Below, piece after piece: positions 1 through 64,000 of a stretch of DNA of 64,000 nucleotides. The position numbers and the translations under genes are program-made. Below the pieces are notes generated by a model that saw nothing but the letters and a program-made list of their open reading frames with translations, had not been told where the DNA came from and ran no database searches. Every line of letters starts with the position of its first letter. Positions within the stretch are counted from its first letter, which is position 1. Source of the DNA: Haloprofundus salinisoli (lineage in GTDB: Archaea; Halobacteriota; Halobacteria; Halobacteriales; Haloferacaceae); assembly GCF_020097815.1 (NCBI RefSeq), contig NZ_CP083663.1:1550001-1614000 (forward strand), read 5' to 3'.

Positions 1-39
1 AATCACCGCCGTTTTCACCTCGCCGCACTTCGGTCCCCT

Positions 40-1281
40 ATGGACGACGACCTCATCGACTCCGGACTGCTCCCCCTCTCGCGGAAATCGCTCCTTCCCG
101 GGACGGGCTTTTTCTACCCCGACTCGCTCGACGAAGAGCGCGCCGACGAACGCGTCAAAGAGGCCGTCGAGGGCGCCGAAGCCGTCGTCGTCGCCGACCT
201 CGACGCCGACGGACTCGGCTGTGCGGCGCTGATTCGAGAACTGTACGACGCGGCGCTCGACCCCGAACCGTTCCTCGCGGATATCGAACGCCGTCTCGAA
301 GACGACGATCCCGTCGCCGACAAGGAGGACGAAGACGAGGAAGCCGACGAAGACGCGGCGCTCGACTCGTCGGTAGCGCTCGTCGGTGCCGGGCCGCACA
401 ACGTCGAGGACGCGCTCGAACGCGTCGCGGAGTACGCCGACGACGGTATCGACGTCTACGTCTGCGACCTCTGCCCCGACAAGTACGAGTACGTCGAGGA
501 GGCGCTCGAATCGCTCGTCGCTCACGTCGACAGCGTCCGGTGGTTCGACCACCACCAGTGGGGCGACGACGTCGCGGCGGCGGTCCGGGAAGCGGGCGTC
601 GACCTCGTCGTCGGCGACTCCGACGAGGAGTGTACGACCGACGTGGCGCTTCGCTCGCTCGACTACGACTTCTCCGAGCAGTTCGAGGAACTCGCCGCGG
701 TGACGCGCGACCACGACCTCTGGATCCGCGAGGACGCCCGAAGCGACGACCTCGCCGACTACGCCTACTGGGTCGGCAACGAGGAGTACGTCGCCATCGT
801 CGCCGCCTACGGCGCGGACCTCCCCGAGCAGGCGCTGGCGTACGTCGAACACCGACGCGTCGAGAAAGGACAACTCATCGAGCTCGCCGTCTCGCGGGCG
901 GAGTTCAAGCGCGTCGGCGAGTGGACCGTCGGCGTCACCTACGGCCGCTGCTCGCAGAACGAAGTCGCCGAGGCGCTCCGCGAACAGGGTGCCGACGCCG
1001 CGGTCATCGTCAAACCCGCCGGGAGCGCGAGCATCCGCGGCTCCGAGAGCTTCGAGCGCGCGCACGAAGTCGCCGCCTACGTCGACGGCGGCGGCCACCC
1101 GCGCGCGGCGGGCTGTAAGCCCGACATCTACGACGACATGCTCGACTACGCGAACCACTGGAGCACGCAGGGCAGCGCGGCGAAACGCGTCATCTTGGCC
1201 GCCTTCGAGCGCGTCGCCGAAACAGCCGAAGAAGAGGAAGAAGCGGAACCCGAAGACGAAGGCGTCGAGACCGAACTGTGA
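40..1281 (+). CDS. DHH/DHHA1 family phosphoesterase (RecJ-like)
   Basis: A 413-residue DHH-superfamily phosphoesterase. The metal-binding motif DLDADG lies at residues 53-58, the signature DHH at 170-172, and a DHHA1-type GGGHPRAAG near residue 350. Proteins of this build hydrolyse phosphodiesters in single-stranded nucleic acid or short oligonucleotides; archaeal members include RecJ-like nucleases linked to the replisome. Which substrate applies here cannot be read from the sequence. A very acidic insert (about residues 89-107) and an acidic tail fit a salt-in cytoplasm. The ATG is the first in frame after a short upstream segment; bases 1-39 hold no recognisable gene. Confidence 0.85.
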   Translation: MDDDLIDSGLLPLSRKSLLPGTGFFYPDSLDEERADERVKEAVEGAEAVVVADLDADGLGCAALIRELYDAALDPEPFLADIERRLEDDDPVADKEDEDEEADEDAALDSSVALVGAGPHNVEDALERVAEYADDGIDVYVCDLCPDKYEYVEEALESLVAHVDSVRWFDHHQWGDDVAAAVREAGVDLVVGDSDEECTTDVALRSLDYDFSEQFEELAAVTRDHDLWIREDARSDDLADYAYWVGNEEYVAIVAAYGADLPEQALAYVEHRRVEKGQLIELAVSRAEFKRVGEWTVGVTYGRCSQNEVAEALREQGADAAVIVKPAGSASIRGSESFERAHEVAAYVDGGGHPRAAGCKPDIYDDMLDYANHWSTQGSAAKRVILAAFERVAETAEEEEEAEPEDEGVETEL

Positions 1282-1323
1282 GGCGTCGAACGGCGCGACG
1301 CGATTAGCTCGGGCTCTCGCCTC

Positions 1324-2046
1324 TCACATCTGTAGGCGCTTGCTCTCTGGGTCGAGGTCGCTCCACGAGACGCTTCCGGCGTCGACGATGGCGTCGGGGT
1401 CAAGCGCGGGGTCGGCGAGCACCGTCGCCGACGTCTGGAACGGCGGCCGCAGTTCGCCGTGGGCGGGGTCCTCCATCGACACCGGGTCGGCGCCGGGGCC
1501 GCTGGCTTCGCCGACGACGGCGCGGAACGCCATGCCGTACGGTTCGTGCGGGGCGCAGTAGAGGTCGTAGACGCCGGGCGTCTCGAACCTGTAGAGCCAG
1601 TACGTGCCTGCGCCGAGCACGGGCGAAGAGATCGCGGGTACGCCGTCGGGAACGCGCTGGGTCCGTCCGAGCTGCGGGTGGTAAGCGGTGATCGTGTGGT
1701 CGGGCGTCCCGAGCGTGAACTGGACGACGTCGTCCGGTTCGACGAGGAGCCCGGCCGGTTCGAAGTAGAACTCGGGGACGGGCGCTCCCTCCCGGGGAGC
1801 GATGAGCAGTTGGACCTCGTGGTCCGGCTCGACGGGCGGGGTGGCGTCCAACGAACGACCGACGTATCCGAACTGCGCATCGAGTTCCTCGCCGGAGTCG
1901 GTCGCCTGCGGGCTGTCGGCCTCCGCTTGCGACACGCAACCAGCGGCCGCGACCGCCGCCCCGACTCCGAGCGCCGCTAACAGCGAGCGGCGCGAGAGGG
2001 ACCCATTACTGTCAAATCGTTTGTTGTTCGGTCTCTGCGAAGACAT
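1324..2046 (-). CDS. Exported blue-copper (cupredoxin) lipoprotein
   Basis: A 240-residue halocyanin/plastocyanin-like protein. The N-terminus has a twin-arginine signal (R19 R20 before a hydrophobic core) ending in a lipobox-like AAAGC with Cys37, so folded, Tat-dependent export and lipid anchoring are expected. The type-1 copper ligands are all visible: His117, then Cys164, His167 and Met172 in the C-x2-H-x4-M arrangement. Such proteins carry electrons at the outer face of the membrane. The C-terminal 50 residues extend past the cupredoxin fold. The gene converges with the DHH gene and has an A/T-rich upstream region near 2080-2098. Confidence 0.85.
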   Translation of the reverse strand: MSSQRPNNKRFDSNGSLSRRSLLAALGVGAAVAAAGCVSQAEADSPQATDSGEELDAQFGYVGRSLDATPPVEPDHEVQLLIAPREGAPVPEFYFEPAGLLVEPDDVVQFTLGTPDHTITAYHPQLGRTQRVPDGVPAISSPVLGAGTYWLYRFETPGVYDLYCAPHEPYGMAFRAVVGEASGPGADPVSMEDPAHGELRPPFQTSATVLADPALDPDAIVDAGSVSWSDLDPESKRLQM

Positions 2047-2172
2047 GAGACCTGCATACTCCTTCAGAATATGAACTTTTCTCTTTCAATATTAATTCTG
2101 TGACACACTTTGGTGGCGCTTCCCGACGGCTTCCCAGGTCGGACGGTCGTCGGCTCACCGCCTGCCGACTCG

Positions 2173-2610
2173 CTACTCGACGACCCAGCGGTCCGAGTAC
2201 GACTGCCCGCATTCGCACTGCGCGTAGGCGTGAATCACGTCGCCTTCGGCGTAGATGCCGCCGACTTCCTCGTTTTTCGCCTCCGCGAACGCGAAGACGA
2301 ACTTGACGCGGTGGTCGTCGGCTCCGCTTTCCGCTTCACCTTCGGCGGCCGGACACTCCCCGCCGCTCAGATCGTCGGCGATGACTCCCTCGTTGCCCAT
2401 CGCACTCTGTGCGAACTCCATCGCTTTCATCCCGGTTCCGGCGGCGAACAGCTGTCGGCCCTTGTCGCCGGGCTCGACGAGTACGACCCCGCCGTCGACC
2501 GTCTCGCCGTAGTTTGCGATTTTTCCCTGTTCGTCGAGGTAGTCGTCGGTCAGAAACAGCGCCACGTCGTCGAGGCGCTCGCCGGCGAAAAACTCCAGTC
2601 GGTCGCTCAT
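2173..2610 (-). CDS. Haloarchaeal conserved protein (DUF5807-like)
   Basis: A 145-residue soluble acidic protein that I associate with the haloarchaeal family DUF5807 (recalled, unverified). No catalytic motif is evident. The middle is Gly/Glu-rich with a lone Cys, and the end holds a CxC pair (CECG) before a conserved-looking Trp, possibly a half metal site. There is no signal peptide or membrane segment. The start is the first ATG after the upstream gene and is separated from it by only about 55 bases, so the two may be co-transcribed. The function is unknown. Confidence 0.7.
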   Translation of the reverse strand: MSDRLEFFAGERLDDVALFLTDDYLDEQGKIANYGETVDGGVVLVEPGDKGRQLFAAGTGMKAMEFAQSAMGNEGVIADDLSGGECPAAEGEAESGADDHRVKFVFAFAEAKNEEVGGIYAEGDVIHAYAQCECGQSYSDRWVVE

Positions 2611-2666
2611 GCAATCGTGTCGGCTCGCCAGCGGTAAAAAGCGCGTGACTGCGAGTCGCCAGTAGG

Positions 2667-3071
2667 TTACGCGACTGGGCCGTCGTTCCGTTTGTCGTGT
2701 CCGCGGTTACCGCCGTTTCCTCCGCCGCCGCGTCGCGCCCGATACGCCCACGCGACGAACCGGAGGAGGCGGGCCACCAACGCCGCTTCGAGAAACAACA
2801 GTGCGAGCGCGATGGTGTAGAACGACAGTCCGCTGCCCAGCCAGGGGAGATAGAGGTTGCGAACGGCCGATGCGCCCAGGACGGCGAGATACCCCGGCAA
2901 CCAGACGGGATATAGGATGGCGTACAGCGGTTCGACCAGCCAGCCTTCGGAGACGGGAATCCAGACGAGGAGGAGGAACGCGAACGCGAGACCGGTCGAG
3001 TGGTCACGCACGGTTCGACGGAAGGCCGGCGAGAGTACTTCCATAGCTACTGATTGATTCACTGACAACAT
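2667..3071 (-). CDS. Small multi-pass membrane protein
   Basis: A 134-residue hydrophobic protein with three probable membrane segments (about residues 27-45, 50-75 and 80-110), then a basic, Gly/Arg/Asn-rich cytoplasmic tail. An internal ATG at 3044 would give a 125-residue form and is an equally reasonable start. No known family is recognised. It sits head-to-tail between two soluble haloarchaeal proteins on the same strand, so a shared transcript is possible. Nothing in the sequence points to a transported substrate or enzymatic role. Confidence 0.65.
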   Translation of the reverse strand: MLSVNQSVAMEVLSPAFRRTVRDHSTGLAFAFLLLVWIPVSEGWLVEPLYAILYPVWLPGYLAVLGASAVRNLYLPWLGSGLSFYTIALALLFLEAALVARLLRFVAWAYRARRGGGGNGGNRGHDKRNDGPVA

Positions 3072-3122
3072 AGCTCTTCGTGCCGGTCTCGATCCCGGTG
3101 AATCGCTCTCTCGTGGCTCTCG

Positions 3123-3560
3123 CTACTCGTCCAACTGCCGCGCGATATCCGCCAACGACGACTTCGGCTGGTGGGTGACGCTGTAGACGGCGCGTTTGCC
3201 CGGCACGCGGAGACCGTAGAGGTAGCCGGGTTCGACTTCGTCGAGTTCGACGCTCGTACCCGGTTTTCGGTCGTTCGACTCGGCCCACTCGACCAGTCGG
3301 TTCTCGCCCGCGCCGGGCGTGCGAGCCAGGCGGCGGTTGTCGTACGCGCCGCGAATCAGCGGTCCCTGAGCGTCGCTGTCGACTTTCGCGTGGCGCTCGT
3401 CGCCGTCGAGAACGAGTCGGACGACGTCGCCGCCCTCGGCTTCGACTTCGTCTGGAAGGCGGAGGCAGGGACGCCGCGTGCCGCCGCTTCGTTCGAGTCG
3501 AGCGCGGTACGTCGTCACCGAGGGGTTGTCGTGCGAGACGCGGTCCGGCATGGTCGTCAC
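3123..3560 (-). CDS. Haloarchaeal conserved hypothetical protein
   Basis: A 145-residue acidic soluble protein. It may belong to a family catalogued as DUF7112, though I am not certain. It has an even mix of beta-type segments, no transmembrane helix and no Cys cluster. The second Met (codon 4, base 3551) is an alternative start. It lies directly downstream of the S6e gene on the same strand with a gap of about 40 bases, so it could share that promoter. No function is proposed. Confidence 0.65.
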   Translation of the reverse strand: MTTMPDRVSHDNPSVTTYRARLERSGGTRRPCLRLPDEVEAEGGDVVRLVLDGDERHAKVDSDAQGPLIRGAYDNRRLARTPGAGENRLVEWAESNDRKPGTSVELDEVEPGYLYGLRVPGKRAVYSVTHQPKSSLADIARQLDE

Positions 3561-3602
3561 TCGGGCTGCGGTGGGGAAAAACGGTCGGAATCGGACTGCG
3601 GA

Positions 3603-4019
3603 TTACTCGTCGTCTTCGTCGCCGCCTTCCTCGTCGTCGTCTTCGTCGCCGCCGAGCGCGTCGGTGACGCTGCCGCCGTCGACGACTTTGGCGTTGATCT
3701 GAACGACTTCGTCGCTGATCTCGCGGCCGCGGACGCTGATCCGCTTGCGCTCGCCGTCGCGGGAGGGCTTGTAGCCGACGCCGCCTTCGAGCAGCAGCGA
3801 CTTGAGGTTCGGACCGGGGACGTCCTTGCGCATCGGACGGCCGGCTTTGTCGGAGCCACCGGTGAGTTCGAGGGAGAACCCGTCGAGGCCGACGGCACCG
3901 CCGTCGACTTCGTCGCCGAGATCTCGGCCGAGGAATCGGTTCGCGTCCTGTCCGTCCACGTCGAACTGGTGCGTCGAGCCGTCTTCGGGGTCGGCGACGA
4001 CGACTTTGAAATCTGCCAT
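3603..4019 (-). CDS. rps6e: 30S ribosomal protein S6e
   Basis: A 138-residue archaeal S6e. The N-terminal beta strand ([14 protein letters not shown]), the [10 protein letters not shown] region, the [10 protein letters not shown] loop around residues 58-67 and the [10 protein letters not shown] segment are characteristic of this small-subunit protein. The last 15 residues are almost all Asp/Glu, a normal haloarchaeal tail. An A/T-rich box (about 4039-4051, reading TTTTAT on the coding strand) lies some 30 bases before the ATG, consistent with a leaderless transcript. S6e is archaeal/eukaryotic, which supports the taxonomic call. Confidence 0.95.
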
Positions 4020-4038
4020 ACGGGGTACGAAACGGTCG

Positions 4039-4051
4039 CGGATAAAAAGAA
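4039..4051 (-). promoter_or_regulatory. Probable TATA box of rps6e
   Basis: On the minus strand a TCTTTTTATCC stretch lies about 25-30 bases upstream of the S6e ATG in otherwise GC-rich DNA. The spacing suits an archaeal TATA box driving a leaderless or near-leaderless mRNA. Confidence 0.5.
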
Positions 4052-4136
4052 CGTCGAAAGGCGTCGCCGGATACTCGCGCCCCCTCCCGGCCGTTGTCGG
4101 CCGTTTCGGGGTGTGACTGTGTCCCTCAGTTCACGG

Positions 4137-4664
4137 CTACTCCGGTAACACCAGCTCGGGGTCGTCCAGCGCGAACAACACCCGCTGGTCGTTCGACAGC
4201 GGCCGCAGCGCCAGTTCGAGACGCCCGGCGCTCCGCGCGGCGTTCGCCACGCCCGCGATGTCGGCGATATCGTAGTACAGCGGGACGAACACGGCCTGCT
4301 TTTCGGCCGAGGCTTTCATCACCACCACGGCGAGAACCACGCCGTCTTCTCGCGTCCGGAGCACTTCCGACTCGTCGAACGTCGACGCCTCGACGACGGC
4401 TTCGACGGCACTGAACTCGTTGCCCGGCAGCAGCACGTCGAGTCCGCTCCAGTCGGCGCGTTCCTCGGAGGCGTCCGTCGCGTCGCCACCGGGCTCGTCG
4501 CCGACGTCCACCCCGATATCTACGCCGGAGAGCGGGAGCACGTCGCCCGGGTGGAGTTCGACCGTCTCCCATCCCCCCTCTCGGTACGCCTCGGCGGTTG
4601 CCTCCATGTCGGCGACGACGGCTTCCCACGCCGCCTCCTTCCCCATCAGTGGATGGTCGTTCAT
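4137..4664 (-). CDS. Haloarchaeal conserved protein (DUF7529-like)
   Basis: A 175-residue acidic protein when started at the ATG at 4664; an ATG nine codons upstream also exists but the added residues look non-coding. The N-terminal half has the pattern WEAVVADMEATAEAYREGGW, then an HPGDVLPL stretch. The C-terminal half is beta-rich and predicted soluble. I associate it with a haloarchaeal DUF (7529, recalled and unverified). It is a single gene, convergent with nothing and divergent from the next one. The function is unknown. Confidence 0.65.
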   Translation of the reverse strand: MNDHPLMGKEAAWEAVVADMEATAEAYREGGWETVELHPGDVLPLSGVDIGVDVGDEPGGDATDASEERADWSGLDVLLPGNEFSAVEAVVEASTFDESEVLRTREDGVVLAVVVMKASAEKQAVFVPLYYDIADIAGVANAARSAGRLELALRPLSNDQRVLFALDDPELVLPE

Positions 4665-4804
4665 ATCAGCGCCGTGCCGGAGCGAGGGCAAAAAGCTTCG
4701 TTTCGGCGGCGCGGTGACTCTGCTCTCGGCGACAGACTTCGAGAAGCGACACTCGGCGTCCGCTACTTGTTTTCATCGAAAAATAAGGCACAACCATCTT
4801 ACGT

Positions 4805-5128
4805 ATGCTCGTGGCCCTATTGTATGCAATGTCGATTTTAGGGCAATCGCAGAATCAGATGTCGCAAGGGTCGCAGAAACAAATGGCCGAGGCCGAAGAG
4901 TCCGGCGCTGACGTCGCGCTCATCGCGTCGGCGCTCTCGGTGGCGCTGTCGTGGTATCAGTTCTACGTCCGCGGCAACAAGACGCAGGGCATCTTCATTG
5001 GCCTCTGGCCGCCGACGTTCCTCGCGTTCGCCAGCTACATGCGGCAGAAGGGGATGGCCGACCGACTCGAGAACTCGGTCGTCGTCAACCCCGAGAGTCA
5101 GGGTCTGCTGAGCCGCGTCCTCGAGTAA
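4805..5128 (+). CDS. Small membrane protein, haloarchaeal
   Basis: A 107-residue protein. A Gln/Ser-rich N-terminal segment (about residues 13-30) is followed by two probable membrane helices (about 36-56 and 64-82), a short basic loop and a soluble tail. The DNA just upstream is unusually A/T-rich for the region (about 4770-4804), which fits a strong promoter close to the ATG. No family assignment is made. It stands alone between two minus-strand genes. Confidence 0.65.
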   Translation: MLVALLYAMSILGQSQNQMSQGSQKQMAEAEESGADVALIASALSVALSWYQFYVRGNKTQGIFIGLWPPTFLAFASYMRQKGMADRLENSVVVNPESQGLLSRVLE

Positions 5129-5247
5129 CGCCGCGCGACGACAGACGACCGATAGGCGACGAAACGTATTCCCGAGGCAGTTCGGGTTTCGACGGTTGCG
5201 GCTCATTTTTCCGAACGACTCGCTGTCGGAGGTGCTCCGCTCACAGA

Positions 5248-6570
5248 CTACTCTCTGACGTTCGCGCCCGCAGCGTCGCCGAACGTCGACGACAGCGTGC
5301 CCGTCTCGCCCTCGGGGTCGTAGACGACTCGTCCGCGGACCGTCGTCACCTGCGGGAACACCCCCGAGAAGCCCTCGAACGGCGTCCACTCGCAGTTGCT
5401 GTGGAGGTCGTCGCCGCGAATCTCTCTCGGATCCTCGGGGTCGACGAGCACGAGGTCGGCGTCCCTGCCGACTTCGACCGCGCCTTTCCGCGGCAAGTCG
5501 AAGATGCGCGCCGGGTTCGCAGCGGTGAGGTCGCGGACGCGCTCGTACGTCAATCGACCCTCGCGGGCCTCGTTCAAAAGGAGCGGTAGCATCGTCTCGA
5601 CGCCCGGGACGCCGCTGGGGGCGCTCCAGAGGTCGGTCTCCTTCTCCTCGCGGGTGTGCGGCGCGTGGTCAGTTGCGATAATATCGACGGTGCCGTCGGC
5701 GACGCGCTCGTAGACCGCCTCCCGGCGCTTCTCGCTCCGCAGCGGCGGGTTCATCCGGCCGTAGGTGCCCAATTCGGAGAGGTCGTCGCGCGACAACAGC
5801 AGGTGGTGCGGCGTCACCTCGCAGGTCGCGCCCGCCTCGCTCGCGGCGTCGACGCCCTCGGGCGTGCTGGTGTGGGCGATGTGAATCGACGCGGCCGACT
5901 CCGCGCCCACGTCGAGTGCTCGCTCGACGGCGGCGGCTTCGGCCTCCGCGGTCCGGAAGGCGCTCCACGGGTCGGCGTCGGCCTTGCGGCCTTCGCCCCC
6001 TGCATCCTGGCCCTTCACGCTCTCGTCGAACAGCTCGGCGTCCTCGGCGTGGACGCTCACAGTCACACCGGCGTCGGCGGCGCGGGCGACGGCCTCGGCG
6101 AACAGGCCGGCGTCGATACCCATGTCGCCGGTCGAGTCGGCGAGAAACACCTCGCCGAGCGCGAACAGCGGCCGGTCGAACAGCGAGTCGGGGTCCCACG
6201 ACTCCGTGACGCCGCCGCTGATGCCGTAGTCGACGAGCGATTTTTCGGCCAACTCGCTTTTCTCGTCGAACGCGTCGCCGTCGATGGTCGGGGGACTGGT
6301 GTTCGGCTGGTCGACGACGGCGGTGACGCCGCCTGCGGCGGCGCTCTTCGACCCCGTCTCCCACGTCTCCTTGTGCGAGTAGCCGGGTTCGCGGAAGTGG
6401 ACGTGCGCGTCGATGGCACCGGGCAGAAGCAGTCGGTCGTCGGCCTCCAGTTCGAGTTCGTCGCCGTCGGGCGAGAGCGACCCCGCGGGTTCGACCGCCG
6501 CGATGGTCTCGCCCTCGGTCCGGACGTCGACCTCCCGGCCGTCGGCGAGGCGTGCGTGTGTGATGAGCAT
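5248..6570 (-). CDS. pyrC: Dihydroorotase
   Basis: A 440-residue cyclic amidohydrolase, best read as dihydroorotase, which interconverts carbamoyl-aspartate and dihydroorotate in pyrimidine synthesis. The metal motif DAHVHFREPG occurs at about residues 54-63 (His56, His58). Further His ligands lie in the VHAED and IAHTSTPEG segments, and the catalytic Asp is in ATDHAPHT. Length and motif order match archaeal PyrC; allantoinase is a related alternative, but no purine genes are nearby. The C-terminal RGRVVYDPEG stretch is typical of the family. It is a single-gene unit, convergent with the small gene at 4805. Confidence 0.9.
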   Translation of the reverse strand: MLITHARLADGREVDVRTEGETIAAVEPAGSLSPDGDELELEADDRLLLPGAIDAHVHFREPGYSHKETWETGSKSAAAGGVTAVVDQPNTSPPTIDGDAFDEKSELAEKSLVDYGISGGVTESWDPDSLFDRPLFALGEVFLADSTGDMGIDAGLFAEAVARAADAGVTVSVHAEDAELFDESVKGQDAGGEGRKADADPWSAFRTAEAEAAAVERALDVGAESAASIHIAHTSTPEGVDAASEAGATCEVTPHHLLLSRDDLSELGTYGRMNPPLRSEKRREAVYERVADGTVDIIATDHAPHTREEKETDLWSAPSGVPGVETMLPLLLNEAREGRLTYERVRDLTAANPARIFDLPRKGAVEVGRDADLVLVDPEDPREIRGDDLHSNCEWTPFEGFSGVFPQVTTVRGRVVYDPEGETGTLSSTFGDAAGANVRE

Positions 6571-6692
6571 TTTCGGACTGTCTGCGTGTCGTCGGGCGGG
6601 GTGGTAAACGGTGGCGGTCCGCGCGAGCCGTCGGCGAAGCGTCCGGCGCGCTCGGTAGTCGCTTATTACCTCGCGCGTCGTCTTCCCCGTAG

Positions 6693-6884
6693 ATGACTAC
6701 CAACGTCAACTCGATGAACAAACTGAGTATCGTCTCGACGCTCGTCGACGCCATCGTGGCGTTCTCCAAGGGCCGGCGCGTGAGCGGCGTCCTGCTCCTC
6801 GCGGCGGCCGCGCTCTCGTCGCGCGTACCGGGCATCGGCACGGCCCTCTCGGTGCTGCTCCGTCTCTACCGGCGACTTCGGTAG
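6693..6884 (+). CDS. Small hydrophobic protein
   Basis: A 63-residue protein with one or two hydrophobic segments (about residues 16-28 and 35-58) and basic ends. It has clear haloarchaeal codon usage and no overlap with a better candidate. The ATG follows a GC-rich spacer; an internal Met at codon 8 is an alternative. No family is recognised. Its stop lies only a few bases from the convergent lipoate ligase-like gene. Confidence 0.5.
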   Translation: MTTNVNSMNKLSIVSTLVDAIVAFSKGRRVSGVLLLAAAALSSRVPGIGTALSVLLRLYRRLR

Positions 6885-6891
6885 CCGACGC

Positions 6892-7578
6892 TCACCCCGT
6901 CACCGATTCGACGCGCTCGACCGCCGCTTCGTCTCCGACGAACGCCGCCTCCAGCGCCCGAGCGACTTTTTCCGCGTCTCCGTCGCCGCCAGCGTGAGCG
7001 ACGCTGCCGACCGACTCGGGGTCGAACGGCACTGACAGCGCCGCGTACACCGGCTCTAAAACCCGCGAGATCTCCTCGTGGTCGGCGACGAGCACGCAGC
7101 CGGAGACGAGCGCCGAACCCTTGCGGACGCGTTGTGCGATGCCCGCGATTTTGCCATCGCACTGCACGGAGTGCGCGCCCGGGCAGAACGACTCGGGCGG
7201 TTCGCCCCGATCGGCGTCGACCCCGACCGTTTCGAGTGCACGAATCACCGTCGACACCGCGTCGTCGTACCGCTCGTCCAACCCGCGACGCATATTCTTG
7301 ACCGGGCAGGCGTGTGCGAACGCGAGCGTCGCCCCCGTGTAGGCGACGGCGCGGCCGCCGACGCTCCGCTCTAAGGGCGGATACCCCCGCTCCTCGGCCG
7401 CGTCGCGGGCGGCGTCGTAACCCTCGGCGCGCGCGTCGCGCCGCCCAAACGCGAGCTGGCGGTGCGGCGACCAGACGCGGAGCGCCGAAACGCCCGTCTC
7501 GGCGGCGTCTTCGAGCAGCGTCGCCGTCGCGTCGCGGTCGGCCTCCGGGTCGCTCGCCCTGCCGCGTACGACTCGCAT
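6892..7578 (-). CDS. Lipoate-protein ligase A family protein
   Basis: A 228-residue member of the biotin/lipoate-protein ligase fold. The diagnostic RSVGGRAVAYT segment (about residues 71-81) corresponds to the RRxxGGG substrate-binding loop. A later segment (about 128-143) carries the CDGKIAG-type motif with the expected lysine, which contacts the lipoyl-adenylate. Such enzymes attach lipoate or octanoate to 2-oxoacid dehydrogenase or glycine cleavage carriers. The protein is shorter than bacterial LplA (about 340 residues), so it may be a one-domain ligase or a transferase needing a partner. No carrier gene lies nearby. Confidence 0.8.
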   Translation of the reverse strand: MRVVRGRASDPEADRDATATLLEDAAETGVSALRVWSPHRQLAFGRRDARAEGYDAARDAAEERGYPPLERSVGGRAVAYTGATLAFAHACPVKNMRRGLDERYDDAVSTVIRALETVGVDADRGEPPESFCPGAHSVQCDGKIAGIAQRVRKGSALVSGCVLVADHEEISRVLEPVYAALSVPFDPESVGSVAHAGGDGDAEKVARALEAAFVGDEAAVERVESVTG

Positions 7579-7721
7579 ACCGCCCCTGCGCGCTCGGCGT
7601 ACCTAACCGTCTCGGCTTCCGGCCCCCCGGCTTTCCGGCCGTCCCCCGGTTTCCCGGCTGTCTCGGCTTCCCGGTCTTTCAGTTCGACGGGGCTATAGCC
7701 CCGAACGCCCACCTCCCGTCA

Positions 7722-8690
7722 ATGACGGTCACGCTCTCCTCGCCCGTCGTCGAACGCTACCGGCGCTTCTCGCTGTACAACTCGCCGTACCCGGCGCACG
7801 ACCGCGGCTGTGCCGTCGACCTCTACCCCGAGACGAACGACGGACTCTCGCCGATCTCGGGCGAGGTCCTCGACACGAAGTCGGTGCGCGCGCCGCCGAA
7901 ACCGTACGCAGTCGAAGCGGACCACCTCATCGTGGTCGCCGTCGATGAGGCGAACTCGCCGGGGGTTCGGTTCGACGGCGGAGAGAGGACCGGTGACGGA
8001 GACCACGAGAGCGACTACGTCGCCCGCATCCTCCACGTCGACCCGGCGGTCGAACCCGGTCAGTACGTCGAAGCGGGCGAGTCGCTCGGCGAGATGGTCC
8101 GATCGGGGTTCTTCGGCCAGTGGGTCGACAACCACGTCCACCTCGGCTTCCGCCGCGCCGACCAGAACGCCTACCGCGCGGGCGGGTCGCTCCCGCTGAC
8201 GCTCGACGCGCCTGTCGAACCGCTCGGCTGGGACGGCACCGGGACCGTCGTCGAGGTGGGAGAGACGTACGTGCTGCTCGATGCGCCGTCGCATCCCGAC
8301 CCCGGCGCGTACTTCGCCGGCATCGCCGCCGACGACGGGCGCGTTCTCGACGGCGGGTTGGCGCACTACACTGGCGGTGGGGTACTCACCGGCGATGGGG
8401 TCCCTACCGGCGAGAGGGCGCTCACCGGCGGCCGCACGGGTCGGGAAGCGGCGGACGCACCGCTCTCGTTTCTCGACTTTCCGGTCGGGTCCGTGGCCGG
8501 ACGCGACGTCCGCTGGAACTCTTTCGACGTGGTAGCCGACGGCGAACGAGCGACCGGACTCTCGCTGTTTCTCGCGCAGGACTCGGCGTTCGGGGCGAAA
8601 CTCGTCTTCCACGAGGGTCACGCGTTCGCCGTCGGCGACGACGTCCGGGTCGAACTCGTGTCGAGCGACGACCCGATTCGTCTGGGGTAA
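7722..8690 (+). CDS. M23/LytM-like domain protein
   Basis: A 322-residue protein started at the ATG at 7722, where conservation-like sequence begins; the frame is open upstream but low in plausibility. Residues about 25-160 resemble a LytM/M23 beta fold with an embedded biotinyl-like strand pattern (DGLSPISGEV). The metal ligand pairs are visible as HDRGCAVD and DNHVHLGF (HxH). Bacterial M23 enzymes cleave peptidoglycan, which is absent in archaea, so the substrate here is unknown. No signal peptide is present. The middle carries a three-copy six-residue repeat (see the separate entry), probably a surface loop. Confidence 0.65.
   Translation: MTVTLSSPVVERYRRFSLYNSPYPAHDRGCAVDLYPETNDGLSPISGEVLDTKSVRAPPKPYAVEADHLIVVAVDEANSPGVRFDGGERTGDGDHESDYVARILHVDPAVEPGQYVEAGESLGEMVRSGFFGQWVDNHVHLGFRRADQNAYRAGGSLPLTLDAPVEPLGWDGTGTVVEVGETYVLLDAPSHPDPGAYFAGIAADDGRVLDGGLAHYTGGGVLTGDGVPTGERALTGGRTGREAADAPLSFLDFPVGSVAGRDVRWNSFDVVADGERATGLSLFLAQDSAFGAKLVFHEGHAFAVGDDVRVELVSSDDPIRLG
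8379..8432 (+). repeat. Three-copy 18-bp in-frame minisatellite
   Basis: Three consecutive 18-base units (8379-8396, 8397-8414, 8415-8432) share the pattern RGGGNNCTMACCGGCGRN and encode GVLTGD, GVPTGE and RALTGG. The repeat is a whole number of codons, so copy-number changes would preserve the reading frame of the M23-like gene. Confidence 0.75.
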
Positions 8691-8729
8691 GCACGCCGCC
8701 AGAGCGGCGGGCGGGCACGGCGTCGGGGG

Positions 8730-9311
8730 TTATCCGTGTTTCTCGCGGTGTTCTTTCTTCCGCTCGGCGTACGTCTCGTCGGCTTCGGCCTTACTCCACC
8801 AGGCTTCGTAGACGAGCGCCGCTTCGCGTTTGTCGTCGTCGGCCCAGTGTTGGGCGTCGCGCTCCTTGCCGTCGTCGTCGTACTTCTTGCCGCCGGGATA
8901 GCGCGCGTAGCGCATCGACCGAGTGTAACCCATCTGGAGGTACTTTCGGGCCATGTCCATTCCGACGAAGTCGCCGGCGTCGCGGTAGTCGAGGAACCGA
9001 CCGTAGATGGCGTCGCCGGACTCGTCGGCCGTCGCCCGGTCTGCGTAACTCCACAACGCCAGGAGTTCGCCCTTGTACGGTTGGACCTTGAAGACGCCTT
9101 CCTCGCCGCGGCCGACCGAGTAACAGTCGGGGTGGTCCCGGAAGTTCGTCTCGTACTCGGGTCCGCTACCGCCGCCGCTTCCGGAACGGGAGTCGTCCGG
9201 CGTCTCCTCCGACGACGTCGTTTCGGTCGCTGCGGCGTTCGATTCGGTCGATTCGGTTCCGCTCGCCCTTGACTCGTCGTCCGCCCGACTTCCGCCCGAC
9301 GTTGAGTCCAT
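8730..9311 (-). CDS. DUF4385 family protein
   Basis: A 193-residue protein. After a 50-residue Ser/Thr/Glu-rich, probably disordered N-terminus comes a domain matching DUF4385: the VGRGEEGVFKVQPYK stretch, then the DFVGMDMARKYLQMGYTR segment and a conserved AQHWADDD region. The ATG at 9311 is chosen because residues before it are out of character; an open frame runs about 50 codons further. The domain is found in bacteria, archaea and some phages, with no established reaction. The protein is soluble and cytoplasmic. It is divergent from the thioesterase gene. Confidence 0.75.
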   Translation of the reverse strand: MDSTSGGSRADDESRASGTESTESNAAATETTSSEETPDDSRSGSGGGSGPEYETNFRDHPDCYSVGRGEEGVFKVQPYKGELLALWSYADRATADESGDAIYGRFLDYRDAGDFVGMDMARKYLQMGYTRSMRYARYPGGKKYDDDGKERDAQHWADDDKREAALVYEAWWSKAEADETYAERKKEHREKHG

Positions 9312-9405
9312 GCGCTCGATACGCCGTTCTCCCGTATCACTCCACCGTCGCAACTCGTCTCGAACAAATCGGCGGCTACAAACGCCTCGGTGGACGAACG
9401 CGAGC

Positions 9406-9855
9406 ATGGACGATTCCGAGTCGTTTCCGTCGGACGCCGCCGCGCTCCTCCAGCAGTTCATCGAACAGGAACACGGCTACCTCTCGTGGTTGAACACGCG
9501 CGTCGACAGCATCGAACGCGGACGCGTCGTGATGTCGATTCCGTACGACGAGAAACTCACCAACACCACGTCGCCGCCGACGATTCACGGGGGCGTCGCT
9601 GCGACGCTCGTCGACACCGTGGGCGGCGTCGCCCAGCGGTCGACGTTCGACGACCCGACGCAGGGTGGCGTCGCCACGGTGAACCTCAACGTCAACTACC
9701 TGCGCCGCGCCTCGGGTGACCTGACGGCGACGGCGGACGTCGTCCGGGCGGGCGGGAGCATCGGCGTCAGCGACATCACCGTCGAGAGCCCAACCCCCGA
9801 CGGGGGAACCGAGGCCGTCGCCACCGGCCAGGCCGCCTACCGACTGTTCCGCTGA
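9406..9855 (+). CDS. PaaI-family acyl-CoA thioesterase (hotdog fold)
   Basis: A 149-residue hotdog-fold thioesterase. The motif TIHGGVAATLVDTVGG (about residues 60-75) contains the HGG and the catalytic acidic residue seen in PaaI/YdiI enzymes, and the later VNLNVNYLR strand is typical. It should hydrolyse aromatic or medium-chain acyl-CoA thioesters; the natural substrate is not deducible. The ATG at 9406 gives the usual family length. It is a single gene, convergent with the nicotinamidase gene about 20 bases downstream. Confidence 0.85.
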   Translation: MDDSESFPSDAAALLQQFIEQEHGYLSWLNTRVDSIERGRVVMSIPYDEKLTNTTSPPTIHGGVAATLVDTVGGVAQRSTFDDPTQGGVATVNLNVNYLRRASGDLTATADVVRAGGSIGVSDITVESPTPDGGTEAVATGQAAYRLFR

Positions 9856-9876
9856 TTGCTCGGCCGCCACCTCGAA

Positions 9877-10446
9877 TTACTCGAACGCCACGTCGTCGAG
9901 CGTCGTCGTCTCGCCGAACAGCCAGTCGGCGTGGTCGACGGCGTACTCCTTGTGTCCCTCTTCGATGTAGCCGACCGCGTCGGTGACCAGAATCGGCCGG
10001 AAGTCGCGGAGGCCGGCGCTCCCGGCGGTGTGGAGCACGCAGACGTTCGCCAGCGTCCCGCAGATGAGGAGGTCCTTCACGCCGTGGGCGTTCAGCCAAC
10101 CCTCCAGTTCTGTCTGATAGAATGCGTCGTAGCTGTGTTTGGTGACGACGTGGTCGTCCTCGCGGACGTCGAGTTCGTCGACGAGTTCGGTCTCCCACGT
10201 CCCTTCGACGACGTGTTCGCCCCAGCGGTCGAACTCGTCGTAGTAGTGGTTACCGTCGAACTGCTCGGGCGGGTGGACGTCGCGGGTGTAGACGGCGCGC
10301 GCACCGGCGTCGTGCGCGCGCTCTACGAGCGTCGAAACGGGGTCGGTCACATCCTCACTGGCGGGGGCGTAGAGGCTGCCGTCGGGGTGACAGAACCCGT
10401 TCTGCATGTCGACGACGACGACGGCGGTTCGGTCCGGATCGTACAT
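9877..10446 (-). CDS. pncA: Nicotinamidase (isochorismatase family)
   Basis: A 189-residue cysteine hydrolase with a complete triad: Asp13 in VVVVDMQNGF, Lys103 in VTKHSYDAF and Cys136 in TLANVCVLHT. The metal-site DVHP begins at Asp56 (Asp56, His58). This matches nicotinamidase, which converts nicotinamide to nicotinate in NAD salvage. A nicotinate phosphoribosyltransferase gene, the next enzyme of the route, lies about 3.3 kb away, which supports the assignment over other isochorismatase-like hydrolases. The start is the ATG before the first beta strand; the long upstream open frame is antisense to the neighbouring gene and is not real. Confidence 0.85.
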   Translation of the reverse strand: MYDPDRTAVVVVDMQNGFCHPDGSLYAPASEDVTDPVSTLVERAHDAGARAVYTRDVHPPEQFDGNHYYDEFDRWGEHVVEGTWETELVDELDVREDDHVVTKHSYDAFYQTELEGWLNAHGVKDLLICGTLANVCVLHTAGSAGLRDFRPILVTDAVGYIEEGHKEYAVDHADWLFGETTTLDDVAFE

Positions 10447-10584
10447 ACGCTTCTCTCGGTTCGCGGCGAGTAAACCGTTTGGCAGGTCGAAGTCCCCGTC
10501 ACGTATCGGCGCTGACGGCGCGACGTCGTCGCAGGCGATGACGTTCGAGCGACGGTTTTTCACGCTCGACCCCGATGGAGACGT

Positions 10585-12141
10585 ATGCGACGTACGCTCG
10601 CGGTTGCGGTCGCCGTGCTGATGGTGCTGTCGGGCTGTGCCGGGTTCGTCGGTTCGGAGGAACCGAACTCGACGCCCGCCGCCCCCGACGACACGGACGG
10701 CGCACCGTCGACCGCCACTGACACGGCTGACACGGCCGATTCGACCGACAGCGCCCCGCCGGCCGGTGACGCGCCTCCCTCCGGCGACGGCATGGCCGAC
10801 GCGCCGCCGGACCCCGACTCCGACAGACTCGGCTGGGAGGGCGGCTACTGGTACAACGAGACGCTCACTGTCGACCAGTCCGACGGCCTCAACGAGTCGG
10901 AACTCGACGCGGTCGTCAACCGTTCGATGGCGCGCGTCGAGCGCATTCGCGGCCTGGAGTTCGAGGAGTCGGTCCCCGTCGAAGTGATCTCGCGGGCGGA
11001 GTTCCGCAACCAGTCGGCCGGCAGCGCGGAGAACTACCCGCCGCAGCGCCGCGCGTTCGACAACGCGCAGTTCGAGGCGCTGTTCATGATAAACGAGTCG
11101 ACGGACTCCATCGCCGTCCAGAACTCGAACACCGGTGCCTCCGTCGGCGGTTACTACAGCCCCGCCGAGAAGCGCATCGTCGTCGTGAGCGAGAACACCA
11201 CCTCGCCGAAGCTGAACGAGGTGACGCTCGCTCAGGAGCTGTTCCACGCGCTGCAGGACCAGCAGTTCGACCTGACGCGCTACAACCAGTCGACGCGCGA
11301 GAAGCACAACGCCGTCGACGGTCTCGTCGAGGGTGACGGCAACTACGTCGACTGGCTGTACGAGCGGCGCTGCGACGCCGAGTGGGACTGCCTCGAAGAC
11401 AGCGCCCGAAGCGGCGGTGGCGGCGGCCTCGCCAACTACGGCCCGTACCTCATCCAGTATCAGCCGTACAGCGACGGGCCGACGTTCGTCCGCCAACTCC
11501 GCGAACAGGGCGGCTGGGAGGCGGTCAACGCAGCCTACGAGAATCCGCCGGCCAGCACCGAACAGGTCATCCACCCCGAGCGCTACCCCGACGACAGACC
11601 GGTCGAACCCACGGTGACCGACCGGACGAGCGGCACGTGGCAGCAACTCGAACCCGAGGGTCGGCCGAACTACGGCGAACTCGGCGAGGCGGGCGTCAAC
11701 GCGATGCTCGTCTACCCGCTGTACGAGACGCGGGGACAGACGCAGATAATCCCCGCCCGTCACTGGTACAACCTCAACGAGAGCGGCGAAATCGAACAGT
11801 TCGACCCGTTCAACTACGACCACCCGTACACCGACGGCTTCCGCGGTGACCGTTTCGTCGCCTACCAGAACGACGCCGGCGAAACCGGTTACGTCTGGAA
11901 ACTCGTCTGGGACAACTCCTCGGAGGCCGGTGAGTTCGTCGACGGCTACGAGCGACTCCTGCAGTTCCGAAGCGCACAGGAGCTCCGAGACGCCGCCGGA
12001 CCCGGGACGGTTTACCGCATCGCCGAGGGTGACAACGGCTTCGCGGACGCGTTCCGCGTCGTCCAGGACGGCGACACCGTCTACATCGTCAACGCGCCGA
12101 CCGTCGAACAGCTCTCAGACGTCCGGGCGACGCAGTCGTAG
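10585..12141 (+). CDS. Hvo_1808-type surface lipoprotein, degenerate zincin motif
   Basis: A 518-residue exported lipoprotein of the haloarchaeal Hvo_1808 type. The signal peptide ends in LSGC (Cys18), followed by a Thr/Asp/Pro-rich linker to about residue 75. The core contains a helix reading QELFHALQDQQF at residues 217-228. The paralogue next door has HELVH at the same place, so this copy has lost the first metal-binding His of an HExxH site. Other shared blocks are DQSDGLNE, EVISRAEFR, GYYSP and EQVIHPERYPDDRPV. It is about 65 residues longer than its neighbour, mainly in the linker. Cell-surface location is expected; the role is unknown. Confidence 0.8.
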   Translation: MRRTLAVAVAVLMVLSGCAGFVGSEEPNSTPAAPDDTDGAPSTATDTADTADSTDSAPPAGDAPPSGDGMADAPPDPDSDRLGWEGGYWYNETLTVDQSDGLNESELDAVVNRSMARVERIRGLEFEESVPVEVISRAEFRNQSAGSAENYPPQRRAFDNAQFEALFMINESTDSIAVQNSNTGASVGGYYSPAEKRIVVVSENTTSPKLNEVTLAQELFHALQDQQFDLTRYNQSTREKHNAVDGLVEGDGNYVDWLYERRCDAEWDCLEDSARSGGGGGLANYGPYLIQYQPYSDGPTFVRQLREQGGWEAVNAAYENPPASTEQVIHPERYPDDRPVEPTVTDRTSGTWQQLEPEGRPNYGELGEAGVNAMLVYPLYETRGQTQIIPARHWYNLNESGEIEQFDPFNYDHPYTDGFRGDRFVAYQNDAGETGYVWKLVWDNSSEAGEFVDGYERLLQFRSAQELRDAAGPGTVYRIAEGDNGFADAFRVVQDGDTVYIVNAPTVEQLSDVRATQS

Positions 12142-12267
12142 CCCGCGCGGACCGGATCGCGTCTGAACTCCGTTCTTCTCGCTTCCGCCGGTTCCCGCCG
12201 TAGCCGGCGGTTCGACCCGGAGCCGCCCTGTGGGAACGCTTTTCGCGGCGCACCCCAACGTAGAGGT

Positions 12268-13629
12268 GTGAACACGCGCATCACAGTCGCACTCGTCGTC
12301 TGCGTGGTCCTCGCCGGGTGCGCCGCGCCGTTGACGGACGGGTCGCCGTTCGACGACGGATTCGGGCAAAGCGACGGCGAAGACCGCCTCGGCTGGGAGA
12401 ACGGCTACGCCGCCGCCGACCCGCTCGACATCGATCAGTCCGACGGACTGAACGAGACCGAGCGCGAGGCGTTCGTCGCCCGGACGATGGCCCGCGTCGA
12501 ACTGGTCCGGCAGTTGGAGTTCGAAGAGCCGGTTCCGGTCGAAGTCATCTCCCGCGCAGAGTACAGACAGCAACGGGGCGGGGCGGGCGACGCCGAGTAC
12601 GAGGCGTGGAACAACCAGGTGTGGGAGTCGCTGTTGCTCGTCGGCGAGGACCGGAACGTCTCGGACGTGATGGACTCCGTCTACGGCGGCTCGGTGCTGG
12701 GCTACTACTCGCCGAGCGAGAACCGCATCGTCATCGTCAGCGACTCGGAGACGCCCGTCATCGACCGAACGACGCTGGCGCACGAACTCGTCCACGCGCT
12801 GCAAGACCAGCACTTCGGCCTCGAAAGTAACGCGGCGACGCAAGACCGGCAACTCGCGCGAAACGGCATCGTCGAGGGCGACGCCCGCTACACCGAGACG
12901 CTGTTCGAACAGCGTTGCGGAACCGAGTGGGACTGTGTCCCCCGCCCGAACAGCGGCGGCGGCGGTGGCGGCGGCGACAGCGGCGCGCCCGGCGTCTTCC
13001 TCACCATCTATACGCCGTACGCCGACGGCCCGCAGTTCGTGCACATGCTCCACCAGGAGGGCGGCTGGGAGGCGGTCAACGCCGTCTACGACGAGAAACC
13101 GCAGAGTACCGAACAGATCATCCACCCGGAGAAGTATCCCGACGAACGACCGGTGAACGTCACCGTCGAGGACCGGTCGTCGGCGGAGTGGTCGCGCTTC
13201 GACACCCGATCCGCCGCCGACACCGTCGGCGAGGCGTCGCTGTACGCGATGTTCTGGCAGAACGGCCACATCAGCCAGGAGAGCCTCCGCGACAGTCCCG
13301 ACGAGTACTCGCCGTACAACTACTCGCACCCGGCGACCGAAGGCTGGGCCGGCGACGCCGTCGTCCCCTACCAGACCGACGACGGCGAGTACGGCTACGT
13401 CTTCGAAAGCGAGTGGGACTCCGAGCGGGACGCCCGCGAGTTCGCCGACGCCTACCGCGCGACGCTGACGAACCGCCTCGGCGCAGAGCAGGTCGGCGAC
13501 GGCGTCTACCGCGTCCCCGAGGAGAGTCCGTTCGGCGACGCGTTCCGCGTGACGCAGGACGGGACGACCGTCACCGTCGTCAACGCGCCGACGACCGAGC
13601 AGTTGGACGCGGTGCACGACGCGGACTGA
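12268..13629 (+). CDS. Hvo_1808-type surface lipoprotein with intact HExxH
   Basis: A 453-residue tandem paralogue of the preceding gene, starting at GTG. The lipobox LAGC (Cys18) marks a lipoprotein. The helix HELVHALQDQHF at residues 172-183 is a proper HExxH zinc-protease signature, so this copy could be catalytically active. It is followed by a Gly-rich loop and the shared EQIIHPEKYPDERPV and VTVVNAPT blocks. The two genes lie about 125 bases apart and probably arose by duplication. I infer an extracellular metallopeptidase-like activity, but no substrate is known. The ATG-less start is supported by the immediate signal peptide. Confidence 0.8.
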   Translation: MNTRITVALVVCVVLAGCAAPLTDGSPFDDGFGQSDGEDRLGWENGYAAADPLDIDQSDGLNETEREAFVARTMARVELVRQLEFEEPVPVEVISRAEYRQQRGGAGDAEYEAWNNQVWESLLLVGEDRNVSDVMDSVYGGSVLGYYSPSENRIVIVSDSETPVIDRTTLAHELVHALQDQHFGLESNAATQDRQLARNGIVEGDARYTETLFEQRCGTEWDCVPRPNSGGGGGGGDSGAPGVFLTIYTPYADGPQFVHMLHQEGGWEAVNAVYDEKPQSTEQIIHPEKYPDERPVNVTVEDRSSAEWSRFDTRSAADTVGEASLYAMFWQNGHISQESLRDSPDEYSPYNYSHPATEGWAGDAVVPYQTDDGEYGYVFESEWDSERDAREFADAYRATLTNRLGAEQVGDGVYRVPEESPFGDAFRVTQDGTTVTVVNAPTTEQLDAVHDAD

Positions 13630-13701
13630 GTCGTCTCGTTTCCGGATTCCTCCGACGAACAACAGGGTGACTTTTTGCGTCGTCCGTCCGAACGCGACGG
13701 T

Positions 13702-14859
13702 ATGAGCGACAGCGAGTTCGACATCGTCGGTCCCGAGGCCATTCGCGAGGGTCGCGCCACCGACGCCTACTTCGACCGAACCGAGACGACGCTCCGACAC
13801 GCGGACAAGAACCCGCCCGTCGTCGCCGAAGTCACCGCCGACCAGTTCCCCTCCGGCGACTTCGAGCTACTCGCTGGCGTGAAGGACGCCGCCGCCCTCT
13901 TGGCCCCGCTCGGCGTCCGCGTCGACGCCCTCCCCGAGGGGATGCTGTTCGACGGCGGACCCGTGATGCGAATCGAGGGCGACTACCTCGACTTCGCGCG
14001 CTACGAAACCTCCCTCTTGGGCTTTCTCTCGCACGCCTCCGGCGTCGCCACCGCCGCGCTCGAAACCCGCGTCGCCGCGCCGGAGTCGAACGTGCTCTCG
14101 TTCGGCGCGCGCCACGTCCACCCCTCCATCGCGGCGATGGTCGAGCGGAGCGCACTTCTCGGCGGACTCGACGGCTTCTCGCACGTCGCCGCCGGTGACG
14201 TACTCGGCCGCGAGGCGAGCGGGACGATGCCGCACGCGCTGTTGCTCTGTTTCGGCCGCGGAAACCAGGAGGGGGCGTGGCTGGCGTTCGACGAGGCGGT
14301 GCCCGAGGACGTGCCGCGCATCGCGCTCTGCGACACGTTCTCCGACGAGAAGGACGAGGTCGTCCGGGCGGCGGAGGCGCTCGGCGACCGCCTCTCGGGG
14401 GTCCGTCTCGACACGACGAGTTCGCGTCGCGGCGACTTCCGCCACATCGTCCGCGAGGTGCGCTGGGAACTGAAGGCCCGCGACATCGACGGCGTCGACG
14501 TCTTCGTCAGCGGCGGGTTGGGACCGACCGACCTCCGCCACCTCCGCGACGTCGTCGACGGCTTCGGCGTGGGGGGCTACGTCTCGAACGCGACGCCCGT
14601 CGACTTCGCGCTCGACATCGTCGAGATCGACGGCGAAGCCATCGCCAAGCGGGGCAAACTCTCCGGCGTCAAGGAGGTGTACCGGACGCCCGACGGCCGC
14701 CACCACGTCGGCCTCCGCGGGGCAGCGGCACCGGCCGACGCCGAATCGCTGATGGAGCCGTTGGTCCGCGGCGGCGAGGTCGTCCGGTCGTTCGACGTCG
14801 ACGCGGCCGCAGAACGCGCGCTGGCCGACGCAGCGCGAACCGGATTCGGCGCGGAGTGA
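13702..14859 (+). CDS. pncB: Nicotinate phosphoribosyltransferase
   Basis: A 385-residue enzyme of the NAPRTase/QAPRTase fold, expected to couple nicotinate and PRPP to nicotinate mononucleotide. Visible blocks are the TDAYF start (about residues 20-24), the SHASGVATAALETR region, FGARHVHPSIA (about 133-143), the LDTTSSRRGD loop and the C-terminal FVSGGLGPTDLRHL phosphate-binding segment. The length fits archaeal forms. It completes the salvage step that follows nicotinamidase, encoded at 9877-10446. The ATG at 13702 gives the conserved N-terminus; it lies about 70 bases after the surface-protein gene. Confidence 0.88.
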   Translation: MSDSEFDIVGPEAIREGRATDAYFDRTETTLRHADKNPPVVAEVTADQFPSGDFELLAGVKDAAALLAPLGVRVDALPEGMLFDGGPVMRIEGDYLDFARYETSLLGFLSHASGVATAALETRVAAPESNVLSFGARHVHPSIAAMVERSALLGGLDGFSHVAAGDVLGREASGTMPHALLLCFGRGNQEGAWLAFDEAVPEDVPRIALCDTFSDEKDEVVRAAEALGDRLSGVRLDTTSSRRGDFRHIVREVRWELKARDIDGVDVFVSGGLGPTDLRHLRDVVDGFGVGGYVSNATPVDFALDIVEIDGEAIAKRGKLSGVKEVYRTPDGRHHVGLRGAAAPADAESLMEPLVRGGEVVRSFDVDAAAERALADAARTGFGAE

Positions 14860-14888
14860 GAGCGACTCCCGGGTCGAACGAAGGTCGA

Positions 14889-15146
14889 CTACCGAGAATC
14901 GAATCCGAGGAACTCGGCGACGATAGCGACAGTCGAGAGCACGCTGACGACGACCCCGACGAGGAAGAGACAGAGCTGCGGCACGCCACCCTGAATCGGG
15001 AACCAGGCCCCGAGCAATCCGGCGAGAACGCTCCCGACGGCGACACTGACCGAGAGCGACCCGACAGCGAGGACCAACGCGTGCGGAACGAACCGAACCG
15101 AGTATCTGAACGCCGGGTAGGACCTGGTTACATCTGTTTCAACCAT
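14889..15146 (-). CDS. Small two-helix membrane protein
   Basis: An 85-residue protein with two hydrophobic segments (about residues 20-48 and 53-80) joined by a short loop, and a polar N-terminus. It is convergent with the nicotinate phosphoribosyltransferase gene (29-base gap). No family is recognised. The promoter side is A/T-enriched around 15147-15180, which is consistent with an expressed gene. Confidence 0.55.
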   Translation of the reverse strand: MVETDVTRSYPAFRYSVRFVPHALVLAVGSLSVSVAVGSVLAGLLGAWFPIQGGVPQLCLFLVGVVVSVLSTVAIVAEFLGFDSR

Positions 15147-15262
15147 TGCTTTTCAAGATTTCCGGACCTGATAAAACCGTGTCGAAGCGAAGCGGAGGCG
15201 CAGCGGTGTAGCTGTTGCTGGGTCGAGTCGAGTCTGGAAAAATCGAAATCGGAATCGGCGAG

Positions 15263-15865
15263 TTACAGCTCTTCGACGCTGCCGCCGTCGGACCGCTCGC
15301 GGAACACCTGACCCTCGAACAGCGTCACCATCGTGTCGTCGTCCTTCCAGGCGAACGGCGAGAGACGCGCTTTTCGGCAGACGCGCGTGAGGTACTCCTC
15401 TTTGCTCCAGCCGTTCTCGACGGGAATCGTCGGGTAGAGCCAGCCGTGTTGTCCGCCGTTGTCGACGGCGACCCCGTGGCTCCCGAGTTCGAGGTCAGCG
15501 AGGGGGTCGTTGGTGAGAATAGTGTTGTTGACGATGCAGACCGAGATGTTCAGATTCGGGAGCTCCGGTGGCTCGACCTCCGAGCCACACGAATCGCCCG
15601 ACGCCGCTTGGATGGCGGCGTCGACTATCGCGTGGCCGAGTTGGTCTTTACCCCGATACGCCCCTGCACAACCACGGAGCTGTCTTCGCCCGCGTGTCGA
15701 CTGTAACCGTACGAACGCGCCCGTTCGAGCATAGAACGCATCGCGCATGCTCCCCGGTTGCTCTCGTTGGCCATGCAAGACGAACGATTCGACCGACTCC
15801 CGAGCGAGTTCAACCGCCCGAGCCCCATCCTCGTAGGAGAGGCGTATGGTTTGCGCCTCGGACAT
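15263..15865 (-). CDS. AMMECR1 / TIGR00296 family protein
   Basis: A 200-residue member of the AMMECR1 family, conserved from archaea to man. The hallmark LRGCAG hexapeptide is at about residues 63-68. The further blocks ISVCIVNN, GSHGVAVDNGGQHGWLYP and FAWKDDDTMVTLFEGQVF match the family in order. In archaea it is often linked to the MEMO-like protein; no such partner is present here. The biochemical function is unsettled. It is soluble and cytoplasmic. It is transcribed divergently from rnpB, sharing about 130 bases of intergenic DNA. Confidence 0.88.
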   Translation of the reverse strand: MSEAQTIRLSYEDGARAVELARESVESFVLHGQREQPGSMRDAFYARTGAFVRLQSTRGRRQLRGCAGAYRGKDQLGHAIVDAAIQAASGDSCGSEVEPPELPNLNISVCIVNNTILTNDPLADLELGSHGVAVDNGGQHGWLYPTIPVENGWSKEEYLTRVCRKARLSPFAWKDDDTMVTLFEGQVFRERSDGGSVEEL

Positions 15866-15965
15866 ACAACCATTCTGGAGCGCTATTGACTTGAACGCTT
15901 CCCTTCACACAAGACACGGTTTTGACGGATTTTAATGGCTGCATAACAGTGTAGAACCCGACCGA

Positions 15966-15976
15966 ACGACTTATTC
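15966..15976 (+). promoter_or_regulatory. Candidate TATA box for rnpB
   Basis: The A/T-enriched ACTTATTCG lies about 27-30 bases before the first paired base of the RNase P RNA, the normal distance for an archaeal TATA box. This is position-based inference only. Confidence 0.4.
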
Positions 15977-15998
15977 GACTCCTGAGACTACTTCGACT

Positions 15999-16399
15999 CG
16001 GCAGAGAGAGCCCGACCACCGTGACCCGCGGCGCGGTCGCGCGTCGCCGGGACATGAGGAAAGTCCCCCCACCGTCCGAACAGGTGACCGGGCGCAAGCC
16101 CGGAGTCGGAGACGGCTGGCTCTGGAACAGAAACGAGACCCCTCGGTCCGACCGATGACGTGCGCGAACCCGACCGCAAGGGAGGGGAGTTAACCCACAG
16201 AGGGTAGCGTGGCGGCACCGCCGTCACGCTGACGACCGAGAACGGATGGAACGGCGAAACCTCACCGGTGCAAGTCCGCGCCACGCGGCCGACGCGGCGC
16301 GATTCGTGCGTCGCCCGGCCGCACGGTAGTTCGGACGACGGACGCGGACGCTCAGCCGAATGTCGGGACGAACAGAAGGGGGCTTACTCCTCTCAGCCG
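15999..16399 (+). ncRNA. rnpB: RNase P RNA
   Basis: This is the catalytic RNA of RNase P, which trims tRNA 5' leaders. The universal core element GAGGAAAGTCC lies near 16056, and the matching 3' core ACAGAAGGGGGCTTA lies at about 16373-16387. The ends pair as P1: GGCAGAGAG at 16000-16008 with CTCTCAGCC at 16390-16398, eight of nine bases paired. The region between has no convincing reading frame and is rich in complementary segments. The length of about 400 bases fits archaeal type A RNAs. The exact termini are inferred from P1. Confidence 0.92.
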
Positions 16400-16499
16400 T
16401 TTTCGCGCCGAGCGACGCGACTCGCTTCCCGCCGAGTTAATAATCTAAAGCCGAATCAGTAATAGTCTCGACGTAAACCAACCGCCGATGCTGGTAGTT

Positions 16500-16509
16500 C
16501 GATTAATAA
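16500..16509 (+). promoter_or_regulatory. Probable TATA box of the P1B ATPase gene
   Basis: CGATTAATAAG sits about 25-33 bases ahead of the ATG at 16534, in a locally A/T-rich spacer after rnpB. This is typical leaderless haloarchaeal promoter geometry. Any metal-responsive operator could not be identified. Confidence 0.5.
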
Positions 16510-16533
16510 GCCTCGGCCGACTACTTCGGGTCG

Positions 16534-19185
<2,652 letters not shown>

Positions 19186-19250
19186 ACCCCGACTCTTCGA
19201 CCGTCCGAACGTTCGCAACGCTCATACGTTCTCCCGAAGCACCTCTTCGC

Positions 19251-20294
19251 ATGTCGTCTCGACTGCCGACGCTCGCTGTCGTCGCCCTCCTCCTCGTCGC
19301 GGGGTGTCTGGGGTCGCTCGCCGACGGCGGCGGGTCGTCGGACGTGCCTCTTCCGAGCAGTTCGTCTACCTCCACCGACCACGACGGTGCGGCCGCCAGC
19401 ACCGGACCCAACCCGTGGGGCGACGACCCCATCGTCGTCGCCATAGAGAACCGCGACGAACCCGACCGCGAGTTCACGCCGCTGGTCCGCGAGGCGACGG
19501 AGTACTGGGAGCAGAACGCCCGCGAGTACGCCGGTTTCGACGTCGCTTACCGGGTCGTCCCCGACGCGGAGAACCCCGACATCGTCGTTCGGTTCGTCGC
19601 CGAGGTGCCGAACTGTAACAACGTGACCCACGCCGCTGGCTGTGCGCCGCACATCACCGACTCGCGACAGATTCAACGTCCCGAGACCGTCTCGGTCCGA
19701 ACCGGTCTCTCCGACGAGTCGACGGAACTCGTGTTGCGTCACGAACTCGGCCACACGCTCGGGCTGAATCACGACGACGAACCGACGGACGTGATGGCCG
19801 CCTCGTCGGTGCTGCACACCGAACCGCAACCGAACGCCACCGAGCGGGCGTTCCCGTGGCCCGACCCCCACTTCACCGTTTACGCCGACCCCGACAACGC
19901 CTCCGACCCCGAGGCCGCTCGCGAGCAGATTCGCCACACTTTCGACTACTACGAGGAAGGAGCCGACGAGAACGTTCCCGGCAACCTGACGTTCGAGTAC
20001 GTCGACTCGCCGGAGGACGCCGACGTGAGAATCCGGTTCGCCGACGGCTCCGCCTGCGGCGACGGCCCCGGTTCGTGCGCGGTGTCGTCGGGGCCGGACC
20101 CCGACGGTGACGGCGCGATAGAGGAGTACGAACACCTCGATATCACGCTCGTCGAACTCGATAGCGACGCCATCGGCTGGCACGTCGGCGCGTGGTTCGC
20201 CACGTACGGCCTCGGCGCGGAGGACCCCGCCGACAAGCCGGAACCGTTCCGTGACGCCGGTTACAACGAACGACGCAGTAACTGGTGGGAGTGA
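19251..20294 (+). CDS. Matrixin-like (metzincin) metalloprotease lipoprotein
   Basis: A 347-residue exported protein. The signal peptide ends LVAGC (Cys19), followed by a Ser/Gly linker. The first domain carries the full metzincin signature HELGHTLGLNH (His164, His168, His174), with the Met-turn candidate DVMAAS just after; this predicts a zinc endopeptidase outside the membrane. A second, similar half (about residues 205-330) repeats the fold pattern, but its helix reads WHVGAWFATYGLG, with no HExxH, so it looks like a decayed duplicate. The ATG at 19251 is chosen because the signal peptide begins there; the open frame upstream overlaps the ATPase gene in another frame. Confidence 0.82.
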   Translation: MSSRLPTLAVVALLLVAGCLGSLADGGGSSDVPLPSSSSTSTDHDGAAASTGPNPWGDDPIVVAIENRDEPDREFTPLVREATEYWEQNAREYAGFDVAYRVVPDAENPDIVVRFVAEVPNCNNVTHAAGCAPHITDSRQIQRPETVSVRTGLSDESTELVLRHELGHTLGLNHDDEPTDVMAASSVLHTEPQPNATERAFPWPDPHFTVYADPDNASDPEAAREQIRHTFDYYEEGADENVPGNLTFEYVDSPEDADVRIRFADGSACGDGPGSCAVSSGPDPDGDGAIEEYEHLDITLVELDSDAIGWHVGAWFATYGLGAEDPADKPEPFRDAGYNERRSNWWE

Positions 20295-20312
20295 CGCGAT
20301 AAGACGGAGAGG

Positions 20313-20494
20313 ATGAGTACGAGAGCTACGACGCCGGCGGCATCGGACCCGCCGAGCGCGTGGTGCTGACGGGATTCGGCCTGTTCGTTCTCGGCGTCGG
20401 TGTCGCACTGACGCCCGTCGAGGCCGTCCCGCTCGGGTTCTCCGTGTTGATTTCGCTCTTCGCCTCGCTGTTCCTGTTTGTTTCGCGGTGGTAA
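20313..20494 (+). pseudogene. Small membrane protein with a one-base frameshift near its start
   Basis: From 20321 to the TAA at 20492-20494 one frame shows strong haloarchaeal codon bias and encodes a two-helix membrane peptide (SYDAGGIGPAERVVLTGFG then two hydrophobic stretches, ending FVSRW). That frame has no ATG, only GTG codons at 20360 and 20363. The ATG at 20313 is one base out of register and meets a stop after 18 codons. Adding a single G after ATGAGT would give MSDESYDAGG running straight into the good frame. It is either a recent loss-of-function frameshift or a base missing from the sequence. A shorter GTG-started peptide of 44 residues is the alternative. Confidence 0.6.
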
Positions 20495-20540
20495 TGCCAG
20501 TAGCCGATACAATCATTTCACCCCCCTCTAAACAGACGGT

Positions 20541-21434
20541 ATGGCCCCGGTCCCCTCCCCACGGAGTACGGTCTCCCTCTCGGTGCCGTCGCCCCACGAC
20601 GACTGCGACGACGGCCACCGCGTCGAGTGGCGCGACGTCCCCGACGGCGAACTCGACCAACTCGCCAAACACGGGTTAGTCGGCCTCTCCGTCGCGTTCT
20701 TCTCGCTCGTGGCGGCCAGTGCGGCGTATCTCGCGTTCGGCGCGTCCGGCGACGGTTTCGGGTACGGCTGGCTGTTCTCCGTACTGGTGTTCGTCGGTGG
20801 TCCGACGTCGCTGCTGTATCTGGCGGCCGCTGTCGGCGTCGAGGGAAGCGAGTCGGTGGCGTCGCTGTTTCCGGGCGTCGAGACGCTCTCGTTGCCGGGC
20901 GTGACGGCGGCGACCCTCGTCGGCGGCGTCGTCCTCTCGACGGCGCTGTTGCACCCGCTGTTACCGGTCGTCTACGGCATTGCGCTCGTCGGTCTGTACG
21001 TTTTCGACAGGGCACGACACACCGAGGGCAGCCTCGACGCCGCGTCGGCGACGTTCGCTCGCCCGGCCGCCGGAGCCGAACGGCGACACGACCTGTCGTC
21101 GCTCTCGGAACTGCGCTCGCTCCGCATCGGCGTGTACGTCGTCTGTTGGCTGCAGTACGACGACGTGGCGTTCGATGCGCCGCGACTCCTCGTCTTCCCG
21201 GCGTCGTCGTTTCCTGCGATCCGGACTACGCTCGACGAGATTCGAACCGCAGCGGGCGAGGACGCCGCGTCCGATCCGGCGGTTCGAGTCGCCGCCGCGG
21301 CGCTGGGCCTGCTGTTTCTCGGCGTGACGATGTTCGTCGTGTTCGTCGTCGCCGACCCGCGACTCTCCGTCTACGCCGTCTGTATTCTCGGTCTGTTCGC
21401 GGCACTGTTGTTGTTCGCCGCGTGGCGGGCGTGA
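20541..21434 (+). CDS. Multi-pass membrane protein, haloarchaeal
   Basis: A 297-residue protein. A 45-residue polar N-terminus is followed by about four membrane helices (residues about 45-66, 74-98, 116-134, 137-155). Next comes a cytoplasmic or external domain of about 90 residues with the pattern RHDLSSLSELRSLRIGVYVVCWLQYDD. Two final helices (about 250-272 and 275-296) end the protein. No recognised family. It could be a small accessory integral protein; nothing indicates transport or catalysis. The small frameshifted membrane gene lies directly upstream on the same strand. Confidence 0.65.
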   Translation: MAPVPSPRSTVSLSVPSPHDDCDDGHRVEWRDVPDGELDQLAKHGLVGLSVAFFSLVAASAAYLAFGASGDGFGYGWLFSVLVFVGGPTSLLYLAAAVGVEGSESVASLFPGVETLSLPGVTAATLVGGVVLSTALLHPLLPVVYGIALVGLYVFDRARHTEGSLDAASATFARPAAGAERRHDLSSLSELRSLRIGVYVVCWLQYDDVAFDAPRLLVFPASSFPAIRTTLDEIRTAAGEDAASDPAVRVAAAALGLLFLGVTMFVVFVVADPRLSVYAVCILGLFAALLLFAAWRA

Positions 21435-21485
21435 GCGTCACGCGGCCCGCACAGCGTTTTGTGGCTCGCGCGCAAACGTCAGAGC

Positions 21486-21761
21486 GTGAACCTCGACGAA
21501 CTCGACGCGGCGCTTCGCCGCGAGTTTTCGGGCACCGACGCCGAACGACGCGTCGTCGTCAGACAGGCCAGTGACCTCGCGGATGCGGGAAAAACGGAGG
21601 CGGAGAGGGGCGTTCCGCTCACCGTCGACGAGATCGTCGACAACCTCTCGGACGCGCCCGACGAGAGCGTCGCGAGCCGGTGGAACTGGTGGATGGGGGC
21701 GCTCGAAGCCGCCTACGGCGACTACGAACCGTTTCAGGTGCGACGGATTCCGAAGGAGTAG
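21486..21761 (+). CDS. Small acidic conserved protein
   Basis: A 91-residue soluble protein started at GTG (21486), where the plausible MNLDELDAALRREFSG helix begins; an ATG nine codons upstream would add an unlikely basic leader. The sequence is helical and acidic, with a Trp-rich RWNWWMGALEAAYGDY segment near residues 65-80. No family is recognised. It follows the membrane-protein gene by about 50 bases and may share its transcript. Confidence 0.6.
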   Translation: MNLDELDAALRREFSGTDAERRVVVRQASDLADAGKTEAERGVPLTVDEIVDNLSDAPDESVASRWNWWMGALEAAYGDYEPFQVRRIPKE

Positions 21762-21804
21762 CAGTCGCCGACGCGGTCGGATTTCTGTCGTCGATTCGGC
21801 GCAC

Positions 21805-22020
21805 TCAGTCGCGCTGTCGCCGCGAGCGCGGTTGTTCAGGAACGAGCGTCAGGCCGGGCGTCTCTATCAGCGCTAGGTAGCCGTGCGCGTCGATGACGTG
21901 TCTTCGGAGCGCCGCGACGGAGACGCCGACGAACGACTCCCCGCAGTCGTCGACGGGACAGACGCCGGCGACGGTAGACGACGCGTCGTCTGCCGACTCT
22001 CGGTCACCCACGCATGGCAC
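21805..22020 (-). CDS. Small C2H2-like zinc-finger protein
   Basis: A 71-residue protein with one zinc-finger-like unit: CPVDDC, twelve to thirteen residues, then HVIDAH (about residues 21-46). The spacing resembles the single-finger micro-proteins common in haloarchaea. It has acidic N- and basic C-terminal tails (PRSRRQRD). A DNA- or protein-binding role is plausible but unproven. It is convergent with the preceding small gene. Confidence 0.6.
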   Translation of the reverse strand: MPCVGDRESADDASSTVAGVCPVDDCGESFVGVSVAALRRHVIDAHGYLALIETPGLTLVPEQPRSRRQRD

Positions 22021-22149
22021 CTCCGGCTGAGGCGGCAGCTCGATTTCGAATCAAATAGCTGTCTAAATCGTCGGAATCCACGGCCGTATCTGCGATTTTG
22101 ACGTTGTAAGCCTTCTGTTAACTGTCTGGCAGTACTATCAGAAATCACA

Positions 22150-22705
22150 CTACTTTCCGTTCAGCCGGTCGCGGAGTCGGCCGTTGTGGAACTCGACGGC
22201 GTCGACTCGGGCGCGACGCCGAGCGCCTCGACGGCGGCGTCGAACGGTTCGCGGTGCGGTTTCCGCCGCGGCATGTCGCCCGCGTAGACGACGACGTCGA
22301 ACGCGTCGCGGAGGTCGAGCGACGACAGTTTGACCGACTGCCGCGACTCGGGGCCGTTCGTCACGAGGCCGACCGGGCCCGCCTCCCGCGCTCGCCGCAG
22401 CGCCGTCGTGGCTCCGGGCTGAAACGACACCCTCGAGTAATCGACGACGTCGAGAAAGCGCGGGTCAACGCGTTGGCGGACTGGCGGCCGTACCGCGCAG
22501 CGACGACGGTGAACCCGCTGGCGAGATATCCCAGCTGGTCGCCGGGGTGCGGCGGCCCGTCCAGCGCCGCCCAGAGGTCCGCCGGTTCGCCGAACGGGTC
22601 GATATCCGCCCGCTCGAACGCTCCGTAGTAGATGGTCTCACCGTCCTGGTCCTGCCGACAGAGCGTCCCGTCGAGGTCGAACAACGCGGCGCCGAGGGTG
22701 TGCAC
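22150..22705 (-). pseudogene. Broken HAD-superfamily hydrolase gene
   Basis: A decayed HAD phosphatase. The first part (from ATG 22705) has motif I FDLDGTL and runs in frame to ALTRAF. Near 22451-22457 the frame shifts: the next frame continues LDVVDYSRVSFQPG, and one extra base would join them. That second frame has motif II (VTNGP) and the motif III lysine (RRKPHREP). It then leaves frame at about 22205-22215, exactly where motif IV (GDSxxxD) should be. A third frame supplies a sensible C-terminus, VDAVEFHNGRLRDRLNGK, ending at the TAG at 22150-22152. So one single-base loss and one deletion removing motif IV are implied. The gene is inactive. Confidence 0.8.
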
Positions 22706-22833
22706 GCCTGTTCTACGTCCGAACCGGACAAAATACCCCTGTCGGGCGGATCGTCGGCGAGAGTCGCTTCGTAGTTCGGCCGCCTCCGAGCGGAACCGAC
22801 GGACCCAAACCGTCCTATCGGCTAGCGACGCCA

Positions 22834-24126
22834 GTGAAACTCCAGTTTCTCGGCGGCGCGCGCGAGGTGGGCCGCAGCGCCATCCTCGTCAACGACCGCC
22901 TCCTCCTCGACTACGGGATGCTGACGGGTAACCCCCCGCAGTTTCCCGTCGGGTCGGTCGACCCCGATGCCGTCGTCGTCTCTCACGGTCACCTCGACCA
23001 CGTCGGTGCGATTCCCACCCTCCTGTCGGGCGACGCCCGCCCGCCTCTCCACTGGACGCCGCCGACGTACGAACTGGCGATGACGCTCGCGCGCGACATG
23101 CTCAAACTCCACGGCGGCACCTACAGTTGTCCGTTCACCGAGAACGATCTCAAGCGCGTCACCGAAGTCGCCGAGACCCACGGCTACCGCGAGACGTTCG
23201 AGGCCGCGGGGCACGAGGTGACGTTCTACAACGCGGGTCACATCCCCGGTAGCGCGCACGTCCTCGTGGACGACGGCGAGACGCGGCTGCTCTACACGGG
23301 CGACTTCCACACCGACTCCCCCCGCGGAAGCTTCGCTTCCGCGAGCCGCGCGAATCGACTCGGCGAGTCGATTCGCGGACAGCGCCTCGTCTCGGGATCG
23401 ACCGCCCGCCCCGACGCCGACGTCGTCGTCTGCGAGAGCACGTACTCGGACGTCGAACACGACCACCGCGCCGACGTCGAGCGACGTTTCGTCGAGTCGG
23501 TGCGGACCACGCTCTGGGAGGGCGGCACCGTGGTGGTCCCGGCGTTCGCCATCGGCCGCACGCAGGAACTGATGCTCGTCTGCGCGGCCCACGACATCGA
23601 CTGCTACGTTGACGGGATGGGACAGCGCGTCACGCGGATGCTCCGTAGCTACCCGGAGTTCGTCCGCGACGCCGACGCGCTCAAGCGAGCGGTGTCGAAC
23701 GCGCGCTTCGTCACCGGCCGCGACGGCCAACGCAAGCGTATCGCCCGCAAGAACACAGTCATCATCACCACCTCGGGGATGCTCTCGGGCGGTCCCGCGA
23801 TGACGTACATCCCCGAGATTCGGACCGACCCGGTGAACAAGATAACCATGACCGGGTATCAGGTCGAGGGGACGCCCGGCCGCCAACTGCTCGAACGCGG
23901 ACGTTGCGAACTGAACGGCGGCGTCGTCCCCGTCGCCGCGCAGGCCGAGGCGTACGACTTCTCGGCGCACGCCGACGCCGACGGCCTCCGCTCGTTTCTG
24001 GACGAGTACCGAGGGGCGAGAGCGCTCGTCAATCACGGCGACCGCTGCGAAGCGTTCGCCGCGGAGCTACGAGAAGACGGCTACGACGCCAGTGCGCCGG
24101 AGCTCGGCGAGACGGTACACGTTTGA
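22834..24126 (+). CDS. Beta-CASP metallo-beta-lactamase RNase (aCPSF2-like)
   Basis: A 430-residue RNA nuclease of the beta-CASP group lacking KH domains, as in archaeal CPSF2/RNase J-type enzymes that process or degrade RNA. The zinc motif SHGHLDH starts at residue 50 (His51, His53, Asp55, His56), followed by GHIPGSAH and the Asp of YTGDF. The beta-CASP motifs CESTY, AFAIGRTQE, SAHAD and NHGD follow in order. An in-frame palindromic DNA insert adds about 21 residues (162-182) directly after GDFHTD, in a loop next to the active site. The GTG start is supported by the immediate first strand (KLQFLGGAREVG). Confidence 0.88.
   Translation: MKLQFLGGAREVGRSAILVNDRLLLDYGMLTGNPPQFPVGSVDPDAVVVSHGHLDHVGAIPTLLSGDARPPLHWTPPTYELAMTLARDMLKLHGGTYSCPFTENDLKRVTEVAETHGYRETFEAAGHEVTFYNAGHIPGSAHVLVDDGETRLLYTGDFHTDSPRGSFASASRANRLGESIRGQRLVSGSTARPDADVVVCESTYSDVEHDHRADVERRFVESVRTTLWEGGTVVVPAFAIGRTQELMLVCAAHDIDCYVDGMGQRVTRMLRSYPEFVRDADALKRAVSNARFVTGRDGQRKRIARKNTVIITTSGMLSGGPAMTYIPEIRTDPVNKITMTGYQVEGTPGRQLLERGRCELNGGVVPVAAQAEAYDFSAHADADGLRSFLDEYRGARALVNHGDRCEAFAAELREDGYDASAPELGETVHV
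23323..23378 (+). repeat. Double palindrome inserted in frame within the nuclease gene
   Basis: Two adjacent perfect hairpins. The first, 23323-23343, has nine-base arms around a TTC loop (CGCGGAAGC/GCTTCCGCG). The second, 23349-23377, has 13-base arms around a GGC loop (CGCGAATCGACTC/GAGTCGATTCGCG). Together with flanking bases they span 21 codons with no stop, and they interrupt an otherwise conserved beta-CASP core. This looks like a small mobile palindromic element of the kind usually found between genes. Confidence 0.85.
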
Positions 24127-24165
24127 ACCGCGCGAGCTGACGACGCGAGTCGGCCGAAACTCGGT

Positions 24166-24795
24166 TTACAGTCCGCCCGCGCCGGAGTCGGCGTCGGGGA
24201 GATTCGCCTCTTCGACCGGCAGGCCGAGTTCCTCAAGCGCTTCCTTCAGATGCTTGCCCTCGGCGTACTCCGCGCCCTCCTCGACGCGTTTTTTCTGCGC
24301 CAGCGCCAGCACCTCGCCGCGGTGTTCGTCGGGAATCTCGAACTTGTCGGTGGAGAGTTCGATGACGAACCCGTTGTGGTCGGTGGTGTACAGCGAGTGG
24401 AAGATACCGCGGTCGAACTCGTTGTAGTGGTGGCCGCGCTCCTCCAAGGCCCGCTTTATCTCCTCGATGCGTCCCGGTTCGAACTGGAAGGCGACGTGGT
24501 GGACGCCGCCCAGCGGCGTGCGCTGCGGGCCGCGGTTCGACTGCCGCCCCTCCTCGACGAAGAACGTCAGCATCCGACCGTCGCCTGTGTCGAAGAACAG
24601 GTGGGTGACGTGCGGCGCGTCGAGGTTCGGCTGTTTCAGCACCAGCGGCATGCCGAGAACGTCGCGGTAGAACGCGACGGTGTCCTCGACGTTGCTACCG
24701 ATGAAGGTGATGTGGTCGACGCCGGCGGTGTGAAACGGCGCATCCGGCAGGTCGGCGGTGACTTCGAGCTCTGTCGTCGGCTGGTTGTCGCTCAT
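24166..24795 (-). CDS. VOC-fold protein (glyoxalase/ring-cleavage dioxygenase superfamily)
   Basis: A 209-residue vicinal-oxygen-chelate protein. The repeated beta-alpha-beta-beta-beta modules begin at VDHITFIGSNVEDTVAFYRDVLG (about residues 26-48) and at VHHVAFQFEPGRIEEIKRAL. Candidate metal ligands are His28, His99 or His100, and the Glu in the FVIELST strand. About 60 helical, charged residues follow the fold. Such proteins include glyoxalase I-like isomerases and extradiol dioxygenases; the substrate is not identifiable. The ATG at 24795 avoids a weak 11-residue upstream extension. It is convergent with the nuclease gene. Confidence 0.8.
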   Translation of the reverse strand: MSDNQPTTELEVTADLPDAPFHTAGVDHITFIGSNVEDTVAFYRDVLGMPLVLKQPNLDAPHVTHLFFDTGDGRMLTFFVEEGRQSNRGPQRTPLGGVHHVAFQFEPGRIEEIKRALEERGHHYNEFDRGIFHSLYTTDHNGFVIELSTDKFEIPDEHRGEVLALAQKKRVEEGAEYAEGKHLKEALEELGLPVEEANLPDADSGAGGL

Positions 24796-24897
24796 GTGCC
24801 ACTCTAGTCGCTGATAACGGAAATACACTCGCTGACGCGAGCGTCACCCGGTTACGTACGTGTCAGTAGCGGTTGGGGCCGACGCGCCGTTTCCGGG

Positions 24898-25194
24898 CTA
24901 CTGCGCTTCCCGATACGGCCACTCGGGGTCGCGTTGATCGCGCGCCGTCGGTTCTCGCAGGCTTTCGGGGCGCTGTCCGCGTCCCGCCCAGCCGAACCGT
25001 CTGACGTTCTGCCACGCGTCGACGAGCGCGTCGGGGTTCTCGCCGCGAGTCACGGTCACCGAGTCGAACTGCTCGGGGTCGTCGGTCCACGCGCAGATTT
25101 CACAGGCGTCGTACGACCCGCGTTCGCCGCGGCTCAGCGTCCGAAACCCGCAGCAGGGACAGAACCCTCGCAGCCGAGAGTGCCGTCGAGCCAT
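24898..25194 (-). CDS. CPCC-type cysteine-rich protein
   Basis: A 98-residue soluble protein with the CPCC-family pattern: FCPCCGFRTL at about residues 11-20, then the second Cys pair in YDACEICAW (about 28-36). The four cysteines can bind one zinc ion. The rest is an acidic-to-basic tail with DPEW. The family is widespread in bacteria and has no established role. It has no obvious partners. The upstream intergenic DNA (25195-25270) is strikingly A/T-rich. Confidence 0.75.
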   Translation of the reverse strand: MARRHSRLRGFCPCCGFRTLSRGERGSYDACEICAWTDDPEQFDSVTVTRGENPDALVDAWQNVRRFGWAGRGQRPESLREPTARDQRDPEWPYREAQ

Positions 25195-25333
25195 ACAGAT
25201 TAGTCCACGCCAAAGTATATCAATCTTTCCAGATTTTCACCGATATAATCACAATTCCACGATGATTCGACGGCCGAACCGTAGACGATTCGACGGACGT
25301 TGTATCTCGTGGCCGCGCCCGGGTCCCTGCCGG

Positions 25334-26293
25334 TCACCCCTCGCCGAAGGTGGTCGAAAACAACTCGAAGTCGTACTCGACGCCGGTGAGCTCCTCGGAG
25401 ACCTGCCAGAGTCGCCCCGCGGTCACCTCGTCGTACGACCGCTCGCTCGACTCCTGGACCGCGGGATGTCCGCGGATGTTCATGAGGCCACCCGGGCCGA
25501 CGTAGCCTCCGCCGGGGACGTCTTCTGTCGCCGCGTACAGCATCGGCAACGCGCCCCAGGCGGCGGACTGCGCGAGGACGGCGTTGGCGACGCCCATCGC
25601 CGCCTTCCGCACCGTCGACCCCTCCGCTTCCGGTTGACGGTACTGGAGGTTCGTCGCCGCGTAGCCGGGGTGGCAGCCGATGCTTCGGACGTGCTCGACT
25701 CCGGCGTCGTCGAGTCGCCGCTGGAGTTCGTACGCGAAGAGGAGGTTCGCCAGTTTGCTCTGGGCGTACGCGCCCCACTCGTCGTACGACTCCTCGCTCT
25801 GGATGTCGTCGAACTCGATCTCGCCGGCCTCGTGGACGCCGCTGCTCTGGGTGACGACGCGCGCGTCCTCGCCGGTCATCTGGTCGAGGAGCAACCCTGT
25901 GAGCGCGAAGTGACCGAGGTGGTTGACGCCGAACTGCGTCTCGAAGCCGTCTTCGGTCTCGCTTCGCGGAATCGCCATCACGCCCGCGTTGTTGCAGAGC
26001 ACGTCGAGTCGGTCGTGGACGTCCGAAAACGTCTCGGCAAACGTCCGCACCGAGCTCAGGTCGGCCAAGTCGAGTTTCTGGAGTTCGAGCGCACCGCTCG
26101 GCCGGTTCGCAGCGAGTTCGACCCGGGCCTCTTCGCCGCGTTTCATATCTCGACACGCCATGACGACGTGCGCGCCGCTGTGGGCGAACGCCCGCGTCGC
26201 GTGATAGCCGAGACCGCTGTTCGCGCCGGTGACGACCACCGTCTGTCCGTCGAGTCGAGGCATGTCCGCGGCCGTCCAGTCGCCTCTCGCCAT
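25334..26293 (-). CDS. Short-chain dehydrogenase/reductase (retinol dehydrogenase-like)
   Basis: A 319-residue classical-type SDR. The nucleotide loop TGANSGLG is at residues 22-29, NNAG at about 101-104, the catalytic Ser near 150, and Tyr176/Lys180 in YAQSK. The layout resembles the extended retinol dehydrogenase/WWOX-like subgroup that has about 50 extra C-terminal residues. The arginine-containing ACRDMKRGEE after the second strand suggests NADP(H). The substrate is unknown. An in-frame Met at codon 11 could also start it. It sits directly after the IlvC-like gene on the same strand with a 60-base gap. Confidence 0.85.
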   Translation of the reverse strand: MARGDWTAADMPRLDGQTVVVTGANSGLGYHATRAFAHSGAHVVMACRDMKRGEEARVELAANRPSGALELQKLDLADLSSVRTFAETFSDVHDRLDVLCNNAGVMAIPRSETEDGFETQFGVNHLGHFALTGLLLDQMTGEDARVVTQSSGVHEAGEIEFDDIQSEESYDEWGAYAQSKLANLLFAYELQRRLDDAGVEHVRSIGCHPGYAATNLQYRQPEAEGSTVRKAAMGVANAVLAQSAAWGALPMLYAATEDVPGGGYVGPGGLMNIRGHPAVQESSERSYDEVTAGRLWQVSEELTGVEYDFELFSTTFGEG

Positions 26294-26354
26294 GGCTCTC
26301 CGTACGGCTTCGACCGCAAAGAACGTTGGAGCGCGGTCGTATTCGCCGGTCGGT

Positions 26355-27413
26355 TCAGTCGGTGGACTCGTCGGCTTCGGCGGCGTCGCTCGCGTCCGCG
26401 TCGCCCGCCTCGTCGAGCTCGTCGAGGCCGAACTCGTCGATGGTCGTCTGCTCGGCTTCGATCATCTCGTGACCGCGGTACTTCTTGTAGAGGCGCTTGA
26501 GCTTCGGGTAGCCCGCCTGCTGTTGCAGCGTCCACTCCGTCGCGAACGAACCGTCGTCGATCTCGCCCATCTTCTCGCGCATGAACTCCCGGAGCGGTTC
26601 GCGGTCGAACTCGTCGATGCCCGCTAACTGACCGTACTGGCTCGTCATCGAGTGCAGCGGCATCTGCTCGACTATCCCCATCGTCGCCGCCTTCCGGAAG
26701 ATGTGGCTCAGTTCCTGCGAGAGATACTGCTCCATCAGGATGGCCTCGGGGGGCGCGCCCGCCTCGCGTTCGACTTCCCACTTGGCGATGAGCGCGTTGG
26801 CGATGACCGGAATCAGACCTTGCTCGGTCAAGAGGTCGAGTTTCGTCTCCGTCTCGAAGTCACCCTCGATGACGCCCGAGCGGGTCGCGCCGATGCCGTG
26901 GGCGATGGCCAGCGCCACGTCGAGCGCCTCGCCAGAGGCGTCCCGTTCGACGGCGAGGAAGGCGGGCGCGCCGCGGCCGTCGACGTACAGTTCGCGGACC
27001 ATCGCGCCGACCATCCGTGGCGCGACCATCACCACGTCGACGTCGTCGGGCGGCGTGATGTACTCGTAGGTGACGTTGTAGCCGGAGGCGAAGTTGAGCA
27101 CGTCGCCCGCTTCGAGATTCGGTTCGATGTGCTCCTCGTAGACGGCGGGGGCGACCTCGTCGGGGACGAGCAGGAAGACGACGCTCGCAATGGAGACGGC
27201 CTCTCCGGTCTCGTAGACGGGGAACCCGTCCTCCTGGGCTTCCTCCCAGGAGGCGTCTTTGCGGTTGCCGACGACGATGTCCTCGACGCCCGCGTCGCGG
27301 AGGTTCTTCGCCTGGGCCCGCCCCTGGTTGCCGTAGCCGATGATAGCGACGGTGCGCCCGGTCAGCGCGTCGAGGTCGGCGTCCGATTCGTCGTAGACGG
27401 TGGAGTCGGCCAT
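26355..27413 (-). CDS. Ketol-acid reductoisomerase-like protein with altered active site
   Basis: A 352-residue protein clearly homologous to class I KARI (IlvC): the GYGNQGRAQAKNLRDAG dinucleotide loop (Gly26, Gly28, Gly31), LLVPDEV, VFLLV strands, HGIGATRSGVIEGDF and the metal pair Asp193/Glu197 in LDLLTEQ. However, two catalytic positions differ. The His of the usual HGFNIHF is Ser110 (FASGYNVTYE), and the Lys of APKGPGH is Arg133 (APRMVGA). It may therefore perform a related NAD(P)-dependent reaction rather than branched-chain amino-acid synthesis. No other ilv or leu genes are nearby. The acidic, Ala/Asp-rich tail is typical. Confidence 0.75.
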   Translation of the reverse strand: MADSTVYDESDADLDALTGRTVAIIGYGNQGRAQAKNLRDAGVEDIVVGNRKDASWEEAQEDGFPVYETGEAVSIASVVFLLVPDEVAPAVYEEHIEPNLEAGDVLNFASGYNVTYEYITPPDDVDVVMVAPRMVGAMVRELYVDGRGAPAFLAVERDASGEALDVALAIAHGIGATRSGVIEGDFETETKLDLLTEQGLIPVIANALIAKWEVEREAGAPPEAILMEQYLSQELSHIFRKAATMGIVEQMPLHSMTSQYGQLAGIDEFDREPLREFMREKMGEIDDGSFATEWTLQQQAGYPKLKRLYKKYRGHEMIEAEQTTIDEFGLDELDEAGDADASDAAEADESTD

Positions 27414-27522
27414 GTTCCCTCTGCGTGCGAATCTCTGAAATAGCTTCGTGCCGACATCGTCTGCGAGTCCCGGCCGAACTGGTCGACCCAAGGGCTTTGC
27501 CCCGTTTCGCCGTACCTTCGGT

Positions 27523-27939
27523 ATGCCACACGCAGGCGACATCGACGAGGATATCTCTGAAACGGAGCGACAAGCGCTGCACGAGTTCCAACTCGCTATC
27601 GAGTACGTCTATCGCGGCTACGGGGCACTTCTCGACTTCCACCACCACCTCGGGCACGCGATGGACCGGATGGCCGACGCCGAAGAACAGCTCCGGGCGG
27701 CGGGCCACGAGGAGCTCGCGGACGAACTCCGGGACCGACACCTCCCCTCAGGGGCGCTCGACGACCGTTGGTCGTACGAGATCGTCGGCGACTTCCGGCG
27801 AAGTTTCCTCGAGGGGATAACCGACTACGAGGCCGAGGTCCGCGACGAACTCGTCGACGGACTCGATCACGTGACCGAGCGCCGCCAGCAGACGGAGTGG
27901 CGCGAGCGCGCCGAGAGCGACGCCTGGAAATCAGAGTAA
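27523..27939 (+). CDS. Haloarchaeal helical conserved protein
   Basis: A 138-residue soluble, almost entirely helical protein rich in charged residues, with a HEFQLAIEYVYRGYGALLDFHHHLGH stretch (about residues 20-45) whose His cluster could bind metal. No known family is recognised. The ATG at 27523 gives the polar N-terminus MPHAGDIDED; the frame is open 25 codons further up, but that part lies in the promoter region of the divergent KARI-like gene. It is convergent with the EamA-type gene, 16 bases apart. Confidence 0.65.
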   Translation: MPHAGDIDEDISETERQALHEFQLAIEYVYRGYGALLDFHHHLGHAMDRMADAEEQLRAAGHEELADELRDRHLPSGALDDRWSYEIVGDFRRSFLEGITDYEAEVRDELVDGLDHVTERRQQTEWRERAESDAWKSE

Positions 27940-27955
27940 CGTAGAAAAAAGCGGA

Positions 27956-28945
27956 TCAGTCGTCGCTGCCGCCGTGGTCGACCGGGGACGCGTCGTACCC
28001 GTCGAGGCTCTCGTACGCCTCGTAGACGCCTCTCCCGCCGAACCGTACGTCGAACCGCGAGAGCGCGTCGGCGACCTGCTCGCGCTGGAGCACCCCGAAC
28101 CCGAGGAGGATGACGGCGAAGCCGAGACCGGTCGTCTCGCCCACCGTCTCGTCCAACACGAGCCAGCCGGTGAGCGTCGCCACCGCGGGGACGGCGTAGG
28201 CGGTGAGGTTCGCGCGAATCGGCCCCGCGCGCTCGATGAGCAGGAAATACGCGGCATAGGCGACACCGGTTCCGAGGACGCCGACGTAGGCGACGGCGGC
28301 GAGCAGTTTCGGCGTCCATGCAATCGCGACTGACTCGCCGAGCGCGAGACTCCCGGCGTGGATACAGAGCGCGCCGAAGAGGAACGCCCACGCGGAGAGG
28401 GGAAGCGTCGCGAGACGCGGTTTCACGCGGCGAATGAGCACGCTCCCGAGCGCGATGCTGACGGCGGCGACGGCGACGAGTGCCTGCCCCTCCGCGCCCG
28501 AGCGGAGCATCGCGGATGTCGGCTGAACGATGACCAGCACGCCGACGAGGCCGAGCAGGATACCGACCGCGCCGATCCACGAGATACGTTCGTCGCGCAG
28601 CAACGCGAGGGCGAAAAGCGGCGAGAGCAGCGGGAGTAAACTGTACATCACCGCGGCCGCGCCGCTGGTTGTCCCCTGCTGACCGACGAACAACAGCGCG
28701 TTGTTGACGGCGACGACGAAGACGCCGCTGGAGAGGATGGCGAGCGCGTCGCTGCGCGTCCGGGGAACCCAGTCGTCGTAGACGGCGGCGACGAACCCAA
28801 GGAGCAGCAGGCCGCCGATGTCGAACCGAAGCGCGGCGAACAGCACCGGCGGAATCTCGGCCACGCCGACTTTTATGGCGACGAAGGAGGTGCCGAGAAA
28901 CAGCGACGCGACGACGAAGAGCGAGAGTGTCCGGTCGCTACTCAT
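27956..28945 (-). CDS. EamA/DMT-family transporter
   Basis: A 329-residue ten-helix membrane protein of the drug/metabolite transporter superfamily, built from two EamA repeats of about 150 residues. Repeat one starts at LSLFVVASLFLGTSFVAIKVG (residues 6-26), repeat two around LVAVAAVSIALGSVLIRRVKP. Such carriers export amino acids, nucleosides or sugars, mostly by proton or substrate antiport; the substrate here is not determinable. The start at 28945 fits the short polar leader; upstream lies A/T-rich DNA around 29055-29100. The C-terminal tail after the last helix is acidic and His-rich. Confidence 0.85.
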   Translation of the reverse strand: MSSDRTLSLFVVASLFLGTSFVAIKVGVAEIPPVLFAALRFDIGGLLLLGFVAAVYDDWVPRTRSDALAILSSGVFVVAVNNALLFVGQQGTTSGAAAVMYSLLPLLSPLFALALLRDERISWIGAVGILLGLVGVLVIVQPTSAMLRSGAEGQALVAVAAVSIALGSVLIRRVKPRLATLPLSAWAFLFGALCIHAGSLALGESVAIAWTPKLLAAVAYVGVLGTGVAYAAYFLLIERAGPIRANLTAYAVPAVATLTGWLVLDETVGETTGLGFAVILLGFGVLQREQVADALSRFDVRFGGRGVYEAYESLDGYDASPVDHGGSDD

Positions 28946-29208
28946 CGGTGCACCCCGGGTTCCGACGGCCAGCGTGATTCGTGACTGGAACCTCGAAACC
29001 GGGGCGTGCTTGGGGGGCGGTCGGATGACGAACGTCAGGATATCTCGCAAACATACTTTACTTCCTCGAACCTATTTTCGATATCGAGGGTTATATGTCT
29101 AACGTGGGCTCTCGTAGCGTGACAGTCATGCACTCATTCGTGAGTGGAGTTCACATAGCGCAACTCGATGTCTGGGGGTGACGAGTGCGGAGGCTCGAAA
29201 ACGGTCGT

Positions 29209-29496
29209 CTACTCGCCGTCGCTCGCGGCGTCGACCCGGTCGGCGTACTTCTCCAACTCACCGGCGAGCGTTCGCGCCTGTTCGGCGGTGAGCGTTACCC
29301 GGTCGGCGTGCGCGGGGAGGTGCTCCAGTTGCGTGTTGTCGAGTTCGAGTTCGAGCGTCACGGCGTCGGGGTTCTTCCGCGGCGCGGTGACGTTGAGGAC
29401 GGCGAACGCCTCCTCTTCGAACTCGTGGCCCGTCGCGGTGCCGTCGAGCATGTCGAACGTCGTGTAGGCGTTGATGCGGAGCAGTCGGTCTGGCAT
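29209..29496 (-). CDS. Haloarchaeal conserved protein (DUF6360-like)
   Basis: A 95-residue acidic protein with beta strands (LLRINAYTTFDML) and a final helix (LTAEQARTLAGELEKYADRV). I associate it with DUF6360, a haloarchaea-restricted family (recalled, unverified). The start at ATG 29496 leaves out 35 upstream codons that read poorly. It is the last typical high-GC gene before the low-GC accessory patch. The function is unknown. Confidence 0.7.
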   Translation of the reverse strand: MPDRLLRINAYTTFDMLDGTATGHEFEEEAFAVLNVTAPRKNPDAVTLELELDNTQLEHLPAHADRVTLTAEQARTLAGELEKYADRVDAASDGE

Positions 29497-29602
29497 ACTG
29501 GCCCTTGTATGCGGTCGACAATGGACGTGACGGGTCGCCGGAGAAGCGACGAACGTCCGACTCGGTGGGTGTTCTCCGAAGGCAACGGCGAAATTAGCCA
29601 AC

Positions 29603-29670
29603 GAGCCTTATTGAAGTCCTTTGTAAGTGATGGATTGTAGCGGTCTTGCTGGATAGAACGCGCGTATCTG
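29603..29670 (+). mobile_element. Degenerate insertion-element end (MITE-like remnant)
   Basis: A GAGCC..TTGAAG start is followed about 37 bases later by GCTGGATAGAACGCGCGTATCT. The same two-part arrangement recurs near 61871 (GGCTCC..TTGAAG then GTGCTGAACGGAGAG), and the second part recurs near 30278. I take these as decayed copies of one haloarchaeal element end, without transposase. Confidence 0.4.
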
Positions 29671-29933
29671 TTATGAGCGCTGCCAGAGGCGGAAAGTATA
29701 GAGGTAGTAAAACGATGAGGGACAGGACGTGCCGTCTTCACCGAACACGCGGTCGCCGAGCTGAGGGGTACGTCGAAGTCGAACGCAGGTACCACGGACG
29801 TGGTGATGAGGTGGCGATAACGACGCTGTGAGAGAGCAGCAGCACTCGGAAAATCTCGCTGTGGAGAAGAGTAGTAGAGCGTGAAAAAACGAACTTCGGG
29901 TGAATTTGACGCTGAGACTCATCACAACAAGCG

Positions 29934-29942
29934 TAATTAAAA
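29934..29942 (+). promoter_or_regulatory. Probable TATA box
   Basis: TAATTAAAA lies about 28-35 bases before the ATG at 29970 of the small membrane protein, giving leaderless spacing. Confidence 0.5.
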
Positions 29943-29969
29943 CAGACTCACACAATTACTCGAACTAGT

Positions 29970-30206
29970 ATGGCCACGATAGACTATGGTGTCATCATCA
30001 GTTCGATCTTCGCACTCACACTCCTCGGAATTGGCGTTTCAGGGTTCATTAATCCAAGACTCCAAGGCGGACGTGACCTGAATATTATCGAATCGGAGGA
30101 GGTTGGACCGGGAGAGAAATTTGGGGCCCGTGTCTTTGGAACCATTCTCATCATCATGGGGCTCATCATCTCTTACTTTGTTCTCAACAGCTTGTTCGAT
30201 ATCTGA
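29970..30206 (+). CDS. Small two-helix membrane protein in low-GC island
   Basis: A 78-residue protein: one N-terminal helix (about residues 7-27), a polar loop with RLQGGRDLNIIESEEVGPGEKF, and a second helix (about 53-74). Its codons (ATT, AAT, TTT, CTT) are far more A/T-rich than those of neighbouring genes, suggesting recent acquisition. A TATA box sits at leaderless distance, so it is likely expressed. It is flanked on both sides by degenerate element ends. No family is recognised. Confidence 0.65.
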   Translation: MATIDYGVIISSIFALTLLGIGVSGFINPRLQGGRDLNIIESEEVGPGEKFGARVFGTILIIMGLIISYFVLNSLFDI

Positions 30207-30277
30207 TCGAACTCCGAATCATCATCTAAGCCGGTCATAGCATCCATGTCGGATATGAATCAGTACAGTGAGTCGCT

Positions 30278-30301
30278 GCTGAATAGAGGACACGAATCTC
30301 G
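30278..30301 (+). mobile_element. Second degenerate element-end segment
   Basis: GCTGAATAGAGGACACGAATCT matches the 3' part of the remnant at 29648-29670 at about 16 of 23 positions in the same orientation. The pair flanks the low-GC membrane-protein gene as direct repeats about 630 bases apart. Confidence 0.4.
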
Positions 30302-30357
30302 CTCGTGCGGAAACCGCCCTCATCTGAAGTGATACGGAGCGTGTTAGGCTGTCTGTA

Positions 30358-30690
30358 TCAACGATGTATTAGTCCCAGTATCCGGCTTCGAACGTCGTCG
30401 GCGGAGTCGTACCGTTGGTTATCCGTTGAAGCGAGCACTTCCTCGAGGGATTCCTCCCCGCCCTGTGTTTCGATCTCGTAATCACCATACGTCTCGACCA
30501 GTTCGTCCGTTGTAGTTGGATAGCTGTGGGTTTCGAGTGATTCATCAAGTTCGCCAAGTCGCCCACCAAGGTCACCACGCATTGCACGGTCTTCACCGCC
30601 GCGGTTACGTACTTCCTCTGTCTCCCGCTTTGACTGGCGTCGCTCCTCGTCACCTACTTGCTCGTCTCGGCTCTGTCTGTCGTCTGCCAT
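30358..30690 (-). CDS. DUF5789-like haloarchaeal protein
   Basis: A 110-residue very polar protein. The N-terminal 45 residues are charged and probably disordered. The C-terminal half has the family pattern SYPTTTDELVETYGDYEIET (about residues 57-76), then ESLEEVLAS and RYDSADDVRSRIL. The domain recurs in haloarchaeal genomes in many copies, sometimes near stress genes; its role is unknown. G+C is lower than in the core genome, consistent with the accessory patch. It is divergent from nothing and transcribed toward the small membrane gene. Confidence 0.65.
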   Translation of the reverse strand: MADDRQSRDEQVGDEERRQSKRETEEVRNRGGEDRAMRGDLGGRLGELDESLETHSYPTTTDELVETYGDYEIETQGGEESLEEVLASTDNQRYDSADDVRSRILGLIHR

Positions 30691-30731
30691 CCCTCACAGT
30701 AGGTGACCGAGTCGGATAACGGTGGGGTCGC

Positions 30732-30926
30732 TCATTGGCGTAACCGCTGCGAACACACCGTACAACCACCTTCACAGGCCGGATAAGTCGGTGATCCGTA
30801 CACGTTACTTCGCGGCTCGTTCAACGCTGTGTAGACGGAATAAACGAGTCTCCATGAGAGATGACCCTCTGTATACAGCACATGGTTCCCCTCATCGGTT
30901 GAGGATTTCGAGAGAGCCGCCAACAA
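30732..30926 (-). CDS. Possible small Cys-cluster protein
   Basis: A 64-residue frame. The N-terminal ten residues look weak, but from about residue 14 (VLYTEGHLSWRLVYSVYTALNEPR) it reads as a genuine protein, with a C-terminal CEGGCTVC cluster that could hold metal. A GTG at codon 15 is an alternative start. It lies in low-GC accessory DNA, where normal codon statistics help little, so it is listed as tentative. No family is known to me. Confidence 0.35.
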   Translation of the reverse strand: MLAALSKSSTDEGNHVLYTEGHLSWRLVYSVYTALNEPRSNVYGSPTYPACEGGCTVCSQRLRQ

Positions 30927-30945
30927 GTATCTCTACGCGAGCGAC

Positions 30946-31097
30946 CGAAGGGAGCGAGCGGGCCGAGGAGTGAACGGAAGCCGCGAAGCGGCTGAAGCGA
31001 ACGACGAGTGCTTTTGGTCCGAGAGCAGACGCTTCGCGTCTGCTAAGCCTTCGCGGTGAAACCGCGAAGAGAGCTTTTGCCGAGGGCGGCGAAGCCG
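30946..31097. repeat. Cluster of GAA/TTC-loop hairpins downstream of the reductase gene
   Basis: Within 150 bases there are several perfect stem-loops with three-base GAA or TTC loops: 30979-30993 (six-base arms AGCCGC), 31024-31044 (nine-base arms AGCAGACGC), 31049-31069 (nine-base arms CTTCGCGGT) and a short one at 31087-31097. They are preceded by the CGACCGAAGGGAG and GAGGAGTGA words, which recur near 36022. The run lies just past the stop of the minus-strand reductase gene, so it would form its 3' untranslated end. Confidence 0.8.
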
Positions 31098-31121
31098 GCC
31101 CCGCAGCGCAAAAGGTCGGTT

Positions 31122-32888
31122 CTAGTCGTCCGACGCAATCGGCGTTCCGTCGGCGTGCGCGGGCGCGGGGCTGTCGTCCATATCGTCCTCGTCGGCGTAC
31201 GGGTACCACGTGAGCTTCGTGTTGTGCATCATCGGGTCCTCGTAGTCGGTCTCCTCGGGTTCGATGAGCGCTTCGAGCTCCTCCTCGTCGAGGCGCTCGA
31301 CGAACTCGCGGAACGTCTCCTCGCTCTCGCGGGCGTCCTCGAAGTTGGCGAGCAGATTCTTAATCGCGCCGGGTACCTCGTCGGCGGGGACGCGCTGACC
31401 GACCCAGTCGGCGAACTGCGGGTTCTCGCCGAGGCCGCCGCCGAGGCCGATGTCGAGCGCTTCGACCGCCTCGCCGTTCTTGCGCGTCTTCATGCCGCGG
31501 AGGCTCACGTCTGCGATCTGCGGCTGCGCGCAGGAGGCCGTGCAGCCCGAGAGGTGGATGTGGAAGTCCTCGACGCCGTCGGGGAGTTCGACGTTCTCCT
31601 TCAGCCAGCGCGCGTAGCGCACCTGCCGGTTCTTCGTCTCCACGATGGAGAGCGAACAGAACTCCGTGCCGGTGCAGGCGATGGAGCCGCGCATGAACGG
31701 ATGCGGGTCCGGCGAGTAGTTGTCCAAGAGCTCCTCGGCGAGGAACTCGTCGAGGTTCTCCTCGGGGACGTCGGTGACGATGGCGTTCTGGCGCTGGGTC
31801 AGGCGGACCTCGCCGGAGCCGTATTCCTCGGCGAGGTCGGCGAGTTCGAGTACGTCCGCCGCACCCATCCGGCCGACTAGCACGTCCAATCCGACGTAGT
31901 AGTTACCGTCGTTCTGCTCGTGGACGCCGACGTGGTCGGAGTGGCCGCCGTTGGCGTGGCCGGAGTTGTACGAGTACTCCTCGCGGAGGTCCTCGCCCGC
32001 CGTCTGCAGTTCCCAGTCGACGTACTCCTCCTGGAGGACGCGGCGGAACTTCTCGGGGCCCCACTCGTCCATCAGGAACTTGACGCGGGCGTTGTAGCGG
32101 TTCTCGCGGTCGCCGTGGTCGCGGAACAGCGCGGAGATAGCGCCGCCGACTTCGCCCGCCTGCTCGGGCGTGACGAACACGTCGAGGCCGCGGGCCAAAC
32201 GCGGTTCGTTGCGGGCGAGACCGCCGCCGACACGGACGTTGAACCCTTTCTCGCCGTCTTTGGTTGCGGGTTCGTAGGCGAGGTCGTTAATGTCGCCCTG
32301 GCCACAGCCCTCGCGGCAGCCGGTGACCGACACCTTCCACTTCCGCGGGAGGTTCGTGTGGTCCTCGTGACCTTTGTACGTCTCGTGGAGATCCAGCGCG
32401 ACGGGGAGCGCGTCGACGTGTTCGTGTTTGTCCTTGCCGGCGACGGGGCAGCCGACGATGTTCCGCCAGGAGTCGCCGCAGGCCTGCTGCGTGGAGAGTC
32501 CGTGTTCGTCGAGTTTCTCGAAGATAGCCGGGATGTCCTCGATGCGGATCCAGTGGAGCTGGATGGACTGCCGGGTGGTGAAGTCGGCGTACGCCGCCCC
32601 GAACTCGGGGTTGACGCCGGGACCGCGGGCGTACTCGTCGGCGATCTCGCCGACGGCGCGGACCTGTCCCGGTTCGAGCACGCCGTTGGGCGTCCCGATG
32701 CGCATCATGAAGTAGCTCTCCTGGCCGTTTCGCTGGTGGTACAGCCCCCACCACTTGAAGCGCTCGAACCAGGCGTCGCGCTCGTCTTCGGGAATCGACT
32801 CCCACCCGTTCTCGGCGAACTCGAACAGATGCTCCCGGATCTCGTTACCGTACACCTCGGACTTCCATCGCTCCACGTCGGTCGGCAT
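31122..32888 (-). CDS. nirA: Ferredoxin-dependent nitrite/sulfite reductase
   Basis: A 588-residue sirohaem/[4Fe-4S] reductase with the two tandem half-domains of this family. The cluster-sirohaem ligands are Cys405 and Cys411 (CTGTEFC), and Cys449 and Cys453 (CTASC). The N-terminal half holds the TRQSIQLHWI active-site strand and the C-terminal half TQRQNAIVTD. It should reduce nitrite to ammonia (assimilation) using ferredoxin; sulfite reduction is the close alternative. No nitrate reductase, transporter or sulfate-pathway gene lies nearby, so the choice rests on overall resemblance to haloarchaeal NirA/NasD. Its 3' end runs into a hairpin cluster. Confidence 0.82.
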   Translation of the reverse strand: MPTDVERWKSEVYGNEIREHLFEFAENGWESIPEDERDAWFERFKWWGLYHQRNGQESYFMMRIGTPNGVLEPGQVRAVGEIADEYARGPGVNPEFGAAYADFTTRQSIQLHWIRIEDIPAIFEKLDEHGLSTQQACGDSWRNIVGCPVAGKDKHEHVDALPVALDLHETYKGHEDHTNLPRKWKVSVTGCREGCGQGDINDLAYEPATKDGEKGFNVRVGGGLARNEPRLARGLDVFVTPEQAGEVGGAISALFRDHGDRENRYNARVKFLMDEWGPEKFRRVLQEEYVDWELQTAGEDLREEYSYNSGHANGGHSDHVGVHEQNDGNYYVGLDVLVGRMGAADVLELADLAEEYGSGEVRLTQRQNAIVTDVPEENLDEFLAEELLDNYSPDPHPFMRGSIACTGTEFCSLSIVETKNRQVRYARWLKENVELPDGVEDFHIHLSGCTASCAQPQIADVSLRGMKTRKNGEAVEALDIGLGGGLGENPQFADWVGQRVPADEVPGAIKNLLANFEDARESEETFREFVERLDEEELEALIEPEETDYEDPMMHNTKLTWYPYADEDDMDDSPAPAHADGTPIASDD

Positions 32889-32976
32889 TGGAGGTCCCTA
32901 TCGCCCGCACGCCTAAACCACTCGCTGCCCCGTCAACCATCCCCGGTGCTCGCCGAAAGAGGATATCGTTGCCGGC

Positions 32977-33294
32977 TTACGGGCGCTGGCTCCCGTTCGA
33001 CAGCAGCAGGCCCTCACGGTCGACATCTCGCCACTCACCGTCGACGACGCGGCCGACCGGAAGCCAGCCGGTCGTCGTCTTCTCCCCGCAGACGATGCAC
33101 TGAGAGACGGCCCGGAGCTCGACCGTTCGGCCGTCGACTCCGGGTTCGACGAGGTTCTCGACCACCGCGTCTGCGAGGTCGCAGTCGCAGAATCCGGGGT
33201 CGTAGAAGCGCCACAGCTCGCCGACGCCGACGCGTCGCTGGTCGTCGACCGAGAGCCACGCGCCGTCGTCTTGGATGCGGAGCGAGACAGTCAC
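32977..33294 (-). CDS. Small Cys-containing conserved protein
   Basis: A 105-residue protein started at GTG 33294, just before the MTVSLRIQDDGAWLSV strand; a longer form from 33345 is possible. Two Cys pairs, CDC (about residues 36-38) and CIVC (about 66-69), could form a small zinc site. The rest is beta-rich and acidic. It lies directly upstream of the reductase gene on the same strand, with a gap of about 90 bases. No family is recognised; a link to the reductase is only positional. Confidence 0.55.
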   Translation of the reverse strand: MTVSLRIQDDGAWLSVDDQRRVGVGELWRFYDPGFCDCDLADAVVENLVEPGVDGRTVELRAVSQCIVCGEKTTTGWLPVGRVVDGEWRDVDREGLLLSNGSQRP

Positions 33295-33509
33295 TGTCCG
33301 ACGTTCGTTCCCCGAACACCTGTCTACGTCGGTCGGTGCAAGCATCCGGAACCTCTACGACGAGGGATGTGCGGACAATCGAGGGACGGCGGTCGAACTG
33401 CCTGGTTTCGACCGTCCGGAGTAGCGGCAATCGGTTCCCGTATCGGGGAGTGCTGGCACGGTTTACTACCGAAGACGGCCTTATTCGGTCGCCGCTCTCA
33501 GTGGGTACT

Positions 33510-33605
33510 GTGACGCATCTCTACGCCGACGCGACCCATCGAGAACACGCGTCCGCCGACGTCGCCCCCGAACTGTACGAGGAGGTCGATGCGGTGGATG
33601 AGTGA
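33510..33605 (+). CDS. Haloarchaeal micro-protein (31 aa)
   Basis: A 31-codon frame from GTG: MTHLYADATHREHASADVAP then an acidic tail ending in AVDE. Codon bias is good throughout. Its stop overlaps the start of the next small gene by eight bases (ATGAGTGA), the classic sign of coupled translation, which is the main support for it being real. Function unknown. Confidence 0.55.
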   Translation: MTHLYADATHREHASADVAPELYEEVDAVDE

Positions 33606-33762
33606 CCCGGCGCACTCCGAAAAGGCGACGCTCGACACCGACCGTCCGACCGACGAAGACGACGACCACCTCTCGGATCTCGACGACGGTGCCGGCTGTA
33701 CCGAAATCTGGGAGCACCTCTCGGAGCGCCGGGCGAAGGCGGCCGAGAACGCCGACGACTGA
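33598..33762 (+). CDS. Haloarchaeal micro-protein (54 aa) with GCTEIWEHLSE motif
   Basis: A 54-residue acidic protein. The C-terminal part reads DDGAGCTEIWEHLSERRAKA (about residues 30-49), a motif I recall as repeated in short haloarchaeal proteins. Its start overlaps the stop of the preceding micro-gene. The single Cys and amphipathic helix suggest a protein-protein interaction role, but this is inference. It is too short to be found by common length cut-offs. Confidence 0.65.
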   Translation: MSDPAHSEKATLDTDRPTDEDDDHLSDLDDGAGCTEIWEHLSERRAKAAENADD

Positions 33763-33890
33763 CCGCGAACCCTCCGACCCGCAGCGTCCCGCCGACGGCC
33801 GCTCGTAGCCGACATCCCGACCTGTCGGTATCGCGCCCCGCCGACCAGAGCACGGGACGTTTTTGACCGACCCCGCCCAACGGACCGTCG

Positions 33891-34577
33891 ATGAGAGACG
33901 ACCCGACGCCGAACGTGTCGCCGTCAGAGGCCGACCGCACCTCGCCCGTCGGCGAACCGGTCATCCGGTCTGACCCCGCGGTGACGGGCGAGCGGGCGCA
34001 CGACGCCGTCGGGTTCAACCCCGACGACCCCGAGAGCGTCGCCCACGCCGCGGAGACGGTCCGACAGTTCGCCGATTCGTCCGTCGGCAGCACGGACAAC
34101 GTCTACATGCTCCGCGGCGCCGCGGCCTGTGCGGCGCTCGTCCGCGGCGTCGGGTCGTACAAGGCGGCGGCCGAGGAGGCCGGCGGTGACGTCTCCGTCG
34201 CGTTCATCCGCAAGTGGGCGCGCGTCCACGACCTCCCGCGGTCGATTCGCCGACACGTCGCGCTGGGCCACATCGCGCCCACCGCGGCGAAGCACATCGC
34301 CCGCGTCTCCGGCGAGGCGCGGTTCGCGCTCGCGTGGGCGACGCTCGACGGTGACCTCACCGTCCGCGAGGTCCGACGCCTCGCCAGCGCCGTCAACGAC
34401 GGCGAGAGCGTCGAGGAGGCGCTCCGCGACCACGGAATCGAACTGGGACACCTCTCCGTCTCGCTTCCGCCGGAGGCGTACGTCGAACTCCGCCGCCGGG
34501 CGTCGCTCTCGGACCGGTCGCCCGACGACGTGCTGAGCGACGCGCTCGTCGCGTACCTCCGCGACGGAGAGGAGTAA
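33891..34577 (+). CDS. ParB-like HTH plus ribbon-helix-helix-like protein (DUF7119-like)
   Basis: A 228-residue soluble protein. After a disordered first 60 residues, residues about 75-140 form a helical region resembling the ParB/KorB helix-turn-helix (SYKAAAEEAGGDVSVAFIRK, then LPRSIRRHVALGHIAPTAAKH). The C-terminus (about 188-224) reads like a ribbon-helix-helix: SVSLPPEAYVELRRRASLSD then DVLSDALVAYL. It probably binds DNA; whether as a partition factor or a regulator is unknown. I associate it with haloarchaeal DUF7119 (recalled, unverified). It is convergent with the M20 peptidase gene, six bases apart. Confidence 0.65.
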   Translation: MRDDPTPNVSPSEADRTSPVGEPVIRSDPAVTGERAHDAVGFNPDDPESVAHAAETVRQFADSSVGSTDNVYMLRGAAACAALVRGVGSYKAAAEEAGGDVSVAFIRKWARVHDLPRSIRRHVALGHIAPTAAKHIARVSGEARFALAWATLDGDLTVREVRRLASAVNDGESVEEALRDHGIELGHLSVSLPPEAYVELRRRASLSDRSPDDVLSDALVAYLRDGEE

Positions 34578-34583
34578 TCGCCC

Positions 34584-35828
34584 TCAGTTCTCCCCGAGGT
34601 ACCGCCGTGCGGCCGTCGCAATCGTCTCCCGCGCCGTCTCCACGTCCGGCCAGTGAATCGTCTCGTTCGGGAAGTGCGCCTGCTCTATCGTCCCGGGACC
34701 GAAGACGACGGTCGGGATTCCGGCCTCGACGTAGTGCCGCGAGTCCGCGCCGTAGGTCGCGCCGTGGACCTCCGTGTCGTCGAAACCGGCGTCGGCCATC
34801 GCCGCCTGTAATGCCGTAACGACCGGTTCGTCGGCGGCGATCTCGGCGGACTCGAACTGGACGGTGAACCGCTCGAACGACGGCGGGTGTTCCGTGAGCC
34901 ACTCGCTCTCCGCGACCACCTCCGCGAGGCGCTCCCCGTACTCCGCCTCTACTTCGTCCACCGTCTCGCCGGGGGCGACGCCGATGCGAATCTCGGCCGT
35001 CAGTGACGCCGGAACCGACGACGCCCACGACCCGGCCTCGACGCGGCCGATGCAGAGAGGCCACGGAACGGGGAACTCCTCGTACAGCGGGTGGTGAACC
35101 CGCTCGCCGCGTTCGGTTTCGAGGTCTTCGAACGCGTGGCGAATCCGCTCGAAGTGCGGGAGCACGGATTCGCCGACCCACCGCGTCGCCGCGTGCGCCG
35201 ACCGGCCGGTGAGACGGAGTCGCTTCATCACCGTCCCCTCCGTCGCCGTGACGATGGTCAGGTCGGTCGGTTCGGCGACGACGGCGGCGTCGCGCTCGAA
35301 CGAGTAGGGGTTGTCGAGCACCGCGGCGGCGGCCCCGATACCGCCCTCCTCCTCGCCGCCGACGCTCTCGACGACGATACGGCCGTCGAGGTCGAACTCG
35401 CCCGCGTCGACGGCGTCGCGCACGTCGAGTGCGGCGAACACGCAGGCGGCGACGCCGGATTTCATGTCCGCCGCCCCGCGGGCGGTCAGATCGTCACCGT
35501 TCCACGTCGGTTCGAAGGGGTCGCTCTCCCACAGTTCGTCTTCGGCGGGAACCACGTCGACGTGGCCGTTCAGTACGAGCGTCGGTCCGGCGTCGGGGTC
35601 ACCGAACTCCAGAACGCCCGCGACGCTCGGCCGGTCGGCGACCGTTATCTCGGCGGGGCTGTCCGGAAACGATGGATGCTCGGCGAGACGGTCGGCGTCG
35701 GCGGTCCACTCGACGGTCTCGAAGCCGAACTCGTCGAGTCGCTCGCGGAACCACGACTGCGCCGCCGCCTCGCGGCAGCCGGTTGTATCGAAGCGGAGAA
35801 ACTCCTCGGTGAAGGGTCGGATATCCAT
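34584..35828 (-). CDS. M20-family peptidase/deacylase (ArgE/DapE type)
   Basis: A 414-residue zinc-dependent amidohydrolase. Metal and catalytic motifs are in the order of the family: NGHVDVVPA (His, Asp), TARGAADMKSG (bridging Asp), GGEEEGGIGAA (general base Glu and ligand Glu) and the C-terminal His. The central dimerisation domain runs from about residue 185 to 300. Members hydrolyse acetylornithine, succinyl-diaminopimelate or N-acyl amino acids; the substrate is not resolved and no arg or lys genes adjoin. The ATG at 35828 gives MDIRPF, close to the first helix; the longer frame is not supported. Confidence 0.85.
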   Translation of the reverse strand: MDIRPFTEEFLRFDTTGCREAAAQSWFRERLDEFGFETVEWTADADRLAEHPSFPDSPAEITVADRPSVAGVLEFGDPDAGPTLVLNGHVDVVPAEDELWESDPFEPTWNGDDLTARGAADMKSGVAACVFAALDVRDAVDAGEFDLDGRIVVESVGGEEEGGIGAAAAVLDNPYSFERDAAVVAEPTDLTIVTATEGTVMKRLRLTGRSAHAATRWVGESVLPHFERIRHAFEDLETERGERVHHPLYEEFPVPWPLCIGRVEAGSWASSVPASLTAEIRIGVAPGETVDEVEAEYGERLAEVVAESEWLTEHPPSFERFTVQFESAEIAADEPVVTALQAAMADAGFDDTEVHGATYGADSRHYVEAGIPTVVFGPGTIEQAHFPNETIHWPDVETARETIATAARRYLGEN

Positions 35829-35943
35829 GCCCGCACCGACGATGCCTCCCCGCCTAAGCGTTCGGACGCCCGGGAGTTTCACCGCCTCGTCGGGCGACCA
35901 CCGATGTAAACACTTTTCAGCACTCTCGCGTAACTCAGTTCGA

Positions 35944-36017
<74 letters not shown>

Positions 36018-36104
36018 CTTCTACGACGACCGAAGGGAGGAGTGAAGCGGCTCCCGAGGGAGTTGTATTACGGAACGAGGGAGCGCAGCGACCGACGTTC
36101 CGGT

Positions 36105-36126
36105 GGTTCAACTCCCTCCCAGCCCG
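36105..36126 (+). repeat. Direct copy of the tRNA-Lys 3' end
   Basis: Twenty-two bases, GGTTCAACTCCCTCCCAGCC plus CG, are identical to 35996-36017 in the tRNA. A run of T follows, reminiscent of a terminator. A duplicated tRNA 3' end is what a site-specific integration leaves behind (attL/attR pair). Confidence 0.8.
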
Positions 36127-36142
36127 TTTTTCTGCGAACAGC

Positions 36143-36161
36143 GCGAGACCGAAGGTCTCGC
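36143..36161 (+). repeat. Perfect hairpin with GAA loop
   Basis: Eight-base arms GCGAGACC and GGTCTCGC enclose GAA. It is of the same design as the hairpins at 30979-31069 and the first palindrome at 23323. Confidence 0.8.
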
Positions 36162-36497
36162 AAGCCGTGCAGGCGACTCACGTGCCGCCCCCAGACGAAG
36201 TGAGCAGTGAAAACGCCTCAGTGAGAGTTGAAGTAGACTGTACTCGCTTCGGTACGTCTGCAGACGCTCTACGTTCGCTACTCATCCGTCGATTCACTCC
36301 CGAATGTGAACCGAAGGTGGTGGAGAAAAGGTCGGTACGTGCTCTGTCACGTACCGCGAGCCATTCAGCCCGTCCCGGACGGCGGTTTTACCCGGTACCG
36401 TTCGTTCAGCCAGCCGTTGTCGGGTCAAACGCGACCGCGATGTCTGTCAGTGGCGTGACGAACGGAGACAGATTAGGGGTGCCTCCGGACGCTCCGC

Positions 36498-36851
36498 TCA
36501 ATCTCGCGCACTGACGCTGACTCGCCCGTCCGCTCTCACGGCGACCTCGAACCCTTCGTAGTCGAAGGCGAGTTCGCCGCGGATGTCTCGCGGCCGTTGC
36601 GAATCAGGGTCGAAGAGGGCTGTTTCGAGCGCATTGACGTCGACGCTACCGTAGAGTGGGGAGAACTCGTTGTGCAGCGGGTCTACGTCCGCCGCATCGG
36701 CGACAGCGTCGAGAATGATGACGCTCAAATCGAAGGAGTCACCCGGACGATACCATGCCTCTGATGTTCCAAGTGTGTCGTTCGCGTGCCCGTCCGCGTC
36801 AACACCGCCCTCCGTGTTTGAGTGTTCCATCGATTCGACCTCTCCGACCAT
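36498..36851 (-). CDS. HalOD1 output-domain protein
   Basis: A 117-residue protein whose C-terminal two thirds match the haloarchaeal HalOD1 output domain: the SVIILDAVADAADVDPLHNE helix (about residues 44-62), then LYGSVDVNALETALF and the terminal beta strands ending in GRVSVS. Such domains occur singly or at the end of response-regulator-like proteins and are thought to relay signals, with no known enzymatic activity. Lower G+C and position after the tRNA scar suggest an accessory gene. A Met at codon 8 is an alternative start. Confidence 0.75.
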   Translation of the reverse strand: MVGEVESMEHSNTEGGVDADGHANDTLGTSEAWYRPGDSFDLSVIILDAVADAADVDPLHNEFSPLYGSVDVNALETALFDPDSQRPRDIRGELAFDYEGFEVAVRADGRVSVSARD

Positions 36852-36930
36852 ACCCTACTTCCAGTGAGAGGTGGTGTAGCATCCCTGGTTGAGTGTTCAA
36901 TCCTTTATGTGTGGTCGCTCGGTGTCTCGG

Positions 36931-37587
36931 TTACTCCGAGTCGGCACCGTTGAGACTGTTCTGGACGAGCGTCCTGTGTGCGCGCCGGAGGCGGACCGAC
37001 GCCGCCTGCGCGGAGATACCCATCCCCTCCGCGAGTTCGCTCAGCGTCGTGCGCCGCGGCACCTCGAAGTAGCCTTCGTCGAGCGCCTGCGTGAGTATCT
37101 CGCGCTGCGGTCCGGTCAGGCCGAACGACTCGCCGGGGAGTTCGCCGCCCTCGCTGTACACCGCCGTGAGGTGGCGGGTGACGTCGACGTCGAGGTCCTG
37201 TTTGTAGTACTCCTGCAACGACGCGCGGTTGGGGAAGCGCATCCGAATCTGCCAGACGCCGTTCTCCCACCTCATGTCGAGATTCATCGCGCCTAGCTCC
37301 ACCACCGCCGGGTACGCCGAGAAACTGTGGCCGTACTCGGTGTATTCGAGGTGGTAGAGACGCTTGTCGTTGACGTCGACGAGCGGCGTGAGGTTGGTCA
37401 CCGTCGGGTCGTCGTCGACGGCGGCGGCGAACTCCTCCGTGGAGGTACCCGAAATCCAGACGAACATTTGAATCACGCCCGACTCGTCCGCCTGTATCAG
37501 TTCGATGTCGGCGGCTACGCCGGGTTTGGAGGAGAGTGCCTGCTGGAGAATCGGTGTGTCCAGAACGAACTCCCCGATGAGACTCAT
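36931..37587 (-). CDS. Bacterio-opsin-activator-type HTH regulator
   Basis: A 218-residue transcription factor of the haloarchaeal HTH_10 (Bat-like) type. Residues about 1-155 form a beta-rich sensory half. The C-terminal HTH reads LTGPQREILTQALDEGYFEV (about 160-180), then the TTLSELAEGMGISAQAASVR recognition helix region. These proteins typically respond to redox, light or metabolic state and act on nearby or distant promoters; the ligand here is unknown. The ATG at 37587 is preceded by an A/T-rich box near 37610-37622. It is a monocistronic unit. Confidence 0.85.
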   Translation of the reverse strand: MSLIGEFVLDTPILQQALSSKPGVAADIELIQADESGVIQMFVWISGTSTEEFAAAVDDDPTVTNLTPLVDVNDKRLYHLEYTEYGHSFSAYPAVVELGAMNLDMRWENGVWQIRMRFPNRASLQEYYKQDLDVDVTRHLTAVYSEGGELPGESFGLTGPQREILTQALDEGYFEVPRRTTLSELAEGMGISAQAASVRLRRAHRTLVQNSLNGADSE

Positions 37588-37665
37588 CTACGCGCACCCA
37601 ATCCTCTTGGGGTAAAAAGAGTAACTCTCTGGCAAAGTTTGCCGAGGAGACGGTCGAGACGCCCG

Positions 37666-38142
37666 CTACAGGTTTTCGCCCTGGTAGCTTCCGTCGTACG
37701 TACCGTCGTGGTCGGCCTCTGCGAGAACTAACTGCGCGATTCGCGCCCCGCGCTCCAGTTCGACGTCGTGGTGGACCTCGAGCAGTCCCTCGCCTTTCCC
37801 TTCGTAGCCCGAGTCCCACACCGCCGTGTTCAGCATGCAGGAGTTGCGCAGAAGCGACGACCGGGGGTAGATGAAGCCGACGTGTCCCTCGGGGATGCGA
37901 ACCGTCTCCGCGTAGCGGACAACGTAACCGCCCGGCGGGAGGTAGTACGTCTCCGTCTCGTCGTCGGTCTCCTCGCGTTCGACCGCCTGTCTGTCGCCGA
38001 TCTCCTTGCCCTCGTGGCCGATGCGGCCGGGCTCACGCTGCTCGAAGACGGCTTCGAGCGTCAGGTCGACGCCGTTCGGTTGTCGCTGCTCCTCCGAGAC
38101 GGGCGAGACCTGGTCGCCGACGAACGAACCTGCTCGGTACAT
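37666..38142 (-). CDS. dut: dUTPase/dCTP deaminase family protein
   Basis: A 158-residue member of the trimeric dUTPase/dCTP-deaminase fold. The GVDLTLEAVFE N-terminal motif, the PRSSLLRNS active-site strand (about residues 96-104) and NTAVWDSGYEG (about 110-120), with the Asp typical of dUTPases, are present. It should keep dUTP low or make dUMP, feeding thymidylate synthesis; deamination is the alternative. The ATG at 38142 begins the conserved MYRAGSFVG; the longer upstream frame overlaps the aconitase promoter and is rejected. It is divergent from acn. Confidence 0.82.
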   Translation of the reverse strand: MYRAGSFVGDQVSPVSEEQRQPNGVDLTLEAVFEQREPGRIGHEGKEIGDRQAVEREETDDETETYYLPPGGYVVRYAETVRIPEGHVGFIYPRSSLLRNSCMLNTAVWDSGYEGKGEGLLEVHHDVELERGARIAQLVLAEADHDGTYDGSYQGENL

Positions 38143-38322
38143 ACTCGGGCGTCTCGACTCCGAGCGGATAGCCGTTCTCGTTTGGCGTCGACCCATCGTC
38201 GAACTGCCGCACACTCCGCGCTGCACAGGTTTCACTCGTAACCGAATCATCTTCGACATCTCCGCGAAAATTGCCGGCGGGAGCGACATTCCGCACGGTT
38301 CTTCGGGTAGGAAACACGCGGG

Positions 38323-38331
38323 ATTTATATC
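38323..38331 (+). promoter_or_regulatory. TATA box of the aconitase gene
   Basis: ATTTATATC sits about 26-34 bases before the ATG at 38357, preceded by a purine-rich GAAACACGCGG that could be the BRE. One of the clearest leaderless promoters in the window. Confidence 0.6.
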
Positions 38332-38356
38332 CAACCGGAGACGACCAACGAACGTT

Positions 38357-40333
38357 ATGGGACAGACGGTAACCGAAAAAATTCTCGCCGACCACCTCGT
38401 CGAGGGTGAACTCACGCCCGGTGAGGAGATCGGCATCGAGATCGATCAGGTTCTCACGCAGGACACGACAGGAACGATGGTCTGGCTGCAGTTCGAGGCG
38501 CTCGAACTGGACGAAGTCCAGACCGAACTCGCGGCGCAGTACTGCGACCACCAGACGTACCAGTTCGACTTCAAGAACACGGACGACCACCGCTTCCTCC
38601 GCTCCGCAGCGGGAACGTTCGGCGCACACTTCTCCCGACCGGGCAACGGCATCTGCCACAACGTCCACAAGGAGAACTTCGCCGCCCCCGGCAAGACCCT
38701 CCTCGGTTCGGACAGCCACACGCCGACGCCCGGCGGCCTCGGCCAGCTCGCCATCGGCGCGGGCGGCCTCGACATCGCCGTCGCCATGGGTGGCGGCCCG
38801 TACTACGTCGAGATGCCGGAAGTCGTCAACGTCCGCCTCGAGGGCGAACTGCCCGCGTGGGCGACGGCAAAAGACGTCATCCTCGAGATGCTCCGCCAGC
38901 TCTCCGTCAAAGGCGGCGTCGGTAAAGTGTTCGAGTACACCGGCCCCGGCGTAGAGACGCTCTCCGTGCCCGAGCGCACGACCATCACCAACATGGGCAC
39001 CGAGCTCGGCGCGACCTCCTCCATCTTCCCGACCGACGAGAAGACGAAGGACTTCCTGAAGCGCGTCGACCGCGAGGACGAGTACGTCGACCTCCAGCCC
39101 GACGACGACGCCGAGTACGCCGACGAGATCGTCATCGATCTCTCGGACCTCGAACCGCTCATCTCCAAGCCGTCGATGCCCGACAACGTCGTCCCCGTCC
39201 GCGAGGTCGCGGGCGAGCCCGTCGACCAGGTCATCATCGGCTCCTGTACGAACGGCGGTTATCCGGACATCCTCCCGGCCGCGAAGATGCTGAAGGGCCG
39301 CGAGATCAACAAGAAGACGGACATGATCGTCGCCCCCGGCTCGAAGCAGGCCTCCGAACTGCTGGCCCGTCAGGGCTGGACCGCGGAGATGATGGCCGCC
39401 GGCGTCAACTTCTCCGAGGCGACCTGCGGCGCGTGTATCGGTATCGGTCACGTGCCCGCCTCCGACTCCGTCTCGCTGCGCACGTTCAACCGCAACTTCG
39501 AGGGCCGCTCCGGCATCGAGGACGACTCCGTCTACCTCTGCTCGCCGGAGGTCGCCACCGCGGCGGCGCTCAAGGGCGAGATCGTCGACCCGCGGGACCT
39601 CGCCGAGGAACTCGGCGACCTCGAGGATCCCGGCTTCCAGCTCCCGGACCAGTACAACGGCTCGAAGGCCGACCTCATCAGCCCCGAGGAAGCGGTCGAC
39701 GACGACCTCATCAAGGGCCCCAACATCGGCGACGTGCCGCTGAAGGACCCCCTGCAGTCGCACCTCGCGGGTGAGGCGCTCCTGAAGATGACCGACAACA
39801 TCACGACGGACCACATCATCCCGGCGACGTCGGACATCCTCAAGTTCCGCTCGAACGTGCCGAAGCTCTCGGAGTTCACGCTCTCGCGCGTCGACGAGAC
39901 GTTCGCACAGCGCGCGCTCGACGCCGACGGCGGCTTCCTCGTCGCCGGCGAGAACTACGGTCAGGGTTCCTCCCGCGAGCACGCGGCGCTCTGCCCAATG
40001 TACCTCGGCATCGAGGGCGTTCTCGCGCAGTCGTTCGCCCGCATCCACAAGGCGAACCTGTTCAACTTCGGTCTCGTCCCGCTGACCATCGACGTAGAGA
40101 CCTACGAGAAGATCGAGCAGGGCGACGACATCGAGATCGTCGACGACGTCGGCGAAGGCGTCCGCTCCGGCCAGGATGAGTTCACGGTCCGCGTGAACGA
40201 CGACTGGGAGGCGACCGCCCAGCTCGACGCCTCCGAGCGCGAGCGCGAGATTCTCGCCGCCGGTGGCAAGCTCTCGTGGACGAAGCAGCAGTACGAAGAC
40301 GGTCAGGGCGGCGCGACGCCCGCCGACGACTGA
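38357..40333 (+). CDS. acn: Aconitate hydratase
   Basis: A 658-residue aconitase interconverting citrate and isocitrate in the TCA cycle. The iron-sulfur cysteines are visible as Cys in IIGSCTNGGYPD and the pair in TCGACIG. Also present are LLGSDSHTPTPGG, the GQGSSREHAAL swivelling-domain signature and the FNFGLVP segment. The length matches the archaeal/mitochondrial-like short aconitases of about 650 residues, not the 900-residue AcnA. The ATG at 38357 lies 26 bases after a strong TATA box, so the mRNA is probably leaderless. Confidence 0.93.
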   Translation: MGQTVTEKILADHLVEGELTPGEEIGIEIDQVLTQDTTGTMVWLQFEALELDEVQTELAAQYCDHQTYQFDFKNTDDHRFLRSAAGTFGAHFSRPGNGICHNVHKENFAAPGKTLLGSDSHTPTPGGLGQLAIGAGGLDIAVAMGGGPYYVEMPEVVNVRLEGELPAWATAKDVILEMLRQLSVKGGVGKVFEYTGPGVETLSVPERTTITNMGTELGATSSIFPTDEKTKDFLKRVDREDEYVDLQPDDDAEYADEIVIDLSDLEPLISKPSMPDNVVPVREVAGEPVDQVIIGSCTNGGYPDILPAAKMLKGREINKKTDMIVAPGSKQASELLARQGWTAEMMAAGVNFSEATCGACIGIGHVPASDSVSLRTFNRNFEGRSGIEDDSVYLCSPEVATAAALKGEIVDPRDLAEELGDLEDPGFQLPDQYNGSKADLISPEEAVDDDLIKGPNIGDVPLKDPLQSHLAGEALLKMTDNITTDHIIPATSDILKFRSNVPKLSEFTLSRVDETFAQRALDADGGFLVAGENYGQGSSREHAALCPMYLGIEGVLAQSFARIHKANLFNFGLVPLTIDVETYEKIEQGDDIEIVDDVGEGVRSGQDEFTVRVNDDWEATAQLDASEREREILAAGGKLSWTKQQYEDGQGGATPADD

Positions 40334-40482
40334 ACGCGCGTTCACTCCCCGCTTTCTTTCGTTTTTCGCCCGCCGAGCGGCCGCGCCGTCGTCTCCTCGT
40401 TCGGACTGCTGGCCCACCGACCAGTTTCAATTACCTGAGTGTTGCCAGCGCGTTTATTGTTCGTCGTCTCGAATGGCGTTCC

Positions 40483-41013
40483 GTGACCACCACCCCCGCC
40501 GACGCCGAAGGAACGACCGTTCGACGCGCCGAGCGGGCGGACCTCCTCGACGTGTTCCGCATCGAGAAGACCTGCTTCAAACAGCCGTGGCCCTTCGCGG
40601 CGTTCGAGCAGTTTCTCGGCGAACCCGGCTTCCTCGTCGCCGTCGACGGCGTCGCCCAGTCGAAACAGAGCGGCGACCGCGCCGAGCGCGTCGTCGGCTA
40701 CGTCGTCGCCGACGTGATGCCGAACTACGGCCACGACATCGGCCACGTCAAGGACATCGCTGTCCATCCCGACGCTCGCGGACGCGGACTCGGGCGGATG
40801 CTCCTCCGGCAGTCGCTCGTCTCGATGGCGCTCGGCGGTGCGAATCTGGTGAAGCTCGAAGTCAGAGAACACAACGACCCCGCCAAGACGCTGTACGAGA
40901 GCGAGGGTTTCGAACCCCTGCGCCGCATTCCCCGGTACTACGAGGACGGCGAGGCGGCGCTCGTGATGGTCGTCGACGCCGACGAGTGGCAGCGCGGCGG
41001 CGACGACAGGTAG
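40483..41013 (+). CDS. rimI: Ribosomal protein N-acetyltransferase RimI (GNAT)
   Basis: A 176-residue GNAT acetyltransferase. The first strand VRRAERADLLDVFRIEKTCF, the WPFAAFEQF segment and the acetyl-CoA loop VHPDARGRGLGRMLL (about residues 90-105) match the archaeal RimI/Nat family, which acetylates protein N-termini. The YESEGFEPLRRIPRYYEDGE end is typical. It starts at GTG (40483), giving a short polar leader; an ATG further upstream lies in the spacer and is not supported. It precedes the DUF5810-like gene by about 70 bases. Confidence 0.86.
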   Translation: MTTTPADAEGTTVRRAERADLLDVFRIEKTCFKQPWPFAAFEQFLGEPGFLVAVDGVAQSKQSGDRAERVVGYVVADVMPNYGHDIGHVKDIAVHPDARGRGLGRMLLRQSLVSMALGGANLVKLEVREHNDPAKTLYESEGFEPLRRIPRYYEDGEAALVMVVDADEWQRGGDDR

Positions 41014-41081
41014 TCGCCGCCGACGAACGACGACCGCCGGGACAGTAACACGCTTTTTTCGCTCCGACGATAACCACGACC

Positions 41082-41576
41082 ATGGGATACGCCTGTCCGG
41101 TCTGCGACGTGCCGCAGCGCGACGCCGAACACCTCGCCAACCACCTCGCGTTCACGGCGATGCTCCGCCACGAGGAACACGAGGCGTGGCTGGACGAGCA
41201 CGTTCCCGGCTGGAACGAACGGGGATCGAAGGAACTCGCCGAGGTCGTCACCGGCCACGCCGAGGAGACCGAGTACGACGAGGTGTTCGAGGACACGGTC
41301 GGGTCGACGCACGCGAGCCGCGACCACCAGCACGGACACGGCCACGGTCACGACCACGGGAACGCGCCCGGCGGCTTCTTCGATCCGAGTGCGGCCGCCC
41401 AGCGCGGGTCGGGGTCGATGAGCGCGGAGGCCCAGCAGGTGCTCCGGGAGGCGCAGGAACTGACCCAGCAGATGCTCGAAGCCGACGGAGACGAAAGCGA
41501 CGGCGACACCGACGGAGACGAAAGCGACGGAGCGACCGAAACCGAGGCGGACGAGAGCGACACCGAGGAGGAGTGA
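41082..41576 (+). CDS. DUF5810-like protein with His-rich and acidic tail
   Basis: A 164-residue protein. A zinc-finger-like start, YACPVCDVPQRDAEHLANHL (residues 3-22: two Cys, two His), is followed by a helical region. Next comes a His stretch (HQHGHGHGHDHG, about residues 87-98) and a long Asp/Glu/Thr tail. I associate it with DUF5810, which is usually next to a DUF5809 gene, as here. A metal- or nucleic-acid-binding function is possible. Soluble. Confidence 0.72.
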   Translation: MGYACPVCDVPQRDAEHLANHLAFTAMLRHEEHEAWLDEHVPGWNERGSKELAEVVTGHAEETEYDEVFEDTVGSTHASRDHQHGHGHGHDHGNAPGGFFDPSAAAQRGSGSMSAEAQQVLREAQELTQQMLEADGDESDGDTDGDESDGATETEADESDTEEE

Positions 41577-41631
41577 CCCTCGACGAGACGGGACGGAAAC
41601 GCGTTTACCGCGGCGCTCCGACGCGAAACGC

Positions 41632-42048
41632 ATGCAGAGTGACGGCGCGTTCGCTCCCGAATCGGCAGACGAAGCCCGCGAGTTGTACGAGTCGGTCGGC
41701 CCCGCCGCGCAGGTCGTCGTCCGCGAGACGGCCACGGCGATGGAGTTCGACCGCGAGGAGTACCGCGAGCGAGTGACCGGCGAGGTGGTCGAGACGGCCC
41801 GCGACGCGCTGTTCGCGTCGCTGCTCGTCGTCCACGACGGGACGAACGAGGAGTTCGAGGCGTGGGCCGACGACTACGCCGAGTACGAGGTCGAGACGCT
41901 CGGCAGCGAGAACGTCGACAACGTCGTCTGGCACGTGATTCCCTTCGCGGACCGCGTGCTCGCGGCGACGTACCAGAACGAACCGGAGGCGGCCGCCGGG
42001 ACGCTCCGACGACAGGCGTTCGGCCGGGTGTACCGCGAGCTGTTCTGA
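41632..42048 (+). CDS. DUF5809-like haloarchaeal protein
   Basis: A 138-residue acidic soluble protein that pairs with the preceding gene in haloarchaea as I recall (DUF5810-DUF5809; unverified). The fold looks alpha/beta: AQVVVRETATAMEF, then LFASLLVVHDGT, VVWHVIPFADRVLA and a terminal helix. No catalytic motif is obvious. Start ATG 41632, 56 bases after the previous stop. Probably one transcript with rimI and DUF5810. Confidence 0.7.
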   Translation: MQSDGAFAPESADEARELYESVGPAAQVVVRETATAMEFDREEYRERVTGEVVETARDALFASLLVVHDGTNEEFEAWADDYAEYEVETLGSENVDNVVWHVIPFADRVLAATYQNEPEAAAGTLRRQAFGRVYRELF

Positions 42049-42107
42049 ACGACCTCTCGCGCCGCCGCGAGCGCAATCGGTTTACTCGGGCGGTCCGAAC
42101 GACGAGC

Positions 42108-42485
42108 GTGCGACCGATTACGCGCCGCGTCCTGGCGTTTATCGTCCTCCTCTCGCTCGGACTGCTGGCGCTCGGAGCGCTCCCGAGCTATCTCGGCACG
42201 GGCGACCCCTACTATCTCACCGCCGAGGAGACCGACGCCGCCGGGTCGGCGGTGAACGTCACCGACTTTTCGGCCCAACGGTATCCGTACCTCGCCACGG
42301 CGCTCGAAGCGGGCCGCTCGGAGGGCTACCAGCGGGGACCGTTCGGCCTGAAGGAGTCTTTCACCCACTCGCCGTTCGACGAACGCGACGCGCTCACGAC
42401 GCAGAATCCGGACGCCGAACGCGACGGCCGTGTGCTCGTCGAGTACGACGGGACGCGTTACTGGGTCGCCGTGGAGCAAGAGTAA
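42108..42485 (+). CDS. Membrane-anchored small protein
   Basis: A 125-residue protein started at GTG 42108. One N-terminal hydrophobic segment (about residues 8-25) acts as an anchor or signal, followed by an outside domain of about 95 residues with YYLTAEETDAAG and the ending RYWVAVEQE. There is no lipobox. No family is recognised. It is placed between DUF5809 and NUDIX genes on one strand with short gaps (60 and 8 bases). Confidence 0.62.
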   Translation: MRPITRRVLAFIVLLSLGLLALGALPSYLGTGDPYYLTAEETDAAGSAVNVTDFSAQRYPYLATALEAGRSEGYQRGPFGLKESFTHSPFDERDALTTQNPDAERDGRVLVEYDGTRYWVAVEQE

Positions 42486-42492
42486 CTGAACC

Positions 42493-43098
42493 ATGACCGA
42501 CGAGACACGCGACGACGGCGACAGAAGCGCAGACGAGACGACAAACAGCGGCCGCCGCGACGCGCTCGGCGACCCGGAGTGGCCCGTTCTCGACTCGCAG
42601 ACCGAGTACGAGACGGGGTGGTTCACCGGCGGCTACGACCGGGTCCGGCAACCCGACGGCACCGAGAAAAAGTACTACTGGGCGGAACTCTCGACGGCCG
42701 TCGTCGTCGTCGCGGTGGCGGAGGAGCACGTCCTCTTCGTCGAGCAGTACCGTCCGACCGTCCGCGAGACGCAGTTGGAACTGCCGGCGGGCATCGTCGA
42801 GCGGGGCGAGTCGTTCACGCAGGCGGCCGAACGCGAACTCCGCGAAGAGACGGGGTTCGAGGCGTCGAGTCTCTCGCTCGTCCAGGACTTCTGGACCTGC
42901 ACCGGCCTGCTCAGACACCGCCGCGGCATCGTCTTCGCGGAGGGGCTGACCCCCGGCGAGCGCGAACTCGACTCCAACGAGTTTCTCACGCCGAAGGCGG
43001 TGCCCATCGAGGACGCCGTCGACGTGGCGCGGGCGCAACCGACGAACGACGCGACTATCGAAGGACTGCTGTTGGCGAAAGACGAGGGCCTGTTGTAG
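42493..43098 (+). CDS. NUDIX hydrolase (ADP-ribose pyrophosphatase-like)
   Basis: A 201-residue NUDIX enzyme. The Nudix box is complete: GIVERGESFTQAAERELREE then TGF, matching G-x5-E-x7-REU-x-EE-x-G-U. The preceding QLELPAG and the FVEQYRPTVRE segments resemble ADP-ribose pyrophosphatases, which hydrolyse ADP-ribose and related dinucleoside phosphates. The N-terminal 40 residues are polar and probably flexible. It starts only eight bases after the membrane-anchored gene, so it is likely coupled to it. Confidence 0.85.
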   Translation: MTDETRDDGDRSADETTNSGRRDALGDPEWPVLDSQTEYETGWFTGGYDRVRQPDGTEKKYYWAELSTAVVVVAVAEEHVLFVEQYRPTVRETQLELPAGIVERGESFTQAAERELREETGFEASSLSLVQDFWTCTGLLRHRRGIVFAEGLTPGERELDSNEFLTPKAVPIEDAVDVARAQPTNDATIEGLLLAKDEGLL

Positions 43099-43110
43099 CC
43101 GGCTATCGCG

Positions 43111-43887
43111 TTACGCGCCGAGTCGCTGCAACCCGACGACGAGGCGGTTGACTACCTCGTCGACCGTCGGCGACGGAATCGAGTCGGGTTTTTCCACACT
43201 CGTCTCTCCCACGTCGCTCACCGTCGCGTCGTAGTGACCGGTTGAGACGTCGTTTTTCATCAGGTAGTGACCGGCAGAGGCGTCGTTGGTCACGTTCATC
43301 GTCGCGCGGGTGACGATTTCCCGGTCACGGTCGACGTGGAGCGTCAACGTCGCGGTGCTGTTCTGACTCCACGGCCCGAAGTACATCGCTTTCGTCTCGC
43401 CACCCGTGAGGTCGGCGCGGAGGACGAGGGTTTCGTGGTCCGCTGACACCTGCTCGAACGTCACGTTCTCCACCTGTTGCGGTCGGAGGAGGTGGACGTC
43501 TGTGTACGATTTACTCGGTTTGCTCGTCCACGCCCCCGGCGCTCCAGACGTGGTATTTCGCGTCCACGTCGTGTGTCGCGTCCGCATCGTTTCGTACTCT
43601 TGGTCTGCGATGTCTACGCTCCCGTGAGCGCGCCCGTTCCGCCCGTCGACGGCGTACGCGAACTGGTCGTGTGTCCCGCCTTCGAACCGAACGTCGAGGC
43701 TGTAGCTGTAGTTCGTCGCTCGCAGATTCTCCATCGCCGCCGTTGCCTTCTCTGTCGGCGTGTCGTCGGCGGCGATGGCTCGGTGGTCGGCGGTCGGAGA
43801 GGGGAGGAGGACCAGTGTACCCGCCGCGGCGACGACGAGTACGGCAGTGAGGATGAGGAGAGCGATGCGTTGGGGAACGTATTTCAT
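43111..43887 (-). CDS. Signal-anchored extracytoplasmic protein
   Basis: A 258-residue protein with an N-terminal hydrophobic anchor (about residues 9-30) followed by an external beta-rich domain. Segments such as YSYSLDVRFEGG, TLVLRADLTGG and TLTLHVDRDREIVTRATMNV resemble the lipoprotein-carrier-like beta fold, though no family is certain. There is no Cys at a lipobox. Several NxT/S sites suit archaeal N-glycosylation. It is convergent with the NUDIX gene (12-base gap). Confidence 0.6.
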   Translation of the reverse strand: MKYVPQRIALLILTAVLVVAAAGTLVLLPSPTADHRAIAADDTPTEKATAAMENLRATNYSYSLDVRFEGGTHDQFAYAVDGRNGRAHGSVDIADQEYETMRTRHTTWTRNTTSGAPGAWTSKPSKSYTDVHLLRPQQVENVTFEQVSADHETLVLRADLTGGETKAMYFGPWSQNSTATLTLHVDRDREIVTRATMNVTNDASAGHYLMKNDVSTGHYDATVSDVGETSVEKPDSIPSPTVDEVVNRLVVGLQRLGA

Positions 43888-43966
43888 ATCCGAACGTTTT
43901 GGCGCTCAAATATAACCGTTTCTCCCCGACCCGCGTCCTTATCCGTCTTCGCCGGAATGTCGTGAT

Positions 43967-44320
43967 ATGGACGGCGAAATCACGCCCCAAGAAGTCGAGG
44001 CGCTCCTCGACGGCGATGCGCCGCCGCGAGTCGTCGACATCCGCTCTCCGGCGGCGTTCGACCGCGAGCACATCCCCGGCAGCGAGAACATCCCCTTTGC
44101 CGAGCTACCGAACCGCGTCGAGTCGCTTTCGGACGCCGAGCGCATCGTCACCGTCTGCCCGCACGGCCAAGCCAGCCGACAGGCCGCCCGCCTCATCAAA
44201 TCCTACGAGGGGACGAGAGACGCCCACGTCGAGAGCATGGAGGGCGGTCTCACCGAGTGGACCGGTGACGTCGACTCCGCGCGCCCGACTGACGACGAAG
44301 GCCCGCAGTCGCCGTTCTAG
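43967..44320 (+). CDS. Rhodanese-like single-domain protein
   Basis: A 117-residue rhodanese domain. The characteristic VVDIRSPAAFDREHIPGSENI (about residues 22-42) and an active-site loop CPHGQASRQ starting at Cys64 are present, so a persulfide-carrying thiosulfate sulfurtransferase-type activity is possible. The C-terminal TEWTG is standard. The last 15 residues are an acidic, Pro-containing tail. Its stop codon overlaps that of the opposite gene (shared CTAG). No sulfur-transfer partner lies adjacent. Confidence 0.85.
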   Translation: MDGEITPQEVEALLDGDAPPRVVDIRSPAAFDREHIPGSENIPFAELPNRVESLSDAERIVTVCPHGQASRQAARLIKSYEGTRDAHVESMEGGLTEWTGDVDSARPTDDEGPQSPF

Positions 44321-44589
44321 CTCTCACCTATCGCCCCCTGGTAGACGACTTTCGTCACCAAGGCGGCGACCACGGCAGACTGCAGGAAGAGAAACCCGTA
44401 GACGAGGAGCCAGATTCCGTCGCCAGTGCTGACGAGAAACTCGTTGTAGAGGAACGTATCGACGAGCAGTGTCGCGATAATCGCTGGCGCACCGACCATC
44501 GTCACGTCTCTCGGGAGGACGCCCCACTCGGCTAACGCGACGACGACGCCGGTCACAGCGAACACTGCGAGCGTCACCCGGACCCACAA
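44317..44589 (-). CDS. Small three-helix membrane protein
   Basis: A 90-residue hydrophobic protein with three probable helices (residues about 3-21, 32-50 and 57-82) and very short loops. The stop shares the palindromic CTAG with the rhodanese gene. No family is recognised. A T8 run (44605-44612) lies upstream. Confidence 0.55.
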   Translation of the reverse strand: MWVRVTLAVFAVTGVVVALAEWGVLPRDVTMVGAPAIIATLLVDTFLYNEFLVSTGDGIWLLVYGFLFLQSAVVAALVTKVVYQGAIGES

Positions 44590-44787
44590 CCGTCCTACAC
44601 CGTTTTTTTTCAGAGTAGAGACTCGCAGAGCGCATACTACCCCCTTCTTGCGGGCTCACGAAAAACCACGCGGCTGACAACACTCGCACCATCCGAGCGT
44701 TGAGTGAACTCACGTCTCTTCGACGTAGACCTACGAGAAACGGAGACTCGACGCGGGCCGAGTCAGAGGACGGTCACGTAGGTGTGG

Positions 44788-45093
<306 letters not shown>

Positions 45094-45196
45094 CTACTCG
45101 ATGGGGGTACAAAACAGTGTCGGGAATCGGTCCCTCGGTCGCTTTCGCGGGCTTTCACCGCGGCGCTCGCTTGCGACCGAAGTTGCGACCGAGCTA

Positions 45197-47431
45197 CTAC
45201 CGGAACCGTCCCAGTATCGGCGTCGACCGCCGCACGAGCGCGTCCACCGTCTCGATTGCCGACTCCGTCTCTTCGCGGCTGACGCCCGGTCCGTACCGGG
45301 CGCGCTCGTACACGTCACCGACGCGGAGCGCCCGCTCGTCGAGGCCGAGTCGGGAGAGGCTCCGCAGATACCGCCGCGGCGTCTCACCCCGGCGGCGCGG
45401 CCGGTACTGCCGGGACAGCAGGTATTCGAGTCGCTCGAACGCCCGCTCGGCATCCCGTTCGGGCGTCCGTCGACGTCCCTGGAACCGCACCCAGACGCTC
45501 CGATACGTCCGCGTGCTGACGCCGGTTCGGCGCGCGCCCGCGGCCAACCCGACGAGCGCCGCTAACCCGACGCCGAGCGTCTCTCGCGACGGGAGGCCGC
45601 CGCCGGCGTCTCCCTCGCCCGCGCCGCCGCTCTCGTTCGTCGTCGGTGCGGCCGTCTGGTTCTCTCCGAGCCCGCTCACCGCCCCGCCGGGAAGGCTCGC
45701 GTTCGGACCGGGCTGTTCGGCCTGCGGTCCGTCGATGTTCGCGCTGGCCGCGGTGGTCGTCGCGTTGTCGGTCGTCTCGGTGGGCGTCTCGGTCGGCGTC
45801 GGCGTCCACTCGCTCTCCGAGGAGTTGCCGGTGTCGACGTTGCTCTCGTCGTTCTGACGCGCGCTCTCCAGGCGGACGTCCTCGGCGGACTGGCGCGGGT
45901 CGCTCGGCGTCGGGTCGAACTGCACCCACCCGACCCCCGGGAAGTACACCTCGACCCACGCGTGGGCGTTCAGTCCGCGGACGACCCACTCGTTCTCGGC
46001 GACTCGCTGGCCCGGCGTGTAGCCGGTCGCCATCCGCGCGGGAATCCCCTCCGAGCGGAGCATCACGGCCATCGTCGACGCGAAGTACGTACAGTATCCC
46101 GCCTCCATCTCGAAGAGGAACGCGTCGGCGACGTCGCCGTTCGGATCCTCGACGTTCAGCGAGTACTCCTTGGTCGACTCCAGATGCTCCTCGATGGCGA
46201 CCGCCTTGTCGTAGGCGTTGTCCTCGCCTTCGGTCACGTTCGCGGTCCGCTCGCGGAGGCGGTCGGAGGTGCTGTCGGGCAACTGCAGGTACCGGTCGGC
46301 CACCTCGTCGGGGTAGTCGTCGCCGGAGCGCTGCAACTGCTCGGGGGTGTATCGCGGCGGCTCGCTGACGACGGTGTAGCTCTCGTTCTCGCGGAGTGTC
46401 CCGCCGGCGCGGAGCGTCCCCTGGTCGGTGACGAGCGCGTCGTCGGCGGGTTCACCCCGGAGTTCGACCGGTTCGGCCGCCGCCGGCAGCGACTCCAGCT
46501 GCGTCCGCGCGGTCACGCGCTGGGTGAGTTCGCGACGCTCGCCCGGGCCGCTCTCCAGCCGCCCGTCGTACGCGCGGGTCTCGGACTCCGACCGCACCCA
46601 CCCGCCGCCGGTGTAGCGGTCGTACACCGAGGTACGCCAGTAGCGCGGTTCGGCGCTCTCGACGGTGAACCGCACCTCCGGCGACAGTCTGATGCTCCCT
46701 TCGATGTCGACCTGGTCGCTCGACTGAACGAGATTCTGCTCGCTCGTCGGCGCGTTCGTCTCCGGAAGTAGCGGCTGCGCCGCACCGCCCGGAACGACCG
46801 ACAGCGACGCCGAGGCGACGATCATCACCGCGACGACGATAGCGAACGTGTCAAGCTGGGCGGTGACGCCTCCGCGGGCTTCGAGCGTTCCCAGGCCGAC
46901 AGCGCCGGCGACGCCGACGACGCCGGCGAGCGTCGTCAGAGAGTCCGCGTCGCCCGTCAGCACCAGCAGTCCGAGCGTCGCGCCGCCGACCGTCGCCGCG
47001 CCCACGTAGCGACGGCGGAGCGCGAGGTACCAGGTGAAAAACACCGGCGCGGGCGTCGCCGCGAGCGCCCACACGTCCGCCTGTGCCAGTCGCAGTACCG
47101 ACAGTCCGGTGAGCAACGCCACCACGTCGGCGAGCGCCCTGTCGAGGGAGAACGCGGCGCGCTGAGCCTCCGGTAAGGAGAAGAAGTACGCCGCAAAGCC
47201 GGCCAGGAGAAACAGCAGCGCCAGCGCGAACGCCGTTCGCGGCCGGAGCAGCCGGGCGACCACCGTCGCCGCCAGCACCGTTCCGGCGGCGACGACGAGA
47301 TACGTCCTGCTCTCGCCGACGCCGACGACGTCGGTGATGTGGTAGAGTACGCTCGTGAGCGCGAACAACAGTAGCGCGATGGCCGCGAGCGCTCCGCCGC
47401 GGAAGGTGCGTCGGCTCGTGCGGCGACTCAT
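45197..47431 (-). CDS. Transglutaminase-like membrane protein (TgpA type)
   Basis: A 744-residue protein. The N-terminus has about eight helices (residues 12-215), then an extracytoplasmic region with a transglutaminase core whose catalytic triad is visible: Cys447 (GYCTYFAST), His490 (NAHAWVEVYF) and Asp506 (VQFDPTP). One last helix near 595-615 leads into a cytoplasmic DUF4129 domain (about 645-735). This is the TgpA/DUF3488 architecture found beside MoxR and DUF58 genes. Protein cross-linking or processing outside the membrane is inferred. Its ATG overlaps the DUF58 stop by four bases. Confidence 0.88.
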   Translation of the reverse strand: MSRRTSRRTFRGGALAAIALLLFALTSVLYHITDVVGVGESRTYLVVAAGTVLAATVVARLLRPRTAFALALLFLLAGFAAYFFSLPEAQRAAFSLDRALADVVALLTGLSVLRLAQADVWALAATPAPVFFTWYLALRRRYVGAATVGGATLGLLVLTGDADSLTTLAGVVGVAGAVGLGTLEARGGVTAQLDTFAIVVAVMIVASASLSVVPGGAAQPLLPETNAPTSEQNLVQSSDQVDIEGSIRLSPEVRFTVESAEPRYWRTSVYDRYTGGGWVRSESETRAYDGRLESGPGERRELTQRVTARTQLESLPAAAEPVELRGEPADDALVTDQGTLRAGGTLRENESYTVVSEPPRYTPEQLQRSGDDYPDEVADRYLQLPDSTSDRLRERTANVTEGEDNAYDKAVAIEEHLESTKEYSLNVEDPNGDVADAFLFEMEAGYCTYFASTMAVMLRSEGIPARMATGYTPGQRVAENEWVVRGLNAHAWVEVYFPGVGWVQFDPTPSDPRQSAEDVRLESARQNDESNVDTGNSSESEWTPTPTETPTETTDNATTTAASANIDGPQAEQPGPNASLPGGAVSGLGENQTAAPTTNESGGAGEGDAGGGLPSRETLGVGLAALVGLAAGARRTGVSTRTYRSVWVRFQGRRRTPERDAERAFERLEYLLSRQYRPRRRGETPRRYLRSLSRLGLDERALRVGDVYERARYGPGVSREETESAIETVDALVRRSTPILGRFR

Positions 47432-48501
47432 GCGGTCTCACCTGCCGACCGCTGGCCGCCATCCGAGAGTGCCTCCGCCGCTCGCTCGCCCGGCGATATC
47501 GCGTCTTCGCCGCCGCTTCCGTCGGCCGTCCGTCGCTTCTCTGTCAGCGCCTCGAACGACGTCTCCCGGTCGTCGACGAGAACCCGAACCGCGTCGCGTT
47601 CGGCGCGGACGACCACGTCGGCCGTCGCGTCCGGCGGTTCTCCCCCGCCGGTTCGCGCCAGCAGTTCGAGCAACTGTCGCCTGTCGCGGGCGGTCGGTTC
47701 CGCGACGGCCCGACCGTCGGGTACCGAAACCGTGACCGGGACGCCCGCCTCCAGCAGCGCGAACGAGAGGCTGGCGACCGCCTCGGCCATCGCATCGGCG
47801 CGCTCGGACTGCCCGCCCGCGGTGAGCGTCACCGCGCGTCGCTCCTCGTCGGCGCTGTACTGGGTGACGATGAGGTCGTCGCGCTTGGCGCTGGAGCGCC
47901 AGTGCACGTCGCGCAGGGCGTCGCCGTGGCGGTACTCGCGGATGCTGCTGAACTCGTCGCGGTCCTCGGTGAGTCCGACGCCGTGGACGGCCGAGAGCTC
48001 CGCGCGCGCCCACCCGGGAACCCGTCGCAGCGTCGGATACACGAGCACGCGGTCGGTGTCGCGGCAGGTGAGCTCCGTCTCGAGTAACCCGAACACGTCG
48101 CGCGCGACGACGGTTACGGGGCCGAGCGTTCGCTCGCCCCGCCGCTCGTAGGTCACGTCGTAGCCGATGGCGTCGCCGCCGACGGTGGTCTCGGTTTTCG
48201 CCGCGTCCGTCCGGCGCGAGAGGCCGTCGCCGACGTGGTCGACAACGTCCGCGCTGTACGGCGTTCCGTCGGTCGTGAGTTCGAGCGTCACCTCGTGCGT
48301 CTCGCCGACGAAGCCGTCGTCGGGCACGGCGCGGTGGACGTTCGGTTCGTCGAACGACCGGAGTTGGACGAAGGCGGCGACGAGGGCGACAAGTGCGGGA
48401 AAGACGACGGCGTTCAGCGAGCGGGCGCCGTACAGTTCGGCGGCGGCGAACCCCGCGACGCAGACGCCGCCGACGACCACACCGCGTCGCGTGGGTCTCA
48501 T
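47428..48501 (-). CDS. DUF58 domain protein (vWA-like), first copy
   Basis: A 357-residue membrane-associated protein. Two N-terminal helices (about residues 7-45) are followed by an immunoglobulin-like region and the DUF58 signature REYRHGDALRDVHWRSSAKR (about 205-224), with a vWA-like fold. DUF58 proteins operate with MoxR AAA+ ATPases, whose gene lies immediately upstream. Start and stop overlap both neighbours by four bases, so translation is coupled. The C-terminal 60 residues are a disordered, charged tail. Confidence 0.88.
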   Translation of the reverse strand: MRPTRRGVVVGGVCVAGFAAAELYGARSLNAVVFPALVALVAAFVQLRSFDEPNVHRAVPDDGFVGETHEVTLELTTDGTPYSADVVDHVGDGLSRRTDAAKTETTVGGDAIGYDVTYERRGERTLGPVTVVARDVFGLLETELTCRDTDRVLVYPTLRRVPGWARAELSAVHGVGLTEDRDEFSSIREYRHGDALRDVHWRSSAKRDDLIVTQYSADEERRAVTLTAGGQSERADAMAEAVASLSFALLEAGVPVTVSVPDGRAVAEPTARDRRQLLELLARTGGGEPPDATADVVVRAERDAVRVLVDDRETSFEALTEKRRTADGSGGEDAISPGERAAEALSDGGQRSAGETA

Positions 48502-49466
48502 TCCACCGAGACGGCCCCTAACGCCGCCTGAACGACACTCTGCCCGGTTTCGTTCCCCGTCTCCGGGTGGATGCGGTGCGCCCACACGCTCTGTAGCTCC
48601 GTCTGCACGTCGTCGGGGACGACGTACTCGCGGGCGTCGAGCACCGCTCGGGCCTGTGCGGCGCGGACCAGCGCGATGCTACCGCGCGGGCTGACGCCCA
48701 GTTCGGCGTTGTCTCGCGTGTACGTCGCCAGTTGCGAGACGTACGACCGAACCGGTTCGGAGACTTCGACGTTGGCGACGGTCTCGCGCGCTCGTAGCAC
48801 GTCTTCGGTGGTCGCGACCGGTTCGAGCGTCTCGATGGGGTGCCGGTTTGCGACCCGTCCCAGCAGTTCCGTCTCGTCGGCTTCGTTCGGATAGCCGAGG
48901 CGGAGTTTCTTCATGAAGCGGTCGATCTCGGCGACCGGTAGTTCGTACGTACGACTGAGTTCGACGTCGTTCTGCGTCGCGATGACGGTAAACGGCGTCG
49001 GCAGCGGGTGCGTGGTTCCGTCAACGGTGACCTGTGACTCCTCCATCGCCTCCAGCAGCGCGCTCTGAGTCTTCGGCGGCGCGCGGTTGATCTCGTCGCC
49101 GAGGACGACGTTGCCGAACACCGGGCCGGGTTGGAACTCGAACTCGCGCGTCTTCTGGTCGAAGACGTTGACGCCCGTCACGTCCGACGGGAGTAGGTCC
49201 GGGGTGAACTGTATGCGCTTGAACGAGCAGTCGACGGAGCGGGCGATAGACCGCGCGAGCATCGTCTTGCCGACGCCCGGCACGTCTTCGAGCAGCAGGT
49301 GACCCCTGGCGAGAAGCGTTATCAGAATGTGTTCGATAACGTCTCTGTGGCCGACGATGACGCGTTCGACGTTCTCGGAAATTCGGTCGACGAGGTCCTC
49401 GGTCTCCTCTACGGGTAAGGCTGTGCGTTCGCTCGCTCCGTGGGTGGTCGTCTCTGCGTCAGTCAT
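48498..49466 (-). CDS. MoxR-family AAA+ ATPase
   Basis: A 322-residue AAA+ chaperone-like ATPase. Walker A is [17 protein letters not shown] (about residues 57-73), Walker B is [24 protein letters not shown], and sensor 1 is FTVIATQND. The C-terminal lid holds [14 protein letters not shown]. MoxR proteins assist metal or cofactor insertion and assembly of vWA-domain complexes; DUF58 is the likely partner. It is first in the operon, divergent from mutS with 330 bases between them. Confidence 0.92.
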
Positions 49467-49796
49467 GTGATGCGGGGTGAGGATACGATCGGCACTGCTC
49501 TGGCGTCGCGTCGGTCCGGGTAACTGGCCGTGAGGCTAAGGCGCACACGTCTCTCGTTTGTTCTATAACGGTCGAATCCACGTAACTTTGCCGGGCGTGC
49601 ACGCGTGATACACTCTGGCCCCGTCGCGTACGTCGCCTCTTGCGGCGCGCTCCGACGGTGGTCCTCCCGATTTCGACGACCGACCGTCGGGCCGCTCACC
49701 GTCGGGCGTGCCGCTCCCCGTCTCCAGCCACGGCCACGCGCGGTGCGGCGCTCCGTTGTCGTGTGGCTTTTACCGCCCGCGCTCCCCTCTCTCGGT
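49467..49796. other. Divergent promoter region of moxR and mutS
   Basis: A 330-base intergenic space. A CTTTTACC box near 49767 sits about 30 bases before the mutS ATG. The rest has no gene; the frames open here continue from mutS without plausible sequence. Confidence 0.45.
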
Positions 49797-52532
49797 ATGA
49801 CTGCGGTCACGGGACCTCCGGCGAAGATGCGGGCGAACCGCGAGGACCTGACGCCGATGTTGAGCCAGTACTACGAGCTCTGCGCGGCGTACGACGAGTT
49901 TCTGGTCCTCTTTCAGGTCGGCGACTTCTACGAGACGTTCTGCGAGGCGGCCGAGGAGACCGCCCGCGTGCTCGAACTGACGCTCACCCAGCGCGAGGAC
50001 TCGACGGGCACCTACCCGATGACGGGTATTCCCATCGACAACGCCGCCTCCTACGTCGAGACCCTTCTGGACGCGGGCTACCGCGTCGCCATCGCCGACC
50101 AGGTCGAGGACGCCGCCGAGGCGTCGGGTCTCGTCGACCGCGCGGTCACCCAAATCGTCACCCCTGGAACGGTCGTCGACGACGAACTCCTCTCGCCGGG
50201 GTCGACGAACTACGTCGCCTGCGTCGCCAGCGCGGAGCGCGACGACTCCGAAGCCACCACACACCACGCCGTCGCCGCCGTTGACGTCTCCACCGGCGAG
50301 TGTCTCGTCACGAGCGCCGAAACGCCCGAACGCGCCCTCGAAGAACTCCAGCGCGTCGCCCCCGCCGAAATCGTCGTCGGCCCCGACGCCGCCGTCGACC
50401 CCGCAGACCTCGACGGCGACGCGATGCGCACCGAGTTCGACGCCGACGCCTTCGCCTCCTCCGCCGCCCGCGAGACGCTCGAAAAGTACGTCCCGCGGCC
50501 CGACGCGGTCGTCGGCAACGACGCCGAACTCCGCGCGGTCGGCGCGCTGCTCGCCTACGCCGAGTACACGCAGGGCGACGAGACGCTCGACTACGTCTCG
50601 CGCATCCAGCGCTACGACCCGCGCGACGGCCTCCGACTCGACGCGACGGCGCTGCGGAGCCTCGAACTGTTCGAGTCGCAGGGCCCCTCGGCGGGACCGA
50701 CGCTGTTCGACGTGCTCGACGACACCGCCTGCGCGCTCGGTCGCCGCCGCCTCCGGCAGTGGCTCCGCCGCCCGCTGGTCGACCGCGAGCGCATCGACGC
50801 CCGACTGGACGCCGTCGAGGAACTCGCGTCGCGTTCGCTCGTCCGCGAGGAACTCCACGACCGCCTGCGCGACGTGTACGACGTGGAACGCCTGGTCGCC
50901 CGCGTCTCCCGCGGCCGGGCGAACGCCCGCGACCTCCGCTCGCTGAAGACGACGCTCGACGTGGTCCCCGACGTGAAGGCGGCGCTCGAAGACGCCGAGA
51001 GCGACCGCCTCCGCTCGCTTTTCGAGTCGTTGGACGAGCTCGAAGACGTCCGCGACCTCGTGGGTCGGGCTATCGCCTCGGACCCGCCGATGGAGATTAC
51101 GGAGGGAGGCGTCATCCGGGAGGGGTTCGACGACGAACTCGACGAGCTCCGCGCGACCGAGCGCGAGGGTCGGCAGTGGGTCGCCGACCTCGAAGCCAGG
51201 GAGCGAGAGCGGACGGAAATCGACTCGCTGTCGGTCGGCCACAACCAGGTCCACGGCTACTACATCGAGGTGACGAACCCGAACCTCGACCGGGTGCCCG
51301 ACGACTACACGCGGCGGCAAACCCTCAAGAACTCCGAGCGGTTCTACACGCCCGAACTGAAGCGCCGCGAGGACGAGATCTTCGGGGCCTCCGAGCGCGC
51401 CGACGCGCTCGAATACGAACTGTTTCGGGAGGTTCGACGCGACGTCGGCGAGGAGTCAGAGCGCATCCAGTCGGTCGCGGACGCGCTCGCCACCATCGAC
51501 GTACTGGCGACGCTCGCGTCCGTCGCCGTCGAGAACGAGTACGCGCGTCCGGAACTCGGTGCCGACGGCATCCGCATCGAGGCCGGACGACACCCCGTCG
51601 TCGAGCGACAGCAGGACTCCTTCGTCCCGAACCCGACCGACCTCACCGACGCGCGACTCGCGCTCGTCACCGGCCCCAACATGAGCGGGAAATCGACGTA
51701 CATGCGGCAGGTCGCGCTCGTCGTCGTCCTCGCGCAGGTGGGCAGTTTCGTCCCCGCCACGGCGGCGAGGCTCCCGATGGTCGACCGCGTGTTCACCCGC
51801 GTCGGGGCCTCCGACGACATCGCGGGCGGGCAGTCGACGTTCATGCGCGAGATGAGCGAACTGACGACGATTCTGCACCACGCGACCGAACAGTCGCTCG
51901 TCCTCCTCGACGAGGTCGGCCGCGGCACCAGCACCGCCGACGGCCTCGCCATCGCGCAGGCCACTACCGAATTTCTCCACGACGAGGTGGGCGCGACGAC
52001 GCTGTTTGCGACGCATTACCACGAACTCACCGCCGTCGCCGACGAGCTATCGGGCGTCCGAAATCTCCACTTCACGGTCGAACGCGGACGCGACGGCGAC
52101 TCGGACAGAGGCGGAGACGACGCCGAGGTGACGTTTCTCCACCGCGTCGCCGAGGGCGCGTCCTCCTCGTCGTACGGCGTCGAAGTCGCGCGGATGGCCG
52201 GCGTGCCGAGTTCGGTCGTCGCGCGCTCCGAACAGCTCGTCGCCGACTCGCAAACCGGAGACGACGGCGGTGTCGAATCGGCGGCGACGGACGGAGCCGA
52301 GATGCCTTCTGCTCGCCCCGCGAACGCCTCGCTCACGTCGTTCTCGACGAACGGACACTCCGCCGCGGGGACCGACGAAACCTCCATGCCCGCGGAGCGA
52401 CAATCGACAGACGGCACCGACGACCGCCTCCGAGAGGTGGCCGAGACTCTCCGCGGCGTCGACGTGGCGACGACGACGCCGCTGGAGGCGCTGACCCTGC
52501 TGAACGACCTCCAACGCACCCTCGACGAGTAG
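49797..52532 (+). CDS. mutS: DNA mismatch repair protein MutS
   Basis: A 911-residue MutS. The mismatch-binding segment QVGDFYETF is near the N-terminus (about residues 41-49), followed by connector, lever and clamp domains. Walker A is GPNMSGKST at 626-634, followed by DEVGRGTS (Walker B/signature) and FATHYHEL. The C-terminal 140 residues contain a Ser/Asp/Gly-rich disordered stretch unusual for bacterial MutS, then a short helical end ([20 protein letters not shown]). It initiates mismatch repair. The stop is five bases before mutL. The ATG at 49797 matches family N-termini. Confidence 0.95.
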
Positions 52533-52537
52533 ATGAG

Positions 52538-54238
52538 ATGATCTCACGATTGGACAGCGAAACGATAGCGAAGATCGCCGCCGGTGAGGTGGTGACGCGC
52601 CCGGCGAGCGTCGTCACCGAACTGGTGGAGAACAGCCTCGATGCGGGCGCGACCCGCATCGACGTGACCGTCGACGGCGACGGCACCGAGCGCATCCGCG
52701 TCGCCGACGACGGCGCGGGCATGAGCGAAGACGACGCCGCGCTCGCCGTCGAACGTCACACGACGAGCAAACTCGACGGCCCCGACGACGTGGACGCCGT
52801 CGACACCCTCGGGTTTCGGGGTGAGGCGCTGCCGAGCATGGCCTCGGTGGCGACGCTCGACGTGACGACGAACGACGGCGGGCCGCGCGGCACGCGCGTC
52901 GTCGTCGAAGACGGCGAGAAGCGCGTCGACCCGGCGGGTCGCGCCGTCGGCACGACCGTCGAAGTTCGGGACCTGTTTCACAACCGCCCGGCGCGCCGCA
53001 AGAGCCTCGCCGCGGCGCGAACGGAGTTCGGACGCATCAGCGACGTCGTGACGCGGTACGCGCTGGCGAACCCCCGCGTCCGGTTCTCGCTCACCCACGA
53101 CGGCCGCGAGACGTTCAAAACCACGGGAACGGGCTACACCGACGCCGTCCTCGGCGCATACGGGAGAGATGTGGCGGGTCAGAGCACCGAGTTCAACCAC
53201 CGGACGACCGTCGAGTTCGACGGTCGTGTCGCGAGCGAAGCGACCGACGCCTCGTCGGACGGGTCCGATGGTGGGGAGTATCCGCTCGAAGTCGAAGGCC
53301 TTCTCGTCTACCCCTCTATCACCCGCGCCCAACACACCCACGTCCACACCGCCGTCAACGGGCGGGCGCTGCGCGACGAGGTGATCCGCAAGGCCGCCGT
53401 CCGCGGGTACGGGAACCTCCTGTCGAACGGACGCTTTCCCGTCGCCGTCGTCGCCGTCTCCCTCCCGCCGGAACTGGTCGACGCGAACGTCCACCCCGCC
53501 AAAGAGCGGGTCGCGTTCAGAAACGAGTCGGCCGTCGCCGACGCCGTCGAGACGGCCGTGAACGACGCGCTCACGACCGCCGACCTCCGGCGCTCCGCCG
53601 CCATCGCGATGGACCTCGACTCCTCGCTGGCGTCGGTCTCGCGCGACTCCGACTTCGACGACGTGAGCGTCATCGGCCAGTTCCGCGAACTGTACTTACT
53701 CTGCGAGGCCGGCGACGACCTGCTCGTCGCCGACCAACACGCCGCCCACGAGCGCATCAACTACGAGCGCCTCCGGGCGGCGCTCGCCGGCGAGGAGATC
53801 GAGTCGGTCGACGTGGACCCCGCCCAGACGCTCTCGCTGTCGCCGCCGGAGGCGGCGGCCGTCGAGACCCACCGCGAGACGCTGTCGAAACTCGGCTTCG
53901 ACCTCGACCCCTTCGGCGGGTCGGCGTTCCGACTCACCGCCGTTCCCGCACCGCTCGGGCGCGTGCTCGACGCCGACGCGCTCCGCGACACGCTCGACAC
54001 CCTCCGTGCGGGCGCGAGCCCGGAGGAACTCCGCGACGAGTTGCTGAAAGACCTCGCCTGCCACCCGTCGCTGAAGGCGGGCGATACGCTCTCGGGCGAG
54101 GAGGCCGCGGCGCTCCTTCGGCGACTCGGCCAGTGCGACCAGCCGTACGCCTGTCCGCACGGCCGCCCGACGGTGCTCTCTATCGACGAGTCGGCGCTGG
54201 TCCGCGGCTTCCAGCGCGGGCAGTCCCGACTGGCGTAG
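52538..54238 (+). CDS. mutL: DNA mismatch repair protein MutL (endonuclease type)
   Basis: A 566-residue MutL. GHKL ATPase motifs: ELVENSLDAGATRI (about residues 28-41), DDGAGM and GFRGEAL. The C-terminal domain carries the nicking-endonuclease motif DQHAAHERINYE starting at residue 399, plus ACHPSLKAGD and CPHGRP. So, unlike E. coli MutL, it can nick DNA itself, as expected in a lineage without MutH. ATG 52538 begins the standard ISRLDSETIAKIAAGEV. It forms a two-gene operon with mutS. Confidence 0.94.
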   Translation: MISRLDSETIAKIAAGEVVTRPASVVTELVENSLDAGATRIDVTVDGDGTERIRVADDGAGMSEDDAALAVERHTTSKLDGPDDVDAVDTLGFRGEALPSMASVATLDVTTNDGGPRGTRVVVEDGEKRVDPAGRAVGTTVEVRDLFHNRPARRKSLAAARTEFGRISDVVTRYALANPRVRFSLTHDGRETFKTTGTGYTDAVLGAYGRDVAGQSTEFNHRTTVEFDGRVASEATDASSDGSDGGEYPLEVEGLLVYPSITRAQHTHVHTAVNGRALRDEVIRKAAVRGYGNLLSNGRFPVAVVAVSLPPELVDANVHPAKERVAFRNESAVADAVETAVNDALTTADLRRSAAIAMDLDSSLASVSRDSDFDDVSVIGQFRELYLLCEAGDDLLVADQHAAHERINYERLRAALAGEEIESVDVDPAQTLSLSPPEAAAVETHRETLSKLGFDLDPFGGSAFRLTAVPAPLGRVLDADALRDTLDTLRAGASPEELRDELLKDLACHPSLKAGDTLSGEEAAALLRRLGQCDQPYACPHGRPTVLSIDESALVRGFQRGQSRLA

Positions 54239-54271
54239 TCGGGCGGCAGCTGTCGTTTCTCTTCGCTCTCG

Positions 54272-54556
54272 CTACCACGGCTTGCAGTCGATACAGACGA
54301 ACTCGTCCGTCTCCTCGTCGCGCCAGCGCCGCAGGACCGTCTCGCCGCAGGAGCCACACGTCGCACCCGTCGGCGACCATCGGAACGTCACGACCGCCGG
54401 GTTCGTCCCCTCGGCGTCGCCGTCGCTCGACGACTCGGCGTTCTCGGTTCTCTCGGCGAGTTCCTCTTCGGCGTCGCCCTCTGTCGACTCCTCGTCGCCG
54501 ACGCTGTCGGCGTCCGCCGTCCTGAGAAACTCGTCCAGCGACCGGTCCTCTCCCAT
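54272..54556 (-). CDS. Small zinc-ribbon protein
   Basis: A 94-residue protein. The first 55 residues are acidic and low-complexity (Glu/Asp/Ser). The end has two Cys pairs, CGSCG (about residues 67-71) and CIDC (about 88-91), spaced like a zinc ribbon. A protein- or nucleic-acid-binding adaptor is likely. Convergent with mutL (33-base gap). I associate it with a haloarchaeal DUF (7573, unverified). Confidence 0.68.
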   Translation of the reverse strand: MGEDRSLDEFLRTADADSVGDEESTEGDAEEELAERTENAESSSDGDAEGTNPAVVTFRWSPTGATCGSCGETVLRRWRDEETDEFVCIDCKPW

Positions 54557-54603
54557 GTCCGTTCGTCGGCGGCGGCGACGCTTAAGCGGTTCCGTTGGTC
54601 GGT

Positions 54604-56097
54604 TTACGCGGTGCGTTCGTCGTCGGTGACGAGCAACCAGACGAGGACACCGAGCGCGGCCAGCGCCGCGAACAGCGCCACGACGGCGGTCTGCTCGCCG
54701 CCGGGGACGCTCGCCGGGCCGACGCCGTACAGAACGAGCGTCGTCACCACGAGTCCGACCGCGCCGACGAGCGCACTACCGGTGAGGTGGACGAGTTCGG
54801 CCCGTCGGGTCTCCGCCTCCCGGCCGAGTTCGCGCCCGAGTCGGGTCGCGTAGTCGCCGGCGTCCCAGACGAAAACTGAGGCGGCCACGCCCGCGACGAC
54901 GACGAGCGGGTGCGCGTCGGCTTCGGCGACGGCGACCGTACCGACGAACAGCAGACCGCCGGCAGCGGCGAAGCCGACGCCGTGGACGGGCAACACCGGC
55001 GAGAACGGTAGCCACGCCGTCGTGACGACGAACCGGCCGACGAGCAGCGTTGCGACGAGGGTCACGAGGACGGCCAGCAACACCACCGTCGCAGCCCCCA
55101 GTTCGACCCACGGCCGCCCGCCGAACGCCGTCTGCGCCGCGGCGGCGACCCGCGGAACGGCGAGTGCGAGCGAAACGACCACGACGGCGACGCCGCCACC
55201 CGCGGCGTATCCCAGCGTCTTCGGCGGGTAGTTACCGCCCCACGCGAGGAGGCCGCGCCGGAACAGTTCGGCGAGGAGCACGCCGCCGGCGGCCGCGGCG
55301 AACCCCGCCAGCGGGAGGTGGAGCACGCCGGACCCGAGCAGCAGTCGAACCGCCGTTCCGAGCACCGACAGGAGGTCGAGAAACCGGTCGAACACCGCGG
55401 AGCCGGTGGCGAGAAACAGCAGTTGCAGCGCCAGAATCGCCCAGTACGTTCGCGGCACGTCCCCGGGGTCCAAGCCGACGCGTTCGAGGAAGCCGAATCC
55501 CTCGGTCGTCGCGTCGCCGGGGAGCCACTCGTCGAGCGTCGACAGCGCCCGCGGCAGCAACAGCGCGACGACGAGCGCCAGCAGTTGCAGTGAGACGAAC
55601 TGCGCGAGCGTCCCGACGGTGTGGACGCCGCTGACTACCGCGACGGCGACGGAGAGGCTCGCGCCGGCGAGGTTTAGGTGGAACGCCGCTGCCGCGAACA
55701 CGCCGATGCCGACGACGAGCGCCGAGTGGCCGAGAGCGCTCTCGGCCGGTTCGACCGACTCGCGCTCCATCTCGACGCGGGCGCCGAGCGCCGCGGCGAG
55801 AACCGCGCCCGCACCGAGCGGCACCGCCAATCCGCTGCCGCTTCCGGCCGAGCGCAGGACGCCGACGGCGAAACAGAGCACCGACGCGACGAGGACGACG
55901 CTGCCGCCCGCGCGTTCGACGTTCGTCTCGCCGTCGAGACGCTCGACGGCCCACGTCGCGCCGAGCGCACCCGCGACGGCCAGCAGGCCCGCGAGCGCGC
56001 TACCGGCGGCCGCACAGACCGCGAGCGTCGCCGCGACGGCGACGACGACGGCGAGACGGGAGGCGAAGCGAGTCGGCCGCCGGTCGAGTTCGGTCAT
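54604..56097 (-). CDS. Large multi-pass membrane protein (DUF7519-like)
   Basis: A 497-residue Ala/Val/Leu-rich integral membrane protein with about 12-13 predicted helices and short loops. It contains no recognisable transporter motif. It is the last gene of a four-gene operon with DUF4129, a small membrane protein and DUF58; its start overlaps the DUF58 stop by four bases. I recall a haloarchaeal family label (DUF7519, unverified). It may be the membrane platform of the DUF58 complex, but this is inference from context. Confidence 0.68.
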   Translation of the reverse strand: MTELDRRPTRFASRLAVVVAVAATLAVCAAAGSALAGLLAVAGALGATWAVERLDGETNVERAGGSVVLVASVLCFAVGVLRSAGSGSGLAVPLGAGAVLAAALGARVEMERESVEPAESALGHSALVVGIGVFAAAAFHLNLAGASLSVAVAVVSGVHTVGTLAQFVSLQLLALVVALLLPRALSTLDEWLPGDATTEGFGFLERVGLDPGDVPRTYWAILALQLLFLATGSAVFDRFLDLLSVLGTAVRLLLGSGVLHLPLAGFAAAAGGVLLAELFRRGLLAWGGNYPPKTLGYAAGGGVAVVVVSLALAVPRVAAAAQTAFGGRPWVELGAATVVLLAVLVTLVATLLVGRFVVTTAWLPFSPVLPVHGVGFAAAGGLLFVGTVAVAEADAHPLVVVAGVAASVFVWDAGDYATRLGRELGREAETRRAELVHLTGSALVGAVGLVVTTLVLYGVGPASVPGGEQTAVVALFAALAALGVLVWLLVTDDERTA

Positions 56098-57350
56098 CGA
56101 ACCCACCCCTTCGACCCGCGGGAGACGGCGGCGTGCAGCGGTTCGTCCGGCGACCACTCGGCGACGCGGACCCCGTGGCTGCGCAGGTCGTGTAACCGCT
56201 CCTCGCGTTCGAGGCGTGCGAGCGTCCCGCCCGGCGTCTCCGGCGTTACGTCGGGCGTCAACACCGTGGTCCGGTGGCCGTACGCCTCGAACCGCCGGGC
56301 GAACTCGACGGCCTCGTCGTCCGCCAGCGGCGAGAAGAATATCACCTGCGCGTCGCGGGGCAACCGCTTGCGAAGCGTCGCGAGACGACGTCTGCCGACG
56401 CCGCGAACGACCGCTCCCTCGGGGAGCGCGGCGGCACCGTCGACGAGGAAGCGACTCACTCGGACGGCCTGCGTCCGCCCGGCTCGCGGGGCGACGTAGC
56501 CACCCCCACCGCCGATGCGAGCGACGCCGACGCGGTTGCTCTCCCCGAGGAGAACGCCCGCCACGCGCTCGGCGGCGTACTCGCTGAGACTCACCGCGTC
56601 GAGCGCGCCGTCGTGGTCGGCGACGTGGGCTTCCTTCCGGCCGTCGACGACGAGTGCGACCGTCGCGGCGCGGGTCTCGCGGAACTCGACGGTCGAGAGC
56701 TCGCCCGACCGGGCGTACCGCCGCCAGTCGATGCGCTTGCTCGGGTCCTCTCTGGTGTACTGGCGGATGGCGTAGAACTCGACGCCCTCCCCGCCGGAGT
56801 CCGTCTCGACGCGGCCCGCGAAGGGGATCGTCTGCTCGGCCAGCGGCAGGTCCTCGACCGTCGCCTCACAGGAGAACATCGACTCTACGGATTTGGTCTC
56901 GCTTCGCTCGACGCTCGCGCTGATGTTGCGGGCGGCGACGTGCGTCGCCTCGAACGTGTGCTCGCCGCGCGTCGCCGGTACGCTGTAGGCAAAGGACTCC
57001 GACTCGCCGGGTCGGAGACTCGTCGCGCGCCGCGGCGTCCCGGAGACGACTTCGAGGCTCTCGGGAACGCCGTCGACGACGCGGAGGTCCGCCAGCGGTT
57101 CGTCGCCCTCGTTGGTCACCGTGACGGTCACGTCCACCGTCGACCCGGGTTTCGGCGAGGCGTCGCTGAGCGTCCGCTCGACGCCGACGGCGAGTTCCGG
57201 CGGGCGCGTCACGCTGCCGTAGACGGCGTAGCCGAACCCGACGACTGCGCCGAGGAACACCGCGGTGTTGCCGAGCGCGATGCCGGCGGCCCCGCAGAGC
57301 AGCGCGACGGCCAGTCCGACGTTCCACCGCGGGATGTCGCGCCGGTTCAC
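56094..57350 (-). CDS. DUF58 domain protein, second copy
   Basis: A 418-residue protein with two N-terminal helices (about residues 11-46), an Ig-like/CARDB-type domain (about 60-150) and the DUF58 core: RQYTREDPSKRIDWRRYARS (about 197-216), followed by a vWA-like region. It differs from the other copy in having a longer external part and a C-terminal domain of about 60 residues after the vWA fold. Both ends overlap neighbouring genes by four bases. There is no MoxR gene in this operon; the one at 48498 could serve both. Confidence 0.86.
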   Translation of the reverse strand: MNRRDIPRWNVGLAVALLCGAAGIALGNTAVFLGAVVGFGYAVYGSVTRPPELAVGVERTLSDASPKPGSTVDVTVTVTNEGDEPLADLRVVDGVPESLEVVSGTPRRATSLRPGESESFAYSVPATRGEHTFEATHVAARNISASVERSETKSVESMFSCEATVEDLPLAEQTIPFAGRVETDSGGEGVEFYAIRQYTREDPSKRIDWRRYARSGELSTVEFRETRAATVALVVDGRKEAHVADHDGALDAVSLSEYAAERVAGVLLGESNRVGVARIGGGGGYVAPRAGRTQAVRVSRFLVDGAAALPEGAVVRGVGRRRLATLRKRLPRDAQVIFFSPLADDEAVEFARRFEAYGHRTTVLTPDVTPETPGGTLARLEREERLHDLRSHGVRVAEWSPDEPLHAAVSRGSKGWVR

Positions 57351-58105
57351 GCCGTCTCACCGCCCACCGCGACCGCTCTCTCGCCGTCGCGGGCGACTTC
57401 GCCCTCGGCCCCGGACTCGTCGTCGTTTTCGCCGTCACCGTCGTTTCCGCGGACATCGTCGTCGAGCGCCTCCAGCGCGGCGAGTTCGGGCCAGTCGTCG
57501 ACGGTCCCCTCGGCACCGGGTTCGCCGCCGTCGTACGCGGAGAGCTCGGCCACCGTCTTCTCGACGGCCCGCTCGAAGCGCCGTCCGGCGACCCAGTCGC
57601 GGACCCGGGTCCGCAACGGCAGCGAGGGCGCGTCGTCGCCGCCGAGAAACGACGCTGCGCGGACGTTCGTCGTCCACGTTCCGGTCTCGATACGGCGGGC
57701 GGCCTCCAGCTGTTTACAGTCGCCCCGGGCGGCGATGGTCGTGATGGCGGCGTCGTGGACCGTGCGCTCTATCGCCGTCTTCTCCCGCTTTCGCTTCCAC
57801 CCCGACTGGTCTTCGAGGCCCGTCAGCGCGTCGTCGAACCGCTCGCCGGCACTCTCGCGCGCACCGTCGTACGCCCGCTCGGGGTCGCGTCCCGGTGTCC
57901 AGCGGGCGTTGTCCTCGTCGACACCCGTGAGAATGACCACCGCGAACAGTCCCGCGATTCCGGCGAGCAGGAAGACGAACACGCGGCTGAACGTCGCCAG
58001 CGACGGGCTCAGTGCCACCGGAACGAAGACGGTGCCGACGGCCAACGCGAGCGCCCCGACTGCCGCCGCCAGCACGCCGAGATGCCGGTCGATGGCTCGA
58101 CTCAT
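57347..58105 (-). CDS. Two-helix membrane protein of the DUF58 operon (DUF7269-like)
   Basis: A 252-residue protein. Two helices (about residues 9-30 and 38-60) anchor a cytoplasmic region with conserved-looking FDDALTGLEDQSGWKRKREK (about 92-111) and a final acidic low-complexity tail. Coupled to DUF4129 upstream and DUF58 downstream by four-base overlaps. The family label DUF7269 is recalled, not verified. Probably a structural component of the same complex. Confidence 0.68.
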   Translation of the reverse strand: MSRAIDRHLGVLAAAVGALALAVGTVFVPVALSPSLATFSRVFVFLLAGIAGLFAVVILTGVDEDNARWTPGRDPERAYDGARESAGERFDDALTGLEDQSGWKRKREKTAIERTVHDAAITTIAARGDCKQLEAARRIETGTWTTNVRAASFLGGDDAPSLPLRTRVRDWVAGRRFERAVEKTVAELSAYDGGEPGAEGTVDDWPELAALEALDDDVRGNDGDGENDDESGAEGEVARDGERAVAVGGETA

Positions 58106-59256
58106 CGCCGACCTCCGCCGTCTCCGTCGCCCTCGGCGTCGTCACCTTCGCGGCTGTCGTCGATGTGCGCCAGCGCCGCGCGGGCCGCCGCGGTCAGCGC
58201 CGCCGACCGCCGGACGCTCCCGTAGCGGACGCCCTCGAAGATGCGCGTCAGCCGGCGCACCGAGTCGACGGGAAGGCCGCTCTCGACGGCCGCCCGGGCG
58301 TACTCGCCGGGGGTCGCCGCCCGCCGATTGCGGAGGCGAACCCCCTCCACCATCGACGCCCACGCCTCCTCGATGGTCGGCGGAATCTCGGGTGCGGGCT
58401 CTCCTTCGGGCTCTTCGCCCGCCGGCGTCGTCGTTCGGTCGCGTCGACGCGAACGCCGGTCGCGGCCGCGGCGGAACGAGACGCCGCTGCCGACGTCGCC
58501 GAGCGCGCGCGGCAGTCCGGACAGCGCGGTGCCGAATCCGCTCGACAGCGCAACCAGGCCGCCGCCGAACGCCCGCGGCAACGCGACGGCGGCGGTTCCC
58601 ATCGCTCGCGTCATCTCCGCCATCGCGTCGCCGAGTCCGCCGAGGAAGCCGGCGCTCACCCGTCCGAGGCGGTCGAAGAACGTCGGCCCCGACTCGCTGA
58701 GACCGACGACGAACGCCGTCGTCAACTGCGGGATGCGCTGGAGCGCGGTTCGTAGACGGGGGAACGGCACGTCGACGTCAACGTCCACGTCGCCGCCGTA
58801 TCGCTCTTCGCGGCCGCTGACGACGCCGACGACGAGGACGCCCACCGCCGCGAGCGCGGCGAAGAGAAACAGAAAGAGACCGCCGCCGATGGTCTCGTTC
58901 GCGTTCGACGGTGCGGGCGTCTCGGTCGGCGTCGGTGACGGCGTCGCGGTAGTCGTCTCGCCGGTTTCGTCGGTGCCGCCCGACGTTCCCGACTCGTCGG
59001 TCTCGTCGACGTCCGGCGCGGAAGCGGTCGTTCTCGCCCCGTCGCTACCGTCGGCGCCGCTCGGTGTCGTCTCGGTCGCGTCGTCTGTCGCGCCAGCGCC
59101 CGGTCCCGACGCCGGACCGTCGCCGCCGCCTCCGCCGACTCCCGCGGGGTAGCTGCCGAAGCCGGTCGCGGGGAACAGCGAGGCGGCGACGACGACCGCG
59201 AGCGCGCACAGAGAGAGGAGGGCTGCGCGGCGGAGGTCGTGTGCCACTGTTACCAC
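58102..59256 (-). CDS. DUF4129 domain membrane protein
   Basis: A 384-residue protein: a signal/anchor (about residues 10-33), a Gly/Thr/Asp-rich external stretch to about 120, a second helix near 125-150, and a cytoplasmic end with DUF4129 (about 285-365: EEAWASMVEGVRLRNRRA then GEYARAAVESG). DUF4129 is also found fused to the transglutaminase in the other operon, which links the two clusters. First gene of the operon. Low-complexity RRGRDRRSRRRDR near residue 260 is basic. Confidence 0.82.
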   Translation of the reverse strand: MVTVAHDLRRAALLSLCALAVVVAASLFPATGFGSYPAGVGGGGGDGPASGPGAGATDDATETTPSGADGSDGARTTASAPDVDETDESGTSGGTDETGETTTATPSPTPTETPAPSNANETIGGGLFLFLFAALAAVGVLVVGVVSGREERYGGDVDVDVDVPFPRLRTALQRIPQLTTAFVVGLSESGPTFFDRLGRVSAGFLGGLGDAMAEMTRAMGTAAVALPRAFGGGLVALSSGFGTALSGLPRALGDVGSGVSFRRGRDRRSRRRDRTTTPAGEEPEGEPAPEIPPTIEEAWASMVEGVRLRNRRAATPGEYARAAVESGLPVDSVRRLTRIFEGVRYGSVRRSAALTAAARAALAHIDDSREGDDAEGDGDGGGRR

Positions 59257-59407
59257 TGGTTACTTATCTGTCCGATAAAATGTTTTCCTCTATGCGATTC
59301 CCCGTGAACACTCCCTCCCTCCACCGTCGTCTCCGCCGCTCTCACCGGCTTCGTCGCGGCCTCTCTCGGGCCGACACTCCGCGCTCGACACCGAACGGAG
59401 GACCGCG

Positions 59408-60505
59408 ATGACGAGGCGGGGGTCGCTTGCGACTCGCGATTCAGAGCTGACGCGTCGTATCCTCACGACACTCGTACTCCTCGTGGCGCTCGACGCGGCG
59501 TTCGTCGCCGTCGTCGGCTTCCTGCTCGCGCCGTGGCTGACGCCGCTGGCTGCGGCGGTCGCTGCAACGCTCGGTATCCAGTCGGTCCCGCCGCTCGTCC
59601 GCGCCGTTGCCGCCGCCGTCCCGGCCGTCGCGTTGTTCCTCTGGTTGCAACTGCGCTACACGCGGCGACAGACGCTCGCGGCCGCAGACGCGCACCTCGT
59701 CGGCGACGGCGAGTACGTCGACCCGCGCGGCCGCGTCACGCGACTCTGTTCGCAGGCCGACCTCACGCCGCCGACGCTCGCCGTCGCGGAGACGAGTGTT
59801 CCGAACAGTTTCACCGTCGGCGGCCTCCGCGAGTCGGTGCTGGTGGTCTCGACGGGACTGTTGGAGTCGCTCTCCGACGAGGAACTCGACGCCGTGCTGG
59901 CGCACGAACTCGCGCACGTGAAGAACCGCGACGCGACGGTGATGACACTGGCGACGTTCCTCCCGGCGGTGACGAGCGGCGAGTTCTCGCTTCTCGACGG
60001 CGTGACGCCGCGGGGGTGGAGTCGCGGCGCGACGGTTGCGGTCCTCGGCGTCGCTGCGGCGGTCCTCTTCGGTCTCTCGACGGCGGGCGTCGCCGGCGGC
60101 CTCGGTTCGCTGTCGGGGCTCGCGCTCGTCGCGCTGTTCTCGCTTCTGTTCGGCGGTATCGTCCTCGGCGTGCTCACCGCGCCGGTCGTTTCCTTGGCGG
60201 GTCGACTCTCCCGCTCGCGCGAGTTCGCCGCCGACCGCGCCGCCGCGCTCATGACCGGCAACCCCGCGGCGGTGGCGGCGGCGATTCGGCGACTGGACTC
60301 GGCGGTGTCCGCCTCACCCGACCGCGACCTCCGGCGCTCGGCGGGCGTCCGCGGGCTCTGTTTCCTCCCGCACGGCTTCGAGACCGGCGACGTCGACTCC
60401 GAGGGCTTCTCGCTCGCCGTCGAGACGCACCCGGCGGCGACCGAACGCGTCGCGCGCCTCCGCGAGTTGGCCGGCGAGCTGGAGCGAGGAGACGACGGGC
60501 GCTAA
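59408..60505 (+). CDS. M48-family membrane metalloprotease (HtpX-like)
   Basis: A 365-residue zinc protease. Two N-terminal helices (about residues 17-40 and 47-78) precede the catalytic domain with HELAHVKNRDA (residues 166-176), the HExxH site. Two further helices (about 205-225 and 228-260) come before the EFAADRAA segment, whose Glu is the third ligand. Such enzymes degrade misfolded membrane proteins. Start ATG 59408. Divergent from the DUF4129 operon. Confidence 0.87.
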   Translation: MTRRGSLATRDSELTRRILTTLVLLVALDAAFVAVVGFLLAPWLTPLAAAVAATLGIQSVPPLVRAVAAAVPAVALFLWLQLRYTRRQTLAAADAHLVGDGEYVDPRGRVTRLCSQADLTPPTLAVAETSVPNSFTVGGLRESVLVVSTGLLESLSDEELDAVLAHELAHVKNRDATVMTLATFLPAVTSGEFSLLDGVTPRGWSRGATVAVLGVAAAVLFGLSTAGVAGGLGSLSGLALVALFSLLFGGIVLGVLTAPVVSLAGRLSRSREFAADRAAALMTGNPAAVAAAIRRLDSAVSASPDRDLRRSAGVRGLCFLPHGFETGDVDSEGFSLAVETHPAATERVARLRELAGELERGDDGR

Positions 60506-60544
60506 CCACCAACACCCATATACCGGCGGTTCCAACGCCCGTGC

Positions 60545-60799
60545 ATGGTCACGATACTCGAATTCGTCACTCAACTCCTCGTGAGTGCGTTCCAACTCAT
60601 CGGCATGTTTATCACCGACGTGCTGCTGTCCGGCGGCGACATCCTCGCTACCATCTTCCGCGCGGTTTCGATAGCCTCCGGCACCGCGCTCATCGTCGTC
60701 TCGGTGGCCGTCATGGGCTACCTCGCCGTCGGCGCGTTCGTCCGCGAGTTCGGCGTCAACGTCTCGTCGCCCGGTCGTACGCGCGTCCGGCGAGACTGA
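60545..60799 (+). CDS. Small two-helix membrane protein
   Basis: An 84-residue hydrophobic protein with two long helices (about residues 5-35 and 38-68) and a basic C-terminus. It follows the M48 protease gene by 39 bases on the same strand, so it may be a small partner of the protease. Its last 44 bases overlap the convergent F420-type reductase gene. No family recognised. Confidence 0.58.
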   Translation: MVTILEFVTQLLVSAFQLIGMFITDVLLSGGDILATIFRAVSIASGTALIVVSVAVMGYLAVGAFVREFGVNVSSPGRTRVRRD

Positions 60800-61739
60800 C
60801 CGCCGATTCGAGATTCGGACCGAGCGGCGACCCGGCGACGATGCCGTCGGCGTGCCGAAGCACTTTCTCCATCCGCGTCGTCACCTCGCCGACCGTCCCG
60901 GCCATGCAGAACGCGTCGACCATCGCGGGCGTGACGAGGTCGAAGGCGTCCGAAAACTCGCCCGCAGTTATCTTCTCGCCGATTTCGCCGGCCCGTTCGC
61001 GGTCGATACCGTGTCGCTCCAACACCGGCGGGGCCGCCCCCGCGGCGATGAACGCCACCGGCGGTCGGGCGGCCTCGCGCGCCGACTCCCTGCCCTTGGC
61101 GACGCTCACCGAGGCGTAGGCCGCGAGGTCGAACGCGCCGCGCTCGTCGGGTCGGTCGTCGAGCCCCTGCTCGACCTGCTCTCGCGCCCACGCGAGGTCG
61201 TCGGGGTGCGAGCCGTTGAACAGCAGGCCGTCGGCGTGCTTGGCGGCCATCCGGCACATGTGCGGCCCCTCGCCGCCGACGTACACCGGAATCTCACCCG
61301 GCGGGTCGTAGTTCAAGCCGGCGTCGCGCGCCTCGAACGTCCCCTCGTGGTCGACGCGCTCGCCGTCCCAGAGCCGCTGTGCGACTTTGAACGCCTCCAG
61401 CACGGGGCGGAGGCCGCGTTCGTCTTCGAGGCCCAAGTTGCGCAACGTCGAGGGGTCGCCCGGGCCGATGCCGAACGTCGCGCGGCCCTCGCTGGCCTCC
61501 GCGAGCGTCGCCACCTTCGAGGCGAGCGTCACCGGGTGGGTCTCGAAGGGGTTGGCGACGCCCGGTCCGAGTCGAACCGCGTCGGTCGCGGCGGCCAGCT
61601 GCGAGAGGACGGCGAACGGGTCGCGGTTGTTGTAGTGCGCGGAGACGAACACCGAATCGAACCCGGTCTCCTCGGCGGCGACGCCCAGGCCGACGAGTTC
61701 CGAAATCGGGTGTTCGGGCGTCAGTTCGATGCCGAGCAT
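60756..61739 (-). CDS. mer: F420-dependent LLM-class oxidoreductase (Mer-like)
   Basis: A 327-residue luciferase-like TIM-barrel protein close to archaeal methylenetetrahydromethanopterin reductase. Visible blocks: the N-terminal ELTPEHPISELVGLG, LGPGVANPFETHPV (about residues 57-70), a GPGDPSTLRNLG region and the IPVYVGGEGPHMCRMAAK segment (about 146-163), where F420 binds. In haloarchaea, which do not make methane, the enzyme probably works in one-carbon folate/pterin metabolism; the cofactor is inferred from the family. Start ATG 61739; a GTG directly before is an alternative. Confidence 0.82.
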   Translation of the reverse strand: MLGIELTPEHPISELVGLGVAAEETGFDSVFVSAHYNNRDPFAVLSQLAAATDAVRLGPGVANPFETHPVTLASKVATLAEASEGRATFGIGPGDPSTLRNLGLEDERGLRPVLEAFKVAQRLWDGERVDHEGTFEARDAGLNYDPPGEIPVYVGGEGPHMCRMAAKHADGLLFNGSHPDDLAWAREQVEQGLDDRPDERGAFDLAAYASVSVAKGRESAREAARPPVAFIAAGAAPPVLERHGIDRERAGEIGEKITAGEFSDAFDLVTPAMVDAFCMAGTVGEVTTRMEKVLRHADGIVAGSPLGPNLESAVSLAGRAYDRATRR

Positions 61740-62091
61740 CACCGCTCACCTCGTCTCGTTCGCCGTCGATAGCGGGGGCGCTTGCGGGGTGTCGTCATTC
61801 GTGTGCGCCCAGGGAGCGCGCAAATAAAAAGACAGGCGTCCCGTCACGACCTGCCTCTGTCTGCGTTTTGGCTCCGTTGAAGCCGCTAAACTGTGACAGA
61901 TGTCACGTGCTGAACGGAGAGTGTGTTCGGCACGGACCCAGGTTGAGTTGTTCTATGAGTGCCGAGGCCAACTCTCTATCCGCACGTTTACGAGGAGGAG
62001 TGAACGAACGTCCGAGAGTTTCGTCTGCTATCTTCGATGGAGTTGTTGCCCGATTACGGGCGTAGCGAATCGGTCCGAACCTCGAAGTTCC
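61740..62091. other. Spacer before the antiporter operon
   Basis: About 350 bases. It holds a degenerate element end (61871-61925). An open frame of some 65 codons overlaps it but shows no motif or codon bias. Nothing else is seen. Confidence 0.5.
61871..61925 (+). mobile_element. Degenerate insertion-element end
   Basis: GGCTCCGTTGAAG near 61870-61882 is followed about 30 bases later by GTGCTGAACGGAGAGTGTG. This is the same two-part arrangement as at 29603-29670, and no transposase is attached. I take it as a MITE-type or solo remnant. Confidence 0.4.
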
Positions 62092-62433
62092 CTACTCGTC
62101 GTCGGACTTGCCAGGCCACGTCACGGACCCCAGGAACGGGACGCCGGTCTGTTCTGCCGCTCGCGATATCATGTGCGCGCCGGTCGGCACCGTCAGGAAC
62201 AGGAAGACGATACCGATGAGCGACGAGAGGCCGGCGCCCCCGGGACCGAAGTACGCGAACCCGGCTAGGAAGACCGCGACCGCACCGATGGTCGCCGGCT
62301 TGCTCGTCGCGTGCATCCGGTTGTACACGTTTGGTAGTCTCAGCAGGCCGATCGTCCCGACCGTGAGGAAGAACGTCCCGACGACGACCAGGCCGACGAT
62401 AGCCCAGGTCCGTATCGCTTCCAATTCGACCAT
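62092..62433 (-). CDS. mnhG: Mrp-type Na+/H+ antiporter subunit G
   Basis: A 113-residue three-helix protein. The conserved GLLRLPNVYNRMHATSKPAT (about residues 29-48) is diagnostic for MnhG/MrpG. The end is a short acidic tail. It works in the multi-subunit Mrp antiporter, which exports Na+ in exchange for protons and is important for halophiles. It lies 75 bases after subunit F, a little wider than the other gene junctions. Confidence 0.9.
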   Translation of the reverse strand: MVELEAIRTWAIVGLVVVGTFFLTVGTIGLLRLPNVYNRMHATSKPATIGAVAVFLAGFAYFGPGGAGLSSLIGIVFLFLTVPTGAHMISRAAEQTGVPFLGSVTWPGKSDDE

Positions 62434-62508
62434 CAGCGGTCGCCTCCGGCAACCCGCTGACTCGTCGGAACGGCCCGTCGCATTCGGTGTTCGTGATACA
62501 TGCTGTGG

Positions 62509-62802
62509 TCACTCCTGCATAACGATGATGTCGCCTTCGGTGACGAACTTAGCAACCGCGACCGTCGAGAGGAACGCGATAATCGCGAGGACGAGACTGA
62601 CGGTCACGAAGAGGCCCCGGCCGGTCTTGATGGCGAACAGGACGGCGATGGCGACGACGTTCGTCGCGATGGCGTCCAATGCGACCACGCGGTCGGGGAT
62701 CGTCGGGCCCAGGACCGCGCGGTAGCCGCACAGCAGATTCAGAAGCACTACGAGGACGATCGCGGCGTCTACTACCGGCACTATCGTCCCCTCAGCGACC
62801 AT
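62509..62802 (-). CDS. mnhF: Mrp-type Na+/H+ antiporter subunit F
   Basis: A 97-residue three-helix protein of the MnhF/MrpF family; the IPDRVVALDAIATNVVAIAV segment (about residues 35-54) is typical. The start is taken at ATG 62802; an ATG three codons upstream is possible. The gene overlaps subunit E by 11 bases, implying translational coupling. Confidence 0.88.
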   Translation of the reverse strand: MVAEGTIVPVVDAAIVLVVLLNLLCGYRAVLGPTIPDRVVALDAIATNVVAIAVLFAIKTGRGLFVTVSLVLAIIAFLSTVAVAKFVTEGDIIVMQE

Positions 62803-63460
62803 CGTCGTCACCTCCTGTGGCCTCCTCAGCCGGCGGTTCAGCCTCCGTCTCCGCCTCTCTCTCGGTTTCGGGTACGGCCTGTTTGAGGACGGGATGAGTC
62901 CGGTCGGTCGGGTAGACGGCGAAATCCGGCGCGGGGTCGCCCGCCGATAGCTCCTCGTCGAAGATGACGAGCGCGTAGTCCTCCCAGTCGCGGATCGGGG
63001 CGACGATGTCTTCGGGATCTCTCCCGTCGATGACGTGGACGTACAGTGCGTTCTCCTCCGAATCGTAGTCGAGCGTGAGCGAGCCGGGGGTCATCGTGAT
63101 GCTGTTGGCGATAGTGGTCACGCCGAGGTCCGTCTGTACCCGCAGCGGGATGAGTATTACCTCGGGTTCGATCGGCGGTTCGGAGAGCGCGAGCACGCGG
63201 TACGTGACGTCGAGACTGGAGACGACCGCCTCCCTGACGAACGTTAGCATGTACAGTATCGTGTACGGGATTCCACGAAGCACCTGGCGGAGATCGAGGG
63301 TGTCCGCATACAGGCGCCGGAAGACGTAGGCCAGGGGGATCCCGACCACGAGGCCGACCAACAGCGACCCGACGAGCGGTTCGGGTTCGAGCGGTGGCCC
63401 GTCGACGAATACCCAGATGAGGCCGAACAGGGCGCCGATGACGGGCCAACTGCGGGTCAC
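62792..63460 (-). CDS. mnhE: Mrp-type Na+/H+ antiporter subunit E, extended
   Basis: A 222-residue MnhE. Two N-terminal helices (about residues 4-20 and 28-48) and a membrane-proximal segment with YTILYMLTFVREAVVSSLDV lead to the family's soluble domain (ITMTPGSLTLDY). About 60 residues after that form a charged, Glu-rich tail that ordinary MrpE (about 160 residues) lacks. The start overlaps subunit D by four bases. Confidence 0.87.
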   Translation of the reverse strand: MTRSWPVIGALFGLIWVFVDGPPLEPEPLVGSLLVGLVVGIPLAYVFRRLYADTLDLRQVLRGIPYTILYMLTFVREAVVSSLDVTYRVLALSEPPIEPEVILIPLRVQTDLGVTTIANSITMTPGSLTLDYDSEENALYVHVIDGRDPEDIVAPIRDWEDYALVIFDEELSAGDPAPDFAVYPTDRTHPVLKQAVPETEREAETEAEPPAEEATGGDDDGR

Positions 63461-64000
63461 GCGTCACCACCTCCGCCGAGACCCACGACGTCGACGTAGG
63501 CCTCGGTGTCGATTGCGGCGTTCGCCGCCGTCTCGGCGAACCGGTAGACCGGGTCGAACCCCACGCCGACGAGGACGACGGCCGCCGCGAGTGCGACGAG
63601 GACCAATATCTGACCCGGTTCGGCGGTAGTGACCTCGACCGCCGGCGTCTCGGACCCCCAGAAGCCGCCGACCCACACCCGCGTCGCGTACAGAATCGTG
63701 AGCACAGCGCCGAGGAGCAACGCGACCAGCGCGACTGCCGATAGCGCGCCGGACCCGGACGCGAGCCCCCGAACTGCTGCGTCGAAAGCGAGGAACTTCC
63801 CGAAGAATCCTGTCAACGGCGGGAGGCCGATCAGCGAGAGGAGGCCGACGAAAACGGCCCCCGCGAGCAGCGGCAAGCGGCCGGCGAGGCCGCCGAGGTC
63901 CCGCAGGTTGTCCGTCCCGGTCGCATTCTCGACGGCGGCCGCCGAGAGGAAGAGAAGTCCTTTCGCCAACGCGTGGTGGAGCGCGAACACCAGCGCAGCC
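63457..64000 (-). CDS. mnhD: Mrp-type Na+/H+ antiporter subunit D (partial)
   Basis: The C-terminal part of an MrpD/NuoM-like subunit: the start lies beyond the right edge of the window. About 180 residues are visible, beginning with ALVFALHHALAKG and AAAVENATGTDNL; His and Lys here belong to the proton-path helix of the family. Helices follow at LLAGAVFVGLLSLIGLPP and further. It is the upstream neighbour of subunit E, with a four-base overlap. Confidence 0.88.
   Translation of the reverse strand, partial: AALVFALHHALAKGLLFLSAAAVENATGTDNLRDLGGLAGRLPLLAGAVFVGLLSLIGLPPLTGFFGKFLAFDAAVRGLASGSGALSAVALVALLLGAVLTILYATRVWVGGFWGSETPAVEVTTAEPGQILVLVALAAAVVLVGVGFDPVYRFAETAANAAIDTEAYVDVVGLGGGGDA

Follow-up and report, generated by a model that had tools for sequence, protein, structure and literature searches.

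The locus considered here raises the question of how two perfect hairpins came to lie in frame within the coding sequence of a nuclease of the haloarchaeon Haloprofundus salinisoli. The features concerned, numbered within the stretch of 64,000 nucleotides that was analysed (the window), are as follows.

22834-24126, + strand: host gene, an open reading frame for a 430-residue metallo-beta-lactamase/beta-CASP nuclease with an RMMBL domain (Pfam Beta-Casp, RMMBL and Lactamase_B).
23320-23379, + strand: net in-frame insertion of 60 nt, or 20 codons (PRGSFASASRANRLGESIRG; residues 163-182), delimited by alignment with homologues.
23323-23343, + strand: hairpin 1, perfectly paired 9-bp arms CGCGGAAGC and GCTTCCGCG with a TTC loop (3 nt).
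23349-23377, + strand: hairpin 2, perfectly paired 13-bp arms CGCGAATCGACTC and GAGTCGATTCGCG with a GGC loop (3 nt).

The solved structures closest to the nuclease are those of archaeal CPSF-like nucleases and of RNase TTHA0252. An earlier interpretation based on the DNA letters (the sequence-only reading) had called the enzyme an essential-type RNase; it is a short beta-CASP nuclease whose score against the aCPSF1 model, 234 bits, is far under the cut-off of 580 bits, so that this label is unsupported. That reading was right about the two perfect hairpins and about the absence of a stop codon, the whole gene (22834-24126) being one uninterrupted frame, and its estimate of 63 bases or 21 codons has to be reduced to a net gain of 20 codons over insertless relatives. 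Perfect hairpins of 9 and 13 bp are far beyond chance: under a first-order Markov model, hairpins with arms of at least 13 occurred at a mean of 0.05 per simulated window, and close pairs with arms of at least 7 at a mean of 0.35. If its loop is taken as 1 nt, hairpin 2 extends to 14 bp. The predicted structure of the nuclease has a confident core (mean pLDDT 84, pTM 0.86); insert residues 163-172 fall below a pLDDT of 50, as would be expected for a flexible loop.

The insert was expected to be missing from most homologues, and so it is: among 137 distinct nuclease homologues, 97 lack it, 24 carry it in full and 16 have a partial insert or a different loop, so that some insert is present in 40. 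It is found in unrelated families (in Halosimplex, Halostella, Natronorubrum and others), and its presence alternates with absence within the genus of H. salinisoli itself, within Halosimplex and within genera g57, g62, g6 and g33. Empty sites were seen in three relatives (G002, G003 and G004), while the closest relative, G001, retains a 9-nt remnant (ARG, in the context DSARGQRLV) that could have arisen by deletion between CGCGGA repeats on either side of the palindrome. Insertless sister species in the five genera inspected show no scar at the site. By parsimony, which does not tell gain from loss and leaves the direction of change a matter of inference, at least 20 changes are needed on the tree, whereas 200 shuffles gave 34.7 on average and never fewer than 29; the insert tracks kinship in part and yet switches often. 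A second insert site in the nuclease, after the SAHxLV motif, holds inserts of similar design in G002 and G030; upstream in its nuclease gene, G002 has a different double-hairpin insert of its own (42 nt).

Copies outside the nuclease gene were sought with two covariance models, for both of which E-values are rough and genome-wide counts are lower bounds, as limited numbers of candidates were scored per genome. Model R1 was built from ten nuclease-site copies, and R2 from four sequences, namely three weaker copies found by R1 in the H. salinisoli genome and one from G125. R1, whose match on the nuclease insert spans 23322-23381, produced full-length matches with E<=0.01 in 180 of the 392 genomes searched within the order; a genome often had more than one, and most lay outside the nuclease gene. 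The unit of the family measures about 51-60 nt and consists of two adjacent hairpins, each commonly with some 9 bp and a 3-nt loop; the short linker between them is often GAGCC. Many of the copies in other genomes lie between genes and some in genes, for example in uvrC of G006 and G033. Judging from open frames and domain matches, and with the H. salinisoli genome included, seven further coding cases are probable, in genes for UvrC, MerA, Kae1-Bud32, YchF, a hydrolase, CPBP and HHH proteins. Most copies that lie outside genes measure 55 or 56 nt, in contrast to in-gene lengths, which are multiples of three; this has the appearance of selection for frame. Element copies also reside on plasmids of Haloferax species, and a search of PLSDB with the consensus returned haloarchaeal records only (18/18 and 5/5).

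The H. salinisoli genome itself contains at least eight copies, R2 giving eight matches at E<=0.05, one of which covers the nuclease insert on its reverse strand. Their hosts, identified with Pfam and NCBIfam, are the nuclease, trpA, a prenyl diphosphate synthase, an acetyl-CoA synthetase (two copies), a helix-hairpin-helix protein, a CPBP-type membrane protease and a remnant frame. Seven of the eight lie within long open reading frames and keep the frame; the eighth, of 55 nt, interrupts a small remnant frame, upstream of which is a gene with a C-terminus judged by eye to be that of serine hydroxymethyltransferase. Each in-gene copy adds about 14-20 amino acids. The sequence-only reading had named a genome free of further palindrome copies as a result that would refute it, and the outcome goes in part against it. 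An exact and near-exact DNA search of the genome found no identical arms elsewhere, and the copies are visible only to models that combine structure with sequence because their arms differ from one another. The lack of identical copies also means that recent transposition in this genome is not proven. Near-exact arm matches in the genome and the family were dismissed as chance (e.g., in a ribosomal protein gene and at a conserved g28 gene start).

Clean comparisons of empty and filled sites come from trpA, the synthase and both acetyl-CoA synthetase sites, for which ten relatives were aligned. The trpA insert is present in H. salinisoli and G004 and absent from the other 9 genomes compared; the synthase insert is confined to H. 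salinisoli; and the two inserts of the acetyl-CoA synthetase gene (L302; C1:2844752-2844805 and 2845403-2845453) are absent from all ten relatives. These four comparisons in three other genes are direct evidence of in-frame insertion and support the central proposal of the sequence-only reading, that a mobile palindrome can colonise coding DNA and become a peptide insert. In trpA, the synthase and the second acetyl-CoA synthetase site, the insertion lies directly after GACG, ends in GACG and amounts to a net 54 nt; the first acetyl-CoA synthetase site (51 nt) is less regular.

The elements probably prefer GACG targets. GACG stands at the 3' end of 40 of 42 R2 copies, a figure that is partly by construction, since the four-sequence model contains these positions. 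It also occurs in the left flank of 15 of the 42, against a background of about 0.11, and that flank is for the most part not covered by the model. Ends are variable in the R1 subfamily, which includes the window copy (GGACA, AGAGA, AGACG), and the nuclease-site ends do not have the GACG pattern of the other sites. Insertion beside a tetranucleotide that matches the element end is known from single-strand (HUH) transposition, as in IS608 and REP/RAYT.

In our opinion, the insert very probably belongs to a family of small mobile palindromes of haloarchaea, non-autonomous and similar to REPs and RPEs, one copy of which has here become a peptide. Dispersal, in-frame insertion with empty sites, repeated switching at the nuclease site and decay are all shown by comparison of the genomes. 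Copies would insert both within genes and in the gaps separating them, in several cases at a GACG tetranucleotide, and active transposition of this kind would draw on insertion chemistry supplied in trans, possibly single-strand and HUH/IS200-IS605-like, given the likeness to the IS200/IS605 type. Within genes, only copies that keep the frame open would survive, as flexible, hydrophilic and presumably neutral peptides in tolerated loops. They may later decay to ordinary coding sequence with the peptide kept, or be deleted.

An RNA-based explanation has to be weighed against this, since the arms covary. In ten nuclease-site copies with recognisable hairpins, from 10 genomes, 88.6% of pair cells are paired under the scheme derived from the H. 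salinisoli sequence, a figure biased upward by that choice of structure; two-sided counts are less affected. Two-sided changes occur in 9 of 22 pairs (6 of 13 in hairpin 2) and in 20 cells, compared with a shuffled mean of 6.0 and none of 500 shuffles reaching 20, and sliding of the pairing partner abolishes the signal. The double hairpin might accordingly be read as a conserved cis-acting mRNA element selected for RNA structure, for example an autoregulatory cleavage site, in a gene from a family of RNA-cleaving enzymes. We regard this as highly improbable. The element is missing from the majority of homologues and switches on and off inside single genera; in genera g32 and g3 the palindrome has decayed at the nuclease site and the peptide has been retained; the same type of element occurs in trpA, acs, uvrC and intergenic DNA; and Rfam contains no match. 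Moreover, the 20 two-sided changes are accompanied by just 4 one-sided ones, an excess that would be expected from the insertion of different copies or from arm-templated repair, and not from stepwise evolution of an RNA.

A very unlikely alternative, to our minds, is an ancient peptide loop with a single gain and many losses, its palindrome being an accident of codon choice. The sequence-only reading had singled out the same residues under other codons as an argument against mobility, and approximately the same 20 residues (e.g., DHRGSDAPASRTNRAGEPIRGQRLV) are indeed encoded, by different codons, at this position in homologues from other families; the use of this one site in many families could also reflect a single old insertion followed by many losses. 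The patchiness of the insert across homologues tells the other way, as do hairpins so perfect, arms that covary and homologous elements outside the nuclease gene. Losses would also have had to be scar-free in the sisters of five genera, whereas the partial loss in G001 left 9 nt behind.

A third possibility concerns the origin of the elements and is compatible with a mobile palindromic family: they could derive from IS605/IS1341-type transposons, either as their fused ends or as their 3' (right end/guide-RNA) region, which would make them very short PATEs mobilised in trans by TnpA. We consider this possible, although on balance doubtful. PMC3119063 describes terminal-only PATEs of 52 bp with near-terminal palindromes. 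One R2 copy, in Halocatena salina, directly follows a tnpB remnant; another, in G030, is located where a complete tnpB has its 3' end; and further tnpB fragments are close to copies in G115 and G001. Most copies, however, have no tnpB nearby; no PF01797 match to a Y1 (IS200-like) transposase was obtained at E<=1e-4 in H. salinisoli or G125; and no strong R2-like ends were found at the Y1/TnpB loci of the genus, including the IS605 loci with tnpA. The lack of a Y1 match in H. salinisoli implies that the mobilising enzyme has been lost, is supplied from elsewhere or is of another kind. Two further ideas about mobility were discarded: inverted copy pairs a few kb apart do not behave as composite transposons, as ordinary genes lie between them, and a match on an IS6-annotated gene of Haloferax mediterranei is an element that overlaps the annotated start, which does not count as evidence of mobilisation by IS6.

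Within the window, two other places bear on the claim of the sequence-only reading that the hairpin design recurs between genes.

31024-31069, + strand: second close hairpin pair, 9-bp and perfect, intergenic, 3' of the open reading frame 31122-32888 (- strand); model matches at E about 1.
36141-36197, + strand: partial match, hairpin GCGAGACC-GAA-GGTCTCGC followed by AAGCCGTGC; R1 E 0.038 and R2 E 0.19 over the window, which does not reach significance by itself.

The first pair, bordered by CTTTTGG and GCAAAAGG-like ends, is a possible relative of the family, and the second match is possibly a decayed or partial copy. The recurrence is thus weakly borne out, neither place giving a significant model match.

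Rickettsia provides the best-known case of palindromic elements that colonise genes in frame. The nearest counterparts in behaviour are the Rickettsia RPEs and the CGTC-tagged REPs (PMC3733652, PMC10969869), a likeness of behaviour that is not meant as family membership. As with RPEs, small palindromic repeats stand in frame in unrelated genes and add peptide; insertless orthologues exist, here for trpA, the prenyl diphosphate synthase, acs (two sites) and the nuclease; copies are multiple and dispersed in unrelated genes and between genes; and a nucleotide excision repair gene has been hit, uvrC here and uvrB in R. conorii. Unlike RPEs, which measure about 150 bp, the present elements have archaeal hosts and consist of two small hairpins within about 51-60 nt. 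According to PMC3733652, the CGTC-tagged REPs include RPE-4 and RPE-6; they are likewise short palindromes, mostly head-to-head dimers, have no known dedicated transposase and are in some cases found inside DNA repair genes. Their CGTC end (GACG on the strand read here) is a possible further likeness. The consulted passages of that survey deal with bacteria, loop and stem sizes differ, and the CGTC-tagged REPs are mostly extragenic, in contrast to the H. salinisoli copies, all but one of which lie in long reading frames. The GTAG REP/RAYT system (REPtron) differs in that a Y1 transposase would be expected in the genome. PATEs of Haloquadratum are similar in being haloarchaeal, transposase-free and palindromic; they differ in being described as the termini of IS605-type transposons and as sites into which other mobile elements often insert, and the consulted portions of PMC3119063 mention no in-frame coding copies. 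A 2025 REP survey took in archaea, and no haloarchaeon appears in its table (PMC12306157). Our literature searches, with limited coverage of subscription papers, returned no account of palindromic elements within archaeal coding sequence; in-frame elements of this kind are therefore apparently new there, short of proof of novelty.

A broader reading, towards which we lean with some reserve, is that these copies represent an undescribed, order-wide superfamily of double hairpins with a preference for GACG/CGTC, a recurrent source of in-frame loops in housekeeping proteins, with a hot spot convergently reused in the beta-CASP nuclease. If so, it would be an archaeal counterpart of the RPEs in a group with genetically tractable hosts. 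It opens the questions of which enzyme moves the elements, whether it is silence that makes the insertions tolerable, and how frequently selfish DNA turns into protein loops; these can be tested, since trpA and acs combine clean empty sites with growth phenotypes that are easy to follow, and since copies exist on Haloferax plasmids. Annotators should be aware that such insertions can pass for lineage-specific protein features.

Some minor observations may be added. The nuclease has a third loop of variable length, near residue 42, in a few genomes (e.g., SRGSGQGVDPDAV). In G001, two copies with identical flanks (L277 and L285; G001:C2:1126395 and 1130687) lie 4.3 kb apart, antisense in a YchF-like GTPase gene, reflecting either gene duplication or an assembly artefact near the contig end. 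In other families, intergenic copies (L245-L248) share longer flanks, TTTTTGC ... GCAAAAA, and occur as near-identical inverted pairs 2-4 kb apart.

What the first reader, a model, noticed from the sequence alone, without database searches (positions are those of the whole stretch)
26355..27413. KARI-like enzyme lacking catalytic His and Lys
The protein keeps the dinucleotide loop and the metal pair Asp193/Glu197 of ketol-acid reductoisomerase. But the conserved His is Ser110 and the conserved Lys is Arg133 (APRMVGA in place of APKGPGH). It stands alone, away from ilv genes. It is likely a paralogue with a different, undescribed NAD(P)-dependent reaction.
Basis: partly seen in the sequence, partly recalled or inferred. 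Interest (0 to 1): 0.6.

Follow-up and report, generated by a model that had tools for sequence, protein, structure and literature searches.

The report
Catabolic-looking offshoot of valine-pathway enzyme KARI
This salt-loving archaeon carries, besides its normal valine/isoleucine enzyme KARI, a second KARI-shaped enzyme from a large, overlooked family in bacteria and archaea whose active site and gene neighbours suggest it breaks down sugar-like acids, so database labels that call it a valine-synthesis enzyme are probably wrong.

Summary
The gene (26355-27413, minus strand, 352 aa) is an intact class I KARI homologue with Ser110 for His, Arg133 for Lys, and both N-terminal metal ligands (D193, E197). 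It also keeps the C-terminal ligands (E228, E234, S255), the Glu pair being split by a two-residue insertion. The genome has a separate canonical ilvC (His and Lys present) in an ilvB-ilvN-ilvC-leuC-leuD-leuB cluster.

The protein is no oddity. It belongs to a fully supported clade (106 sequences, many bacterial and archaeal phyla) marked by Arg (106/106), the insertion, Gln250, His254, Ser258 and Asp53. His-to-Ser is only a sub-trait (82/106). One member already has solved structures: Sso-KARI of Saccharolobus solfataricus, published as an NADH/NADPH-bispecific KARI. So loss of KARI chemistry is not shown.

Members lie beside sugar-acid catabolic genes: GntP permease/GntR regulator, D-threonate-type kinase plus PdxA, nickel-pincer isomerase, aldonate dehydratases, GarL/HpaI-type aldolase, apiosidase-like glycosidases. 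Ilv genes are almost never near.

Best reading: an NAD-linked catabolic KARI acting on polyhydroxy 2-hydroxy acids; substrate unknown. In the window's own genus it stands alone, and this genome lacks the kinase and isomerase, so the inference is by family.

The parts
26355..27413 (-). KARI-like gene (352 aa), Arg-type KARI subfamily
   Evidence: intact ORF, KARI_N + KARI_C, inside the 106-member clade
27255..27266 (-). Codons N50-D53 of the cofactor loop (VGNRKD); Asp53 is 105/106 in the clade, Ser/Gly in canonical KARIs; NAD(H)-type loop by analogy to BurG Asn48/Asp51
   Evidence: analogy from PMC9359912
27084..27086 (-). Codon of Ser110, in place of canonical His
27015..27017 (-). Codon of Arg133, in place of canonical Lys; Arg in 106/106 of the clade
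26823..26837 (-). Codons D193-E197, first metal-ligand pair, conserved
26712..26732 (-). Codons E228-E234, second metal-ligand pair, with the two-residue insertion (includes Ser232) unique to the clade
26637..26666 (-). Codons Q250-Q259 (QMPLHSMTSQ): Gln250, His254, Ser255, Ser258; canonical has Met, Val/Ile, Ser, Ala
25334..26293 (-). SDR-family oxidoreductase gene 62 bp downstream on the same strand, kept next to the KARI-like gene in all five genomes of the genus; possible co-transcription, function not assigned
   Evidence: inference

Best explanation
The gene encodes a member of a distinct KARI subfamily (here 'Arg-type KARI') that uses the KARI scaffold (Rossmann domain, knotted helical domain, two Mg2+ held by D193/E197/E228/E234) as an NAD(H)-linked catabolic enzyme for polyhydroxy 2-hydroxy acids (aldonic or branched sugar acids of about 4-5 carbons), not for acetolactate in valine/isoleucine synthesis. 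Proposed mechanism: the two Mg2+ bind the carboxylate and the 2-alkoxide; hydride passes from C2 to NAD+ (loop N50/D53 would reject NADP+); the resulting 2-keto-3-hydroxy acid is released or rearranged by migration of a C3 substituent (KARI chemistry in reverse). Arg133 would take over the role of Lys, and His254, Ser258 and Gln250 would make polar what is a Val/Ile-, Ala- and Met-lined position set in canonical KARI, fitting CH2OH or OH rather than CH3. Shown: paralogy, clade, fixed signature, fold, gene context of relatives. Inferred: cofactor, direction, substrate class, whether an isomerisation occurs.
For: Clade of 106 apart from 46 canonical KARIs, SH-aLRT 100. Signature: Arg133, Ser232 insertion, Gln250, His254 and Ser255 in 106/106; Ser258 in 103/106; Asp53 in 105/106; metal ligands 105-106/106; canonical set has Lys, no insertion, Met, Val/Ile, Ala, Ser/Gly. 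BurG, a KARI-family enzyme shown to need NAD+ and to oxidise the 2-OH of a 2,3-dihydroxy acid, excludes NADP+ with an Asn and an Asp three residues apart, as N50/D53 here (PMC9359912). Neighbours in several lineages: GntR/FCD + KARI-like + GntP permease in gut Firmicutes/Spirochaete loci (GntP directly downstream in ten); DtnK-type kinase + PdxA + KARI-like + cyclase + MFS in series in Alicyclobacillus; DtnK + PdxA + NPN-isomerase group 22 + GntP-like + KARI-like in Halalkalicoccus; MR/MLE dehydratases, 2,5-dioxovalerate dehydrogenase and 2-hydroxyacid dehydrogenases in haloarchaea; GarL/HpaI-type aldolase + glyoxylate reductase in Thermoproteota; apiosidase-like glycosidases in Caldilineaceae and an archaeon. 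IlvB/IlvN near only 1 of 80 named loci, L103, which also holds a canonical ilvC on the same contig. KARI-like presence co-occurs with the DtnK-type kinase in 99 related genomes (8/13 vs 11/86, p=3e-4; without the window's genus 8/8 vs 11/86, p=7e-7; phylogeny not corrected).
Against: Sso-KARI, inside the clade, was published as a KARI with NADH/NADPH bispecificity (title only seen; PDB titles), so acetolactate may be turned over. Neighbourhoods are heterogeneous, so there may be several substrates. The window's genus lacks the catabolic neighbours, and this genome has no group-22 NPN isomerase and no DtnK-type kinase at the thresholds used. No assay; direction and substrate are inferred; the pocket assignment rests on alignment, not on a ligand-bound structure.
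Confidence: 0.58

Rival explanations
1. A second true KARI isozyme: it still converts 2-acetolactate or 2-aceto-2-hydroxybutyrate, Arg and Ser replacing Lys and His without loss, and differs only in cofactor (NADH) and regulation.
For: Sso-KARI with the same Ser/Arg is deposited and published as KARI with Mg, NADH or NADPH and the inhibitor CPD. All metal ligands are kept. TIGR00465 ilvC cut-off is passed, 270 vs 226 bits.
Against: A canonical ilvC is already in the ilv-leu cluster. Almost no clade member lies near ilv/leu genes, while many lie near sugar-acid genes. Polar replacements at three positions near the substrate Ser are fixed or nearly so. It fails the stricter PRK05479 equivalog cut-off, 289 vs 336.
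Confidence: 0.17
2. A reductase (or dehydrogenase) only: Lys-to-Arg removes the isomerase half, leaving NAD(H)-dependent 2-ketoacid/2-hydroxyacid interconversion, for example hydroxypyruvate, 2-keto-aldonate or ketopantoate reduction.
For: KARI-fold BurG reduces hydroxypyruvate with NADH (PMC9359912). Corynebacterial KARI doubles as ketopantoate reductase (PMC4353338). In Thermoproteota loci L184/L186/L187 it directly follows a glyoxylate-reductase-type gene and faces an HpaI/GarL-type aldolase gene.
Against: A dedicated 2-hydroxyacid dehydrogenase is often present beside it, which would be redundant; the whole metal site and Ser255 are kept. It overlaps with the best explanation and cannot be separated from it by sequence.
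Confidence: 0.18
3. A decaying or moonlighting duplicate without enzymatic role in this genus.
For: It stands alone, and partner genes are missing from this genome.
Against: dN/dS 0.07-0.12 within the genus, present in 5/5 species sampled, all catalytic ligands kept.
Confidence: 0.03

Closest known systems
Sso-KARI, 'putative ketol-acid reductoisomerase 2' of Saccharolobus solfataricus (PDB 6jcv, 6jcz, 6jd1, 6jd2)
   Same: Best sequence and Foldseek hit (45-47% identity); same Ser for His, Arg for Lys, Asn/Asp cofactor loop, E-x5-E insertion and HSxTSQYG; sits inside the clade
   Different: Published as a BCAA KARI; the genomic neighbours of its near relative in G624 (L178) are aromatic-catabolism-like (HpaB, a ring-cleavage-type protein), unlike the haloarchaeal ones
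Canonical class I KARI (IlvC), including this genome's own copy
   Same: Fold, both domains, two-metal site, conserved Ser
   Different: Lys/His catalytic pair replaced, two-residue insertion in the second metal motif, polar residues at three conserved nonpolar positions, NAD-type loop, not in ilv operons
BurG, NAD+-dependent KARI-family cyclopropanol synthase (PMC9359912)
   Same: KARI fold turned to NAD+-dependent oxidation of a 2,3-dihydroxy acid; Asn and Asp three residues apart in the cofactor loop; high structural similarity
   Different: A polyketide-warhead pathway enzyme; its sequence was deliberately not fetched, so its place in the tree is untested
D-apionate oxidoisomerase ApnO (Carter et al. 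2018, recalled, not in the library)
   Same: From memory: catalyses hydroxymethyl migration with oxidation, formally a reverse KARI step on the bis-hydroxymethyl analogue of the KARI product
   Different: From memory a different protein family; no sequence available here, so homology was not tested

Membership tests
Canonical class I KARI (IlvC, EC 1.1.1.86 type) | KARI_N Rossmann and KARI_C knotted domains | tested here: met
Canonical class I KARI (IlvC, EC 1.1.1.86 type) | Two-metal ligands Asp/Glu + Glu/Glu and substrate Ser | tested here: met
   D193, E197, E228, E234, S255
Canonical class I KARI (IlvC, EC 1.1.1.86 type) | Catalytic Lys (APK) and His (FAHGFNIH) | tested here: not met
   Arg133 and Ser110; canonical set 46/46 Lys and His
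Canonical class I KARI (IlvC, EC 1.1.1.86 type) | E-x3-E spacing of the second metal pair | tested here: not met
   E228-x5-E234; residue S232 aligns with a gap in 46/46 canonical
Canonical class I KARI (IlvC, EC 1.1.1.86 type) | NCBIfam ilvC equivalog cut-offs | tested here: inconclusive
   TIGR00465 passed (270 vs 226), PRK05479 failed (289 vs 336)
Canonical class I KARI (IlvC, EC 1.1.1.86 type) | Linkage to ilv/leu genes | tested here: not met
   Canonical copy is linked; this gene and 79/80 named relatives have no IlvB/IlvN nearby
Canonical class I KARI (IlvC, EC 1.1.1.86 type) | Turnover of 2-acetolactate | not testable with these tools
   Needs assay; published claim for Sso-KARI known by title and PDB titles only
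Arg-type KARI clade (contains Sso-KARI 6jcv) | Falls inside the supported clade | tested here: met
   SH-aLRT 100 for the split
Arg-type KARI clade (contains Sso-KARI 6jcv) | R133, S232 insertion, Q250, H254, D53 | tested here: met
   All five present
Arg-type KARI clade (contains Sso-KARI 6jcv) | Sugar-acid catabolic neighbourhood (frequent, not defining) | tested here: not met
   True of many relatives but not of the window's genus
BurG-type cyclopropanol synthase | NAD+-type loop, Asn and Asp three residues apart | tested here: met
   N50/D53 here; BurG Asn48/Asp51 from PMC9359912
BurG-type cyclopropanol synthase | Clade membership and gonydiol gene cluster | not tested
D-apionate oxidoisomerase ApnO | Homology to ApnO and apionate turnover | not testable with these tools
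   No ApnO sequence or paper available; only contextual hints (apiosidase-like neighbours)

The most novel reading that the evidence does not exclude
The Arg-type KARI clade is a large, unrecognised family of catabolic oxidoisomerases that run KARI's carbon-migration chemistry backwards on branched or linear polyhydroxy acids (for example apionate, whose two CH2OH groups correspond to the two CH3 groups of dihydroxyisovalerate), in several lineages feeding a DtnK/PdxA-type route to triose phosphate; Sso-KARI, taken as a BCAA enzyme, would be one of them.
Probability: 0.2. Interest if true: 0.78.

Novelty: new variant of a known kind. Interest (0 to 1): 0.6.

Why it matters
KARI is a textbook anabolic enzyme and a drug and biofuel target. 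If a whole clade does sugar-acid catabolism, hundreds of genes annotated ilvC are misnamed, Sso-KARI would need reassessing as a BCAA model, and a new enzymatic carbon-skeleton rearrangement may be open to discovery in gut bacteria, Spirochaetes, haloarchaea and Asgard archaea. The fixed signature (APRMxG, E-x5-E, HSxTSQYG) makes the family easy to recognise and test.

Tried and rejected
Displaced His or Lys: none in the alignment or nearby sequence. Pseudogene or wrong frame: rejected (intact ORF, dN/dS 0.07-0.12; the long antisense ORF is a high-GC artefact). Only ilvC in the genome: rejected. His loss as the defining trait: rejected, 24/106 of the clade keep His and S/H needs 3 changes on the tree. 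Pathway intact elsewhere in this genome: group-22 NPN isomerase and DtnK-type kinase searched and not found. Group-22 NPN isomerase co-occurrence across all 99 genomes was not significant (p=0.11). Papers on ApnO, on 'Sso-KARI' by name, and on KARI in sugar-acid pathways gave nothing usable; the JACS 2019 paper on Sso-KARI is not in the library. Mutagenesis literature on the KARI Lys/His was found only as a citation.

Full report
OBSERVATION. The stretch 26355-27413 on the minus strand is one intact ORF of 352 codons, ATG to TGA. Pfam finds KARI_N (3.7e-64) and KARI_C (1.2e-23). Ser110 and Arg133 stand where all 46 canonical KARIs of my set have His and Lys. D193 and E197 are kept, and so are the C-terminal ligands E228, E234 and S255; the two Glu are separated by five residues instead of three because of a two-residue insertion. 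The gene is under purifying selection within its genus (dN/dS 0.07-0.12).

PARALOGUE. The genome holds one other KARI (39% identity). It has FAHGFNIH and APKSPGH and lies in an ilvB-ilvN-ilvC-leuC-leuD-leuB cluster. In 99 genomes of the same GTDB family nearly all have a canonical copy and 13 also have the KARI-like gene: all 5 of the window's genus, 2 of 2 of a second genus, scattered elsewhere.

FAMILY. In a sample of the phylum of a bathyarchaeal member 18 of 250 genomes have it. In a tree of 106 KARI-like and 46 canonical sequences the two groups are the two sides of one branch, SH-aLRT 100; canonical bacterial and class II sequences are under-sampled there. The signature is nearly fixed: Arg133, Ser232 (insertion), Gln250, His254 and Ser255 106/106; Ser258 103/106; Asp53 105/106; metal ligands 105-106/106. 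The His is lost in 82 and kept in 24, with 3 changes on the tree. So the Lys-to-Arg change and the insertion, not the His loss, define the group. Contig L103 carries a canonical ilvC and a KARI-like gene about 3 kb apart, each with its own signature.

ALREADY IN THE PDB. The closest solved protein is 'putative ketol-acid reductoisomerase 2' of S. solfataricus (6jcv, 17 entries), with FASGYNV, APRMVG and HSTTSQYG like the window protein; it falls inside the clade. It was published as a dodecameric KARI with NADH/NADPH bispecificity (title and PDB titles; I could not read the paper, and its reported activity is from memory). An AlphaFold2 model of the window protein (mean pLDDT 94) matches Sso-KARI best in Foldseek and the rest of class I KARI and BurG almost equally well. 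So the substitutions are compatible with a functional KARI-type site.

COFACTOR AND POCKET (inference). Canonical class I KARIs hold the 2'-phosphate of NADP with Arg and Ser in the beta2-alphaB loop (PMC8615647). The clade has Asn or Ser at 50 and Asp at 53. In BurG, a KARI-family enzyme shown to need NAD+ and to oxidise the 2-OH of a 2,3-dihydroxy acid, Asn48 and Asp51 (same spacing) exclude that phosphate (PMC9359912). Near the substrate Ser, canonical Met, Val/Ile and Ala become Gln250, His254 and Ser258. I read this as a switch from a methyl/ethyl-binding to a hydroxylated-substrate pocket; that these positions touch the substrate comes from general knowledge of KARI structures, not from a ligand complex examined here.

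GENE CONTEXT. Outside the window's genus and its sister the gene sits in sugar-acid catabolic neighbourhoods. Haloarchaea: 2,5-dioxovalerate dehydrogenase (over cut-off), MR/MLE-type dehydratases, DtnK-type kinase, PdxA, PF04199 cyclase, nickel-pincer isomerase group 22 (over cut-off), amidase, 2-hydroxyacid dehydrogenases. Alicyclobacillus L073: DtnK-type kinase, PdxA, KARI-like, cyclase, MFS-cluster gene in series on one strand. Halalkalicoccus L056: DtnK-type kinase, PdxA, group-22 isomerase, a GntP-like permease, KARI-like. Gut Firmicutes and Spirochaetes: GntR/FCD regulator upstream in many and GntP permease directly downstream in ten loci. Compostibacillus: PfkB sugar kinase, KARI-like, alpha-ketoglutarate-semialdehyde-type dehydrogenase, MR/MLE dehydratase. 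Thermoproteota L184/L186/L187: glyoxylate-reductase-type gene, KARI-like, HpaI/GarL-type aldolase. Caldilineaceae L090/L091 and archaeal L188: apiosidase-like glycosidases. IlvB/IlvN are near only one of 80 named loci. Across 99 related genomes the KARI-like gene and a DtnK-type kinase co-occur (8/13 vs 11/86, p=3e-4; without the window's genus 8/8 vs 11/86, p=7e-7); this is not corrected for phylogeny. Counter-evidence: this genome has neither the group-22 isomerase nor the DtnK-type kinase, and the window's genus has none of these catabolic neighbours; an SDR oxidoreductase gene lies 62 bp downstream.

MECHANISM. I propose an NAD(H)-linked, Mg-dependent catabolic enzyme: 2-alkoxide bound between the metals, hydride to NAD+, then release or carbon migration. 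Apionate, HOOC-CHOH-C(OH)(CH2OH)2, is the bis-hydroxymethyl analogue of the KARI product, and oxidation with CH2OH migration is known as the ApnO reaction (memory; not in the library). The apiosidase-like neighbours make this a concrete but minority hypothesis; the kinase/PdxA neighbours point rather to C4 acids. Whether isomerisation occurs cannot be told from sequence.

VERDICT. A real, widespread, distinct KARI subfamily, likely misannotated as BCAA KARI; the interpretation of a different reaction is plausible and strengthened, the claim of lost catalytic residues is overstated, and one member is already structurally known.

Noticed in passing
L099:6667-8190, L111, L115, L122 (Anaerolineae/Thermoflexales): KARI-like ORFs of about 500 aa; in L099 a C-terminal SCP2 (sterol carrier) domain follows the KARI domains, a fusion I do not know from elsewhere.
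   Followed up: partly
L058, L062, L064 (Clostridiales), upstream of the KARI-like gene: An unassigned glycyl radical enzyme (PFL2 family, below every specific equivalog cut-off), then a 308-aa gene likely to be its activase (inferred from position and length), then the KARI-like gene, in line on one strand.
   Followed up: partly
L094:3091-5571 (uncultured Clostridiales), also L081: 827-aa ORF joining a xylose-isomerase-like TIM barrel to an acyl-CoA-ligase domain, followed by pyruvate:ferredoxin oxidoreductase, upstream of the KARI-like gene.
   Followed up: no
L178 (G624, Saccharolobus-like): The KARI-like gene overlaps a 257-aa ORF without Pfam match and lies in an HpaB / ring-cleavage-type cluster, unlike any other context seen.
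   Followed up: no
window 24898-25194 minus: 98-aa cysteine-rich (CPCC-type) protein two genes downstream of the KARI-like gene, kept in all five genomes of the genus.
   Followed up: no
G058:C1:51672-52677: A broken group-22 nickel-pincer isomerase copy (stops inside) beside several intact copies in the same genome.
   Followed up: no
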